DNA from: Methylotuvimicrobium buryatense 5G
GTDB lineage: Bacteria > Pseudomonadota > Gammaproteobacteria > Methylococcales > Methylomonadaceae
NCBI RefSeq assembly: GCF_000341735.1
Contig: NZ_KB455575.1
Location: forward strand, 4,931,458 to 4,984,547
Reading direction: 5' to 3'
DNA: 53,090 nt
The position numbers were made by a program, and so were the translations under genes. Under the pieces are notes generated by a model, which was not told the origin of the DNA, ran no database searches, and worked only from the letters and a program-made list of their open reading frames with translations. Positions 1 through 53,090 of this stretch are shown here, piece by piece. The stretch's first letter is position 1. Each line of letters begins with the position of its first letter.

Positions 1-198
1 TTGCGAGCATTGTTGCCTTGATAGGTAGGCAAACATGAAATTATTGGCCAATCGATAGGATTAACAATGATGTCATCGTGATTTTGGGCAAGGCAGGGCA
101 TAGCCGGTTCGTGAGAAGGCGAATTTTCCTTATATGGTGTCAGAAAATTTTACACTCTAGCCGGCCTCTAAACGATTATCGTCTTTTGATGTTTTGCG
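1..198. repeat. 198-bp direct repeat, copy 1
   Basis: This stretch recurs at 4638-4835 in the same orientation with a single mismatch that I can see, at base 155 (C here, G in the other copy). It may extend left beyond the window edge. Both copies diverge after the shared GTTTTGCG. The copy carries the 17-bp motif TGTCAGAAAATTTTACA at 138-154. I see no convincing gene in it. The two copies bracket the TPR gene at 2095-3792. Confidence 0.9.
138..154 (-). promoter_or_regulatory. 17-bp TGTAAAA..TGACA motif, copy 1
   Basis: On the minus strand this reads TGTAAAATTTTCTGACA, an imperfect palindrome shared with 1605-1621, 4775-4791 (minus) and 6341-6357, 6786-6802 (plus). Recurrence and symmetry suggest a dimeric regulator site. 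The TTGACA-like end could also double as a -35 box. Function is inferred. Confidence 0.5.
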
Positions 199-584
199 TG
201 CTGGAGGAAACTTGGCTTGGCATTTTCACTGGATGTTTATGCGTGGCCTCTATTTTAAGACCTTGAGTACGGCTTATTTAACCCGTCCCCAACTTTTCGG
301 TAAGCTATGGCTATACTCGAAACGTTTAGAGCGGGTCCCTTGACAAAAGGGGTAAATGATTAAATGAACCTGACCCCTTTTTCCCGAGCAAGGATCAGTC
401 TTAGTCGCAAAAACTAAAATATGCTGTTACCCAAGCTCTAGCTTGGGTAACCTGTTCAGGAAGCTCTAGCTTCCCGAAAATCAAGAAAGATTGAACGAGC
501 GAGTCGGGTTTGATTCAGAATGTGCGGAGGTTGTGTCGGTCTCAGGATGCTGGAGCTTCCGGGGTGTCTTTCCCAAGCTGGAGA
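199..584. repeat. Repeat-rich intergenic stretch
   Basis: This gene-free stretch holds half of a compound palindromic repeat (TTATTTAACCCGTCCCC near 268-290). It then has an imperfect hairpin built from AAAGGGGT and ACCCCTTTTT (about 345-384), which also occurs near 1552-1587 and, degraded, near 5125-5155. At about 430-476 there are CCAAGCTCTAGCTTGG and GGAAGCTCTAGCTTCC palindromes of the type seen at 15200-15345. No coding sequence is supported. Confidence 0.6.
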
Positions 585-722
585 GGCTGTGAAAGTATTG
601 ATGAATGCATCATAATAAAATTTATTAACCTTGTAGACAATGAAGAAAAATCCTATAAAATCAACAATCTAATTCTTCATGCTCTTCATGGTTATTTTAT
701 AATATTGAATACTTTCACAGTC
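585..722. mobile_element. MITE-like element with GRCTGTGAAAGTATT ends
   Basis: A 138-bp AT-rich segment is bounded by GGCTGTGAAAGTATT (585-599) and AATACTTTCACAGTC (708-722), which are inverted repeats with one mismatch. Its right 90 bases recur nearly identically at about 15346-15437. It sits inside an AAGCTGGAGCTTGGG-type palindrome, as if inserted there. It encodes no transposase, so it would be non-autonomous. The target duplication is not clear. Confidence 0.6.
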
Positions 723-783
723 TTTGGAGCTTGGGAAATAGCGTGATGTGGGTTGGCCGTTTTTAGCTTGACGCGCATGGCTT

Positions 784-857
784 GCGAATCCCGTCCTGCT
801 AGGGGATATACTGATCTTTGGGCTTTAGCTGAAGAAACTTGCTAATCAGGTATGTTT
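784..857. repeat. Partial copy of the CTTGCTAATCAGG-ended repeat
   Basis: The stretch from ATCCCGTCCTGCTAGGGG to CTTGCTAATCAGG matches, in reverse complement, the left part of the element at 12748-12978. It is a degraded copy with one recognisable end. Confidence 0.55.
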
Positions 858-999
858 AAACAAGTGCTTGTAATTTGGCTTTCAGTTCTGTTGCAAAGCT
901 AAATAGTCGGTCAAAGGGACGCGCAGCCTAAACTTTCAAGAAAAAAGGAAAACAGGAGTAAATTATTAATTTAACGTTTTTTACTTAGAGCGAAAAACC

Positions 1000-1164
1000 A
1001 TGTGCAGAATAAACCCCCGAGTCGATTTAGCCTTCAAAAAACTGTTCGGCAGCGAAGAAAACAAAGACCTGCTGATCTCGTTGATCAATGCCATTGTCTC
1101 CGAAGAGGACCGGGTAGCCGAAGTTGAGCTGAAAACCCCCTACTCGGCGTTCCGGGTTATTTAA
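1000..1164 (+). pseudogene. Truncated Rpn/PD-(D/E)XK-family nuclease (transposase-like)
   Basis: ATG at 1000 opens a 54-residue reading frame whose N-terminus (MCRINPRVDLAFKKLFG, then SEENKDLLISLINAIV) is typical of the Rpn/YhgA-like PD-(D/E)XK nuclease family. Those proteins normally run to about 300 residues. The frame ends at TAA 1162-1164, which lies inside GGGTTATTTAACCCG, the left arm of the compound palindromic repeat found elsewhere in the window. The rest of the gene, including the catalytic core, is missing. The likeliest reading is a gene truncated by repeat insertion or recombination. The nuclease family assignment is by remembered N-terminal similarity. Confidence 0.65.
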
Positions 1165-1400
1165 CCCGACCCGAACGTTTCGGTATGCTCTAAATGATCC
1201 GGTATACTTTGGCTAGTAAGTATTCAGTTCCCCTCTTTGAAAAAGAGGGGCTAGGGGAGATTTTTTAAATAAATCCCCCTCAATCCCCCTTTTTCAAAGG
1301 GGGATGCCAACAATAAGCCTGAGTTGCAGTAATTTGCCAACGGGGTCTGAATACTTACTTTGACTATACTCGAAGTGTTTAGAGCGGGTCCCTTGGCAAG
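1155..1400. repeat. Compound palindromic repeat fragments
   Basis: Starts with GGGTTATTTAACCCGACCCGAACGTTTCGG-type sequence (palindromic repeat arm). It continues with CCCCTCTTTGAAAAAGAGGGG and AATCCCCCTTTTTCAAAGGGGG hairpins (about 1232-1303). It ends in GAGCGGGTCCCTTGGCAAG, which matches the site at about 330-350 that lacks the following element. No gene is seen. Confidence 0.55.
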
Positions 1401-1541
1401 CACTGCCATTAAGTTAAGCCGTCACAAAATATGTAATACTGGCATTCAGGATCGAATGTGCTTCAAAAGCTTGCCATCCATGGCACTGGATTCCGCCAGT
1501 CCATGGCGGAATGACGGGTTTCCCTTAACTTAATGGCAGTG
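1401..1541. mobile_element. CACTGCC MITE, interior type 1, copy 1
   Basis: 141 bp bounded by inverted CACTGCCATTAAGTTAAG (1401-1418) and CTTAACTTAATGGCAGTG (1524-1541). The flanks repeat: GTCCCTTGGCAAG on the left (1388-1400) and GTCCTTGGCAAG on the right (1542-1553), an imperfect 12-13 bp target duplication. A related site near 337-350 lacks the element, which supports insertion. The interior carries the palindrome around CTGGATTCCGCCAGTCCATGG. There is no open reading frame for a transposase. Confidence 0.85.
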
Positions 1542-1604
1542 GTCCTTGGCAAGGGGTAAATTATTAAATAAACCTGACCCCTTTTTTGCTCATTTTTCTC
1601 TTGG

Positions 1605-1621
1605 TGTCAGAAAATTTTACA
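1605..1621 (-). promoter_or_regulatory. 17-bp TGTAAAA..TGACA motif, copy 2
   Basis: TGTCAGAAAATTTTACA on the plus strand is identical to the motif inside the 198-bp direct repeat, but its surroundings differ. It lies in the leader region of the TPR gene, pointing away from it. Confidence 0.45.
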
Positions 1622-1816
1622 GCGCTTCAGATCTGTTTAGTCATGGAGAAGGGGAAGAAAATCAAAAAAATCACTCCAAGCCGGCCAAGGCCAGCAACTA
1701 AGGGTAATTATTTACCTCCCCCTATCGTTCCCACGCTCCAGGGTGGGAACGAAGACCGAGACGCTCTAGCGTCTCGTACCGCTGGAGCGGTACTCAGGCA
1801 TTCCCACGCAGAGCGT

Positions 1817-1950
1817 CACTGCCATTAAATTAAGGATTTTTCCGTTCACCCTGAGCCTGTCGAAGGGTGAATGGAAAAATCCTGGGTCGATAAGTTAAGC
1901 CGTCCATGGTTCGACAGGCTCACCACGAACGGCTTAACTTAATGGCAGTG
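1817..1950. mobile_element. CACTGCC MITE, interior type 2, copy 1
   Basis: 134 bp with the same terminal inverted repeats as the type 1 copies (left end has one A for G) but an unrelated interior built of TTCGACAGGCTCA-type modules. It is nearly identical to 16012-16145 over the full length; I see two differences. Flanks ACGCAGAGCGT (1806-1816) and ACGCAAGAGCGT (1951-1962) form an 11-12 bp target duplication inside a GTTCCCACGC-type palindromic repeat. Confidence 0.85.
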
Positions 1951-2094
1951 ACGCAAGAGCGTGGGAACGATAAATCACCCCAAGCCGGCCAAGGCCAGCA
2001 ACAAAAGGAGTCTTGGTTTTTGCTTGATATCAAGCTCCATGTTTCTTGCTATAAAATAACTTACGGTTCCCTAAAATTGAAAAGGTATATATTT

Positions 2095-3792
2095 ATGAGT
2101 CAACATCAATTGGTTTTAACTAAAGCAAAGCATTGCTTTAGTATTGCTATATTAATAGCAAGTTCAAATAGTATTGCGGCGACTTACGACCTCAATGAAC
2201 TAGATAAAGATCCTCTGACGGTTCTTGATAAAAAATCCATGTTTGACGAGCCAAGCAGTTTAATGTTGAGCCCGGAGGACTTTGAAAAAACACAGCAACA
2301 AAACATCAAAAAAGAGTTTGCCGAAATTTTAGAAAAAATCAGGCAAAAACAATTCGATAGCGCTCACAGTCAGGTAGAATCGCTCATCAAGCGCCAGCCG
2401 GATATCGTGCAAGCCTATATTCTCAGGGCAACAATAGAGCTTTATCAAAAAGACCGCAAAGCGGCATCGGCAAGCTTTAACAAGGCTTTGAGTCTCGACC
2501 CAAAAAATCAAGCGGCATTGCTGGGTATTGCCTCGATAGACTTTGACGAAGGAAGGCCGCAGCAAGCCAAAGAACGGATTCGTCAAGCAATTGCGGTAAA
2601 CAAAAAAACCGTTTCGCCTTATTTATTACTAGCCGAAATAGCGAATAAAGAAAAAAATCTGGATGAAGCGGAAAAAGCACTGATCAAAGGTCTTGGGAAC
2701 GTCAAAGGTCAAATTGCAGATGAAGCGAGGCTGCTGTCGAGTTTGGCGCGATTGTATGGAATACAGAAGCAGCCGGAAAAAGTATTGACGTTGGTGCAGG
2801 AGATGAATGTTCGTTATCCGGAACACCCCACCGCTTTGTCCTTGTTGGCAGGCGCGTATATCGTAAATAATCAGGCAGTTGAGGCGGAGCAGACGCTACG
2901 TAAAATCATCGCACAAAACGAACGAGACATTCAGCACCGGATAATGTTGGCGAATTATTTGTCGAGACAACCGGATAAGGCGGATGAAGTCTTAGCCCTG
3001 TTGAATCAGGCTTCAACGGCGGCGCCCGAAAATTTGCAGTTGATGGTTCAAAAAGCGAATTTGTTAATAAGGGTTAAGCATTATGATGAAGCGATGAAAG
3101 TTGCTCAAAGTATTGCCAATTTATCGCCTGAAACGAAGTTGCACAAAGCAATTGAAGGGGATATTTTTCTGTCCCAAAAGAAATTCGATCAAGCCTATGG
3201 GGCATACCGTGAGGCGTATCAAGCGCGACCTAACCCGAAGTTGCTCGAGTTGATGGTTGCGGTATTAAATTCTCAGGGAAAACAAGCCGACGCAATAAAG
3301 TTGTTGAATGACGAGTTAAAAAAAGACGATAAAAATCTCTTAGCGCACTTTCATTTAGCCAACATTTTGCAGCAACAAGGCAACTTACGGCAGGCTGAAA
3401 AACATTATCAGGCTATTTTGGCGATACAGCCGGAAAATCCTTTGGCATTGAATAACCTGGCTTGGTTATATCATCAGCAAAACAAATCGGAGGCACTTGC
3501 TATGGCGGAAAGCGCTTATAAAGCAGCGCCCAATTCAGCAGAGATCGCCGATACGCTTGGCGCGATATTGTTAAAGCGAGGAGAATTTCAAAAAGCGCTA
3601 GAGTTATTGGAAAAAGCGGTAGACTTAAAGCCCAATGATCCTAATATCAAATTTCATCTAGCCGAAGCTCTTGTCGCAAAAGGCGATAAGAAGCGGGCTG
3701 TCGAATTACTAGAGGCGATAACGCAAGTCGATCAAGCCTTCGATTCGAAAAATCGGGCGATTGAAATGCTGGGGCAATTAAAAGGTAATTAA
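2095..3792 (+). CDS. TPR-repeat protein, PrsT-like
   Basis: 565 residues. I chose ATG 2095 because AAAGG precedes it by 9 bases and a signal-peptide-like N-terminus follows (LTKAKHCFSIAILIASSN, then SIAATYD). The longer upstream frame is made of repeat DNA. From about residue 70 to the end the protein is a chain of tetratricopeptide repeats, with recurring A..A...L...P.N..AL..LA patterns. The C-terminal part (ALNNLAWLY, DTLGAILLKRGE, HLAEALVAKGDKKRA) resembles the PrsT TPR proteins linked to PEP-CTERM/exosortase systems. It lacks a lipobox and is shorter than typical PrsT, so I call it PrsT-like only. It likely acts in the periplasm as a protein-protein scaffold. It stands alone, bracketed by 198-bp direct repeats. 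No exosortase gene is in the window. Confidence 0.75.
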   Translation: MSQHQLVLTKAKHCFSIAILIASSNSIAATYDLNELDKDPLTVLDKKSMFDEPSSLMLSPEDFEKTQQQNIKKEFAEILEKIRQKQFDSAHSQVESLIKRQPDIVQAYILRATIELYQKDRKAASASFNKALSLDPKNQAALLGIASIDFDEGRPQQAKERIRQAIAVNKKTVSPYLLLAEIANKEKNLDEAEKALIKGLGNVKGQIADEARLLSSLARLYGIQKQPEKVLTLVQEMNVRYPEHPTALSLLAGAYIVNNQAVEAEQTLRKIIAQNERDIQHRIMLANYLSRQPDKADEVLALLNQASTAAPENLQLMVQKANLLIRVKHYDEAMKVAQSIANLSPETKLHKAIEGDIFLSQKKFDQAYGAYREAYQARPNPKLLELMVAVLNSQGKQADAIKLLNDELKKDDKNLLAHFHLANILQQQGNLRQAEKHYQAILAIQPENPLALNNLAWLYHQQNKSEALAMAESAYKAAPNSAEIADTLGAILLKRGEFQKALELLEKAVDLKPNDPNIKFHLAEALVAKGDKKRAVELLEAITQVDQAFDSKNRAIEMLGQLKGN

Positions 3793-4637
3793 GAGCATTA
3801 CAAGCGCGCCAAGATTTTTCGCGAAAGCTGAAATGGGGTCCGTCCGATTTCAGCAGCGAAAAATGACTTGGCGATTATTGCCTTCGGCGGCCCCGATTCG
3901 CCCTGCGTCCGTGCCACTACGCCACATCATCGTAAACTCGATGCGGCTTCGTAGCACTCCCACAAATGGCTTTACGCCGTGTCGCGATGCCTTGTATTTT
4001 GCCTCCGCCTGCGCTATTCGCGCAGACTCCGGCAAAACACCCGGCGCTACGGCTATCGGGGACTAAAAATCTTCACTTCGCTAACGCTCCGTTTCCACGA
4101 TTTTCAGCGAATGAATCGGTAGTATGTGTAACGTTGCTGGGTTAATTTAGCTCATGGTGCGCGTTACACCTTGCTGTGATTTTATGAAAAAAACAATTCC
4201 GCATTTACCGCCAGTGGCTACTCGCTGAACGCGGGACAGTTTAAGGTTAATTCGTTCGTGGTGAGCCCTTCGGTTGCGCTCAGGAGAGCTCTGTCGAACC
4301 TTAGGCGGATTAACCGTCCACCCTTCGACAGGCTCAGGGTGAACGGTTAATCCTTAGTGCTTTTGTCCCGCCTTAAGCATAGGTATCTACACAAGTTTTC
4401 AGCTTTATAAAACAATTAGTTAAGTTAATTTTTCTGTGATCTAGGATAAAAAGTAGACTAAAAACTTCAATTTTTAGTCGTTATCTTAATAAAAAACCAG
4501 AAGAAACTTTATAACAACATGATTTTAAATGATAAAGATTTGTAGATGCTTATGCGCCTTAAGTGGGAAGCCCCGTCGGTCAGAATTTATTTAGCCTAAT
4601 TGTCTTGTGGTCAAAAGGATGTGAATCGAAGGATGGT
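3793..4637. repeat. Gene-free repeat-rich stretch
   Basis: At 3815-4110 an element is bounded by sequences around AGATTTTTCGCGAAAGCTGAAAT and its near inverted form ending in CACGATTTTCAGCGAA. A related AATCTTCACTTCGCT stretch occurs inverted near 12488-12535. At 4225-4373 sits a structure starting CGGGACAG and ending CTTTTGTCCCG, with TTCGACAGGCTCAGGG modules. From 4380 to 4637 the DNA is AT-rich with no recognisable feature. No gene is supported. Confidence 0.5.
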
Positions 4638-4835
4638 TTGCGAGCATTGTTGCCTTGATAGGTAGGCAAACATGAAATTATTGGCCAATCGATAGGATTA
4701 ACAATGATGTCATCGTGATTTTGGGCAAGGCAGGGCATAGCCGGTTCGTGAGAAGGCGAATTTTCCTTATATGGTGTCAGAAAATTTTACAGTCTAGCCG
4801 GCCTCTAAACGATTATCGTCTTTTGATGTTTTGCG
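4638..4835. repeat. 198-bp direct repeat, copy 2
   Basis: Same sequence and orientation as 1-198 with one visible mismatch, and it includes the 17-bp motif at 4775-4791. The unique sequence to its left shows that the repeat boundary in this copy is at or just before 4638. The equivalent left boundary of copy 1 is cut by the window edge. Confidence 0.9.
4775..4791 (-). promoter_or_regulatory. 17-bp TGTAAAA..TGACA motif, copy 3
   Basis: Reads TGTAAAATTTTCTGACA on the minus strand, inside the second copy of the 198-bp direct repeat. Confidence 0.5.
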
Positions 4836-5175
4836 CGATGGACAATCATGGTCAAGCATCTTTCTCTGGGTTTTTATACTTTGCCTGTATCACAAGGCCA
4901 CTGCAGGACGGGTTGTTTAACCCAGGGTAAGTACATTAAAAATAAAAGTTCCTTGGAATCAATAAGCTACAAGCGTTAAAAATATCTTGAAATGGAGCGA
5001 GAATTTCTAGTGCATTGATTTAACGATAAATAAAAAGTTAAATGCGGTAACCCTGTTATTTAGCCCGGATCCAACGTTTTGATTTCTTCGGTCATGCTCG
5101 AAACGTTTCTTGGTAAGGGTTAAAATATTAAATGAGCCTAACCCTTCTTGTTTCGATACTTAATGCTCTAATGCC
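4836..5175. repeat. Degraded palindromic repeat remnants
   Basis: GGACGGGTTGTTTAACCC (about 4908-4924) and CTGTTATTTAGCCCGGATCC followed by AACGTTTTGATT (about 5055-5090) are degraded arms of the compound palindromic repeat. AAGGGTTAAAATATTAAATG with AACCCTTCTTG (5125-5153) is a degraded form of the hairpin near 345-384. No gene is seen. Confidence 0.5.
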
Positions 5176-5206
5176 AAAAAAAACGCCGCTGGAATATGGC
5201 GGCGTT
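5176..5206 (-). terminator. Rho-independent terminator of the PEP-CTERM gene
   Basis: Read on the minus strand, AACGCCGC and GCGGCGTT form a perfect 8-bp stem with a 9-base loop, followed by a run of eight T. It lies 19 bases beyond the stop of the PEP-CTERM gene. Confidence 0.85.
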
Positions 5207-5224
5207 AAGACAATATTTTTATTG

Positions 5225-6079
5225 TTACGCTTTTAATTTTTTGCGCTGTTTTGCTACGCCAAGGCCAAGCATTCCCATGCCTAATAGTCCTAAAGTTGCT
5301 GGTTCTGGTACTGTATTGAAGTACAGTTGAGCGCCGTGAGTGCCGCTGAGTTTAATTGTGTTAGCGTCAATTGGAGTGATGGTGGGTGCACCCAAGTTTT
5401 GGTCTAACGAAAAGCTAATTGGATTGGCATCACCATCAAGCCAATTGTCATAAAAAGATATACCGTCGACCTTATGGAATAGGCTGGAGTAAGTGGTATC
5501 GACACCGGTGAAATCAATATTTCCCACAATATTTAAATTGTTGGCGGTGTCGTAAGTGCTGCTAATGACGTTTAAATTCATAAAATTCGACCAGTTAGCC
5601 AAATCTGTAGAAAACAGCAGTTCAATGGTGCCCGAAGAATAGGAGACCTCCGGTCTCAACGGATCGCTTAGACCTGATATCACGCCGCTTAAATTAGTGG
5701 TGCGGAAAGTGAGATACCATGCATCTCCAAAACGATTGTTTGCGCTGTCAGGTATTGTAGGCAGTAAAGCTGTAAATAAGTTGTTGCTGTAAGATTGTGC
5801 CGTTATGTTTGTGGATGCGGCAATAAGACCGGCATAAGTCACGATCGTATCGCCCACAGTCAATGAGCCTGGATTAGTTGTGTTCACTAGGGTTTGTGAT
5901 TGAAAGCTAATGTCGGCTTGATCTTTAATGCCTGTACTGGTGGGGTTGACTTTTGTTTCAGGAAAAGAACCGCCATGATCTACAAGGACGTCAACATACC
6001 ACTCCATCGGAGCCGCGGTTATCGCTGTAGAAGTTGCCGCTAAGATGCCCGCTCCTAAGGTTTTGATTAAAGTGTTCAT
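5225..6079 (-). CDS. PEP-CTERM domain protein
   Basis: 284 residues. Start ATG 6079 is chosen because GGAG lies 7-8 bases upstream on the minus strand and a good signal peptide follows (MNTLIKTLGAGILAA, TSTAITAAP). The C-terminus is a textbook PEP-CTERM sorting tail: VPEP at the start, then the hydrophobic ATLGLLGMGMLGLG, then the basic AKQRKKLKA. Such proteins are known substrates of exosortase, cleaved near the VPEP motif and delivered to the outside or to exopolysaccharide. The middle is Ser/Thr/Asn/Asp-rich and cysteine-poor, fitting an exported beta-rich protein; I recognise no further domain. It is monocistronic with its own terminator. The 17-bp motif lies about 260 bases upstream, but on the opposite strand. 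No exosortase is in this window, so it must be encoded elsewhere. Confidence 0.9.
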   Translation of the reverse strand: MNTLIKTLGAGILAATSTAITAAPMEWYVDVLVDHGGSFPETKVNPTSTGIKDQADISFQSQTLVNTTNPGSLTVGDTIVTYAGLIAASTNITAQSYSNNLFTALLPTIPDSANNRFGDAWYLTFRTTNLSGVISGLSDPLRPEVSYSSGTIELLFSTDLANWSNFMNLNVISSTYDTANNLNIVGNIDFTGVDTTYSSLFHKVDGISFYDNWLDGDANPISFSLDQNLGAPTITPIDANTIKLSGTHGAQLYFNTVPEPATLGLLGMGMLGLGVAKQRKKLKA

Positions 6080-6340
6080 TAAGAATCTCCGGTAAATGAA
6101 TAAAGGTTGTGATTGCATAATAAAATAAGCATTTTCTATGCCATCATCTTCTAAGGGTTGTGTGTTTTACTAAGTTTATTTAAGGAGTGTGTCGGCTGTG
6201 TGATTTTAAATTTTAATATAATCAATGGGCTATATGTCCTTTGCTGCTTATGAATTCCAGGCGGAATGTCGTAAATCAAAGCAAGTTTTCTTTTAAAGAC
6301 AAGGTGGCTTTCTGCAATTTCTTTCGGATAAGGCAAGGAT

Positions 6341-6357
6341 TGTAAAAAATTTTGACA
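6341..6357 (+). promoter_or_regulatory. 17-bp TGTAAAA..TGACA motif, copy 4
   Basis: TGTAAAAAATTTTGACA. The TTGACA at 6352-6357 is a perfect sigma-70 -35 hexamer, with TATACT 14 bases and TACTAA 16 bases downstream. It may mark a promoter firing rightward, or an operator serving both directions. It sits about 260 bases from the PEP-CTERM start. Confidence 0.5.
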
Positions 6358-6707
6358 TTGGTTTTCTAGGCTATACTAAGGATAAATTGCGTTAAAACCC
6401 TTAGCTTAAATTCGGTATTTTAACTATGAAGCAAATGAAGTTCATAAGGGATTTCAAGACACTACCTAAGTATTCTCGCTAATCTTTTTGGTTAACGAAA
6501 GCCCTATACAAAATACAAACGTATAACAAATTATTGAGTTAACTTCATATTCTTAATGGTGAAGTGCTCTTTCTAGGTATAAGCTTTCTTGGATACAAGG
6601 CAATATTGCTAACTACTGAGGGGCTGTGAAATGAAGTCAGGTTGTTCTCCGGTAATTATTTACATCCCATTAGCGTTCCCACTCAGCGCGTGGGAACGCT
6701 AATTGCC

Positions 6708-6725
6708 GGGGGGGGGGGGGGGGGG
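6708..6725 (+). repeat. Homopolymer of 18 G
   Basis: Eighteen consecutive G follow AATTGCC, directly after a GTTCCCAC palindromic repeat and 122 bases upstream of the ThiF-like start. Such tracts slip readily during replication and sequencing, so the true length is uncertain. Confidence 0.8.
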
Positions 6726-6785
6726 CTGAATAGTAACGTTTTCCGAGATTAAATCTGACGAACTATATTTTAAGCTGTATTAAGT

Positions 6786-6802
6786 TGTAAAAATTTTTGA
6801 CA
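6786..6802 (+). promoter_or_regulatory. 17-bp TGTAAAA..TGACA motif, copy 5, before the ThiF-like gene
   Basis: TGTAAAAATTTTTGACA ends 45 bases before the ThiF-like start codon and is the most symmetric copy. Position and orientation suit a promoter or activator site for the ThiF/RND/MaoC genes. No clear -10 box is seen. Confidence 0.55.
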
Positions 6803-6847
6803 AAGCCTTGTCGCGAGGCGAATGATGAGGGGAAATAGGGGATAATT

Positions 6848-7708
6848 ATGGTCGAATTCAATTATGACGAAGCTTTTTCCCGCAATATCGGTTGGGTGAC
6901 GCGAGAAGAATTCAAGCTGCTAAAAAATAAAAAAATTGCTGTCGGCGGTTTAGGTGGTGTCGGAGGGAGTCATTTGATTGTATTGGCGAGGATGGGAATA
7001 GGTCGTTTCCATATTTCCGACTTGGATACCTTCGAACTTGCCAATTTTAACCGCCAATACGGCGCGTCCATGAGTACTTTGGGGCAACCGAAATCGGAAG
7101 TCATGGAACGGACGATTCGAGATATCAACCCGGAGGCCGAAATCGTCAATTTCAAGCAAGGCATTACGCTTGAAAATCTGGACGACTTTTTAAAGGATAT
7201 CGATATTTACGTTGATAGTTTGGATATCTTTGCGTTGGAAATTCGGCGTGCCGTATTCGCGCGTTGTTATGAGTTGGGGATTCCGACGATTACCGCCGCG
7301 CCGATGGGTATGGGGACGGCGATGCTGGTGTTTATGCCCGGGAAAATGAGTTTCGAGCAATATTTTGCGCTGGATGGTTATTCGTTTGAAGAGCAAATCA
7401 TGCGTTTTGTAATCGGCGTATCGCCGACTGTAATGCAAAGGAAATACTTAGTAGAGCGGACTTCAGTGAATTTTTTGAAGAAAAAAGTGCCGTCGACGCC
7501 GATGGGTATTGAGTTGGCTGCTGGTGTGGCTTGTACGAATGTATTGAAGATTCTACTAAATCGAGGCGATGTTATTTGTGCGCCTTGGGGTTTGCATTTC
7601 GATGCCTATCGTAATCAGTTGAAAAAAACTTGGCGACCCGGCGGCAATCGTAATCCGTTGCAGCGCTTGATGTTTTGGCGGCTGAAACAATTGCTTGGGG
7701 TGGAATGA
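6848..7708 (+). CDS. ThiF/E1-like adenylyltransferase family protein
   Basis: 286 residues, one E1/ThiF-type Rossmann domain. The nucleotide-binding loop GGLGGVGG is at residues 33-40. D58-x-D60 followed by NFNRQ (N68, R69, Q70) matches the ATP and Mg-binding residues of ThiF, MoeB and E1 enzymes. A GGGGA ribosome site precedes ATG 6848. No CxxC zinc pair is visible, and I cannot identify an obvious catalytic cysteine loop. This fits stand-alone members such as TcdA-like or peptide-modifying enzymes more than classical MoeB. Family members activate a carboxylate as acyl-adenylate. The neighbours (RND exporter, hotdog protein, N-acyl amino acid synthase-like enzymes) suggest an acylated small molecule or sulfur-carrier substrate, but this is inference. 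The substrate is unknown. Confidence 0.85.
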   Translation: MVEFNYDEAFSRNIGWVTREEFKLLKNKKIAVGGLGGVGGSHLIVLARMGIGRFHISDLDTFELANFNRQYGASMSTLGQPKSEVMERTIRDINPEAEIVNFKQGITLENLDDFLKDIDIYVDSLDIFALEIRRAVFARCYELGIPTITAAPMGMGTAMLVFMPGKMSFEQYFALDGYSFEEQIMRFVIGVSPTVMQRKYLVERTSVNFLKKKVPSTPMGIELAAGVACTNVLKILLNRGDVICAPWGLHFDAYRNQLKKTWRPGGNRNPLQRLMFWRLKQLLGVE

Positions 7709-7897
7709 TGTATTGGCGTTTTCAGTTTCGACTAATCTATTGTGTATCGTTGAAATATTACGCCATGCCCAAATGAAGATTACTATTTGCGTTAAGCTGT
7801 CCAAGGCTCTGAAGTCTGTTTCCCGGCGGGTATAGGCCTTTAGTAGAAGCAATTGATTAATCGGTTCGTTTTTTAAAATGTTTAGGAGAAGTTGAGC
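7709..7897. other. Spacer before the RND gene
   Basis: 189 bases with no recognised gene or terminator. The strong AGGAGAA ribosome site (7884-7890) of the next gene lies at its end. Co-transcription with the ThiF-like gene is possible but not shown. Confidence 0.4.
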
Positions 7898-10189
7898 ATG
7901 CGCAATGACACAAGCGTATCGCGGTCTATGTTGTTTATAGTCGAGCGTCCTTGGATAACGGTAGGGCTTTGTTTTGTTATCGTGCTTATTTCGGCGCTAG
8001 GGATGCCTCGGTTGACGTTCGATAACGATTACCGGTCTTTATTCGGCGAAGACAATCCTCAATTGCTGGCGTTCGATAAAATTCAGTCGACTTATAACAA
8101 AAGCGACAATGTCTTGTTTGTAATCGCGCCGTCCGGTAAGGATGTCTTTACTCCGGAGGTGTTGTCGGCAATTGCGCTATTAACCGAAAAAGCATGGCAA
8201 CTGCCATTTTCGAGTCGAGTCGATTCGATTACTAATTTTCAACACACGAGTGTCTCGGATGGCGAGTTGGTCGTTGCTGATTTAGTGCTGGATCCCAGTG
8301 CTATCAGTACTAGCGACTTAGGCGAAATTAAAAAGATCGCGCTCAATGAACCCTTATTAGTAAACCGTTTGGTGTCTCGACAGGGGCATGTCGCGGGTGT
8401 GAATGTGACTGTTCAGTTACCCGAATTAGACCCAATGGAGGTTACTGAGGTGGCGGCGGCGGCACGAGGCATGGCCGAGGAAATTAAGACTTTGTACCCG
8501 GAGCTTGAGATTCATTTGACCGGCATGGTAATGATGAATAATGCGTTTGTCGAGTCGACATTGGCTGATAGTCAAAAGATGACGCCGATTATGTACGGCA
8601 TGATTATATTGGTATTGCTACTTTCCTTGCGCTCCTTTAGCGCAACCTTCGGTTCGATTTTGCTTATCATCTTTTCCTTATTGGCGGTTATGGGTTTTTT
8701 CGGATGGTTGCGTTGGCCGATTACACCGGTATCGGTAACGGCACCTACCATTATCATGACAATGGCTGTGGCTGATTGTGTTCATCTCTTAGTGGCGATG
8801 CTTCAGAATATGAGGCAGGGGCAGGCTAAAAAAGAAGCACTGTTAAATAGTTTGAAAATCAATTTTAAGCCCATGTTGTTAACGAGCGTTACAACTGCGA
8901 TCGGGTTTTTAAGCATGAATTTTAGCGATGCGCCGCCTTTTAGGGATTTGGGTAATATTGTGGCATGCGGGGTACTCGTTGCCTTTTTGTTAACAATGAC
9001 TATCTTGCCCGCAATAATGATGATTTTGCCTGTGCGGGTAAAGCTCTGTGATGCATCAAAACAAAATTGGATGGATAAATTGGCACTATGGGTAATTAGA
9101 CGGCCCAAGTTTCTTTTGGTAGTCAACGGTGGATTGGTGCTGACATTGACGGCAATGGTGACGCTGAATGAGTTGAATGACGAGTTCGTCAAGTATTTCG
9201 ATGAAACGATCGAATTTAGGAGCGCTACCGATTTTCTTGATCAAGAAATGGGCGGGTTTTATACTATCGAGATTGCTTTATCGGTCAGTGAAGAAGGCGG
9301 CTTGAATGAACCCCTTGTTTTGGAAAAAGTTGAACAATTGAGTCAATGGTTGCAGCAACAGCCCGAAGTGTTGCATGTAAATAGTATTACAGATACCTTT
9401 AAGCGTTTGAATCAGAATATGCACGACGGTAGTCAGGATGAATATAAGTTGCCGGCTGCACGAGATTTGGCGGCACAATATTTGTTGATGTATGAAATGT
9501 CCTTGCCGTACGGTTTAGATTTAAATGATCAGGTTAACATCGATAAATCCGGAACTCGGATGATTGCAACATTGAAAAGCCTGAGCTCAAATGAAATGTT
9601 AGTCGTAGAATCGCGTTTGCATAATTGGTTAAAAACTAATATGCCTGATATAGATGCCGAAGTCGCTAGCCCGGTTTTAATGTTTTCTCATATTGGCAAG
9701 CGGAATATTGTCAGCATGATGGGCGGGACGGTGTTGGCATTGGTGTTGATTTCCTTCATTTTGGTTGGCGCTTTTCGGTCGTTTAAATTAGGTTTGTTGA
9801 GCTTAGTGCCAAACTTAGCGCCTGCCGGTGTTGCATTTGGCGTTTGGGCTTTGATAGATGGGAATGTTGGGCTCGGTTTGTCGATTGTGACCGGAATGAC
9901 GTTGGGAATTGTCGTCGATGATACTGTGCATTTCATCAGTAAATATCGTCATGCTAGGGTTGAGCGAGAGGCCTCCTGTGATGATGCGGTGCGTTATGCT
10001 TTTTCAACGGTAGGCAGTGCTATGTGGGTCACTTCGGTGGTTTTAATTAGTGGGTTCGCTGTCTTGAGTTTTTCACATTTTACAGTGAATTCGGATATGG
10101 GTTTATTAACGGCAATTACAATAGGAATTGCTTTGTACATGGATTTGTTATTCCTCCCGCCCATTTTAATGTGTCTGGATAGGAAGTAA
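7898..10189 (+). CDS. RND/MMPL-family exporter
   Basis: 763 residues. ATG 7898 is preferred because AGGAGAA stands 7 bases upstream. An upstream TTG at 7892 would leave only one base of spacing. The layout is that of the RND superfamily with two sterol-sensing-like halves: an N-terminal membrane helix (VGLCFVIVLISALGM), a large periplasmic loop, a helix bundle around residues 220-385, a second helix and loop, then a second bundle from about residue 605 to the end. DCVHLLVAMLQ in the first half and DDTVHFISKYRHAR in the second are the matching acidic-helix segments. Relatives export lipids or hydrophobic compounds using the proton gradient. No periplasmic adaptor or outer membrane channel gene is adjacent. 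Placement between ThiF-like and MaoC-like genes suggests export of their product. Confidence 0.85.
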   Translation: MRNDTSVSRSMLFIVERPWITVGLCFVIVLISALGMPRLTFDNDYRSLFGEDNPQLLAFDKIQSTYNKSDNVLFVIAPSGKDVFTPEVLSAIALLTEKAWQLPFSSRVDSITNFQHTSVSDGELVVADLVLDPSAISTSDLGEIKKIALNEPLLVNRLVSRQGHVAGVNVTVQLPELDPMEVTEVAAAARGMAEEIKTLYPELEIHLTGMVMMNNAFVESTLADSQKMTPIMYGMIILVLLLSLRSFSATFGSILLIIFSLLAVMGFFGWLRWPITPVSVTAPTIIMTMAVADCVHLLVAMLQNMRQGQAKKEALLNSLKINFKPMLLTSVTTAIGFLSMNFSDAPPFRDLGNIVACGVLVAFLLTMTILPAIMMILPVRVKLCDASKQNWMDKLALWVIRRPKFLLVVNGGLVLTLTAMVTLNELNDEFVKYFDETIEFRSATDFLDQEMGGFYTIEIALSVSEEGGLNEPLVLEKVEQLSQWLQQQPEVLHVNSITDTFKRLNQNMHDGSQDEYKLPAARDLAAQYLLMYEMSLPYGLDLNDQVNIDKSGTRMIATLKSLSSNEMLVVESRLHNWLKTNMPDIDAEVASPVLMFSHIGKRNIVSMMGGTVLALVLISFILVGAFRSFKLGLLSLVPNLAPAGVAFGVWALIDGNVGLGLSIVTGMTLGIVVDDTVHFISKYRHARVEREASCDDAVRYAFSTVGSAMWVTSVVLISGFAVLSFSHFTVNSDMGLLTAITIGIALYMDLLFLPPILMCLDRK

Positions 10190-10263
10190 ATTGATCGTTA
10201 CTTGCGATTACGAGTTGTTCGTCTTACGCTGATTTATAGACAGATAAGGGAAAACTATTCTCA

Positions 10264-11199
10264 ATGTTACATACTGCCGCTAACCCCAGGGTCTTTCAAC
10301 AGATCCACATCGATGTCGTCCGTAATGCCACCGACGATTTTAATTTATTTCACGATGCGGAATATTGGCGGCGGATTCGGAATAATCCGTTTAAAGGGCC
10401 GATCGCTTTGGGGTTTCAATTGGAGTCGATGATCGAGCACGAGTTTGTGCGCTACCGGCAAGGTACTAACGAAAATGAATTGATTGACGAATACAATTTA
10501 CGTTTTAGTAATTATCAATTTTCCTTCGTTAATGCGGTTAAGCCCGGGCAGGCGGTTGATATTGATATCAAGAAGCCTCAATTCAATCCGAATGGTGACG
10601 TCATTCTCAGTCATCGCGTCAGCATGAAAGCCGACGGTCAATTGGCTTTGGTGGGCTATAAGAAAGAGTCTTCAGCACCGTTGTTTTTAAATAACGCGGA
10701 GCCTCTCCAATTCGATGACTTAAATCGTTATCGGGACCGTAGTTTTTTGACGCCCAGCGGTTTTTTTCTGAAGCGTAAGTTTATGAACGTCAGTAATGCG
10801 AAAAATTTTCTGTGCGGTTCTTTGGCGGATCAGCGTCTTTATTTCGATGACTTAACGGATACTGCAATTTTTCCTGAGATTTTTCCATGTAGTTTGATTT
10901 CATGCGCGCTGTTGGAGAAGGCAAAAATGGAATCATTGGATTTTGAGAACGAGCCGATGGTTTATACCACGCATAAAATCAGTATCGACCGTAAGGTATT
11001 GTCGGCTATTTCGAGTAATGATGTACTCAATATTTTGGTTAGGCGAGTTGATGACTTCGATAAAACAGCTCAACCCGCTGATGCAGAGTCAATTCAGACT
11101 TACGAATGTTATGGTGTGGTCGAGGACGGGCTTATCTTATTTAGAGGATTGATCGGACTGACATCGCTGGATAGTATCTTGAAAAGTATCGGTGTGTGA
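10264..11199 (+). CDS. MaoC-like (double hotdog) protein
   Basis: 311 residues. Near the N-terminus, D25-x-N27-x-x-H30 in ATDDFNLFHDAEYW, then NPFKGPIALGFQLESM, closely resembles the hydratase-2/MaoC hotdog motif (D-x-N-x-x-H and the following G-rich helix). The length suggests two hotdog units; the second half shows no catalytic motif I recognise. Related folds act on acyl-CoA or acyl-ACP as enoyl hydratases, dehydratases or thioesterases. The start has no strong ribosome site (AAGGGAA is 13-14 bases upstream), so the N-terminus is provisional. It follows the RND gene by 74 bases and probably belongs to the same unit. A role in shaping the acyl chain for the adjacent acyltransferase products is inference. 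Confidence 0.7.
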   Translation: MLHTAANPRVFQQIHIDVVRNATDDFNLFHDAEYWRRIRNNPFKGPIALGFQLESMIEHEFVRYRQGTNENELIDEYNLRFSNYQFSFVNAVKPGQAVDIDIKKPQFNPNGDVILSHRVSMKADGQLALVGYKKESSAPLFLNNAEPLQFDDLNRYRDRSFLTPSGFFLKRKFMNVSNAKNFLCGSLADQRLYFDDLTDTAIFPEIFPCSLISCALLEKAKMESLDFENEPMVYTTHKISIDRKVLSAISSNDVLNILVRRVDDFDKTAQPADAESIQTYECYGVVEDGLILFRGLIGLTSLDSILKSIGV

Positions 11200-11260
11200 A
11201 CCTTTTTAATGTTTAGGATTTATTATGGCGTGGCAGTGTTAGGCGCGTTGTTATTGAGTA

Positions 11261-11377
11261 AAAAATAAGTAATGCTGGCTTTAGGCTCTACTGTGCCTCA
11301 AAAAGCCTGCCATCCATGGCACTGGATTCCGCCAGTCCATGGCGGAATGACGAGTTTCTGCTGACTTTATGGCAGTG
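11261..11377. mobile_element. Degraded CACTGCC MITE, type 1 interior
   Basis: From AATAAGTAATGCTGG to CTTTATGGCAGTG this matches the type 1 interior (including CACTGGATTCCGCCAGTCC) and the right terminus. The left terminus is lost. It ends 5 bases before the stop of the minus-strand acyltransferase. Confidence 0.7.
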
Positions 11378-11381
11378 CGTG

Positions 11382-12116
11382 TTAAGCAGGAATGATGCTT
11401 GTTTTGATCCATTGATACAATTCTTTCAAGTCGGGGTGCATGTGCGTTAAAGCCGATTGAGTGGTGATAAAGTAAGGGGCTCTTGTTCCATGGTAGTCAA
11501 TATCTTGACCGGCTCGCTGAAACATGATGCCGGATCTGTTCATCAATCGCGGTAGGAACGGTTCCATCATCGCGAATACGCTGGTTCGTTCGGTCGTTTC
11601 GGTGAGTACGGTGGCCGCTAAAAAGCAGGCTACGGCAATCAGGGAAAAAGTTCTCTGTTCTTGTCGTGAAAAATCTAGCGAGCTTGGCTCGCCGAATCGG
11701 GTTGCATGCTCGCCCGGACGACGTCTGAATATGGCATCGACAGCGAGTCTTGATATTTCACAGACATGTTGCCGGTCGAGAGCTAATTGTTCGATAAAGC
11801 TTTCGTCTAGGCTATTCAGGCAATGTTTTTCAAAGGGTAATGGGTCTTTTTTGCGGCTGTCGAAAGTCGGGACCAGGCGTACGCAACCGGCAGGCAATCC
11901 GCTATCTTGATGAATGATTAGGCAGTGTTTCGAGCGTTCGTCGAATTCGTCATATTCGAGTTCTTCTGTGTTCGGTTTTTCGTAATGAAATTCTTGGCAG
12001 TAAACCCGGTAACGAATTCCGTATGCCATGTTTTTTTGTTCTTGAGTCTCCGCCAGCTCGACTGAAAAGTAGCGCTCGAAGTTGTCTACTATGGATTGTT
12101 TTGCGTTATTATCCAT
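11382..12116 (-). CDS. PEP-CTERM/exosortase-associated acyltransferase (N-acyl amino acid synthase-like)
   Basis: 244 residues. GGAG stands 8 bases before the ATG. The protein resembles the GNAT-fold family found in PEP-CTERM genomes and related to long-chain N-acyl amino acid synthases and autoinducer synthases. The signature is an early IRYRVYCQEFHYEKPN (about residues 29-44), an acidic D/E-rich segment (EELEYDEFDERSKHC), GCVRLVP, LPFEKHC and EISRLAV. Family members are known to join a fatty acyl group from acyl-ACP to an amino acid. It converges on the MaoC-like gene. A second family member lies at 13968, transcribed divergently. The acyl donor and amino acid cannot be read from sequence. 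Confidence in the family is high, in the product low. Confidence 0.88.
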   Translation of the reverse strand: MDNNAKQSIVDNFERYFSVELAETQEQKNMAYGIRYRVYCQEFHYEKPNTEELEYDEFDERSKHCLIIHQDSGLPAGCVRLVPTFDSRKKDPLPFEKHCLNSLDESFIEQLALDRQHVCEISRLAVDAIFRRRPGEHATRFGEPSSLDFSRQEQRTFSLIAVACFLAATVLTETTERTSVFAMMEPFLPRLMNRSGIMFQRAGQDIDYHGTRAPYFITTQSALTHMHPDLKELYQWIKTSIIPA

Positions 12117-12603
12117 TTACAGTCTCCGCTTAGATATGGGTGTTATTAAATAAAATTTCCTGAATAGTCATTGTGCTTCCTTAAGTCAGGGAAATCTTAT
12201 TATTTATGGTTATTTTGAAAAGCGCGTAAGTTTATGTTGGTTTGCGGGAGGAGTTAACAGTATTTTTCTTTCGTTTTCAATGCGAAGGTTGTTTCTAGCT
12301 GTTTGCTTGTAGTGCCGATTGATCGGTTTTTTTGTTTGATTATATACAAATATCGTTAAAGTCTAACGTTTACTTGCGTAGTGTAAAGGGTTTGGTAATT
12401 ATTTTATTTTTTTAAGGGGGGCTTAATCGGAGGCGGTTAACGTATCGCCTAAATTAGGCTATGTGTGGACTAGCGTTTGAAGAGGTCTCTGAAAATCTTG
12501 GAAACAGGGCGATGATAGCGAAGTGAAGATTTTGCTGACTGCCAAGTTTTTTGCTTGGGAATGCGGTACGAGGGTGACTCAGTGCCCGGCAATTATCGTT
12601 CCC
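12117..12603. other. Intergenic, AT-rich leader and repeat edge
   Basis: 12117-12420 is AT-rich unique sequence that probably carries the promoter of the minus-strand acyltransferase; I cannot assign a clear -35/-10 pair. 12485-12560 contains GAAAATCTTGGAAAC..GCGAAGTGAAGATTTT, inverted relative to the stretch near 4066-4110. From about 12590 a GTTCCCACGCTCTGCG palindromic repeat begins. Confidence 0.45.
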
Positions 12604-12747
12604 ACGCTCTGCGACACTGCCATTAAGTTAAGGGAAGCCCGTCATTCCGCCATGGATTGGCGGATCCAGTGCCATGGATGGCAAGCTTTTGAGGCACATT
12701 AGAGCCTGAATGCAAGCATTACTTATTTCTGTGATGGCTTAACTTAA

Positions 12748-12978
12748 CCTGATTAGCAAGTTTCTTCAGCTAAAGCCCAAAAACCAGCATATCCCTAGCA
12801 GGACGGGGTTTGTAATCCCGTCCTAAACGTTTTGACTTTGGCCGAAGTTAGCCGAAATGTTTAGGGCAAACCGAAACGTTGGGGACGGGTTAAATAACCC
12901 GTCCCGCAGAAGTGGCTACGACTGGCCACTGCTCGGACAGTTACCTGATTAGCAAGCTGAAGCATCTTGCTAATCAGG
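12748..12978. mobile_element. Nested element with CCTGATTAGCAAG ends
   Basis: 231 bp between CCTGATTAGCAAG (12748-12760) and CTTGCTAATCAGG (12966-12978), perfect inverted 13-mers. The flanks repeat TAACTTAA (12740-12747 and 12979-12986), an 8-bp target duplication within the host MITE end. A further internal CCTGATTAGCAAG at 12944-12956 makes a 35-bp hairpin with the right end. The interior holds a full compound palindromic repeat (12799-12905). Confidence 0.8.
12799..12905. repeat. Compound palindromic repeat (two GC-rich palindromes), copy in nested element
   Basis: Two palindromes of about 25 bp, AGGACGGGGTTTG/TAATCCCGTCCT (12799-12823) and GGGACGGGTTAAATAACCC to 12905. They are joined by a spacer with AAACGTTTT and CGAAACGTT in inverted relation. 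The same design occurs at 25749-25838 and 29728-29818, with single arms near 270-300, 1155-1185 and 4908. Confidence 0.75.
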
Positions 12979-13005
12979 TAACTTAATGGCTGTGACGCTC
13001 TGCGA

Positions 13006-13560
13006 GGGAGCGCCTGAGTACCGCTCCAGCGGAACGAGACGCTAGAGCGTCTCGGTCTTCATTCCCACGATGGAGCGCTCATCGTTATAGATAAATTGTA
13101 GGGTACGCTGCGCGTACCTCCATGCCGTTAAGCACCGAATTCCTGCCCAGATCAAACAATAAGGGCTTAGTTTTAGCATTGGTGGGGTTGCCATGGTGCG
13201 CATAGCGTACCTTACGGCGCTAGACTGCTGTGTCGTCCGGAAAGGCTATTGGTGTTTGAGTGTAGCGGCTTCGATAGTCGCGACGTAGGCGTCGCTCCCA
13301 CAGCGCTTGTAACCTTTTGTGGGAGCGATCCCCTGATCGCGATTTCGAAACCGGGAGCGTTAGGTGACAACAAACGGTATCGACGTCACATTAGCTAAGA
13401 TGGTATCTACGATTTGTGTATAACGACGAGCGCTGGGGCGTGGGAATGATAGAGGAGGTGAATAATTACGATCTGCGCGATTAGGCTGACTCTATCCATG
13501 GTTAATGCTTAATTTTAATAACTTTAGCGTGTCTCATTCGAAATAGTCTACGCTTTCATA
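13006..13560. repeat. Palindromic repeat cluster
   Basis: Contains CTCCAGCGG..AGACGCTAGAGCGTCTC hairpins (about 13020-13055) and GTAGGGTACGC..GCGTACC-ended sequence (about 13095-13215) that recurs inverted at about 35628-35748. It also has TCGCTCCCACAGCGC..TTGTGGGAGCGA (about 13287-13329), a family also at 15118-15160 and 29528-29572. No gene is seen. Confidence 0.6.
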
Positions 13561-13563
13561 TAC

Positions 13564-13725
13564 TATACCTTTCGCACTTCAAATTTCGGCGCCTGCTTAA
13601 GGAGGCGCCGGGGTGATCGGTAAAGGCTTTGCCAGCATGGATGCTGGCATAGAGCCTATATGGACGTATTCATGGCGTCCTTTGACGATCACCCCGGTGC
13701 CGAATTTTGATCCACGATGGGTATA
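13564..13725. repeat. TATACC-ended inverted-repeat element, copy 1
   Basis: 162 bp with imperfect 27-base inverted ends (TATACC..TCAAATTTCGGC against the complement of GCCGAATTTTGA..GGTATA) and inner CGGGGTGATCG/CGATCACCCCG arms. A longer relative is at 37729-37938, and a solo end lies near 46582. Confidence 0.7.
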
Positions 13726-13967
13726 AGTTGTAGATTTTGAAAGTTGTTAATAGTTCAATTTAGTTTTACTTTAGCAATTACTTTGCAGCTATTCAGTTTC
13801 CCGGCAATTATCGTTCCCATGCTGGGGCGTGGGAACGATAGGGGATGTGAATAGTTACATTACTTTTTTTCTTGCGTTTAGGCGTAAGATTTATTTCTTC
13901 ACACCAGTTTCAAGATGGTTTCAAAGATTTATATTTTTAAGCCCGGTATCGCAGTAAGGTGTATTTT
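13726..13967. other. Leader of the second acyltransferase
   Basis: Holds a TTCCCATGC/GCGTGGGAA palindromic repeat (about 13812-13842) and AT-rich DNA before the gene. AAGGT at 13956-13960 is the ribosome site that favours ATG 13968. Confidence 0.4.
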
Positions 13968-14687
13968 ATGATGTTCGATGATTATTTTGACGTTTATCTT
14001 GCCGATAACGATGAGTCGAAGCAGATCCATTACAATATCCGTTATCAAGTTTATTGTGAAGAGATGGGGTTTGAAAAAACATCAAATGGCGGCCAATTGG
14101 AAATGGATGATTGGGATAAGCATGCCGTTCATTTTATAGTGAAGAATAAATTAACCGGTCACTTTGTCGGTGCTATGCGATTGATTCTACCGGAGCTAGG
14201 TTACTTACCGCTGGAAAAGCATTGTAGACTTAGCAATGGAGTTATCAAATCGGATTTACATAGATCGGTGGAGGTATCACGACTGTGCGTAATTAAAGAA
14301 GTAAGGCGGCGTTCCAATGATGGCGGTCCGCCGACAGGATTGACTGAAAAACATAGCGTGCATGATGACGTTGATTACTTGTGTAATGAACGTCATTTGA
14401 ACCGGAGTATTATATGGGGCATGTTCCGTGCCGCATCTTTGTATTGCGCTGAAAATCGAATTCACAACTGGTATTTTTTGACGACAAAGATGTTATATCG
14501 CTTGATCACTAAAGAAAATTTTAGAATGGATCAAATCGGCGATTCATGTGAATTAAATGGTGAGCGTTTCCCTTATAGAATTCATATGGCTGAGATATTG
14601 CAGAATCCAATATGGAATCAAGGGTTTCAATTGCACTACAAATGCTACTCGGCAAAGTATAATGATGTTTTTAAGCAATGTGCTTGA
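13968..14687 (+). CDS. PEP-CTERM/exosortase-associated acyltransferase, second copy
   Basis: 239 residues from ATG 13968, chosen because AAGGT lies 7 bases upstream. It belongs to the same family as the minus-strand gene at 11382: FDVYLADNDESKQ, then IRYQVYCEEMGFEK, a D/E-rich stretch, GAMRLILP, LPLEKHC and VEVSRLCV appear in the same order. The two are clearly diverged, so they may accept different acyl donors or amino acids rather than being a recent duplication. Long-chain N-acyl amino acid synthase activity is known for relatives. Here it is inferred. The two genes are transcribed away from each other across 1.85 kb of repeat DNA. Confidence 0.87.
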   Translation: MMFDDYFDVYLADNDESKQIHYNIRYQVYCEEMGFEKTSNGGQLEMDDWDKHAVHFIVKNKLTGHFVGAMRLILPELGYLPLEKHCRLSNGVIKSDLHRSVEVSRLCVIKEVRRRSNDGGPPTGLTEKHSVHDDVDYLCNERHLNRSIIWGMFRAASLYCAENRIHNWYFLTTKMLYRLITKENFRMDQIGDSCELNGERFPYRIHMAEILQNPIWNQGFQLHYKCYSAKYNDVFKQCA

Positions 14688-15461
14688 GCCGGGTAGGTTA
14701 CGCTGCGTGTACCTAATGTAGACACCTACAGAATCTCAACGTAATTCTAAACGCTTCGGCCGTGGACAAAAGGAAATCGAAACGTTTGGGGCGGATTGAA
14801 GCACCTGCTACATGTGGAAGATAGAGTTTCGCGCTGCAAAGCGAGAAAGAAGCATATCTATTCTCCTCTTTGCGTGAAGTGTACATTTTTAACTGATTTG
14901 GCAAGCCTCGTGAAGCTAGTGTTTCGGTCGAAGAATGTCGAGTTACGCTACGCTAATCCGACCTGCCGCCTCCTGAAACAAGCAGCGTTCGCTGTTACCC
15001 AAGCGCCGACTCTCATTGTTATGCATAAGTCATAAATTATCCTTTTGCAATCTTAGCCAATGAGGCCTCGATTCCATTGATTGTCACTTAACACTCTCGG
15101 CTTCGAAATCGCAATCAGGGGATCGCTCCCACAGGGCATCCGACTCCTTGTGGGGGCGACGCCTTCGTCGCGATTAAAACCTTGGGGGTTCGAATTCGCT
15201 GTTTCCCAAGCTCCAGCTTGGGAAACCGATGCGCGAAGCTCTAGCTTCGCGGTGCAACTGCGTCAGTTTCAACTGACTTGTCTAGTCTCGGGAAGCAGAG
15301 CTTCCGGCGCCTGCGTTCCCAAGCTGGAGCTTGGGAACGAGCAAATGTAGACAATGAAGAAAAATCCTATAAAATCAACAGTCTAATTCTTCATGCTCTT
15401 CATGGTTATTTTATAATATTGAATACTTTCACAGTCTCAATAGCTTGGGAAAGAGTAAAAT
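14688..15461. repeat. Repeat-rich gene-free region
   Basis: Includes degraded compound-palindrome spacer motifs (about 14746-14800) and an ATCGCTCCCACAGGGC..TTGTGGGGGCGAC hairpin (about 15118-15160). CCCAAGCTCCAGCTTGGG, GCGAAGCTCTAGCTTCGC and TTCCCAAGCTGGAGCTTGGGAA palindromes lie at 15204-15340. The right 90 bases of the GRCTGTGAAAGTATT element follow at 15346-15437. The long frames here are by-products of the repeats. Confidence 0.6.
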
Positions 15462-15701
15462 CTATAAAATCTTCACCAATGTTGCAACAACGGCAACTGC
15501 GGCCATCATCATGCCGCCCAATTTGATAATGAGTCGGTATTCCATTTCGCGTAAACGCATATCCAGGTGTTCTTTAGTAACTAAGGTGTCCTCAATAATA
15601 CGGCGATGTTCCGCAGCAAATACCTCTGCTTGCTCTTCAGAAAAACCTACGGATTTCAGCCGCTTAATGAATTCGTGAGTGTCAAATGTGATCGTTGGCA
15701 T
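15462..15701 (-). CDS. Small coiled-coil/membrane protein, DUF1640-like
   Basis: 79 residues. The start (MPTITFDTHEFIKRLKSVGF, then SEEQAEVFAAEH) is characteristic of the DUF1640/CCDC90-like small proteins of proteobacteria. A charged, probably coiled-coil middle (about residues 25-55: TKEHLDMRLREMEYRL) leads into one C-terminal hydrophobic helix (GGMMMAAVAVVATLVKIL) that should anchor it in the membrane. AGGAA stands about 9 bases before the ATG. It is alone, with repeat DNA on both sides. Its function is not known. Relatives often sit beside mobile or toxin-like loci, but no partner is visible here. Confidence 0.7.
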   Translation of the reverse strand: MPTITFDTHEFIKRLKSVGFSEEQAEVFAAEHRRIIEDTLVTKEHLDMRLREMEYRLIIKLGGMMMAAVAVVATLVKIL

Positions 15702-16011
15702 GATTACTATTTCCTATTTTCATGATAGGGGTTCAAATATGAGAATTTTAATCTGTTTCCTCAGCTTAAATTTGGAAAACAGGTCAGGTAGACTTTAGCT
15801 TTAATGGTAAATTATCATAATTTATCGCTGTTCCCCAAGCTCCCGCTCTCATCGATATGCACAAGTCCCATCATGCCCGCCGGGAAGGGGGTATTCAGTG
15901 CCAGGGATGGCACGGCCAATACCGTGCATCCCTGTAGCCAGGATTCCGGCACTCCATGCCGGAATGACGTGGTTCACATAAAGATGTGTATAACGATGGG
16001 AGCGGGAGCTT
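15702..16011. other. Intergenic region with a GTCATTCCGGC-type repeat
   Basis: 15870-15970 carries GCCGGGAAGGGGGTATTCAGTG..CCGGCACTCCATGCCGGAATGAC, related to 25684-25730. No gene is seen. Confidence 0.4.
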
Positions 16012-16145
16012 CACTGCCATTAAGTTAAGGATTTTTCCGTTCGCCCTGAGCCTGTCGAAGGGTGAATGGAAAAATCCTGGGTCGATAAGTTAAGCCGTCC
16101 ATGGTTCGACAGGCTCACCACGAACGGCTTAACTTAATGGCAGTG
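16012..16145. mobile_element. CACTGCC MITE, interior type 2, copy 2
   Basis: 134 bp, the same length as 1817-1950 and nearly identical to it. An exact 11-bp target duplication AGCGGGAGCTT flanks it (16001-16011 and 16146-16156). The insertion split an AGCTTGGGAACG-type repeat. Near identity over 14 kb and an intact duplication point to recent movement. Confidence 0.9.
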
Positions 16146-16244
16146 AGCGGGAGCTTGGGAACGAGCGAAAATAGAAAATCCCCCTTTGTCAAAGGGGGAG
16201 GTCATATCTTTAGCCCTGCGCGGGCTCCGAAAATATACTACGAA

Positions 16245-17636
16245 TTATTTCCCAGCTTTGCCCTTCAACGCATGACTCGCCAAGTTTTTACCCAAGTCCC
16301 AAATCGTGCCCGGTACTTGATGCGTAGCGGCGATGGTTTGGTCGAAGGCGTTGATGATGTGATCGCGGTCTTTTTGCGTTAAGGTTAGCGGCGGCAGCAG
16401 TTTGACGACGTTCATGCCGTGTCCGGCGACTTGCGTCAGAATCCGGTGGTCCTTGAATAGCGGTATTGTGATCATTTGACAGAACAGCCCTTTGTTGGCG
16501 GCTTCCAGCATTGCCCAGGCGGCTTTCAAAGTCAGGCTTTTCGGGGCGTGGAATTCGATCGCGATCATCGAGCCTTTGCCGCGCGCTTCTTTCAAGAATT
16601 CGTATTTTGTCGACAAGGCGTTCAGGCTGGCGATGATGTCGTTGCCGACTGTCGCGCTTTGTTCAACCAAATTTTCCGATTTGATGACTTCAAGACCGGC
16701 CAGCCCTGCGGCCATCGCCATGTTGTTTTTGGAAAAAGTCGACCCATGCACGACTGCGCGGTCCATGCGATTGAATACCGTGTCCATGATGTGCTGCGTC
16801 ATCGCGACCGCGCCGACCGGGACGAAACCGCCGGATAGGGCTTTGGACATCAGGATCATATCGGGCTTGGCGCCGTAATGATCGATCGCCCAGAATTTAC
16901 CGGTGCGACCGATACCGGTTTGGATTTCGTCGGCGACGAACAGCGTTCCATATTTTTTACAGAGGCGTTCGACTTCGACAAGGTAGTTGTCGTCGGGCAG
17001 GTTGACGCCCTTGCCTTGTATCGGTTCGACGATGAAGGCGGCAACGTCTTTGTTGCTTAGGGCTTGTTCGAGTGCCGCTAAGTCGTTGAACGGTATCGCA
17101 ATGCATTCGGGCAGGAGCGGGCCGAAGCCTTCTCGGAAGATTTTTTCGCCGTTCAGCGAGAGCGCGCCCATGGTTAAGCCGTGATAACCGTGCTCGCAAT
17201 AGACGATTTTCGAGCGTTTGGTGGTGTAGCGCGCGAATTTGATCGCGGCCTCGACCGCCTCGGTGCCCGAGTTGCAAAAAAACATTTTTTCGAGATTTTC
17301 CGGCGTCGTCGTCAAGATTTCTTTGGCCAGTAAGCCGCTCAATATTGAGACGTCGAGTTGTACCAGGTTGGGCAATTCGAGCGTCAAAGTTTCTTGTAAC
17401 GCGCTGATTACGGTCGGGTGGTTGCGGCCGATCGCGAATACGCCGAAGCCGCTCAACAGGTCGAGATATTCGTTGCCTTGTTCGTCGTAGAGATATTGGC
17501 CAACCGCGCGTTTGTAATTGCGGTCGTATCCGATTGTTTTTAAAACGCGAACCATTTGATTATTCAAATGTTTTTCATGCAACTCAAATTTATCTTCACT
17601 GTGTTGCGCTAATAGCTCGGCTATGCTGAAAGACAT
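16245..17636 (-). CDS. hpnO: Hopanoid aminotransferase HpnO
   Basis: 463 residues, a class III PLP-dependent aminotransferase. CNSGTEA (121-127) binds phosphate, D236 in VADEIQTG contacts the cofactor, and K265 in MSKALSGG is the expected PLP lysine. AGAGGT lies 6 bases before the ATG. HpnO is known to convert ribosylhopane-derived intermediates to aminobacteriohopanetriol, the amino-hopanoid abundant in methanotrophs. Position supports the call: it follows hpnN by 16 bases at the end of the sqs-shc-hpnG-hpnN-hpnO unit. An acetylornithine-type role is the alternative, made unlikely by context. Confidence 0.9.
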   Translation of the reverse strand: MSFSIAELLAQHSEDKFELHEKHLNNQMVRVLKTIGYDRNYKRAVGQYLYDEQGNEYLDLLSGFGVFAIGRNHPTVISALQETLTLELPNLVQLDVSILSGLLAKEILTTTPENLEKMFFCNSGTEAVEAAIKFARYTTKRSKIVYCEHGYHGLTMGALSLNGEKIFREGFGPLLPECIAIPFNDLAALEQALSNKDVAAFIVEPIQGKGVNLPDDNYLVEVERLCKKYGTLFVADEIQTGIGRTGKFWAIDHYGAKPDMILMSKALSGGFVPVGAVAMTQHIMDTVFNRMDRAVVHGSTFSKNNMAMAAGLAGLEVIKSENLVEQSATVGNDIIASLNALSTKYEFLKEARGKGSMIAIEFHAPKSLTLKAAWAMLEAANKGLFCQMITIPLFKDHRILTQVAGHGMNVVKLLPPLTLTQKDRDHIINAFDQTIAATHQVPGTIWDLGKNLASHALKGKAGK

Positions 17637-17652
17637 AAAAAGACCTCTAAAT

Positions 17653-20268
17653 TTATATTTTGTGCCGGCTAAATGCAGGCAGCACGATTAACGTGCAAAT
17701 GATGGTGAAAGATATGCCGATCGCCAGTAACAAGCCCATGCTGGATGTGCCTGGATGAGGCGTGAAGGCAAGACTGGAAAAACTGCATAAGGTTGTTAAA
17801 GAACTGAATAGGACGCCTCGCGCGGTGCTGCTTTGCAGCAGATCGACGCCGTTCGACCAGTGACTGTTCAGTCGGTGCACGACATGAATGCCGCTGTCGA
17901 CGCCCATGCCCATCAGTAGCGGCAGGGCGATGATGTTGGCGAAATTAAACGGATTGTTGAGCAAGACATTGGTCGCTCCGGTCAATAAGGTCGCAAGCAG
18001 TAACGATCCGATCATCAATAGCGTATCGCGGATGTTTTTCGTAATTATCAGCATGAGCACGACGATCGCCGCGAATGCGCAAGCGAAGGCTTCGACAAAT
18101 GACAGGATGATCGCGTCGCCGGAGGCTTTATCAATAATCGGCAGGCCTGAGACGCTTGCATCGATGCTTTGTACGTCAGTGACGAAGGCTTCCCGGTGAC
18201 TGACGATGTTCAGGTTTTGCTCCGGCGTGACCATGATTTTATAAAGGCCGGTTTTACTTTGCCAATGGTCGGTTATGTAAGGCGGCAGGTCTTCCAGGTC
18301 GTAAGCTTGGGCGGTCAAACTGATGCTCAAGCGCTGCATCGTATAAGGCAGCAGGCCCAATATGTTTTGTTCCAATTGGCTGTATTCGGCATCCGGTTCG
18401 GGTTGCCGGTCGGCAAATTCGATATAGCTGTCGATTCGTGCGAGTAAGGTTTCAAGTACCGGAATCGGGACAGCGGTCGTTGCTTCGTCAATGGCTTTTT
18501 GTAATGTAACGGCGAAACGAATCGCGGCATCGCGCTGATCGTTGGCAAGCAACGGTTTACCGAATTGTTTGAGTTGGGCGCCGAGAATCATGTCCAGCTC
18601 TTCGATTCGATAGAGTTTGTCCTCTTGATCGCCGGCGACAAAGCTTGAAAGGGTGAGTGCTTCATGAGTCGATGGCAGGGCCCGTAATGCTTCCGCGCGC
18701 CGGTCGGCTTCCTCTAGACTGTCTGCAAGACCGGTCAGCGAATAAGGCGATTCGTTGCGTGACGACAAGAGTTCCTTGAATGTCGAGGCCGATTCGCGGC
18801 TGGGGTCGCGTAAGTTGAATGTGCTGGAATCGAACTCCAATTGCGTGAGTATCGCGGCCGAGGCAATGGCAAGCAGTATGCTGGCGACTCTGATCGCTTT
18901 GGCATGACGAAACGGAAAATGGGCGATGGCCGATGATAGTTGCGAGGATCTAAACGGGGCGGTTTTGCCCAGCGGCATGACTTTTAATAATGCGGGGACG
19001 ATCGATAATGAAAGCCCCAGGCCGATGAACATGCCGGCACTGGAAATAATGCCTAATTCAGATACGCCGGAGTAGTCGGTCGGAATGAATCCGAGAAAGC
19101 CGATGGCGGTGGTCAATGCGCATAAAAACAAGGAGAAACCGATGCTGTTGATGCTTTCGGTAATCGCGCCTTCATTGTTCATGCCGGCTGCACGGCATTC
19201 ACGGTAGCGTAGGCACAAATGCGTGGCATAGTCGACGCCGAGTCCGATATACAACACGGCAAAGGCGACCGATATAATATTCAAGTGTCCGACCGCGAGT
19301 GTGGCGAAACCGGCGGTCAGAATCAGGCCCATGATCAGTGCGATCAATGTCGTCAAGAGTAGTTTGACTGAGCGGAAGCTCAACCATAGCGAGGCGCAAA
19401 CAAGAAGTAGCGACAAGATGCCCGAAATAATCGCGCCTTCACTGACTGTTTCGAGTTCTTCGTGTTGTAGAGCGGTTTCGCCTGTAATTCTGATGCGGAC
19501 TGCAGGGTTTTCCTGCATGATCGATTGACTCACGGCTCGGGCAACCGAAAGTGCAAAATCCGCGGGCATGATGTCGGTAAAAATCAGTTTAGGTTTGGCA
19601 ATGACGATCGAGCGTTTAGACTCGGTGTTGAGTCGGTGGTCGGCCAGTAGGTTTTGCCAGGATAAAAAACGAGGGTTCCGATTGAGTCGACGGTCGATTG
19701 TGTCGTCAATCGCGGACAGCAGCGGGGTAAGATTCATCGGCAAGGACTTGTCTTTTTCCGCGAGCGCTTGGCGAATGATTTCGAATAAGCCTTCCAGATT
19801 GTAATGTTGCGCGAGATAGCCGATGAACGGTTGGGCATCGGTGAGTTTTTTCGACAGATCGTCTAACTCGTCAAGGCTTAGGAATAATAAGGCTTGTTGT
19901 TTAAAAAATGCATTATCGGTCGGTATTATTGCCGACTCGAAGTGTTCCTTGTCGCGGCTTAGACGCTGTGCGAGTTCGGCGGCGGCTTGGGAGATTTGTT
20001 CCGGGGTTTCTCCGTCGACCACCAACATGATCGCGGCGGCGTCTTCGGGAAAGGCGTCGTTCAGGCGAAAGCGATTGACCTGAAAGGGTAAGTCCGGCGA
20101 CAACATTTGCGTCGTATCGGTATTGAATCCGAGGTTGTTGATCGTGTAATGCAGGCTAAGACCGCACAGAGTCGCGGTCAGAATTAGCAAAGTCCACGGA
20201 AAACGCACGACTTGGCGGTCCCACCATAGTAATAATCTGTGAATAAGGGTGTCGTGATGCTGAGTCAT
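17653..20268 (-). CDS. hpnN: Hopanoid transporter HpnN (RND family)
   Basis: 871 residues with RND/MMPL architecture. An N-terminal helix (WTLLILTATLCGLSLHYTI) is followed by a periplasmic domain, a helix bundle with GLGVDYATHLCLRY, a second helix and periplasmic domain, and a second bundle with GMGVDSGIHVVHRL. HpnN in other bacteria moves hopanoids from the inner to the outer membrane. It lies between hpnG and hpnO in one direction with short gaps. A second RND protein in this window (7898-10189) is distinct and shorter. Confidence 0.92.
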   Translation of the reverse strand: MTQHHDTLIHRLLLWWDRQVVRFPWTLLILTATLCGLSLHYTINNLGFNTDTTQMLSPDLPFQVNRFRLNDAFPEDAAAIMLVVDGETPEQISQAAAELAQRLSRDKEHFESAIIPTDNAFFKQQALLFLSLDELDDLSKKLTDAQPFIGYLAQHYNLEGLFEIIRQALAEKDKSLPMNLTPLLSAIDDTIDRRLNRNPRFLSWQNLLADHRLNTESKRSIVIAKPKLIFTDIMPADFALSVARAVSQSIMQENPAVRIRITGETALQHEELETVSEGAIISGILSLLLVCASLWLSFRSVKLLLTTLIALIMGLILTAGFATLAVGHLNIISVAFAVLYIGLGVDYATHLCLRYRECRAAGMNNEGAITESINSIGFSLFLCALTTAIGFLGFIPTDYSGVSELGIISSAGMFIGLGLSLSIVPALLKVMPLGKTAPFRSSQLSSAIAHFPFRHAKAIRVASILLAIASAAILTQLEFDSSTFNLRDPSRESASTFKELLSSRNESPYSLTGLADSLEEADRRAEALRALPSTHEALTLSSFVAGDQEDKLYRIEELDMILGAQLKQFGKPLLANDQRDAAIRFAVTLQKAIDEATTAVPIPVLETLLARIDSYIEFADRQPEPDAEYSQLEQNILGLLPYTMQRLSISLTAQAYDLEDLPPYITDHWQSKTGLYKIMVTPEQNLNIVSHREAFVTDVQSIDASVSGLPIIDKASGDAIILSFVEAFACAFAAIVVLMLIITKNIRDTLLMIGSLLLATLLTGATNVLLNNPFNFANIIALPLLMGMGVDSGIHVVHRLNSHWSNGVDLLQSSTARGVLFSSLTTLCSFSSLAFTPHPGTSSMGLLLAIGISFTIICTLIVLPAFSRHKI

Positions 20269-20287
20269 GCCGGCGGTGCGCGGATTT

Positions 20288-20992
20288 TTAGTTAACGATT
20301 GATGGCAGCCAAATCGATGCGGCCTGTTTCAATGTTTTTTGCGATGCATGAAAGTGCCGGCCTAATTGTATCAGGCTTGGTAATTCTAAGGGATGTTTGA
20401 TTAGATGGTTAAGCAGTTTGGCGATATTGACCTCGCCGTCCTGGTCCAAGGCGTGCGCGACGGCTTTAGGTAGGCTCATGTCGGCGGGGTCTGCGATCGA
20501 TCGAATTGCTAGAAAATCGATTCGGCGAGCCTTGGCGATTTTGGCGATGGCAACGCTTTCCATGTCCAGGGCCGCGGCACCGGTTTTTCGATGGATCTCT
20601 TGTTTATCCATGCTTGTGACGACAAGCGTTTTGCTGGACGCTAGGCTGATATGCGCGACAGGATTAAGCGGGTTTAATAGCGTTTGCATTTCAGCAAGCC
20701 ATGGCGAGCGGATGTCGATGCTTTCCAGGTCATCGCTAATGAGTTGTTCGGGTAGGGTTAGGTTGCCTGGGCGCAAGCCAGGTGCGAGCGCGGCGGCACA
20801 ACCCCAGCTTATCAGGCGTTCGGCACCTTGATCGAGCAGTTGTTCAGCGGCTTGCTTGGCATTTTTCGGGCCGGCGCCGGATTGAATGATAAGGATATTT
20901 TCGGCGATGACGTGACAGCACCCTTTCTTCGGTTTGGCCGAAGTCAGGGTGCTTAGTTCTTCCGGTAGGGCGGCAATAATCCCCGTGATCAC
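20288..20992 (-). CDS. hpnG: Adenosylhopane nucleosidase HpnG
   Basis: 234 residues of the PNP/MTA-nucleosidase phosphorylase fold: MITGIIAALPEEL start, then IIQSGAGPKNA, and LDMESVAIAKIAK near residue 140, which carries the conserved ME pair that binds ribose. HpnG is known to remove adenine from adenosylhopane made by HpnH, giving ribosyl or phosphoribosyl hopane. Its ATG overlaps the shc stop codon by four bases (ATGA), so the two are translationally coupled. Confidence 0.9.
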   Translation of the reverse strand: MITGIIAALPEELSTLTSAKPKKGCCHVIAENILIIQSGAGPKNAKQAAEQLLDQGAERLISWGCAAALAPGLRPGNLTLPEQLISDDLESIDIRSPWLAEMQTLLNPLNPVAHISLASSKTLVVTSMDKQEIHRKTGAAALDMESVAIAKIAKARRIDFLAIRSIADPADMSLPKAVAHALDQDGEVNIAKLLNHLIKHPLELPSLIQLGRHFHASQKTLKQAASIWLPSIVN

Positions 20993-22947
20993 GAGTTATT
21001 GATCGCGTTACGGTATTTAGCTAAGGCCCACAACGGGAAGAATTTATCGTAGCCGTGGTATTTCAAATAAAACACTCTTGGAAAACCGGGAGCGGTAAAG
21101 CATTTGTCGTTCCAGCTACCGTCGGTCAACTGGGTTTTCATTAGAAATTCGACGCCGGCTTTGACTTCCGGGCTATGCGCTTCGCCGGCCGCAATCAAGC
21201 CGATAATGGCCCAGGCGGTTTGAAACGCAGTGCTGAAGCGATATTTTCCGCGAAAGTTTTGTTCGTCATGATAACTGAAGTTGTCCTCGCCCCAGCCGCC
21301 ATCTTCGCGTTGCACGCTTTTCAGCCATCTTGCCGCGTTGACATACATCGGGTCGGTTTTAGGAACATCGGTTTGTTCTAGGCCCAATAATACCGACCAG
21401 GTGCCGTAGATATAGTTGGTTCCCCAGCGTCCGAACCAAGAGCCGTCCGCTTCTTGTTCGCTACGAATATAGTCGATTGTGCGTTGCAGTGCCGGGCGGT
21501 ATTCGTCGTGACCTTTTGCAACGCGTGCCATCAGCATCGCGCAACGCGCGCTGACGTCGACCGTGGGCGGGTCGAGTAATGCGCCGTGGTCCGCGAACGG
21601 AATTTCGTTCAAGTAATAATAAGTGTTGTCGACATCGAATGCGCCGTAGCCGCCGTTTTCCGATTGCATGCCGACGATCCAGCGTGTAGCCCGGTGTATC
21701 GATTCGTCCAACTCGGGCAGATTAGAATCGGCCATGGCGAACGCAACCAGTCCGGTGTCGTCGACATCGGGATAGTGTGGATTGGCATATTGAAACGCCC
21801 AGCCTCCGCCTTTCAATTCGGGTTTGGTTACTTGCCAGTCGCCCGGTTCGTCTATCAATTGCTTGGATTTTAGCCAATCATAGGCGCGAATCAACGCGTC
21901 GCGATTGCCGTTTTTGTCGACTTCTTGCAAAGCTAGGGCTGTTAGGCCGGTATCCCAGACGGGCGACAGGCACGGTTGGCAATAGGCGTCGTGTTCGTTG
22001 ATGACCAGCAATTTGTCGATCGCTTTGCGAGCCGTAACGACCAGTTCATGATCTTTCGGCATGCCGAGCAGCAGCATCGCTTCGTAAGCATTGACCATGG
22101 CCGGGAAAATTCCGCCCAAGCCGTCTTCCCCGTTCAGGCGTTCGATAAACCAATCTTGGGCTCTGTCGAGCGCTTTTTGGTGCATGCTTTGAGGAATCAG
22201 CGGACGCGTCACGCGGCCGAGCTTGTCCAGCATCAAGAAAAACTTGTTCAGCGCGGTCCGTTCCGGAAAATAGTGTTTTTCCTTATCCGGATGAACGACG
22301 AACAGTTCTAGAATGTCGACTTTATTCGGGTTTTTCGCGGTCGCTTTTTCTGAGCACAGAACGAACAACGGCACCATGACAGTTCTAGACCAATAGGAAA
22401 CCTTATCCAAATGGAACGGAAACCATTTCGGAAGCAGCATGATTTCGACTGGAATATAAGGCACTCCGCGCCAAGGCAGTTGTTCGAATATCGCTAGTGC
22501 GATGCGCGTGAAGACATTGGCTCTGGCCGCGCCGCCTTGACTCAGAATGTAATTTCTGAGTTTTTGCATGTGCGGCGCATCGATCGAATCGCCGGCCATT
22601 TTCAGTGCATAATAAACTTTGACGCTGCCGCTGATATCGCCTGGGCCGCCGGTAAATAGCGGGTAGCTGCCATCCTCGGATTGGCGCGATCTTAGGTAAT
22701 TGGCAATCTTGGCTTGCAGTACTTCGTCGATTTCGCCCAAATAGTGCATCATCATGATGTATTCGGACGGAATCGTGCAATCGGCTTCCAATTCGAAAAT
22801 CCAATGGCCGTCTGGTTGCTGCAGCTTTAGCAGGTAATCCTGCGCCTTGCCGATGGCTTTGCTTAAATCGTTCGGTTTGGCGACGATGGCCGTGGCGGAA
22901 CTGGGCAAGTCGCGCGTGTTGATCTCTGTAGTGGCGTCGGTGAACAT
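20989..22947 (-). CDS. shc: Squalene-hopene cyclase
   Basis: 652 residues, close to the usual family size. The catalytic DxDD motif is D394-V-D-D397. Several QW repeats are visible (QQPDGHWIFE, QSENGGYGAF, QEADGSWFGRW, QREDGGWGED, QLTDGSWND). The enzyme is a monotopic membrane protein that folds squalene into hopene and hopanol in one proton-started cascade. It begins 10 bases after the squalene synthase gene and overlaps hpnG, so enzyme order matches pathway order. Confidence 0.97.
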   Translation of the reverse strand: MFTDATTEINTRDLPSSATAIVAKPNDLSKAIGKAQDYLLKLQQPDGHWIFELEADCTIPSEYIMMMHYLGEIDEVLQAKIANYLRSRQSEDGSYPLFTGGPGDISGSVKVYYALKMAGDSIDAPHMQKLRNYILSQGGAARANVFTRIALAIFEQLPWRGVPYIPVEIMLLPKWFPFHLDKVSYWSRTVMVPLFVLCSEKATAKNPNKVDILELFVVHPDKEKHYFPERTALNKFFLMLDKLGRVTRPLIPQSMHQKALDRAQDWFIERLNGEDGLGGIFPAMVNAYEAMLLLGMPKDHELVVTARKAIDKLLVINEHDAYCQPCLSPVWDTGLTALALQEVDKNGNRDALIRAYDWLKSKQLIDEPGDWQVTKPELKGGGWAFQYANPHYPDVDDTGLVAFAMADSNLPELDESIHRATRWIVGMQSENGGYGAFDVDNTYYYLNEIPFADHGALLDPPTVDVSARCAMLMARVAKGHDEYRPALQRTIDYIRSEQEADGSWFGRWGTNYIYGTWSVLLGLEQTDVPKTDPMYVNAARWLKSVQREDGGWGEDNFSYHDEQNFRGKYRFSTAFQTAWAIIGLIAAGEAHSPEVKAGVEFLMKTQLTDGSWNDKCFTAPGFPRVFYLKYHGYDKFFPLWALAKYRNAINNS

Positions 22948-22957
22948 AATGCTTCCT

Positions 22958-24058
22958 TTATAGTGCTGACTTAGCTTTCAGGGATTGTGGGTGGTAAGTC
23001 CAATCGGGCGATTCGAGCCCGCGGCTGGTCAGATTAAACAATAAGGACAGCAGCAGGTTGCTGCGCCCGGTAAGACGAGTCGTTAAGATGGTTGCCTTGA
23101 CACTGTTTCGAGTGATCTTGACTTGGTTGGATTGCTTGAAATCCAAGTTTTGCTTGATTTTTCGCAAGGTCAGGACCGCCATGCCAAGCGCCCATAGGCA
23201 GAAGTTTCTAATTCCGGTTTCGTGCGACGGAATCAGCTGCGTATAAGCGAGTGCGTTACTTAGGTGGCCGTGCGCGATGCTGATTAGGTGTTCAAGGCCT
23301 TTTCGGAAGTTCTCGTCGTCAGTTTCCGGCGTCAACGTGGATAAGTCGAAACCGGTCTCGTCGAAAATGTCTTGGGGCAGCCAACAAACATCTCGGCCGG
23401 CGTCGTCCCATATATCCTTGAGGATGTTGGTCATTTGCAAGCCTTGTCCGAACGATACCGAGAGTTCGAGTAGGCGCTCTCTATGAGTCGCTATTTCGGG
23501 CGAGTAATGGCAAAACAGTTTGGCGAGCATTTCGCCGACACAGCCGGCTACGTAATAGCAGTATTTATCCATGTCGGCCATGGTCGGCAGTCCGTTGCTT
23601 AGGTTTTGCGCCTGAAAGATCGGCATGCCTTGTGCCATTGTTTCGACGCAAGTCGCCAGCGCTTCAATTTGTTGCGGATCGAACGAATGCGTGATTTGAA
23701 TGACGCGTGGCGTCAGGCCGATCAGCGTATGTTCGGCCGGAATGGTTTGCTCCGACAATAAGGGGGCTAGGTCGGCGGCAAAATCACTCGCGCCATGGCC
23801 GGTCTTGACAGTTTCGATGAAACGTTCGCAGAAGATTTTTTTTTGGTCGGGGCTTAGGGAAACTTCGTCTTCAACGGTGTCGACAATTCGGCACAGTAGA
23901 TAGGCATTGGCTACCGGGCGATAGAGATTTTCCGGTAGCTGCGGAATAGTCAGCGCAAACGTCCTGGAGACGCCTTCAAGCAGCAGTGCTTGAAATTCAT
24001 CGTCGGATAGGCCGGTTAATGACTCCGGTTTGTCCAGTGTCGGTTGTAATGCGCTCAT
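22958..24058 (-). CDS. Squalene synthase (farnesyl-diphosphate farnesyltransferase)
   Basis: 366 residues of the trans-isoprenyl head-to-head synthase family. The two aspartate-rich regions are DTVEDE (near residue 58) and TNILKDIWDDAGRD. The size and the DTVEDE form resemble the one-enzyme eukaryote-like squalene synthase also known from Methylococcus, rather than the three-enzyme HpnC/HpnD/HpnE route; no hpnC, hpnD or hpnE is in the window. It heads the minus-strand hopanoid unit. A C-terminal hydrophobic stretch (TGRSNLLLSLLFNLTS) may be a weak membrane contact. A phytoene synthase role is the alternative but does not fit the context. Confidence 0.9.
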   Translation of the reverse strand: MSALQPTLDKPESLTGLSDDEFQALLLEGVSRTFALTIPQLPENLYRPVANAYLLCRIVDTVEDEVSLSPDQKKIFCERFIETVKTGHGASDFAADLAPLLSEQTIPAEHTLIGLTPRVIQITHSFDPQQIEALATCVETMAQGMPIFQAQNLSNGLPTMADMDKYCYYVAGCVGEMLAKLFCHYSPEIATHRERLLELSVSFGQGLQMTNILKDIWDDAGRDVCWLPQDIFDETGFDLSTLTPETDDENFRKGLEHLISIAHGHLSNALAYTQLIPSHETGIRNFCLWALGMAVLTLRKIKQNLDFKQSNQVKITRNSVKATILTTRLTGRSNLLLSLLFNLTSRGLESPDWTYHPQSLKAKSAL

Positions 24059-24530
24059 GATTATTTTCTAAGATTTCGTCTTGATAGTTTTGGAAACAGA
24101 CTTGAGTTAACGGCAATGATAGACTGTTTGTTGGTATTTTGCAAAGCAATGTTGTTTTCTAGCCAATATGAGTAAAATCCTATGCTCCAGCTCTGTTATA
24201 TAGAATAAAAATCAATTATTTAAAAGTTTGTGTTGCATTTTTGCAAATAGGTCGCAATGTACCCCTGTTTAGCTCTTAATGCGATAAAATTGTGCTAAAA
24301 CTGGAGTCAATACCGAAAAGATAGTATTCTACTTGCAAATCTATAAATGATTGTAATCTATAAGGACTTATATTTCAGGTGGGTTTTTTTGATTCGCCGA
24401 CAGTCGTTTTCACGGAAGGATGCATGGTATTTTTGGTCTGTTGCAAGTATGCAACAGATCGTTTTTCTGTTTTATGAGGCTCGATTATGATCGGCCTTAC
24501 TTGTATTCAGTCACTATGGAGGATATGCCC
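24059..24530. promoter_or_regulatory. Divergent promoter region between sqs and hpnH
   Basis: 472 bases, AT-rich and repeat-free, which is unusual for this window and fits a maintained regulatory region. It must supply promoters in both directions. The hpnH side contains an inverted repeat (24437-24458). I cannot assign reliable -10/-35 pairs. Confidence 0.5.
24437..24458 (+). promoter_or_regulatory. Perfect 9-bp inverted repeat in the hpnH leader
   Basis: TCTGTTGCA and TGCAACAGA are perfect inverted arms with AGTA between. The downstream sequence CGTTTTTCTGTTTT is U-rich, so in RNA this could act as an attenuator or weak terminator. As DNA it could be an operator. It ends 72 bases before the chosen hpnH start. 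Confidence 0.5.
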
Positions 24531-25643
24531 GTGGGTGTGCCATTACGTCAGCAGTTAGCAGTTGGTAGTTATCTTATTAAGCAAAAACTGAAAGGGGCTA
24601 AAAAATATCCTTTGGTTTTAATGCTCGAGCCCTTGTTTCGATGCAATCTGGCTTGCGCGGGATGCGGAAAGATCGACTATCCGGATGATATTTTAGATAA
24701 GCGTTTATCGGTCGAGGAATGTTTGCAAGCGGTCGACGAATGTGATGCGCCAATGGTTTCGATTCCCGGTGGCGAACCGTTAATTCATAAAGATATGCCG
24801 GCAATTGTCGAAGGCATCGTCGCAAGAAAGAAATTCGTCTATTTATGCACGAATGCACTCTTATTGAAAAAGAAGATCGATGACTATAAACCGTCGCCTT
24901 ATTTGACTTTTTCCATTCATTTAGATGGTAATAAAGAAAGACACGATGCATCGGTTTGTCAAGACGGCGTGTTCGATAGAGCGGTTGAAGCGATCAAGTT
25001 AGCGCTCGATAAAGGTTTTAGGGTCACGATCAATTGCACGCTGTTTCAAGGAGAGCAAGCGAAAGAAGTGGCCGAGTTTTTGGATTATGCGATGGAATTG
25101 GGCGTCGAAGGCATTACGATAGCGCCGGGATTTAGTTACGAACGCGCGCCGCAACAAGATATCTTCATCAAAGGACGCGATGTCAAGGAATTATTCCGGG
25201 GTATTTTCAAGATCGGCAAGAATCGTAAATGGAAATTGAATCATTCGTCGCTCTATTTGGACTTTTTGGCCGGTAATCAAAGCTATAATTGTACGCCATG
25301 GGGCAATCCGACCCGCAATGTATTCGGTTGGCAAAAGCCTTGCTATTTGTTGTCCGATGAAGGTTATGCCGAAACTTTCCAGCAATTGCTCGATGAAACG
25401 CCTTGGGAAAAATACGGTACTTCGAAAAATCCGAAATGCGCGAGTTGCATGGCGCATTGCGGCTACGAGGCAACGGCCGTAGAAGATATGATGAAAAACC
25501 CGATTAAAGGTCTATTGACAGCGATCAGAGGGCCTAAAACCGAAGGCGACATGGTTCCCGAGCCGGTTCCTGTTTATGCAAATGAAAAGCCGTCTTCCGG
25601 TCTCGCGGGCATTCCTATTACCGTCGAGGCGATGGATTCCTAA
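24531..25643 (+). CDS. hpnH: Adenosylhopane synthase HpnH (radical SAM)
   Basis: 370 residues from GTG 24531. That start is preferred because GGAGG (24518-24522) lies 8 bases upstream and the product then begins MGVPLRQQLAVG, like typical HpnH proteins. The in-frame ATG at 24525 is too close to the ribosome site, and upstream ATGs would add an unrelated 37-residue tail. The radical SAM cluster C38-x3-C42-x2-C45 sits in CNLACAGCGKIDYP, followed by SIPGGEPL. HpnH adds a 5'-deoxyadenosyl group to diploptene, the first step of side-chain extension. It is transcribed away from the sqs-shc unit. Confidence 0.95.
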   Translation: MGVPLRQQLAVGSYLIKQKLKGAKKYPLVLMLEPLFRCNLACAGCGKIDYPDDILDKRLSVEECLQAVDECDAPMVSIPGGEPLIHKDMPAIVEGIVARKKFVYLCTNALLLKKKIDDYKPSPYLTFSIHLDGNKERHDASVCQDGVFDRAVEAIKLALDKGFRVTINCTLFQGEQAKEVAEFLDYAMELGVEGITIAPGFSYERAPQQDIFIKGRDVKELFRGIFKIGKNRKWKLNHSSLYLDFLAGNQSYNCTPWGNPTRNVFGWQKPCYLLSDEGYAETFQQLLDETPWEKYGTSKNPKCASCMAHCGYEATAVEDMMKNPIKGLLTAIRGPKTEGDMVPEPVPVYANEKPSSGLAGIPITVEAMDS

Positions 25644-26258
25644 AGCAGGTTCGAAGGGTGTTCATGCCGGCATTTCGCCGTTATACCCGCCGGGAAGCGG
25701 GTATTCAGTGCCAGGAATGGCAAGGCCAATAAATCGCTTTAGCCATCTGCGGGACGGGTTATTTAACCCGTCCCCAACGTTTCAATGGGCTTCGGCAGGA
25801 TCAAAACGTTTCGGACGAGGTTGCAAACCTCGTCCTGCCAAGCGTACCCCGGATTACGTTGCGCTTCATCCGGGAACCTCGGAGCCACGCCATTCCCGTA
25901 TTTCGTTACGCTACATACGGGCTACGTGCTGGTTATCCGCTTACCGGCTGGTATGGCGGGACTTGTGTATAACGATGAGCGCTCTGCGTGGGAATGCTTG
26001 AGTACCGCTCCAGCGTCTCGGGCTGCATTCCCACGCTGGAGCGTGGGAACGATAGCGGGATGTGTATAAATACACAAATTCCAAGAAAGCTTGAGCGCCG
26101 TAGGGTGCGCATCGTGCGCCTTTTCAAAAATATTTTGAGTTTAAAAAGCGGGTACACGGCAATTAGCTAAAAGCGGCTTTTTTCGACAGTCTAGCGAAAG
26201 GGTATGTCTTCTTTACGGCCGGCAAAGCATGCCGGAAATCAATGTTTTCGGAGTTTTT
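25644..26258. repeat. Repeat cluster between hpnH and the MlaC-like gene
   Basis: Contains CCGCCGGGAAGCGGG..GGTATTCAGTG (about 25685-25730), a full compound palindromic repeat (25749-25838), and a CCCGGATTACGTTGCGCTTCATCCGGG hairpin (about 25848-25883). A TTCCCACGCTGGAGCGTGGGAA repeat follows (about 26029-26050). No gene is supported. The separate ribosome site GGAG before 26259 suggests the next gene is independently expressed. Confidence 0.6.
25749..25838. repeat. Compound palindromic repeat, intact copy
   Basis: GGGACGGGTTAT/TTAACCCGTCCC (25751-25774) and GGACGAGGTTGCAAACCTCGTCC (25813-25835) are two palindromes. The 38-base spacer between them carries AACGTTTC and AAAACGTTTC. Compare 12799-12905 and 29728-29818 (opposite order). 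Confidence 0.8.
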
Positions 26259-26873
26259 ATGTATCAGAGTCTAATCAATAAAATATCGGTTCTTTTTTTG
26301 CTTCTTTTGCTGGGCTTAACCGAAGTCTATGCCGAGGATATTCTCAGTGCCCGGGAGGTCGTTGAAAATTTTCAAGACGAGTTATTAGATGTTATGAAAA
26401 ACGGTAAGGAGCTAGGTTATAAAGGCCGTTTCGATAAGCTTGAAAAACCGGTAATTGAAAGCCACGATTTAAACATGATTGCCAGGGTTGTTGTCGGACG
26501 CGAATGGGAGAATATGTCGTCGGATCAACAAGATAAATTTGTCGAAGTGTTTAGTCGATTCAGTGTTGCGTCATACGCGCACAATTTCAAGGAATACTCC
26601 GGCGAATCGTTTAAATTCGAATCGGAGGAAGAGACCGGAAGAGGCGGTGTCATCGTGCATACTTATTTGGTCATACCCGATGATAAGGATGTTAAATTCG
26701 ATTATATGTTGAAGAAAAAAGGCAATAGCTGGAAAATAATCAACATCATTGCCAACGGTGTCAGCGATTTGGCTTTAAGGCGTTCGGAGTACGGCAGTAT
26801 CTTGAAACGGGACGGCTATGATGTACTGATCGAAAAAATCAGCGAAAAAATCGATCTTTATTCCAAACAATAG
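26259..26873 (+). CDS. MlaC/HpnM-like periplasmic lipid carrier
   Basis: 204 residues. ATG 26259 has GGAG 5 bases upstream, and the product starts with a signal peptide (ISVLFLLLLLGLTEVYA). The mature part matches the MlaC/Ttg2D family: a helix with VVENFQDELLDVMKNG, a R.VVGREWENMS region, FSVASYAHNFKEYSGE and WKIINIIANGVSDLALRRSEY. MlaC carries phospholipid between membranes; the HpnM branch is tied to hopanoid loci. No mlaD/E/F/B ABC genes are adjacent, only an MlaA lipoprotein 6 bases downstream. Placement after hpnH suggests lipid or hopanoid trafficking, an inference. Confidence 0.87.
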   Translation: MYQSLINKISVLFLLLLLGLTEVYAEDILSAREVVENFQDELLDVMKNGKELGYKGRFDKLEKPVIESHDLNMIARVVVGREWENMSSDQQDKFVEVFSRFSVASYAHNFKEYSGESFKFESEEETGRGGVIVHTYLVIPDDKDVKFDYMLKKKGNSWKIINIIANGVSDLALRRSEYGSILKRDGYDVLIEKISEKIDLYSKQ

Positions 26874-26879
26874 GCTTTT

Positions 26880-27695
26880 ATGCGAATTATGAGTAGCAAG
26901 CTTAAGCGAATTGTTGTCGTTTTTCTTTGTGCTCAGGCTTATGCGTTAAGCGGTTGCACGACGACGGCGAATCAAGATTTATCGGTATCGGAAGTAGATC
27001 CTTACGAAGACATAAACCGTAAGGTGTACGCTTTTAATATGACGGTTGACGAATATGTCGCCGAACCTGTCGCCAATGCTTATAAAACGGTAGCGCCGGA
27101 TGTTGTTCGGACTGGAGTCAGCAACTTTTTCGGCAATCTAAAAACCATTAATACAGTTATCAACGATGTCTTGCAGGGTAAGTTTCAGCAAAGTGCCGAG
27201 GATTCCGGGCGTTTTTTGGTGAATTCTACGGTGGGTCTGGGTGGTTTGCTCGATATCGCAACCGATATGGGATTGGAGCATCATGAAGAAGATTTTGATC
27301 AGACCTTCGCGGTGTGGGGAGTTCCTCAGGGTTCTTATTTAATGCTGCCATTTTTAGGGCCTTCGACCACCAGGGGCATTCCCGGGGCGGTATTGGATAC
27401 CGCGGCGAATCCTGCGACCTATGTTGGAATGCCGGTGCAAGTATTACAAGTGTTGGAAGTTGTCAATGCTAGAGCTAATGCTGACGGTGCGTTGAAGTTC
27501 ATTGATGAGGCGGCATTGGACCCTTATGTATTCACCCGAGAATCTTATCTTCAGTGGCGTAACAATCTGATAAATGACGGTAATGTAAACGCCGACGCTA
27601 ATGACGATATTGACGAATTGCTGGAATTGGAAGAAGCGTTTTTTGAAGAAAATGATGCTGAAAAATTAACCGATCAAGCGCCTGATAAAAATTAG
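26880..27695 (+). CDS. mlaA: MlaA/VacJ family outer-membrane lipoprotein
   Basis: 271 residues with a lipobox, ALSGC, near residue 25, so it should be lipidated and sorted to the outer membrane. The core shows MlaA landmarks: DPYEDINRKVYAFN, the PLP..NAYK-like helix, VSNFFGNLKTINTVINDVLQGK, GRFLVNSTVGLGGLLDIA, FDQTFAVWGVPQGSYLMLPFLGPST and DPYVFTRESYLQWR. MlaA is known to remove surface phospholipid through a ring in the outer membrane and pass it to MlaC, here encoded 6 bases upstream. The C-terminal tail is strongly acidic (DDIDELLELEEAFFEEND). Confidence 0.92.
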   Translation: MRIMSSKLKRIVVVFLCAQAYALSGCTTTANQDLSVSEVDPYEDINRKVYAFNMTVDEYVAEPVANAYKTVAPDVVRTGVSNFFGNLKTINTVINDVLQGKFQQSAEDSGRFLVNSTVGLGGLLDIATDMGLEHHEEDFDQTFAVWGVPQGSYLMLPFLGPSTTRGIPGAVLDTAANPATYVGMPVQVLQVLEVVNARANADGALKFIDEAALDPYVFTRESYLQWRNNLINDGNVNADANDDIDELLELEEAFFEENDAEKLTDQAPDKN

Positions 27696-28320
27696 GGCTG
27701 TCATTTTCAACTATTTTTATCTTTATTAAACCTATCGTTCATGAAGGCCTAGCCATCGCCCCGGCAAATGAAAGTTCTCTGGTGGCGGAGGGTGCGGTCA
27801 CTCGCCCGACAGGACGCCGTGAATACGTCCATGTAGGCTCGACGGCGGCTCCCCTGCCGCCGACGCCTGTCGATCGAGCAACCGCACCCTCTCTGGAACC
27901 GGTATTGCCAGAACAGAGTTTTGTATATCGAAAAATTAGATAAAGTGTCCAAATCTACGAACTTTCACAGTAACGTTCATGAAGGCCTGGCAATCGCTCC
28001 GGCAAATGAAAGTACGAGGGGTGGCGGGTCATAAGCGCCAGCTTAGTGTCTATTCTGGTGTATTTGTGGCGTTATATGTCATATCGGCATGGATTGCCGA
28101 TATCCAGGTTACATGGATGTGAAGCTAAGCCTTGCCATCCCCTGGCCCTGGATTCCGCCAGTCCCTGGCGGAATGACGCGTTTTTCCTTAAGTTGGCGCC
28201 TATGGGGGTGGCGGGATGAGGGTACTTTTACAGTAAAAAGAGTCGTTGAGAGCCTCAAACTAACCTGTTTGCCCCGATCGTTTTGGATTGCTTTGGGCAT
28301 AGTCGAAACTGAGAATCGCG
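27696..28320. repeat. Repeat-rich spacer between mlaA and apt
   Basis: Two related segments begin CGTTCATGAAGGCCT and run to CGGCAAATGAAAG (about 27737-27774 and 27973-28011). The first leads into a large hairpin region with GGTGCGGT..ACCGCACC arms (27803-27890). At 28131-28180 there is CTGGATTCCGCCAGTCC followed by GGCGGAATGACG, the core of the type 1 MITE standing alone. No gene is seen. Confidence 0.55.
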
Positions 28321-28836
28321 TTAAAAGTGAAGCAGCGAATGAACTTCGTAAGCTTCAAGCTTTTCACGGCCTTTGAGAAAATCCAATTCAACGACAAATG
28401 CACAGGCTTCAACGGTTGCGCCCAGTTTCTCGACCAGTTCGCAACTGGCTTTAGCGGTTCCGCCCGTTGCCAGCAAGTCGTCTATCAATAAAACGCGGTC
28501 CCCGGTTTCGAACGCATCGCTATGCGCTTCCAGTGTCGCCGATCCGTATTCTAAATCATAAGAGACGCTTTGTACGTCATAGGGTAATTTGCCCGGCTTT
28601 CTAAGCGGTACAAATGGCAATCCCAGTTCCCATGCGACCAATGCTCCGAATATAAAGCCCCGTGCCTCCATACCGGCTACGGCGGTAATGTCTTTCTCCA
28701 AGAACGGATGCAGTAAATGATGGACTGCAAGTCTTACTGCAACCGGATCTTTAACCAGCGGTGTAATATCTTTGAAGATAATGCCGGGCTTCGGGAAGTC
28801 CGGGATGTCGCGAATTTTTTCTTTTAATTTGTTCAT
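28321..28836 (-). CDS. apt: Adenine phosphoribosyltransferase
   Basis: 171 residues from ATG 28836 (MNKLKEKIRDIPDFPKPGI), which matches the usual Apt N-terminus. A longer frame to 28905 adds an unrelated hydrophobic leader and is not preferred. The PRPP-binding loop is VLLIDDLLATGGT. FKDITPLV and GMEARGFIFGALVAWELGLPF are family signatures. The enzyme salvages adenine to AMP in the cytoplasm. Adenine released by HpnG next door would be one source, though the link may be chance. Confidence 0.95.
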   Translation of the reverse strand: MNKLKEKIRDIPDFPKPGIIFKDITPLVKDPVAVRLAVHHLLHPFLEKDITAVAGMEARGFIFGALVAWELGLPFVPLRKPGKLPYDVQSVSYDLEYGSATLEAHSDAFETGDRVLLIDDLLATGGTAKASCELVEKLGATVEACAFVVELDFLKGREKLEAYEVHSLLHF

Positions 28837-28949
28837 AGTTAAAATGTACGCATTGTGTGCGAGACGGAAAAGGGATTCGAAATAGTGAAAAACCAAGTAG
28901 AGCATGAGGCTTCATGAAGATTGAGTTTAATCGTTCCTACGCTCTGCGT

Positions 28950-29090
28950 CACTGTCGTTAAGTTAAGGGAAGCCCGTCATTCCGCCATGGACTGGCGGAA
29001 TCCAGTGCCATGGATGGCAGGCTTTTGAAGCACATTCGAGCCTGAGTGCCAGCTTTACTTATTCTGTTACGGCTTAACTTAATGGTAGTG
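28950..29090. mobile_element. CACTGCC MITE, interior type 1, copy at 28.9 kb
   Basis: 141 bp with ends CACTGTCGTTAAGTTAAG and CTTAACTTAATGGTAGTG. Flanks ACGCTCTGCGT (28939-28949) and ACGCGCTCTGCGT (29091-29103) are an imperfect target duplication of 11-13 bp in a GTTCCYACGC-type repeat. The interior has the same orientation as the 12.6-kb copy. Confidence 0.85.
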
Positions 29091-29727
29091 ACGCGCTCTG
29101 CGTGGGAATGCATCCCGGGACGCTCCTGCGTTCCCATCGATCGATAAACCTAAAAAGAGCAGTTGGCATGTGTTGTAGACCGTTCGTGCTGAGTAAAGTC
29201 GAAGCATGAATGGTCTACAACACGTTCGCCGGCCTGGTGAAGCCTCAAACTACCGTTCACCCTTCGACAGGCTCAGGGCGAACGGTAGTTTGAGGCTCTC
29301 AACTGCTCTTTTTAGGATAAAACAAGCAGGAGCTAACGAATACACTCCCTACAGTTTCCCAATCCACCTTCAGTCGCAGTCGACGCGGAGCGTCTAAAGC
29401 GGCATTCTCACGCAGAGCGCTTATCGTTATACATAAGTCAAAAATTACCTTTTTGCAACCTTAACCAATGAGACCTCGATAGCATTTATTGTTACTTAAC
29501 ACTCTCGGCCTCGAGATCGCGATCAGGGGATCGCTCCCACAGAGCGTCCGCCGCTCTCTGTGGGAGCGACGCCTTCGTCGCGACTATCGAAGCCAGTAAC
29601 GCTCAAACACCAATAGCCTTTCCGGACAGCGCAACCATTTAGCGCTCGGTCGCTACTTTTTGCACAATTAGGCATATTTATACTTATGTATAACGACGAG
29701 CGCAGAGCATGGGAACGATAAATCATG

Positions 29728-29818
29728 GTAGGGCGGGGTTTGCAGCCCCGTCCTAAACGTTTTGACCGTGACCAAAGCAAGCCGAAACAATCGGGGCGGG
29801 TTAAATAACCCGCCCCGC
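29728..29818. repeat. Compound palindromic repeat, copy upstream of dxs stop
   Basis: GGGCGGGGTTTG/CAGCCCCGTCC and GGGGCGGGTTAAATAACCCG palindromes with AAACGTTTTGACC and GCCGAAAC in the spacer. Opposite order to 25749-25838. It ends 66 bases from the dxs stop codon. Confidence 0.75.
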
Positions 29819-29883
29819 GTGGCTTATTCTACATGATCTTCATGGTGGCATGTGTCAAGCAAAGCCGGCTTTCGCCAATGAGA

Positions 29884-31746
29884 TCACGCGCAAAATTGCT
29901 CGATGCTCTGCAATATGCCTTGTGTATCCAATCCGCAAAAACTCAGTAATTCCTCGCGCGTGCCTTGTTCGATAAAGGCATCGGGCAGGCCGATATTCAA
30001 GACCGGCATCACGATTCTCTGCGCCTGCAGAAATTCGTTGACCGCGCTGCCGGCGCCGCCGGCGACGACGTTTTCCTCGACCGTGACGATAATGTCGTGA
30101 CTCTTGGCCAGTTCCAGAATCAATGCTTCATCGATCGGCTTGATGAAACGCATGTTGACTACGGTCGCGCCGAGTTGCTTGCCGGCCTCGACCGACGGAG
30201 CCACCAGGCTGCCGAACGCCAGAATCGCGATGCGACCGCCTTGATGGCGCAATTCGGCCTTGCCGATCGGCAGTGCGGTCATGGTGCAATCGACCGGCAC
30301 GCCCGGGCCTTTGCCGCGTGGATAGCGGACCGAAGCCGGGCCTTTATGAATATAACCGGTATAGAGCATCTGCCGGCATTCGTTCTCGTCGGCCGGTGCC
30401 ATGATCAGCATGTTCGGCAGGCAGCGCATGTAGGTGTAATCGAAACTGCCTGCATGGGTCGGGCCGTCCGGGCCGACTAAGCCTGCGCGGTCGAGCGCAA
30501 ACAATACGTCCAGGTCCTGCAAGACCACATCGTGTATCAATTGATCGTAGCCGCGTTGTAAGAAGGTTGAATAGATCGCGACGACCGGTTTGCCGCCCTC
30601 GCAGGCCAGGCCCGCCGCTAAGGTTACGGCATGCTGCTCGGCGATGGCGACATCGAAATAGCGCTTCGGAAAGCGTTCGGAAAACGCGACCAGGCCCGAG
30701 CCTTCGCGCATCGCCGGGGTAATGCCCAATAAGCGCTCGTCCTGCTCGGCCATGTCGCAGAGCCATTCTCCGAATACCTGCGTATACGTCGGGTGCGGAG
30801 AAGGGGCCGATTTCGGCAGACAATCGCGGCTCGGGTCGAAGGCCGGCACGCCGTGATAGGCGAGCGGGTCTTTCTCGGCCGGCGCATAGCCCTTGCCTTT
30901 CTTGGTGACGATATGCAAGAAACGCGGGCCGGAAATGTGTTTCAGATTCTCCAGCGTCGACACCAGCATGTCCAGATCGTGGCCGTCGATCGGACCGATA
31001 TAATTGAAACCCATTTCCTCGAACAAGGTGCCCGGCACGATCATGCCTTTCATGTGCTCCTCGGTCTTGCGCGCCAGTTCCCAGACGCTCGGCATGCTGC
31101 TGAGGACCTTCTTGCTTTCTTCGCGTACCGAAGAATAAATCTTACTCGACAGAATCTTAGTCAGATAATTATTCAACGCGCCGACATTCGGCGAAATCGA
31201 CATATCGTTATCGTTCAAGATCACCAACAAATTCGCGTCGATCGCACCGGCATGATTCATCGCTTCGAAGGCCATGCCGCCGGTGATGCTGCCATCGCCG
31301 ATGATCGCGACGCAATGCTTGTCCTCGCCGCGCAAACCGGATGCGATCGCCATGCCTAAGGCCGCGCTGATCGACGTGCTCGAATGGCCGACGCCGAAGG
31401 CATCGTATTCGCTCTCGGAACGGTTCGGAAACGCGCAAATGCCGTCGCGCGTGCGAATCGTCGTCATGCGCTCCTTGCGTCCGGTCAGGATCTTATGCGG
31501 ATAAGCCTGATGGCCGACATCCCAAACCAATTGATCGCGCGGCGTATCGAATACGTAATGCAGTGCCACGGTCAACTCCACGGTACCGAGGCCTGCCGAA
31601 AAATGCCCGCCGGAAATACTGACCGTGTGGGTCAGAAACTCGCGAAGTTCTTTGGCAAGCGGTTTTAATCGTTCCTTCGGCAGTTTTCTTAGGTCGGAGG
31701 GGAGCTTGATACTGTCTAGTATGGGGAAGTTTCCTGTGATTTTCAT
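29884..31746 (-). CDS. dxs: 1-deoxy-D-xylulose-5-phosphate synthase
   Basis: 620 residues, the normal Dxs length. The thiamin-diphosphate motif [22 protein letters not shown] is present, as are [18 protein letters not shown] and [13 protein letters not shown]. It condenses pyruvate and glyceraldehyde 3-phosphate, the first step of the MEP pathway for isoprenoids. It follows ispA by 84 bases in the order xseB-ispA-dxs, also known from enterobacteria. Its product ultimately supplies farnesyl diphosphate for squalene and hopanoids encoded 6 kb away. Confidence 0.97.
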
Positions 31747-31830
31747 GAATAAATCGATTCCTTATTGATCGGCACGGACGCGGTTACCGACTGATTATGC
31801 AGATTAATATCCTAGTGTTCAAGTCGGGAG

Positions 31831-32727
31831 TTAATGATCCCGCTGAATAATATAAAGCGACAAGTCGCGTAGCAAGTCGGCCTCGGACCCAAATCCGCTC
31901 AAGCTTTCGATGGCTTGCTCATGAAGTTCCTGGGCTTTTTGTTTTGCCCCGGCCAAACCGAGTAAGGCAGGGTAAGTCGGCTTGTCGTTGTCCTTGTCCT
32001 TGCCTTGGGTTTTGCCGAGTGTTGCAGTATCGCTCTCTTCGTCCAAAATATCGTCCTTGACTTGGAAGGATAGGCCGATGCATTTTGCGTAATGATCGAG
32101 GCCTTCGGCTTGTTTCGGGTCGATATCGGGCTTGGTTAATGTTGCCATGTTGACGCTGGCTCGGATTAACGCGCCGGTCTTGTGGATATGCATATTTTCA
32201 AGCTGAGGCAGCGTCAGCATTGTGCCGACCGATTCTAAATCGATGGCTTGACCGCCGACCATGCCTTGAGAGCCGCTAGCTTTGGCCAGCATCGTAATCA
32301 TTTTTAGACGGCTTTCGGCATCGGCTTGGATGGTCGGGTCGTCCGCCAAGACCTTGAATGCCAGTGCTTGTAGTGCGTCGCCGGTCAGAATGGCGGTCGC
32401 TTCATCATAAGCGATATGGCAGGTCGGTTTTCCGCGTCTGAGATCGTCGTCGTCCATGGCCGGCAAATCGTCATGTATCAATGAATAAACATGAATGAAT
32501 TCAACCGCACAGGCCGCTCCGTCTAAATCTTCCGGTGCAATGCCCAAGGCTTTTCCTGTACAGTAGGTTAGCATCGGACGCATGCGTTTACCGCCGTCCA
32601 ACACGCAATAGCGCATCGCTTCGTGCAATTTAGCCGGTATTTGGGTTTCGCTTGGCAGTCGGGCTTCCAAGGCTCTTTCGACTCGGTTTTGACAAAAGGT
32701 CAGATAGTCTTTCAGTGCGTTACTCAT
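31831..32727 (-). CDS. ispA: Farnesyl diphosphate synthase (geranyltranstransferase)
   Basis: 298 residues. The first Asp-rich motif is in [20 protein letters not shown] and the second in [21 protein letters not shown] is the substrate-binding entry motif. It joins IPP with DMAPP and GPP to make farnesyl diphosphate, the direct precursor for the squalene synthase at 22958. Its start overlaps the xseB stop by 8 bases, indicating coupled translation. Confidence 0.96.
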
Positions 32728-32953
32728 CGGTGAAGGGCTCCAGAGTTTGAGTGCCGTTTTTTTCCAGTAAAATCTGAACTTTCTGTTCGGCTTCCTGCAA
32801 GGCTTTCTGGCAGGTTCGGGTTAAAGCGACGCCGCGTTCAAATGATTTTAACGAATCTTCTAAAGATAGCTCACCTTGTTCCATTTGCTCGACGAGTTGC
32901 TCAAGCTCGGCTAGGGACTCTTCGAATAAATTCGTGGTTTTTTTTCTCGGCAT
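32720..32953 (-). CDS. xseB: Exodeoxyribonuclease VII small subunit
   Basis: 77 residues, the usual XseB size. [20 protein letters not shown], then [20 protein letters not shown], is the family signature, mostly helical and acidic. The partner large subunit XseA is not in the window. It is the first gene of xseB-ispA-dxs and is divergent from parE across 84 bases. Confidence 0.95.
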
Positions 32954-33037
32954 GTAGATAAAATAGTACGTAGAAATTGGGCGATGGAATCAAACCGGCC
33001 ATTATATATGAATTTGGATAATGAGTGATTAGGAAGT

Positions 33038-34927
33038 ATGAGTAATGATTACAATGCAGCCGCGATAGAGGTATTAAGCGGCTTGGAACCTGTTCGGAAA
33101 CGGCCCGGTATGTATACCGATACGACCCGACCGAACCATCTGGTGCAAGAGGTTGTCGACAACAGCGTCGACGAAGCGATAGCAGGGCATGCCGACAATA
33201 TTACTGTCGTATTATATAAAGACGGTTCTGTATTAGTTAGCGACAATGGTCGAGGAATGCCAGTCGATATTCATCCCGAGCAGGGTATTCCCGGTGTCGA
33301 AGTGATTTTGACGCAACTGCATGCCGGCGGGAAGTTCTCGAATAAAAATTATCAGTTTTCCGGTGGTTTGCACGGTGTCGGCGTTTCTGTCGTCAATGCG
33401 TTGTCGGCCCATTTGGAGATTGAAGTCAAGCGTGGCGGTAAGGTGTATCGCATGACTTTTGCCGACGGTGAAAAGCAGAGCGAGTTAACCGAAACGGGTT
33501 CGGTGGGTCGCAACAATACCGGTACGGCGGTCAAGTTTTGGCCGAATGAAAAATATTTCGATTCGAATAAGATTTCGGTGAGTAAGCTCAGGCATGTATT
33601 GAGAGCGAAAGCGGTATTATGCCCGGGTCTCAATATTACTTTGCAATCCGAATTTACCGATGAGGAGTGGCAATGGTGTTATCAAGACGGCCTCAAGGAA
33701 TATTTGCTCGATCGTGTAGGGGATGCCGAGTTTTATCCCGAACCGCCTTTTATGGGCAAAATGACGTCCGATCATGAAGCGGTCGAATGGGGTATCGTAT
33801 GGACGGGCGATAGTCTGCCCGAAGCGATTAACGAAAGTTATGTCAATCTGGTGCCGACCGCGCAAGGCGGCACGCATGTCAACGGTTTACGGGCCGGCTT
33901 GACTGAAGCGATGCGCGAATTTTGCGATTTCAGGAACCTATTGCCGCGAGGCATCAAGGTTTCGCCGGAAGATGTCTGGGAGCATTGCCATTTTATTTTG
34001 TCGGTCAAATTGGAAGATCCTCAGTTTTCGGGGCAGACCAAGGAGCGTTTGAGTTCGCGCGAATGTGTCGCGTTCGTTTCGGGTGTTGCGAAAGACGGTT
34101 TCAGTCTTTGGTTGAATCAGCATCCGTCCGAAGGCGAAAAAATTGCCGAAATTATTATTGCCAGTGCGCAAAAGCGATTGAAATCGGCTAAGAAAATCGT
34201 TCGTAAGAAATTGACCTCGGGACCTGCGCTACCCGGTAAGCTTGCCGATTGTTCCGGCCAGGATATCGGCCGATCCGAATTGTTTTTGGTTGAGGGCGAT
34301 TCGGCCGGCGGTTCGGCCAAACAGGCGAGAGACCGAGAGTTTCAGGCAATCATGCCGCTACGGGGAAAAATCCTAAATACCTGGGAAGTCGATTCGAGCC
34401 AAGTCATGGCGTCTCAGGAGGTTCATGACATCGCGGTGGCTTTGGGTATAGAGCCGGGTTCGGATGATTTACGAAGCCTGCGCTACGGTAAGGTATGTAT
34501 TTTGGCAGACGCAGACTCGGACGGTAATCATATTGCGACATTGATTTGCGCATTGTTTTATCAACACTTTAATGCTTTGGTGCAAGCCGGCCATGTATTT
34601 GTCGCAATGCCGCCGTTGTATCGGGTCGATATCGGCAAAAAAGTCTTTTATGCGCTCGACGAAGCCGAGCGCCAAGGCGTTTTGGATCGAATTAAGGCAG
34701 AAAAGTTGAAAGGCCAGATCAATGTTCAGCGTTTCAAAGGCTTAGGCGAAATGAACCCGAGCCAGCTTCGTGAAACGACGATGAACCCCGACACCCGCCG
34801 GCTCGTGCAATTGACGGTCGCCACTGATGACGATACCAGCGAACAATTGGATTTACTATTAGCAAAAAAACGCTCGCCGGATCGTAAGCATTGGCTTGAA
34901 ACCAAAGGGAATTTGGCGGATTTGTGA
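33038..34927 (+). CDS. parE: DNA topoisomerase IV subunit B
   Basis: 629 residues, which matches ParE rather than the longer gamma-type GyrB. The GHKL ATPase motifs are VDNSVDEAIAGHA, NGRGMPVDIH and GGLHGVGVSVVNALS. TOPRIM motifs EGDSAGGSA and ADADSDGNHI follow, and KRFKGLGEMNP-like QRFKGLGEMNPSQL is near the end. It decatenates chromosomes together with ParC, whose gene is not in the window. AGGAAG precedes the ATG. Heptameric repeats follow its stop codon. Confidence 0.95.
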   Translation: MSNDYNAAAIEVLSGLEPVRKRPGMYTDTTRPNHLVQEVVDNSVDEAIAGHADNITVVLYKDGSVLVSDNGRGMPVDIHPEQGIPGVEVILTQLHAGGKFSNKNYQFSGGLHGVGVSVVNALSAHLEIEVKRGGKVYRMTFADGEKQSELTETGSVGRNNTGTAVKFWPNEKYFDSNKISVSKLRHVLRAKAVLCPGLNITLQSEFTDEEWQWCYQDGLKEYLLDRVGDAEFYPEPPFMGKMTSDHEAVEWGIVWTGDSLPEAINESYVNLVPTAQGGTHVNGLRAGLTEAMREFCDFRNLLPRGIKVSPEDVWEHCHFILSVKLEDPQFSGQTKERLSSRECVAFVSGVAKDGFSLWLNQHPSEGEKIAEIIIASAQKRLKSAKKIVRKKLTSGPALPGKLADCSGQDIGRSELFLVEGDSAGGSAKQARDREFQAIMPLRGKILNTWEVDSSQVMASQEVHDIAVALGIEPGSDDLRSLRYGKVCILADADSDGNHIATLICALFYQHFNALVQAGHVFVAMPPLYRVDIGKKVFYALDEAERQGVLDRIKAEKLKGQINVQRFKGLGEMNPSQLRETTMNPDTRRLVQLTVATDDDTSEQLDLLLAKKRSPDRKHWLETKGNLADL

Positions 34928-34962
34928 ATTTTATGGTGAGTAGAGAGCAGAAAGAGGAAAGA

Positions 34963-34990
34963 TGAAAGGTGAAAGGTGAAAGGTGAAAGG
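34963..34990 (+). repeat. Heptamer tandem repeat (TGAAAGG)4
   Basis: Four perfect 7-bp units, 36 bases after the parE stop, preceded by degenerate purine-rich units. The unit differs by one base from the TGAATGG array after argH and has the same orientation relative to its gene. Confidence 0.85.
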
Positions 34991-35154
34991 TATAACTTTC
35001 AATGAATTCGGCGAAATATTGCAAGGCGGATGATTGCCAATGTGAATTGTGCTGATATTCTAATTGGCAATTCGTTATGATCGAAATGAATGGAATGAAT
35101 GAGCCAATCACAAGGACTTTCGCTTCTATTGTTAACCAAATGGTGAGCCTGTAA

Positions 35155-35619
35155 ATGTTTGGATTTACTTCGGATCATTCCGCTTCGGGTACGGCTAGCA
35201 CAATCATCAATAAACCGGTGGATGATGTGTTTAATTTTATCGGGGTCGATTTTTTTAAAAATTATCATCGGTGGTCGCCTGAGGTCATCGAATGCGAATT
35301 ACTGAGCGATCCGCCGTTACGTTTGAATAGCCTTGCCAGGCAGGTACGAATCGATCAGGGTCAAAGAAGCGAGTCGACTTTTAAGGTAACTTGCTTTGAT
35401 CCGCTTAGTAAATTGACTTTTGAAGGTGTTTCGAATCCCTATCGTTGTTTTTATGATTTTAAGCCCGGGCGGACGCCGGAGCAGACTGAAGTCACATTTA
35501 CTTTCGAATTATTGAGGCTCGAACTCTTCATGCTACCGTTTGAAAAGCTGATTCGTATTGCTGTGAGAGAGGGTGCGATCCGAACGGTTCGAAATCTCAA
35601 AACGTTAATAGAGTCTTAG
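35155..35619 (+). CDS. SRPBCC-fold protein, first copy of the LOV-linked pair
   Basis: 154 residues. VDDVFNFIGVDFFKNYHRWSP, then LARQVRIDQGQRSESTFKV, and a C-terminal helix LFMLPFEKLIRIAVREGAIR fit the START/SRPBCC (polyketide cyclase/dehydrase-like) fold, a helix-grip that holds a hydrophobic ligand. No signal peptide is seen, so it is probably cytoplasmic. It is a clear paralogue of the protein at 36716-37204, with the same motif order and near-identical VRI(D/E)QGQ and MxPFEKLIR segments. A LOV photoreceptor gene follows each copy. Here 430 bases of repeats, including a MITE, separate it from its LOV partner. The ligand is unknown. The fold call is from pattern, not a search. Confidence 0.7.
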   Translation: MFGFTSDHSASGTASTIINKPVDDVFNFIGVDFFKNYHRWSPEVIECELLSDPPLRLNSLARQVRIDQGQRSESTFKVTCFDPLSKLTFEGVSNPYRCFYDFKPGRTPEQTEVTFTFELLRLELFMLPFEKLIRIAVREGAIRTVRNLKTLIES

Positions 35620-36049
35620 GGGCGAGCCCCGTAGGGTATGCTATGCGTACCATGGCAACCCCACCAATGCTAACACAAGCACTTATGGTTTGATCTGGGT
35701 AGGGATTCGGTGTTTAACGGCATGGAGGTTCGCGAGCGTGCTGTAGAACTTATGTATAACGATGAGCGCTGAGCGTCACTACCATTAAGTTAAGCCGTCA
35801 CAGAATAGTAATACTGGCTTCAGGCTCGAATGGTTTTCAAAAGCCTACCATCCATGGCACTGGATTCCGCCAGTCCATGGCGGAATGACGGGTTTCCCTT
35901 AACTTAATGGCAGTGCCGCAGAGCGTGGGAACGATGAAGCCTGAGTTATTTCGTGCTCATTCCTTAGAGAACGCTAATTACGAGTTCAGAATTGATGACT
36001 AATGCTAAGCAATCCGGATATTTTTTGAGTCAGATGGCGGGTATTGAAC
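35620..36049. repeat. Repeats inserted between SRPBCC1 and LOV1
   Basis: 35628-35748 is a GTAGGGTATGC..GTACCATGGCAACCCCACC element that matches 13095-13215 in reverse complement. A CACTGCC MITE at 35777-35915, set in a GCGTGGGAACG repeat, follows. The rest carries no recognisable gene. Confidence 0.7.
35777..35915. mobile_element. CACTGCC MITE, interior type 1, copy at 35.8 kb
   Basis: 139 bp with ends CACTACCATTAAGTTAAG and CTTAACTTAATGGCAGTG. The flanks GCGCTGAGCGT (35766-35776) and CCGCAGAGCGT (35916-35926) agree at 9 of 11 positions, an aged target duplication. Interior orientation matches the 1401 copy. Confidence 0.83.
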
Positions 36050-36544
36050 ATGAAGTTTCAAATAGAAAAAGATCCGGGAGTCATTCCTCACATTCTTACT
36101 CAAATTTTGGACGGGTGTGTTAATGGTATTACCTTGTCCGATCCCGATTTGGAAGATAACCCGATCGTCTTCGCGAACGAAGTTTTCGAAAAAATCACCG
36201 GTTACAGTCGTGATGACATTATTGGAAAAAACTGCCGGTTCTTGCAAGGAAAAGATCATGATCAACCGGAGATCGAAATCTTGCGTGAGGCGATCAAGAA
36301 TCGACGAGCAGTTGAGGTCACGCTAAAAAACTATAAAAAAAACGGCGATCTTTTTTACAATCGGCTTTCTGTAACCCCCTTATTCGATAACGAAGGTCGG
36401 TTGATTTATTTTCTAGGCGTTCAATACGACATTACCGAACAGATACATGCGCAACACGAGATAGAAAGATTGAATAATTCTTTCGACTTAAGGCGTTTCG
36501 ACTACCTTAGTCAGCAGTCTAAGCGAGGAACTGTTAAACGTTGA
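36050..36544 (+). CDS. Short LOV-domain blue-light receptor, copy 1
   Basis: 164 residues from ATG 36050. It is a single PAS/LOV domain with the diagnostic GKNCRFLQG motif; C62 is the residue expected to form the flavin-cysteinyl adduct in blue light. Other LOV hallmarks are NPIVFANEVFEKITGYS, NYKKNGDLFYNRLSVTPL (flavin-contacting Asn residues) and YFLGVQYDIT, with the Gln that signals the flavin state. A helical tail (AQHEIERLNNSFDLRRFDYL) follows but no kinase, HTH, GGDEF or STAS output domain, so it is a short LOV protein that must act through a partner. The neighbouring SRPBCC genes are the obvious candidates. FMN binding is inferred from motif. Confidence 0.93.
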   Translation: MKFQIEKDPGVIPHILTQILDGCVNGITLSDPDLEDNPIVFANEVFEKITGYSRDDIIGKNCRFLQGKDHDQPEIEILREAIKNRRAVEVTLKNYKKNGDLFYNRLSVTPLFDNEGRLIYFLGVQYDITEQIHAQHEIERLNNSFDLRRFDYLSQQSKRGTVKR

Positions 36545-36603
36545 ATACTCAAACGTGATCGATTCTTTCAAAAAACAAACAACTAGGCGATATGGGGAAG
36601 CTA

Positions 36604-36729
36604 ATGAGTAATGAGGTTGACATGACGTGTGCCGACATTTATCCGAAAATATCTATGGATATTTCGGTGCCGGAGAAAAAAAACTTCAACTTACCACGAT
36701 CGACAAGGAGGCCGCATGTTTGCGTTTGA
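36604..36729 (+). CDS. Possible 41-residue leader ORF overlapping SRPBCC2
   Basis: ATG 36604 is preceded by GGGGAAG and opens a 41-codon frame (MSNEVDMTCADIYPKISMD..) that ends at TGA 36727-36729, 14 bases inside the SRPBCC2 gene in another frame. It could couple translation of SRPBCC2. No homology is recognised, and it may be fortuitous. Confidence 0.25.
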   Translation: MSNEVDMTCADIYPKISMDISVPEKKNFNLPRSTRRPHVCV

Positions 36730-37204
36730 TTTATCAAAACCGTTGATCGGGAAAGCTGGTATAGGTCTTGAAAAAACCGTTGCTGACGTGTTCGATTATG
36801 TCGGCTTTCATTTTTTTGATAATTATCCAAAATGGGCCTTGGAAGTTATCGAATTTGAGGTGCTGCAGGAACAACCTATCGGAGTCGGTTCGAGAGCCAA
36901 GCAAGTTAGGATAGAGCAAGGGCAAAAAGTAGAGTCGACCTTCGAGATCACCGAATTTGTGCCGTTACAAACATTAGCGCTGGAATCGGTAAGCCAAGAG
37001 TTTCGTGAAGTTTATACCTTTGAGGAGGACAACGGCATCGATTCGACTCGATTAGAAATTAGCTTTGAGTTGCTGCATGTCGATTTCTTCATGAGGCCGT
37101 TTGAAAAGTTGATTCGTGTTGCCATCGAGGAAGGCTTGCAAAATTCGCTGGAAAATATCCAAACACTGTTGGGTGGTCATTACGGTGAGCCGGAAGGGTC
37201 TTGA
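36716..37204 (+). CDS. SRPBCC-fold protein, second copy of the LOV-linked pair
   Basis: 162 residues. ATG 36716 is chosen because AAGGAGG stands 3 bases upstream (close, but the best available) and the N-terminus then aligns with the first copy (MFAFDLSK against MFGFTSDH). Shared landmarks: VADVFDYVGFHFFDNYPKW, AKQVRIEQGQKVESTFE, LEISFELLHVDFFMRPFEKLIRVAIEEG. The helix-grip fold suggests binding of a hydrophobic ligand in the cytoplasm. It lies between the two LOV genes, 74 bases before LOV2. The alternation SRPBCC-LOV-SRPBCC-LOV shows that the pair was duplicated as a unit. Confidence 0.72.
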   Translation: MFAFDLSKPLIGKAGIGLEKTVADVFDYVGFHFFDNYPKWALEVIEFEVLQEQPIGVGSRAKQVRIEQGQKVESTFEITEFVPLQTLALESVSQEFREVYTFEEDNGIDSTRLEISFELLHVDFFMRPFEKLIRVAIEEGLQNSLENIQTLLGGHYGEPEGS

Positions 37205-37278
37205 TTTAAAGGTTATTGAACGCTACCGGCAGCCAACACTGAATGTTCCAATCGTAAAATTTATCTAGGAGTATAACA

Positions 37279-37725
37279 ATGGCTTTTATCGCTGAAAAAG
37301 ATCCGGGATTGATTCCGCAAATTCTATCGCTGATTCTGGATGAATGCATTAACGGCATTACGCTAGCCGACCCTGACCTCGAGGACATGCCGATTGTTTA
37401 TGCCAATAAAGCGTTTGTAGCGGTTACCGGTTATTCGCAGGAAGAAGTGATCGGACGCAATTGTCGATTCTTGCAGGGCGATGACCGAAACCAAGAAGAA
37501 ATTAAGAGGATTAAGGAGGCTATAAATGCACAAAAACCGGTTGAAGTGGTTTTGCGCAATTATAAAAAAAACGGAGAGTTATTCTATAACCGGTTTAAGA
37601 TCATTCCATTATGCGATCGGAGCGGCAAGCTGATTTATTTTCTCGGCGTGCAATACGATGTTACACGGCAAATCGTTGACGAGGAAACTATCAATAATTT
37701 GAGAAAACAGCTAGAAAGTCTGTAA
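37279..37725 (+). CDS. Short LOV-domain blue-light receptor, copy 2
   Basis: 148 residues. AGGAG lies 8 bases before the ATG. Nearly colinear with copy 1: xEKDPGxIPxIL start, then NGITLADPDLEDMPIVYANK, and GRNCRFLQG with C62 at the same residue number. NYKKNGELFYNRFKIIPL and YFLGVQYDVT follow, and the C-terminal helix (DEETINNLRKQLESL) is shorter than in copy 1. No output domain. Divergence in the tail hints that the two receptors contact different partners or differ in dimerisation. Blue-light sensing is known for the LOV family; the pathway here is unknown. Confidence 0.93.
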   Translation: MAFIAEKDPGLIPQILSLILDECINGITLADPDLEDMPIVYANKAFVAVTGYSQEEVIGRNCRFLQGDDRNQEEIKRIKEAINAQKPVEVVLRNYKKNGELFYNRFKIIPLCDRSGKLIYFLGVQYDVTRQIVDEETINNLRKQLESL

Positions 37726-37728
37726 TAT

Positions 37729-37938
37729 TATACCTATCGCACTTCAAATTTCGGCATTAGCGTATGGAGGCGTCGGGGTGTTAGGTCGATTTTGCTCCTG
37801 CAAAATCGACATTCATGCCATCCATGGCGCTCGCAAAGGCTTTGGCAGCATGGATACTGTCATAGAGCCTACATGGACGTATTCACGGCGTCCTTTCACG
37901 GGCACCCCTACGCCGAAATTTGACTAGCAAAGGGTATA
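37729..37938. repeat. TATACC-ended inverted-repeat element, copy 2
   Basis: 210 bp that begins 3 bases after the LOV2 stop. Ends TATACCTATCGCACTTC.. and ..TAGCAAAGGGTATA are imperfect 27-base inverted repeats sharing TCAAATTTCGGC. Related to 13564-13725. In RNA it would form a long hairpin and could act as a 3' boundary for the LOV genes. Confidence 0.7.
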
Positions 37939-38035
37939 TGATTCATTAAGATTTATTTGGGCAATCGTCTAGAGGCTTATCTAATAAGACTTCCGATATA
38001 GGGTGTTGATATGTTTATTTTAGTCAAGGTGCGTC

Positions 38036-38872
38036 ATGAACGTTACGGATAGCTCTTTACCGGTTGCCGAGCAAGGTTTGCCGTTGAATGAAATCTTTTT
38101 GTCATTGGCGATAGCAGCATTTCTGTTGTTAATAGTGATGGAAGGATTGAAACCTTACCAGCGGTTCGATCGAAAAGTCGCGAAAAATTCGGTGGTTACT
38201 AATACTACGGCTTTTTTATTTAATAATGTTATTTTAACCACCCTAAGAGCGTCCTCGCTTTTTTTTGTGGCGCAACAGTTTTCGAATTATGGCGTGTTGA
38301 GCGGTCTGTCCAACGGGCCGATTAAATGGGTGCTATCGTTTTTATTGTTCGATCTTGCGATTTATGCTTGGCATTATGCAAGTCACAAAAACGAATTTTT
38401 ATGGCGTTTCCATAAAATTCATCATAGTGATAAAACCTTTAACGTCACGACCGGGTTTCGTTTTCATGTATTCGATTTGTTTATTGAAATCGTCATGAAA
38501 TGCCTGTTCGTCATTGTTTTCGGCGTCGATGCTTACGTGATACTCGCGATCGAATTGATCGAGCTGTCTTTTATTTTCTTTCATCATTCGAATCTGTCCT
38601 TCGAGAAAGAGGATTTATTGTCGAAAGTTATTATTACGCCGGCCTTGCATAGAACTCATCATTCGGCACTACGTAGTGAGCATGACAGTAATTACGGTAT
38701 TGTGTTATCGATATGGGATCAATTGTTTGGTACTCGCAAGGAATTGGTTCCGAAAAAGATCGGTCTCGATTTAATCGAAGCAGATAATTTTATACAGCTG
38801 TTTTTCTTGGCATTCATTACCGAAAGACACGTAGCCAAACTATTAGGTTTGATTCCGAAAGGAAGAAAATAA
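38036..38872 (+). CDS. Membrane fatty-acid hydroxylase/sterol-desaturase family protein
   Basis: 278 residues. AAGGTG stands 6 bases before the ATG. The di-iron histidine clusters of the family are present: H113-x3-H117 (HYASH), H126-x2-HH130 (HKIHH), HH at 183-184, and H205-x2-HH209 (HRTHH). Several hydrophobic helices at about 20-36, 95-112 and 150-183 place it in the inner membrane. Such enzymes use oxygen to hydroxylate or desaturate lipids such as fatty acids, sterols or carotenoids. It follows the LOV/SRPBCC genes by 310 bases with an inverted-repeat element between, so co-transcription is doubtful. Its substrate is unknown, and hopanoid or other lipid tailoring is a guess. Confidence 0.87.
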   Translation: MNVTDSSLPVAEQGLPLNEIFLSLAIAAFLLLIVMEGLKPYQRFDRKVAKNSVVTNTTAFLFNNVILTTLRASSLFFVAQQFSNYGVLSGLSNGPIKWVLSFLLFDLAIYAWHYASHKNEFLWRFHKIHHSDKTFNVTTGFRFHVFDLFIEIVMKCLFVIVFGVDAYVILAIELIELSFIFFHHSNLSFEKEDLLSKVIITPALHRTHHSALRSEHDSNYGIVLSIWDQLFGTRKELVPKKIGLDLIEADNFIQLFFLAFITERHVAKLLGLIPKGRK

Positions 38873-38964
38873 ATCGATTTGGCGTTCGCGGTCAGGTGGG
38901 CATAACCAGGTGCTTTATAGCCAGGATTGATCTCGACTAGTTTTGCAAAAGCGGGTACCGGAAA

Positions 38965-38992
38965 CAAAAAAGGGCGGAGTGTATCCGCCCTT
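38965..38992 (-). terminator. Rho-independent terminator of gap-pyk
   Basis: Read on the minus strand, AAGGGCGGA and TCCGCCCTT form a perfect 9-bp stem with a 5-base loop followed by TTTTTT. It lies 31 bases past the pyk stop. Confidence 0.9.
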
Positions 38993-39022
38993 GATGCATT
39001 GTTTAGGAATAACAGTGAGTGA

Positions 39023-40468
39023 TTAAGGCGTTAAGCCTTCGCCCACGGTAATCACTTTCAATGCGTTGGTTCCGCCTTGAACGCCGGTCAGATCGCCTTT
39101 GGTGATAATGAATTTATCGCCGTTTTGCGCTTGATGGCGTTTTCTTAGATGATTGACGATTTCGCGGTTGACTTCGGCATGATCCGGTTCTTTCAGATGT
39201 TTGTCGAAATAGAACGGAAAAACGCCTCGGTAAAGCGTGACCTTGCCCAAGGTTTTTTCCTGGCTGCTAAATGCGAAGATAGGAATTGCCGAGCTGATTC
39301 TGGACATCCATAACGGTGTCGATCCGGATTCGGTCAATGCCGCTATGCCATGAATCGTCGTATGATTCGCCATATACATCGCCGACATCGCGATGGCTTC
39401 ATCGATGCGCTGGAATTGCGTATCCATGCGATGCTTCGAAACTCGAACGCTCGGTTGTTTCTCGGTTTCTTCGCAAACCCGTACCATCGCTTCAACCGCT
39501 TTGACCGGATATTTACCGGAAGCGGTTTCGGCCGATAGCATGATCGCATCGGTACCGTCGACGACGGCATTCGCAACGTCGAAGACTTCGGCGCGAGTCG
39601 GAATCGGATTTTCTATCATCGATTCCATCATTTGCGTCGCAGTGATCGCTATGCGATTCAATTCGCGTGCGCGGCTAATGAGTCGTTTCTGCGCGGCCGG
39701 AAGATTGGCGTCGCCAATTTCAACACCCAAGTCGCCACGAGCAACCATTACCGCATCGGAAGCCAGGATGATTTCATCCATGACTTCCATGGCTTCGGCG
39801 CGTTCGACCTTCGCGACGATGCCGGCATGGCAGCCTTCCGCCAGTAACAATTCGCGCGCTTCGTTCAAGTCCGCTGCGCATCTAGGAAAAGATACGGCAA
39901 CATAATCGCAATCGATTTTCGCAATCGTTTTGATGTCTTCCTTGTCCTTTTCAGTCAAAGCGGCGGCGGATAAACCGCCGCCTAGAAGATTGATGCCTTT
40001 GTTGTTGGACAGGTCGCCGCCGACGACTACTTTGCAATTGACACGTTTGCCGTCGGTATCGACTACGTCTAATACCACTCGCCCATCGTCCAATAGTAAA
40101 CGACTGCCGTTGCGCACCTCGCGAGCCAGCGGTTCGTAAGTGATGCCGACTTGGGTATTATCGCCGTCGTTCGGGCCCAAGTTGATGTCCAGGGCGAAAT
40201 CCTGGCCTTCATCAAGCCATACTTTCGTTTCTTTGAAACGCGCTATGCGTATTTTAGGGCCTTGCAGGTCGCCTAAGATGCCGACGCGGCGTCCGGTTTT
40301 GCGGCTTAATTCGCGAACTTTGTTGGCTCGGTCAATATGGTCTTGCGCCGAGCCGTGCGAGAAATTCATGCGAACCACGTCGATGCCGGCTTTGAACAAG
40401 TTTTCAAGGACCCCAGGTTTATCCGTTGCGGGGCCCAAGGTGGCCAGTATTTTGGTTCTACGTAACAT
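39023..40468 (-). CDS. pyk: Pyruvate kinase
   Basis: 481 residues. The N-terminal [17 protein letters not shown] and [11 protein letters not shown], the central [11 protein letters not shown], and [43 protein letters not shown] identify the enzyme. It makes pyruvate and ATP from phosphoenolpyruvate. It lies 9 bases after gap, and the pair ends at a strong terminator, so they form one operon of lower glycolysis. Confidence 0.97.
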
Positions 40469-40477
40469 TAGTGCCCT

Positions 40478-41488
40478 TTATTTTGCGTTGCACAAGGCAA
40501 CAGTGGTATCCAGCATGCGGTTCGAGAAGCCCCATTCGTTGTCGTACCAAGCCAAAACTTTAACGAAGTTGCCGCCAGTGACTTTGGTTAATGACGATTC
40601 GTAGATCGATGATGCAGGATTATGGTTGAAGTCGATAGAAACCAGAGGCTTGTCGTTGTAAGCCAAGATGCCGTTCGATTTTTCCGAAGCGGATTTCAGG
40701 ATGCTGTTGATTTCATCCACGCTGGTATCTTTTCCGGCGGTAAAGCACAGGTCGACGACCGAAACGTTGATGGTCGGTACGCGCATGGCGAAGCCGTCCA
40801 GTTTTCCGGCCAATTCAGGTAGAACCAAGCCGACAGCCGCGGCCGCGCCGGTTTTGGTTGGGATCATCGATTGTGTTGCGGAACGCGCGCGGCGTAAATC
40901 GCTGTGATAAACGTCGGTTAACACTTGGTCGTTGGTGTAAGCATGAATCGTGGTCATTAAGCCGTGTTTGATGCCGATGGTATCGTTCAAAGCTTTTGCT
41001 AATGGCGCCAGACAGTTGGTGGTGCACGAAGCATTGGAAATGATCGTGTCGGAGGCTTTTAACGAGTCGTGGTTGACGCCGTAAACGATTGTGGCGTCGA
41101 CGTCGTTACCGCCGGGGGCCGAAATGATAACTTTTTTCGCGCCTGCGGTGATATGAGCGGAAGCTTTGGCTTTGCTGGTAAAAAAACCGGTGCATTCATG
41201 CACGACGTCGACCCCGAGTTCGGCCCAAGGAAGTTTGGATGGGTCGCGTTCGGAAAGTACACGAATTCTGTCGCCATTGACGATCATGTAATCGCCGTCG
41301 ACACCGACTTCACCGGGGAATTTTCCGTGCGCGGTATCGTATTGAGTGAGGTGAGCATTGGTAGCGGAATCGCCCAAGTCGTTGATTGCAACAACTTGGA
41401 TTTCACCGTTGCGGCCAGATTCATACAATGCACGAACGATATTTCGTCCAATACGACCATAGCCGTTGATTGCGACTTTAATTGCCAT
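40478..41488 (-). CDS. gap: Glyceraldehyde-3-phosphate dehydrogenase
   Basis: 336 residues. NAD-binding NGYGRIGRN (8-16) and the active-site SNASCTTNC with C155 are plain, as is NEWGFSNRM near the C-terminus. GGAGAA precedes the ATG. It oxidises glyceraldehyde 3-phosphate with phosphate. First gene of gap-pyk; the 272-base region upstream is shared with a divergent TRAP gene. Confidence 0.97.
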
Positions 41489-41760
41489 ATAAGTTCTCCG
41501 GTAATGTGAGGTTGATTTTTTAGGTGGGCGCCGATCGGTTTCTGATCAGCGTACGGCGTGAAAGTATAGCAAAATTAGCTATATTCCGTCCATGTATAAA
41601 GGGATTCGTTGCTTTAGAGTAACACAAATCACCGTGTTGCTATTGTGGAAAGTTTCGGTAGTTTGTGTGAATCTTCGTTAAACTCACGTCGCATTCAAAG
41701 CCAATTTTTTGATTGCGGGTAATCATCGACTTTTTCGCAAATTACGGAGGTGCATAGCAT
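41489..41760. promoter_or_regulatory. Divergent region gap/TRAP gene
   Basis: 272 bases, free of the palindromic repeats common elsewhere, presumably with promoters for both genes. I cannot pin the boxes. GGAGG at about 41746-41750 is the ribosome site for the TRAP gene. Confidence 0.45.
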
Positions 41761-42846
41761 ATGAAGCGTAGAGAATTTATAAAAAAAGCGGGCGTAAGTA
41801 CGGTCGCGGCAAGTACTGTAACATTGACGGGTACTGAAATCAGTAAGGCCGACACGGTTTTTAAATGGAAGCTGGTCACGGCTTGGCCGAAAAATTTTCC
41901 AGGCTTAGGGCATGGCGCTAACTTATTGGCGCAAATGATCACCGAGATGAGCGGTGGGCGGATCAATGTCAAAGTCTATGGGGCTTCGGAATTGGTGCCT
42001 GCTTTTGAAGTGTTTGATGCGGTTGCTAATGGAACTGCAGAGATGGGCCATTCCGGGTCTTATTATTGGAAGGGTAAGTCGGAGGCGGCGCAGTTTTTTT
42101 CGGCGGTGCCTTTCGGCTTTACGGCTCAAGAAATGAATGCGTGGTTGTATTACGGTGGCGGTTTGGAGTTGTGGCAAGAACTTTACAAGCCCTTCGGTCT
42201 GATTCCGGTGCCGGCCGGAAATTCGGGCGTGCAAATGGCCGGATGGTTCAATCGGGAAATTAAATCGGTAGCCGATTTGAAAGGATTGAAAATGCGTATT
42301 CCCGGTCTGGGTGGCGAAGTTTTGAGGCGCGCCGGCGGTACTACGGTTAACTTGCCGGGCGGAGAGATATTCACGGCTTTGCAGTCACATAACATCGATG
42401 CGACCGAATGGGTCGGGCCTTATAACGATTTGGCTTTCGGCTTGCATAAGGCGGCGAAGTTTTATTATTACCCAGGTTGGCATGAGCCGGGTTCGACGAT
42501 CGAGGCCGTTATCAACCGAAAAGCCTTCGACGCATTGCCGAAAGATTTGCAGCAAATTGTAATGACGGCGTGTAAGGCTGCAAATATGGACATGATAAGC
42601 GAATACACGGCGCGTAATAATCAAGCCTTGGATACTTTAATGAACAAGCATAATGTATCGGTATTGCCTTTGCCTGACGATGTACTGAAAAAACTCAAGC
42701 AGATTTCGGACGAACTTATTGCTGAAATGGCCGCAAAGGATCCTGCGGTCAAAAAAGTTTACGATTCGGTCGTCGGTTTCAGAAGCCAAGTTTCGCGTTG
42801 GACCGAGATCTCGGAGTTGGCCTTTTTGAAGGCGAGAGCGCTTTGA
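41761..42846 (+). CDS. TRAP transporter solute-binding protein, DctP/TakP-like, Tat signal
   Basis: 361 residues. The N-terminus KRREFIKKAG with following TVAASTVTLTG is a twin-arginine signal. The mature part (FKWKLVTAWPKNFPGLGHGA, GASELVPAFEVFDAVANG, LKMRIPGLGGEVLRRAGG, WVGPYNDLAFG) matches the TakP branch, which binds 2-oxo acids in the periplasm. Such proteins need DctQ and DctM membrane subunits; none lies beside it here, so it is an orphan whose permease must be elsewhere, or it has another use. It stands alone between gap and the PilZ gene. Confidence 0.9.
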   Translation: MKRREFIKKAGVSTVAASTVTLTGTEISKADTVFKWKLVTAWPKNFPGLGHGANLLAQMITEMSGGRINVKVYGASELVPAFEVFDAVANGTAEMGHSGSYYWKGKSEAAQFFSAVPFGFTAQEMNAWLYYGGGLELWQELYKPFGLIPVPAGNSGVQMAGWFNREIKSVADLKGLKMRIPGLGGEVLRRAGGTTVNLPGGEIFTALQSHNIDATEWVGPYNDLAFGLHKAAKFYYYPGWHEPGSTIEAVINRKAFDALPKDLQQIVMTACKAANMDMISEYTARNNQALDTLMNKHNVSVLPLPDDVLKKLKQISDELIAEMAAKDPAVKKVYDSVVGFRSQVSRWTEISELAFLKARAL

Positions 42847-43172
42847 TCGATAAACCTATAAAAAAGCATTTCCTGATTACGTAGAACTTTCAGCCAAATC
42901 GACAAAGGCCAAACTACCCGTCATACCGGCAGGGATTGCCGATATCCATTGTACAGGGACGTACTCATATTCCTTTGACCTACAAAAAGCATTTCACCAT
43001 GAAGAATAAGAGGTTAATTCAATAGCTTGCCATGCTTTTGCAAAACAGTTTTTCTCCTGAATGATTACTCAAGGTTTTTAATATCATCTTGAAACACATA
43101 AAGAACTTCATGTTTTTCATGGTTAAGTTGCCGAATTTAGGGTCAAAAGCATTTTGTGGATTCGTTGCCCAG
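42847..43172. other. Spacer, no gene seen
   Basis: Holds a short GGATTGCCGATATCCA stretch (about 42934-42949), also present near 28092-28107. A minus-strand 65-residue frame covering 43019-43216 overlaps the PilZ gene and has no recognisable features. Confidence 0.4.
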
Positions 43173-43538
43173 TTATATTGTCGGCATTGCGATGTTCGTT
43201 TGGGTTTGTTTGACACATTCGAACATCAGTTCGTCTAAAGCTTCTTCAGTCGAATAGTTGCCATGGTGCAGGCCGTATTCGAAGTGTGGGCAGTAATGCT
43301 TGATCTCGCCGTGTATCGTTATCGGAATTTTCGATTCGGGGAGCACGATGACAATTTTGACAATTCCTTCGCTTTTCTCGGGTAATGGAGAGTTCAGGCG
43401 AATTTTAATGCCGGTGTAGCTAATGTCGATAACGTCGCCGTCAATTTCAATCGGAGCCTGCCTGACTCGGTCGATGCTGACATGGGCTTTTAATTCCTTG
43501 ACCGATATTCTTGGGTGGTTGCGTTGTTCGTTGTGCAT
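43173..43538 (-). CDS. PilZ-domain protein (probable c-di-GMP receptor)
   Basis: 121 residues, a single PilZ domain. RNHPR (6-10) is a near-match to the RxxxR c-di-GMP motif, and D38-x-S40-x-x-G43 in VIDISYTG is the second one. PilZ proteins bind c-di-GMP and switch partners in motility, adhesion or polysaccharide export. It follows cyaA by 85 bases on the same strand, which would place a c-di-GMP receptor next to the cAMP synthase. Whether they are co-transcribed cannot be told. Confidence 0.85.
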   Translation of the reverse strand: MHNEQRNHPRISVKELKAHVSIDRVRQAPIEIDGDVIDISYTGIKIRLNSPLPEKSEGIVKIVIVLPESKIPITIHGEIKHYCPHFEYGLHHGNYSTEEALDELMFECVKQTQTNIAMPTI

Positions 43539-43623
43539 GTGATGTATGAATTTAAAAGTGTCGATGCTTGGTGTCTAAAGTTTCGCAGTTCGTAAGCTTT
43601 TGCAAATCATTAATAAAAAATAG

Positions 43624-46449
43624 TTATGTGCCCGAAATGCTGTTTAAACGGTTTTCGATTTTTTGTTTATATTTCAACAGGTGAATAGTTTGTAATTCCG
43701 ATGCGTTTTCAATGCCTAAGTTTGCGAGCGGTACGTCGATATCGCTGATGTGAATAGGATATCGTTGATGGGATTGTCTAAATTCCAGAATATATTCAGC
43801 AGCCGCAGCAAGGGCACGTTTACCGTAAGTCAGTGTCGAAAATTCTTTTTCGTTGCAATAAAGCGTGTAGGATCCCGAGTATTCTCCGGATACGCGAATA
43901 TCCAATTCTTGAGTCAAATTTATTCGGTTTGGAATACTCGGGGTATATTTTATGATGGCATTGGGATTGTGTCGGATTTCATAATGCTCGATTAAGATGC
44001 TGTCGTCAAAGAAATATCGGTTTAGAATATTATCCAAAAAGTGTTGATAACGGCGCAATAGACCGTCGATCTTCGCGGAAGGGTAGTGCTGGCGAAACAG
44101 TGCGCCTTTTTCGTCCAGTAAATAAAGCTGTATGCCGGTTTTAGTGGCAGTATGAAATACTTGAATCGTATTGGCTTTATTCAATTTCAATAATTCGGGT
44201 ATCTCGCTTTCTTCCAGGCAAAAAGGGTCGATATGCGTTGGGTTGAAAAGTCCTTGGGCTTGGCTTAATTCATTTAACAGTTCCTGACGAGTTCCGATGC
44301 TTCGATAGTGTAGGACCTTATTTTTTCTCTGAAAAATATAATAATCTTTTGCTCCTGCCAGGATGTAGCGGGGCGATTCATTTGAATTTTGCCGGCCGAA
44401 CCAACTGATTAAGGTTTGGAATACGCTTTGGGCTCGCTGGCTAATGCTATTGGCGCGCGCCGAAGTATTACAAACAACTTTGACGTCATTATCAACGATT
44501 GGAAGTCGATGATTGTTGATGATGTCGGTGAATGTATCGAATAGACCGTCCAGTCCGATTGCGCGGCTTGCGGTAACTTCCCCCCAGTTCGAAATGGAAA
44601 TCCGATTTACCGATTGAACAAACGATTGACGGCTCTTGCCATAACTAAAAGGGTCGGAGCGTTCGCTCATGACTAGGCGTCCGTCATTGCGATCGCCTTC
44701 AGGCTCCATGCCGATATTGATGAACAATAGCGAGCTTTGACACTGGTTGGGTTGTTTATAGTTAGGCAAGTCGAGGTGCAATCTATCGAGTCGGCTGCAG
44801 ATGAAGTCATTTAATTGTTCGGTCGTAGTTTGCAGTTCGTTCGTTGAGAGAATTAGTGTTTTACTGTCGAGGTTAAGTTTCAGTTTTTTATGGTATAGGC
44901 CGTTTACAATGATCCATGCCAGCAGTTCGATTAAACTCCAGGTGTTTTTTATCGGGCTTTGTTCGGCAAGATTGTCCGCGGTAACATGACCAAGATAAAG
45001 GCTCCAGCCGCTTTGATTATCGGCGAAGCGAGTTTCTACGAGCGATAATTCCTGTTCTTTGGTTTGTAGTGCCGAGCGGGTTGTAATAAATTCGATTTTA
45101 CCTGGTTTTTTGTCCAGAAAGGAATGCAGCTTGCGACCTATCAATTTGAGATCTTCATTGTCCTTCAGGTTGCTTTGAACATGCTGCCCGGCAAAATTTA
45201 AAATCATACGATAACAGCCTGCTAGATGACGCAGAATAATGTCATGTTCACGTGTCGCTTTCAGTATGTTCCATGATTGTTGTCGGCTGATTTCAGGCAG
45301 CAGGGTTTCCGGCCACTGCCACCGATGCGCAATATGCTTGATGAATTCGGTGCGATAGAGCTGTTTTTGCGGGTCTTGTTCGGTATTGGCAAAGCCCATG
45401 ATTTTAATGTATAGGCTATGTCTAATCAGTTCCAGGCGCGCGCGATTAGCGGGCGAGCTAAGGTAATTCTCGAGTTTTTGATAAATCAAAAGATAGGGGT
45501 CTAGATCCTCGAGCGAGAATTCTCCGCCGTGAACGGCTTTTTTCATTTCCGAACAAAGCCATTGAGTATTTGGATACTCGCTTGCGTAACATTCCATCAG
45601 CATCAGTTTCAGCAGCGACTTATGCGGCGAGCCGATCGCTTTATAAATATGCCAGAGCGTGACGGTGATGAATTCTTCGGGAGGCGCGTTTTCCAAGCTG
45701 CCGAAATCGATGACTTCCAGTTCCGAGATGAATTTATTATCGAGTAAATGACTGATATAGTCGGTATGACGATGGTCTTCTTGCGGCGGCACGAGCCACC
45801 AAGCCGGCGACCGGCCCGCGATATAGACGGCCGTACGATAAAATTCCTCTAGTAATAAATAGTGTTGGGTCTTTCCGCTGCTTTCATCGGAGATAGGGAT
45901 ATCTTGGCCGCTTTTGAATTTTTCATGATCGATCAGAAAAAAATGGACCTCAAGGTCCAAAGACATGGCCCATTCTTCGATCGCGGCGGCTTTCTGCTGA
46001 AGTTCTTCTATGGCCGAAGGCGGCAAGGCGGGGTCGTGGCAAAGCCAAATATCCATATCGCTGGTTTTGGTGAAGGCAATGCTGCCGACGCTGCCCATCA
46101 AAAACAAGCCTAGAATCGGGTAACTCGCTAAGGCGCGCGTTTTGTATTGATAGCTTCTCGAAAATTGGGCGGCATGCAGTAGGGCTTGGCGTGTCGGTGA
46201 ATAGTCTAGAATGCCGGCTGGGGTTTCAGAAGAAATAAAACCGGGCAGTAACGGTACGTTTTGATGAAACAGCAAGGGGAGTAATTCTAAAAAAACCCGT
46301 TGACGCGGTTGCAAAAAACTTTGAATGCGTTTTTGCTGAAGCAAATGCAAATTTTTGAAACGCTGGAGAATCGCTAGCAAATCTTTCTTGCTGATATCTT
46401 CTCCGGGCGAACCTAGGCGAATCGGTGTGAGATGTTTTTTTTCAACCAT
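43624..46449 (-). CDS. cyaA: Class I adenylate cyclase
   Basis: 941 residues, somewhat longer than the enterobacterial enzyme. The catalytic nucleotidyltransferase motif GSVGS (119-123) with D131-M-D133-I-W is intact near the N-terminus, followed by a long C-terminal region of the type that regulates activity. It makes cAMP from ATP in the cytoplasm. Synteny with argH and hemC is the arrangement known from pseudomonads and, in part, enterobacteria, which supports the call. Confidence 0.94.
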   Translation of the reverse strand: MVEKKHLTPIRLGSPGEDISKKDLLAILQRFKNLHLLQQKRIQSFLQPRQRVFLELLPLLFHQNVPLLPGFISSETPAGILDYSPTRQALLHAAQFSRSYQYKTRALASYPILGLFLMGSVGSIAFTKTSDMDIWLCHDPALPPSAIEELQQKAAAIEEWAMSLDLEVHFFLIDHEKFKSGQDIPISDESSGKTQHYLLLEEFYRTAVYIAGRSPAWWLVPPQEDHRHTDYISHLLDNKFISELEVIDFGSLENAPPEEFITVTLWHIYKAIGSPHKSLLKLMLMECYASEYPNTQWLCSEMKKAVHGGEFSLEDLDPYLLIYQKLENYLSSPANRARLELIRHSLYIKIMGFANTEQDPQKQLYRTEFIKHIAHRWQWPETLLPEISRQQSWNILKATREHDIILRHLAGCYRMILNFAGQHVQSNLKDNEDLKLIGRKLHSFLDKKPGKIEFITTRSALQTKEQELSLVETRFADNQSGWSLYLGHVTADNLAEQSPIKNTWSLIELLAWIIVNGLYHKKLKLNLDSKTLILSTNELQTTTEQLNDFICSRLDRLHLDLPNYKQPNQCQSSLLFINIGMEPEGDRNDGRLVMSERSDPFSYGKSRQSFVQSVNRISISNWGEVTASRAIGLDGLFDTFTDIINNHRLPIVDNDVKVVCNTSARANSISQRAQSVFQTLISWFGRQNSNESPRYILAGAKDYYIFQRKNKVLHYRSIGTRQELLNELSQAQGLFNPTHIDPFCLEESEIPELLKLNKANTIQVFHTATKTGIQLYLLDEKGALFRQHYPSAKIDGLLRRYQHFLDNILNRYFFDDSILIEHYEIRHNPNAIIKYTPSIPNRINLTQELDIRVSGEYSGSYTLYCNEKEFSTLTYGKRALAAAAEYILEFRQSHQRYPIHISDIDVPLANLGIENASELQTIHLLKYKQKIENRLNSISGT

Positions 46450-47151
46450 GAAGTCGTGAATGGTTAGCGATTAACAGGCATATTGTTGTCTTCGGTATGG
46501 CAGTGCAGCAAGATTTGTGGGCATTTTGAAGCACGGAAGCTCCCATTACGCGAAATGTCACGCACTGTTATAACTTTAGGTTATACCATTTGTTAGTCAA
46601 ATTTTGGTTCCGGGGCGAATGTCGATTACGCATAACGCTATTCTTGGCGTTCGAGCGTTGCCGTCAATTCCCCATGGGTGGGTTCACGGCGGTCCTCGAT
46701 AGAGACAAGCCATACCTTTTATCCTAGAAAAAGCAGTTGGCATGCGTTGTAGACCGTTCGTGCTGAGCAAAGTCGAAGCATGAACGGTCTACAGCGCTTT
46801 CACTAGCTTGGTGAAGCCTCAAACTACCCTTCACCAGGGTAAACGCATTAAAACTACATATAAAATCAAATGGTTATAATGCGTAGTATTTTCAGTAATT
46901 TCATAGCGGCAGCCTTTATTGCCACAAAATAAAAACTAACAAATAAAATATTCTGCAAGCTTAGGTTGAATAGTCATAACATATTGATATGGCATTTATT
47001 TTAATGCGTTTGCCCTGTACCCTTCACCCTTCGACAGGACTTTCCTGAGCGCAGCCGAAGGACTCAGTGCGTACGGTAGTTTTAGGCTCTCAACTACTCT
47101 TTTTTTGGATAAAAAAGCAGTGGCTTGCCTCGATCTTTCAGCTATGCTTTT
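46450..47151. repeat. Repeat block between cyaA and argH
   Basis: Near 46582 is a solo TATACCATTTGTTAGTCAAATTT end of the TATACC family. 46728-47107 is a second copy of the GTTGTAGACCGTTCGTGCTG element seen at about 29154-29320, here split by the insertion at 46835-47017. No gene is seen. Confidence 0.65.
46835..47017. mobile_element. 183-bp MITE with CAGGGTAAACGCATTAAAA ends
   Basis: Left end CAGGGTAAACGCATTAAAA and right end TTTTAATGCGTTTGCCCTG are 19-base inverted repeats with one mismatch. An exact 10-bp target duplication TACCCTTCAC flanks it (46825-46834 and 47018-47027). It interrupts a copy of a repeat whose unbroken relative is at about 29154-29320. The interior is AT-rich without a transposase. 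Confidence 0.88.
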
Positions 47152-47228
47152 CCATTCACCATTCACCATTCACCATTCACCATTCACCATTCACCATTCA
47201 CCATTCACCATTCACCATTCACCATTCA
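47152..47228 (-). repeat. Heptamer tandem repeat (TGAATGG)11 at the argH stop
   Basis: Eleven perfect 7-bp units (CCATTCA on the plus strand). On the minus strand the first TGA of the array is the argH stop codon itself, so the array begins exactly where the gene ends. Confidence 0.92.
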
Positions 47229-48623
47229 CGCATTCCCAACTAGCTCAGCTCTCGCTTTGCTAATGGCCGCTCTAACGGTGGCCGGTGCGGTACCTCCGAT
47301 ATGTTGGCGGGCGGCGACCGAGCCTTCCAGCGTTAATACGCTAAAGACGTTTTCGTCAATATTGTCGGAAAACTGTTGTAATTCCGTTAGCGTTAACTCG
47401 GACAAGTCGCGTTCGGTTTCGACGCCGAGCCGCACGGCTTGGCCGACAATTTCATGTGCATCTCGAAAGGCCAGGCCTTTCCGGACTAGGTAATCGGCCA
47501 GATCGGTCGCGGTCGCGAAGCCTTGTTTCGCGGCGCGGTACATGTTGTCTTTTTTAGCGCTTAATCGGGGCACCATGTCCGCGAATGCGCGCAGGCAATT
47601 GATTAGGGTGTCGGCAGTATCGAACAATGGTTCTTTGTCTTCTTGATTGTCTTTATTATAGGCGAGTGGTTGGCTTTTCATCAGCATCAACAGCGACATC
47701 AAATGTCCGGTAACGCGTCCCGATTTGCCGCGTACCAATTCCGGGACGTCAGGGTTTTTCTTTTGCGGCATGATGGAGGAGCCGGTGCAGAAAGCGTCAG
47801 GAATATCGATGAAATCGAATTGGGCGCTCGACCATAATACCAGTTCCTCGGAAAAGCGCGAGAGATGCATCATGATCAAACTGCCCGCAGCACAAAACTC
47901 GATTGCGAAATCGCGGTCGCTGACCGAATCCAGCGAATTGGCGGACGGTTCGGCAAATTGCAACAGTTGGGCGGTCATGTGCCGGTCGATCGGATAACTG
48001 GTCCCGGCTAGTGCGGCGGCTCCCAGCGGCATAATGTTGATACGTTTCAGACAGTCGGCTAAGCGCTCGTTATCGCGCTTGAGCATTTCGAACCAAGCCA
48101 TCAGGTGGTGTCCGAAGGTGATCGGTTGTGCGACCTGCAAATGGGTAAAACCGGGCATGATCGTGTCTGCTTCGCGTTCGGCCAGATCCAAAATGGCATT
48201 TTGCAAACGAGTCAGTTCGTTGCGGATACGCTTGATTTCATCGCGCAAATAAAGCCTAATGTCGGTCGCGACCTGATCGTTGCGAGAGCGTCCGGTATGT
48301 AGCTTTTTGCCGGCAATGCCGATCATATCGGTCAGGCGGGCTTCGATGTTCATATGAACGTCTTCTTGTTTAACGGACCAATTAAATCGGCCTTGCTCGA
48401 TTTCGATGCCGATTTTTTGTAGGCCATCGATGATCGCATCGCGTTCGCTTTCGGTGAGGATGCCGATTTTGCCCAGCATTGTTGCGTGAGCGATCGAACC
48501 TTGAATGTCTTGCTGGGCCATGCGCTTGTCGAAGTCGACCGAAGCGGTGAAGATTTCTACAAAGGCATCGGTAGCTTCGGCAAATCGGGCGCTGGATAGT
48601 TTTTCGGAATTAACGGTGGTCAT
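47226..48623 (-). CDS. argH: Argininosuccinate lyase
   Basis: 465 residues from ATG 48623 ([20 protein letters not shown]); a longer frame to 48707 adds an atypical leader and is not preferred. [11 protein letters not shown] is the signature of the fumarase/aspartase superfamily. [12 protein letters not shown] and [13 protein letters not shown] are further conserved stretches. It splits argininosuccinate into arginine and fumarate. Divergent from hemC. Its stop codon is the first triplet of a heptamer array. Confidence 0.96.
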
Positions 48624-48883
48624 GAAATTCGGTGTTGAAATTAGAAATGATTCATTATAAGCGATGCGCCGGCTTTCGGTGTTCTGAAAATTGTTGATTC
48701 GCCCCATTTCTATATTTTTGAAGAAAAAGTTTTTAATTGACTATGCGTTTTGTAAGTCCCTAGAAATAAAATGAGTTTTTCTAGGTTGTGCAAGACTTTG
48801 TCTGCCGAAAATGAAACTCGCTAAGGATTGTGCTTGTCGGACAGGTTACAATGTGCATTTTTAGTTGAATATTGGGTGTTGTT
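48624..48883. promoter_or_regulatory. Divergent argH/hemC promoter region
   Basis: 260 bases without palindromic repeats, expected to hold promoters for argH and the hem operon. TACAAT at 48847-48852 could be a -10 box for hemC, but I see no well-spaced -35. Confidence 0.35.
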
Positions 48884-49810
48884 TTGGCAAATCAAATCAT
48901 TCGTATCGCAACTCGCAAGAGCCCTTTGGCCTTATGGCAGGCTGAACATGTCGCCGAGCGGTTGAAGCGGGCTTTTCCGGGACTCGAAACCGAATTGGTC
49001 ACGATGACCACGAAAGGCGACAAATTATTGGATGCGCCATTGGCTAAGGTTGGCGGCAAAGGCTTGTTCGTCAAGGAGTTGGAGCAGGGTATGTTGGAAG
49101 GCAGGGCCGATATTGCCGTGCATTCAATGAAGGATGTGCCGGTGGAATTTCCGGATGGCTTGCATTTGTCGGTGATTTTACAGCGTGAAGATCCTACCGA
49201 TGCTTTTGTCTCTAATCGCTATACTTCACTGAGCGAACTGCCCGAACGACCTAGAATAGGGACTTGCAGCTTGCGAAGACAATGTCAAATCAAGGAAAAA
49301 TTTCCCAATGCCGAAATATTGACATTGAGAGGCAATGTCAATACCCGATTGGCCAAGCTTGATGCGGGCGAATTCGATGCGATCATTCTTGCCTCGGCCG
49401 GGCTGATTCGCTTAGGTATGCAGCATAGAATCGCCGCGCGGCTCGATCCTAGCGAAAGCCTGCCGGCCATCGGGCAAGGCGCGATCGGTATCGAATGCCG
49501 AAGCGACGATACGGTTATCAACGAATTATTGAGTCGGCTACACGATCCGGAAACCCATATTTGTGTATCGGCCGAGCGTGCGATGAATGCTCGCTTAAAG
49601 GGCGGCTGCCAAGTCCCGATAGCCGGTTTTGCGACCTTGCAATCGGATACACTTTATATGCGCGGCTTGGTCGGCGATCCGGATGGTAGTGTGATATATC
49701 GCGCCGAACATAGCGGACCGGCCGAACAGGCCGAACAGATCGGTGTCTCGATTGCCGAAGAGTTATTGGCTAGCGGCGGCGATAAAATTTTGCAGGCTTT
49801 GTTAGATTAA
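48884..49810 (+). CDS. hemC: Porphobilinogen deaminase (hydroxymethylbilane synthase)
   Basis: 308 residues from TTG 48884, with GGGTG 5 bases upstream; TTG 48872 would add four residues. The start is uncertain because no ATG fits. [27 protein letters not shown], and GGCQVPIAG with C242 (the dipyrromethane-cofactor cysteine) identify it. It polymerises four porphobilinogens to hydroxymethylbilane. First gene of hemCDXY. Its TAA overlaps the hemD ATG by one base. Confidence 0.95.
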
Positions 49811-50580
49811 TGACGAATGCAAAGCCGTTTTCGGTACTCGTGACGCGACCGGTTCATCAGGCGCATAATTTGACACGCTTGATCGAGAGCCGTGGGTGGC
49901 AAGCCGTATCCTTCCCAGTACTCGAAATTGCTCCGCTGCCTCGCTCGACTGACCAATTCGAAATGTTGGAAAAGCTGCAATATTTCGATTGTTTAATCTT
50001 TGTTAGCGCTAATGCGGTAAATTTTGCGCTGCAAGCGAATAATGGCAAAATAGCCCCATTTAAACAGTGTAAAATCGCTTCGGTTGGAAAAGCCACGGCC
50101 AGGGCTTTGGAATCGGCGGGACTCATCGTGGATTGGGTGCCAGAGACTGGTTTCGATAGCGAATCTTTATTGGCACTGCCTTATTTTCATGGGGTTGAGG
50201 GAAGCTCCCTTTTAATAGTTAGGGGCAAAGGCGGTAGGGAAAAACTTGCCGATACTTTGCGAGAAAGAGGTGCGACCGTTGAATATTGGGAAGTCTATCA
50301 ACGAATGCGTCCGCAATACGATGTTCAGCCGGTGGTCGATTTGTTAAAACGCGGAGAACTGAGCCTGATCACGGTAAGCAGTGGTGAAGCATTACTCAAT
50401 CTTGTGGAAATGTTAGGTTCTTACGTAAAGTCGGAATTGATGTCCGTCCCGTTGGTCGTTATCAGCGAAAGAATGAAATATCTTGCCGAGGATATCGGCT
50501 TTAAAAGGATCGCTTTAGCCTCCGGTCCGGATGACGAAGCGATTGTCCAAAAAGTAACTATTGTGTGCAATGGGGAATAG
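49810..50580 (+). CDS. hemD: Uroporphyrinogen-III synthase
   Basis: 256 residues. The family varies strongly, but VLVTRPVHQAHNLTRLIESRGWQAVSFPVLEI at the N-terminus, FVSANAV and ITVSSGEALLNLVEM fit HemD well. It closes hydroxymethylbilane to uroporphyrinogen III. It starts within the hemC stop and its end overlaps the hemX start, so translation is tightly coupled. Confidence 0.92.
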   Translation: MTNAKPFSVLVTRPVHQAHNLTRLIESRGWQAVSFPVLEIAPLPRSTDQFEMLEKLQYFDCLIFVSANAVNFALQANNGKIAPFKQCKIASVGKATARALESAGLIVDWVPETGFDSESLLALPYFHGVEGSSLLIVRGKGGREKLADTLRERGATVEYWEVYQRMRPQYDVQPVVDLLKRGELSLITVSSGEALLNLVEMLGSYVKSELMSVPLVVISERMKYLAEDIGFKRIALASGPDDEAIVQKVTIVCNGE

Positions 50581-51754
50581 TGTGGCCGAAGTGACTGAAA
50601 ATCAAGAGCGGGAAGCGGAAGCTGGAACGGATACGAAAACGGCGAATAGCAGCGAAAAAGTACACCGGTCCCGAAGCGGATTTTGGCTGGCTGTGATCGT
50701 TTTTTTGGTTATTTTGTCGATCGTTGGCATAGGCTTGTTTTTATTTTCTCAATTAAGACAGCAGCAGGAGACGCTCGGCGGTGAGGTCTCTAAAGGCGAT
50801 ATGCAATTATTCGAGTTGACGAAGCAGATCAGCGGTTATCAAACTCAAATTGCCGCGATCCAATCGCATTTAACGACGATCGAATCGGACTTAAAAGCGA
50901 AAGATAGGTTGATTAACGAATCCTTAACCGAGTTTTCTCAACTGCAGTCCGAAAAATTGGAAGCGATGCGCACCGATTTTAATACTCGAATTCAACAGGT
51001 TCAGCGCCAATTGGGTAAAACGCGTGGCGATTGGTTGGTCGCCGATGCCGAGTATTTGCTTAGCGTCGCAAATCAGCGCTTGCAGTTGACCGGCGATGTC
51101 GAGACTGCTCGCGAGGCGTTGCAAGCGGCCGATCAGCGCTTGCGTGAAAGCGGCGATGCGGCGGCCTATAAAATACGCGAACAAATTTCCAAAGAAATTG
51201 CCGAATTGGGTAAAGTGCAATTGCTCGATATTGTCGGCATTTATTCGTCGATCAGAACATTAGAGACTGAAATAGGTAAGCTGTCGCTGATTAAACCTTA
51301 TGTAGGTAAGCCCCTGACGCCGTCTGAAGAAATACACGATCACGCTCAGCATACCGATGAAGAGCACGACCTTTTGTCTAAGGCATTGAAAAGTTTACAA
51401 GGTGTCGTAACGGTACGACATGCCGATCAACCTATTACTGAAATTATTACGCCGGAGGAAGCGCAGTTCACTCGCCAGCAATTGCGTGTCAAATTGGAAA
51501 TGATAAAAATCGGTTTGGTGCAGCAAAACGAAGTTTTATACAAGGCCAGTATTGCCGATGCCCAGGAATGGGTGGCCGAACATTTTACAAGTAATTCGAT
51601 CGCCAGAAATTTCGTTGCCGAATTGGAAAAGCTCGAAGCAATTAGCTTGCATAGTCAATATCCCGATATCAGTCATTCTCTAAAAATGCTTCGCGATATC
51701 ACCAAACTTAGAATCGAAACCGATAAGGCTTTGTCGGCCCCTGATCCATCCTAA
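50570..51754 (+). CDS. hemX: HemX-like membrane protein
   Basis: 394 residues from ATG 50570, which overlaps hemD by 11 bases. GTG 50582, with GGGGA 5 bases upstream, is an alternative. A charged cytoplasmic head is followed by one membrane helix (about residues 37-60: FWLAVIVFLVILSIVGIGLFLF) and a long periplasmic coiled-coil region (LRQQQETLGGEV.., TRIQQVQRQLGKTRGDWLVADAEYLL). Similar to HemX of enterobacteria (once annotated as a uroporphyrin-III C-methyltransferase), though it carries no methyltransferase motif. Exact function unknown, probably an accessory or scaffold of heme synthesis. Confidence 0.9.
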   Translation: MGNSVAEVTENQEREAEAGTDTKTANSSEKVHRSRSGFWLAVIVFLVILSIVGIGLFLFSQLRQQQETLGGEVSKGDMQLFELTKQISGYQTQIAAIQSHLTTIESDLKAKDRLINESLTEFSQLQSEKLEAMRTDFNTRIQQVQRQLGKTRGDWLVADAEYLLSVANQRLQLTGDVETAREALQAADQRLRESGDAAAYKIREQISKEIAELGKVQLLDIVGIYSSIRTLETEIGKLSLIKPYVGKPLTPSEEIHDHAQHTDEEHDLLSKALKSLQGVVTVRHADQPITEIITPEEAQFTRQQLRVKLEMIKIGLVQQNEVLYKASIADAQEWVAEHFTSNSIARNFVAELEKLEAISLHSQYPDISHSLKMLRDITKLRIETDKALSAPDPS

Positions 51755-51773
51755 AACAAACAACGGGTACATT

Positions 51774-53006
51774 ATGAAAAATATTATTTTTTTTCTGGGC
51801 TCGCTGTTTATCGCCATCGCGGTAGCTTTTGGGATACACAGTTGGTTTTCTCGCTACGACGATCCGGGCTATGTCTTGATTGGTATCGGCCATTGGTCTC
51901 TGGAAACGTCTTTACTTGTGTTAGGTGTTACGCTGGTTATTGCTTTCTTTCTGTTCTATATGTTTTTTCGCTTACTGGGCTGGATGCTTCGGCTGCCCGG
52001 CAAGGTCAAATCCCATGGCCAAAGCGTCAAATATAACCGTTCTCAAGAAGCTTTGATCGCAGGTTTGGTGGATTCGGCGGAAGGAAATTGGGAAAAAGCC
52101 GAAAAAATTCTGATCAAACATGCTTCGCATAGCGGCGCGCCGTTGATTCATTATTTGACTGCGGCACGCGCCGCTCAGTCGCGCGGAGCTATTGAAAAGC
52201 GCGATGAATATCTAAGAATTGCCGCGGAGCGATCGCCTGGCGCCGATATTGCGGTCGGTTTGACTCAGGCGGAAATGCATTTGTCGGAGCAGCAGTTCGA
52301 CCAAGCACTCGACACGCTGAAAAAACTGCACTCAATCAATCCCGGCCATGCCAGCGTCTTGAAACTGCTTCATCAGACGTATCGCCAATTGGGAGACTGG
52401 GACGCTATACGCAAAATTATTCCGTCGATGAATAAAAGCAAAGTGTTGATGGAAGCCGAAATCAAACTTTTGGAGGCTGAGGTTTTTAGCGGCTTGTTGA
52501 GGCAGGCGGCGGAAAACGGCGACTATACCAAGATTCAAGAAGTCTGGCAGGAAGTGCCCGATTATATCAAGCGTATTCCGGGGATTCCGGCCATTTATTT
52601 TGCCGGTATGATCGATGTTGGCGCCGGTGCCAAAATAGAGGATGAACTGGCACGCTCAATTTCCGAGGATTGGGACGAAACTTTGTTGGTGTTATTTGGC
52701 AGCGTTCAATCCAACGACCCTCAAAGGCAGCTAAAAACCGCCGAAGGTTGGCTCAAGGCTTATCCCGATAATGCAGTTTTGTTGAGGGTTCTCGGAAAAA
52801 TCAGTAAAAGATGTAAAGAAACGGATAAAGCCGGGCAATATTTGGAAAAAAGTATTGCCTTGGAGCCTTCGGTTTCGGCTTATCAATTGTTAGCGGACTT
52901 ATTGACCGAAAAAGGCGATAAAAATTCGGCGCTTGAATGTTACAAATGCGCTCTCGACTTGGCCTCCGGCGAGGTGGCTCGCCAGGTAGAAAATATTACG
53001 GGCTAA
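51774..53006 (+). CDS. hemY: HemY-family membrane TPR protein
   Basis: 410 residues. Two N-terminal membrane helices (IIFFLGSLFIAIAVAFGIHSW and LLVLGVTLVIAFFLFYMFFRLL) are followed by TPR-like helices to the end (for example WEKAEKILIKHASHS, FDQALDTLKKLHSINPGHASVL, AGQYLEKSIALEPSVSAYQLLAD). This is the proteobacterial HemY N-terminal-domain family of the hemCDXY operon, not the Gram-positive protoporphyrinogen oxidase of the same name. It follows hemX by 19 bases. It likely organises heme enzymes at the inner membrane, which is inference. Confidence 0.92.
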   Translation: MKNIIFFLGSLFIAIAVAFGIHSWFSRYDDPGYVLIGIGHWSLETSLLVLGVTLVIAFFLFYMFFRLLGWMLRLPGKVKSHGQSVKYNRSQEALIAGLVDSAEGNWEKAEKILIKHASHSGAPLIHYLTAARAAQSRGAIEKRDEYLRIAAERSPGADIAVGLTQAEMHLSEQQFDQALDTLKKLHSINPGHASVLKLLHQTYRQLGDWDAIRKIIPSMNKSKVLMEAEIKLLEAEVFSGLLRQAAENGDYTKIQEVWQEVPDYIKRIPGIPAIYFAGMIDVGAGAKIEDELARSISEDWDETLLVLFGSVQSNDPQRQLKTAEGWLKAYPDNAVLLRVLGKISKRCKETDKAGQYLEKSIALEPSVSAYQLLADLLTEKGDKNSALECYKCALDLASGEVARQVENITG

Positions 53007-53090
53007 CCGGCTGAAAAAACGGTAATTTGAAATTTTTGTCGCTTCAGAAAAGCGCTTATCATCTTGGAAAAAGCATTTTGTCCACGAAAC

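Follow-up and report, generated by a model that had tools for sequence, protein, structure and literature searches.

What does a short LOV protein signal to when it has no output domain of its own? The question is raised twice over by a locus of Methylotuvimicrobium buryatense 5G, which lies in a 53,090-nucleotide stretch of DNA that we analysed as a whole and call the window. The initial annotation described the gene order SRPBCC1-LOV1-SRPBCC2-LOV2 with a membrane hydroxylase after it, and an adduct cysteine, C62, in both LOV proteins. All five genes lie where it placed them, all on the plus strand (Table 1), and C62 is present in both proteins within the motif GxNCRFLQG.

The answer that we favour, with belief and doubt about evenly balanced, is that the locus encodes two copies of a blue-light module of two proteins: a short LOV protein would control a START-fold hydrophobic-ligand protein that serves a membrane lipid or quinone enzyme. 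The short LOV would take up blue light through FMN and form the Cys62 adduct. Because it lacks an output domain, it would signal through a partner, by binding or releasing the SRPBCC/START-fold protein that is encoded next to it and has a hydrophobic pocket. The SRPBCC protein would in turn carry or present its ligand, a lipid or a quinone-like molecule, to the adjoining membrane or redox enzyme, which for pair 2 would be a di-iron hydroxylase and for the pair-1-type relatives an NDH-2-like flavoenzyme together with a RatA/COQ10-like protein. What the analysis establishes is what the genes are, their constant order, their joint occurrence, the partner genes and the LOV motif; we infer the light sensing, the LOV-SRPBCC contact, the pocket ligand and the effect on the enzyme.

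Table 1. Features of the locus, in window coordinates
Feature	Position	Strand	Remarks
SRPBCC1, START/Bet v1-like, pair 1	35155-35619	+	154 aa; PF10604
Spacer SRPBCC1/LOV1	35620-36049	none	mostly dispersed repeats
LOV1, short LOV, pair 1	36050-36544	+	164 aa from ATG; adduct Cys62; PF13426
Gap LOV1/SRPBCC2	36545-36715	none	site of a RatA/COQ10-like gene in same-genus G164
SRPBCC2, START/Bet v1-like, pair 2	36716-37204	+	162 aa; PF10604
LOV2, short LOV, pair 2	37279-37725	+	148 aa; adduct Cys62; PF13426
FAH, fatty-acid-hydroxylase/sterol-desaturase family membrane protein, third gene of the pair-2 unit	38036-38872	+	278 aa; PF04116

The gap between SRPBCC and LOV genes has a median of 60 nt over 129 pairs. 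The repeats that fill most of the SRPBCC1/LOV1 spacer have longer copies elsewhere in the window, at 85-93% identity. The open reading frame list also gives LOV1 an alternative start, a TTG at 36044. At a same-genus locus (L196, in G164) the order is S1-L1-RatA-like-S2-L2-FAH; a tblastn search with the RatA-like protein (E<=1) found no trace of such a gene in the window. An NDH-2-like gene is likewise absent from the window, and a 45% homologue of that enzyme is found elsewhere in the same genome. Promoter and terminator scans gave no excess over shuffled sequences.

Both LOV proteins score well against PF13426 (LOV1 85.3 bits, LOV2 72.2 bits, cut-off 27) and are 59% identical. They pass the cut-off for PAS-type Pfam profiles only, and family-profile searches agree with Pfam that there is no covalent output domain, as the initial annotation had said. 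In an alignment of 30 LOV rows the C62 column is unchanged in 30 of 30; G59, N61, C62, R63 and F64 of the GxNCRFLQ-type motif are invariant, as is the FMN site N61, C62, R63, N94, N104 and Q125, of which we take N94, N104 and Q125 to be the FMN-contact Asn/Asn/Gln of LOV domains. The Pseudomonas short LOVs PpSB1-LOV, PpSB2-LOV and Pf5-LOV have in common with these proteins a LOV core without an output domain, the GxNCRFLQ-type motif, and N- and C-terminal helices. LOV1 finds its best sequence matches in the PDB in 7r5n and 7a6p, the structure matches of a linked SRPBCC-LOV model include 7a6p, 3sw1 and 7r5n, and the Pseudomonas short LOV structures are 37-40% identical to a same-genus LOV2 relative. 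The likeness has its limits, however. The motif ILDxxxNGxTLxDPD is near-invariant in the 30 rows and is not found in 7r5n or 7a6p, and the LOVs studied here have a constant SRPBCC neighbour, whereas we know of no fixed partner for the Pseudomonas proteins; to our knowledge, the partners of short LOVs are largely unknown. The LOV part of LOV1 and LOV2 also aligns to NF052652, the family of the Bacillus LOV-STAS protein YtvA, but their full-length family scores, 164.8 and 159 bits, fall below the cut-off of 250, and Pfam finds no STAS match in either.

The SRPBCC proteins are less alike, at 44% identity, and are the sole two matches in the genome (E<=0.001). Against PF10604 (cut-off 27.4) SRPBCC1 scores 44.1 bits and SRPBCC2 28.9, barely over. 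An AlphaFold2 model of SRPBCC2 (pLDDT 90.1) has its elements in helix-grip order, and its top Foldseek match in the PDB is 2d4r (E 2.6e-9; TM 0.71 by query, 0.78 by target), with 2d4r, PYL2 and TcmN among the best 50; SRPBCC2 is thus predicted to have the START/helix-grip fold. This fold is common to RatA/COQ10 proteins, other SRPBCC/START proteins and the plant PYL hormone receptors, and the sequence identity of RatA/COQ10, PYL and TcmN structures to SRPBCC2 is 9-17%. A PDB sequence search with the SRPBCC profile gave two chance-level matches and nothing else. Membership of SRPBCC1 and SRPBCC2 in the RatA/COQ10 family was considered and rejected, as neither matches NF007999 at E<=1; a profile-profile comparison of SRPBCC with the RatA-like neighbours of relatives gives a weak probability of 17%.

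The third gene of the pair-2 unit scores 95.8 bits against PF04116 (cut-off 31), and its histidines H113/H117, H126/H129/H130, H183/H184 and H205/H208/H209 are invariant in 14 rows, so that FAH is, as judged from sequence, a PF04116-type membrane di-iron hydroxylase. It aligns to NF052566, but at 85.9 bits it is far under the equivalog cut-off of 475 for an OlsE-type ornithine-lipid hydroxylase. A PDB sequence search with the FAH profile gave no match.

Is the pairing of LOV and SRPBCC peculiar to this strain? Among 301 genomes of the order, SRPBCC relatives are found in 149 (E<=1e-5). A close LOV (E<1e-50) occurs in 142 of these 149, and SRPBCC in 142 of the 143 genomes that have a close LOV (Fisher p 3e-76, kinship uncorrected). 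Among the matches listed, the LOV gene lies directly downstream of SRPBCC at 129 of 150 places and upstream at 0; the 21 unpaired places are in part artefacts of the match listings. The adjacency, which the initial annotation had seen in this one locus, is thus widespread, and confinement to one strain is excluded. It also recurs in ammonia oxidisers, in one presumed alphaproteobacterial methanotroph and in one relative with reaction-centre genes. Among the loci of the best 80 of 295 relatives 77 have the pair, 73 of them titled Nitrosomonas, Nitrosospira or kin; the ranking was made against the sequence of G621, which is itself close to Nitrosomonas in the tree, and is therefore skewed to ammonia oxidisers. 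The pair is also present in G621, G641, G454, G564 and G835, and at one of two places in G1056, the other (L183) having SRPBCC without an adjoining LOV. Some gammaproteobacterial genomes likewise have SRPBCC with no adjoining LOV (L072-L075).

The divergences of the two proteins correlate, with a Mantel r of 0.80 over 129 pairs (0 of 2000 permutations as high), a value that includes shared ancestry and to which the best 80 of 295 relatives contribute 76 of the pairs; rows that were short or offered no usable Met are omitted from the set, the pair of G564 among them. Of the loci of these best 80 of 295, 62 also share a further gene upstream (cluster c3), so that the adjacency in the Nitrosomonadaceae may in part be plain synteny. 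Natural SRPBCC-LOV fusions were also sought, and the four long SRPBCC frames examined (L163-L166) are stop-to-stop artefacts. Overall, a common function of SRPBCC and LOV is strongly supported.

How did one genome come to have two pairs? The initial annotation supposed that the pair had been duplicated locally as a unit, and in this it is not supported by the trees, which place the pairs in separate old lineages; either lineage has relatives of its own that carry a single pair. With every fifth Nitrosomonadaceae pair (n=16) included, the SRPBCC tree places S1 with relatives from family f4 and the Nitrosomonadaceae and S2 with the FAH-linked relatives of family f1, the separating branches having SH-aLRT values of 87 and 82, neither of them starred. 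A tree that unites pairs 1 and 2 of the genus in a single clade, as expected of a local tandem duplication, is rejected by the AU test for SRPBCC (p 0.0003) and, at a borderline level, for LOV (p 0.033); in the LOV tree pair 1 stands at a different depth than in the SRPBCC tree. Local duplication is not supported, and the two pairs are two old lineages lying next to each other.

Which enzymes might the pairs serve? Locus composition was compared as presence counts, after removal of 18 short-flank loci (f1 8, f4 3, Nitrosomonadaceae 7); order labels may err where stop-to-stop frames overlap. Among pair-2-type (f1) loci with enough flank, FAH adjoins SRPBCC-LOV in 17 of 18, so the hydroxylase noted after LOV2 belongs to the pair-2 unit. 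Pair-1-type relatives often have, in place of the hydroxylase, genes for an NDH-2-like flavoenzyme and for a RatA/COQ10-like protein. The flavoenzyme lies directly upstream in 71 of the 100 loci examined (median gap 25 nt), 69 of the 71 being from the best 80 of 295 relatives. In the PDB it is most similar to NADH dehydrogenases, and 379 is the last and 11 the first of its 384 residues to align with the NADH dehydrogenase-like protein 5na1, which suggests a type II NADH:quinone oxidoreductase (NDH-2). The "lipid handling" of the initial annotation is thereby incomplete: in view of the NDH-2-like and RatA/COQ10-like neighbours of many relatives, it may be quinone handling. The partner enzymes vary by lineage.

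Such neighbours invite the thought that we are looking at a quinone or lipid pathway unit of SRPBCC, NDH-2-like enzyme, RatA/COQ10-like protein and FAH, in which the LOV is an optional accessory tuning expression or one step. The likeness of the flavoenzyme to NADH dehydrogenases would fit, as would the clusters of G058, G067 and G175, which have NDH-2-like, SRPBCC and RatA-like genes and no LOV, so that SRPBCC can function without it. In the 20 f4 loci with enough flank the RatA-like gene (17/20) is as constant as the LOV (16/20), with NDH-2-like in 14/20 and FAH in 5/20, and L034 and L035 have all five genes (SRPBCC, LOV, NDH-2-like, RatA-like and FAH) together. We nevertheless hold an optional LOV to be rather improbable: in Nitrosomonadaceae-type loci with enough flank the LOV is present in 73/74 as against 64/74 for the NDH-2-like enzyme, and the f1 loci have the LOV in 18/18. 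Somewhat better placed, though still unlikely, is the idea that LOV and SRPBCC share a membrane or quinone process without touching, the LOV using another partner such as a transcription factor or kinase. Contact within the pair is, after all, something that we infer, some clusters have SRPBCC and no LOV, and the genome is rich in other PAS proteins, with 45 matches to LOV1 altogether. Genes resembling response regulators (cluster c8, a name assigned by eye) occur no more than five genes away from the unit in 21 of 100 loci. Their position varies, however, and among the 100 loci examined no regulator has a constant place beside the unit; the LOV, by contrast, goes with SRPBCC in 142 of 143 genomes while the third genes change by lineage. 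A linked SRPBCC-LOV chain modelled with AlphaFold2 gave a pTM of 0.72 despite disordered residues 156-197, a run made without a non-partner control that hints at contact. One might also ask whether the LOVs are not photosensors in vivo and instead bind flavin as redox or scaffold subunits in a complex with SRPBCC. Some LOV and PAS proteins do respond to redox, and relatives have a flavoenzyme neighbour, but without a photosensor role the adduct cysteine would be expected to have been lost in some LOVs, and the invariance of C62 and of the flavin-contact residues makes a redox or scaffold role very improbable.

The conserved LOV-SRPBCC pair, in many genomes the neighbour of a membrane or quinone-type enzyme, suggests a light-response system, for which we found no description in the literature searched, which covers few articles from subscription journals and no bioRxiv preprints. 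Here a short LOV has a candidate partner that stays constant from methane oxidisers to ammonia oxidisers, and a LOV-START pair could be of use as a compact, modular switch by which light acts on hydrophobic ligands. Ammonia oxidation in culture is reported to be inhibited by light (PMC9797979), and a blue-light module would therefore be a genetic handle on light in methane and nitrogen cycling. A bolder and improbable extension is a START-protein shuttle, in which blue light, through the LOV, would set the hand-over of quinone or lipid by SRPBCC to the NDH-2-like reductase or membrane hydroxylase in methane and ammonia oxidisers, whose quinol-fed copper monooxygenase is light-sensitive; photoinhibition would then be partly regulated and not damage alone.

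Does the pair follow the copper monooxygenase? PF02461 was run on the phylum sample, the SRPBCC genomes of the class sample, G010 and the family of G835. In the phylum sample (398 genomes) it is over cut-off exactly in the three SRPBCC genomes, G000, G621 and G835, with a match under cut-off in G966. In the class sample nine genomes have SRPBCC, and it is absent from six of them (G454, G562, G564, G599, G641 and G659), as it is from G010, an SRPBCC genome of the order that is 85% complete. SRPBCC genomes without PF02461 thus exist, and strict restriction to copper-monooxygenase bacteria is rejected; the link is suggestive. Intracytoplasmic membranes as a common denominator stay an idea, since G454, G562, G564, G641 and G659 have neither PF02461 nor reaction-centre genes; photosynthetic reaction-centre genes are present in G1056. 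In the family of G835, SRPBCC is found in 2 of 60 genomes and PF02461 in 3 of 60, the overlap being G835 alone. One of G000, G621 and G835 is the window's own genome.

The initial annotation placed the genes in the order SRPBCC1-LOV1-SRPBCC2-LOV2, followed by a membrane hydroxylase gene (FAH), and all five were located on a single strand, as tabulated here.

Genes of the SRPBCC-LOV region (positions in the window)
Gene	Position	Strand	Pfam
SRPBCC1	35155-35619	+	
LOV1	36050-36544	+	
SRPBCC2	36716-37204	+	
LOV2	37279-37725	+	
FAH, membrane hydroxylase	38036-38872	+	PF04116

Both LOV proteins have the adduct cysteine C62 ascribed to them, and domain-profile searches of LOV1 and LOV2 found no output domain, as had been claimed. 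Across a 30-row alignment, N61, C62, R63, F64, N94, N104 and Q125 are invariant in the LOVs. The host genome (5.07 Mb, two contigs) has only these two SRPBCC matches at E<=0.001, and beyond LOV1 and LOV2 the sole near-ranking LOV-like stretch, 37% identical to LOV1, is inside a 1421-aa frame. This PAS stretch (G000:C1:1688578-1688955 of the host genome) is possibly a further light or redox sensor. The host has a PF02461 (AmoA/PmoA family) gene, and from this and its relatives it is probably a gammaproteobacterial methanotroph.

How general is the pairing? Within the order, SRPBCC is found in 149 of 301 genomes and LOV in 147 at E<=1e-34. At E<1e-50 LOV is found in 143 of the 301, with SRPBCC also present in 142 of these; genome G292 has the LOV without SRPBCC, and seven SRPBCC genomes (G058, G067, G175, G203, G261, G274 and G299) have no LOV at this level. 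Among the matches listed, LOV lies downstream on the same strand at 129 of 150 SRPBCC places, with gaps of 20-520 nt (median 60), and lies upstream at none of the 150; the proposed search for adjacency found the pairing widespread in the order. Where long flanks were available in the order (L163-L166, L173-L180 and L182), what lies outside the unit with its third partners is mostly different from locus to locus, so that the pairing within the order is not plain synteny; L166 and L180, of one genus code, have similar flanks. We consider it very probable that LOV and SRPBCC form one functional unit. At locus L176 (G235:C1:4800000-4816000) there is a third LOV with an SRPBCC fragment alone upstream, perhaps a decaying extra unit.

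SRPBCC occurs in 9 of 369 genomes of a class sample, two of which (the host and G008) belong to the order, and in 3 of 398 genomes of a phylum sample. LOV adjoins SRPBCC in G621, G641, G454 and G564, and at both SRPBCC places of G835, a presumed alphaproteobacterial methanotroph, whose relative G1056 (genus g458) has two SRPBCC places and the unit at one of them. Four loci of other gammaproteobacteria (L072-L075) have SRPBCC without a neighbouring LOV. The SRPBCC relative at L181, also gammaproteobacterial, likewise has no LOV alongside. A scan of species genomes gave 295 relatives, and among the best 80 of them 73 titles read Nitrosomonas, Nitrosospira or kin. These are ammonia oxidisers, and ranking by similarity to a Nitrosomonas-like sequence favours them. 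SRPBCC is followed by LOV in 77 of these 80 loci; in the others, L143 stops within SRPBCC, L157 stops within the start of LOV, and in L161 LOV is split over two frames. Since one further upstream gene is retained in 62 of the 80, the adjacency in this Nitrosomonadaceae set may be partly plain synteny.

Did the two pairs arise by duplication of one pair as a unit, as the initial annotation held? A tree of the SRPBCCs from 69 pairs places pair 1 (SRPBCC1 and LOV1) with Nitrosomonadaceae units and those of family f4 (SH-aLRT 87), and pair 2 with FAH-bearing units of family f1 (SH-aLRT 82). Forcing pairs 1 and 2 of the genus into one group is rejected by the AU test at p 0.0003 for SRPBCC, and with less force at p 0.033 for LOV. 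The tree and the AU tests argue against local duplication, and on phylogenetic grounds the pairs are two old lineages; the deep placement of pair 1 is not the same in the SRPBCC and LOV trees. In G164, of the same genus, locus L196 (G164:C1:4655500-4662500) reads SRPBCC1-LOV1-RatA-like-SRPBCC2-LOV2-FAH; a search of the window found no such RatA/COQ10-like gene.

What might the unit serve? FAH is present in 17 of 18 pair-2-type loci with enough flank. A Pyr_redox_2 flavoenzyme lies directly upstream in 69 of the best 80 of the 295 loci, and in 71 of all 100 loci examined (median gap 25 nt); residues 11-379 of one 384-residue enzyme from f4 align with structures of NADH dehydrogenases. The 20 f4 loci include this NDH-2-like enzyme in 14, a RatA/COQ10-like gene in 17, LOV in 16 and FAH in 5, with all four at L034 and L035; the enzyme is also present at L163. 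Among nine pair-1-like f1 loci, six have the RatA-like gene and three the enzyme. A smaller draw from the order has the enzyme in 16 of 89 genomes, and by coordinate comparison 11 of its 17 places lie next to SRPBCC, with both genes on one strand in ten; in the host, a 45% homologue is far from the window's unit. COQ10 binds ubiquinone, and profile comparison gives weak similarity between SRPBCC and the RatA-like neighbours. The NDH-2-like and RatA/COQ10-like neighbours move the expected SRPBCC ligand from a lipid alone towards a quinone or a lipid.

A rival reading makes LOV an accessory of the unit. It is favoured by three clusters without LOV (L020, L036 and L038 have the NDH-2-like enzyme, SRPBCC and the RatA-like gene) and by f4, where the RatA-like gene is as constant as LOV. 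What the sequences show directly is which genes these are, their order, how often they occur together, their partner genes and the conserved motif. In the scheme that we favour, LOV would sense blue light and work through SRPBCC, which would serve a membrane lipid or quinone enzyme; we give this full scheme an even chance.

The SRPBCC2 model has a helix-grip fold (pLDDT 90.1), and 2d4r, plant PYL receptors and TcmN are among its best PDB matches. Co-folding, proposed earlier as a check, was done for one chain, a same-genus SRPBCC2-LOV2 pair linked by reading through the spacer (pLDDT 81.2, pTM 0.72, linker disordered). By our judgement this pTM exceeds expectation for two independently floating domains, and so the model, run without a control, hints at SRPBCC-LOV contact. 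LOV1 residues 70 and 75 are His and Ile, as in 7a6p (PpSB2-LOV), and we take them to be equivalent to the sites changed in 6gg9, a PpSB1-LOV mutant titled R61H/R66I. The shared residues hint at a fast LOV1 photocycle; several relatives in the 30-row alignment have Arg at residue 75.

PF02461 (AmoA/PmoA family) is above cut-off in exactly the SRPBCC genomes of the phylum sample (3 of 398 each), one being the window's own. It is absent from six SRPBCC carriers of the class sample and from G010; G1056 lacks it and has reaction-centre genes (two PF00124 genes), and it also occurs in G1080 and G1093, where SRPBCC is absent. The link of SRPBCC to copper monooxygenases is suggestive, and not exclusive. 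LOV proteins and START proteins are each familiar types; the fixed short-LOV/START unit is new as far as we have seen, and no description of the pair was found in full-text literature whose scope leaves out most subscription journals. The spacers preceding LOV1 (35625-35938) and FAH (37726-37923) contain dispersed repeats; copies about 80-93% identical occur at other places in the window, near 1.4, 11.3, 12.7, 13.1, 13.6, 27.8 and 29.0 kb.
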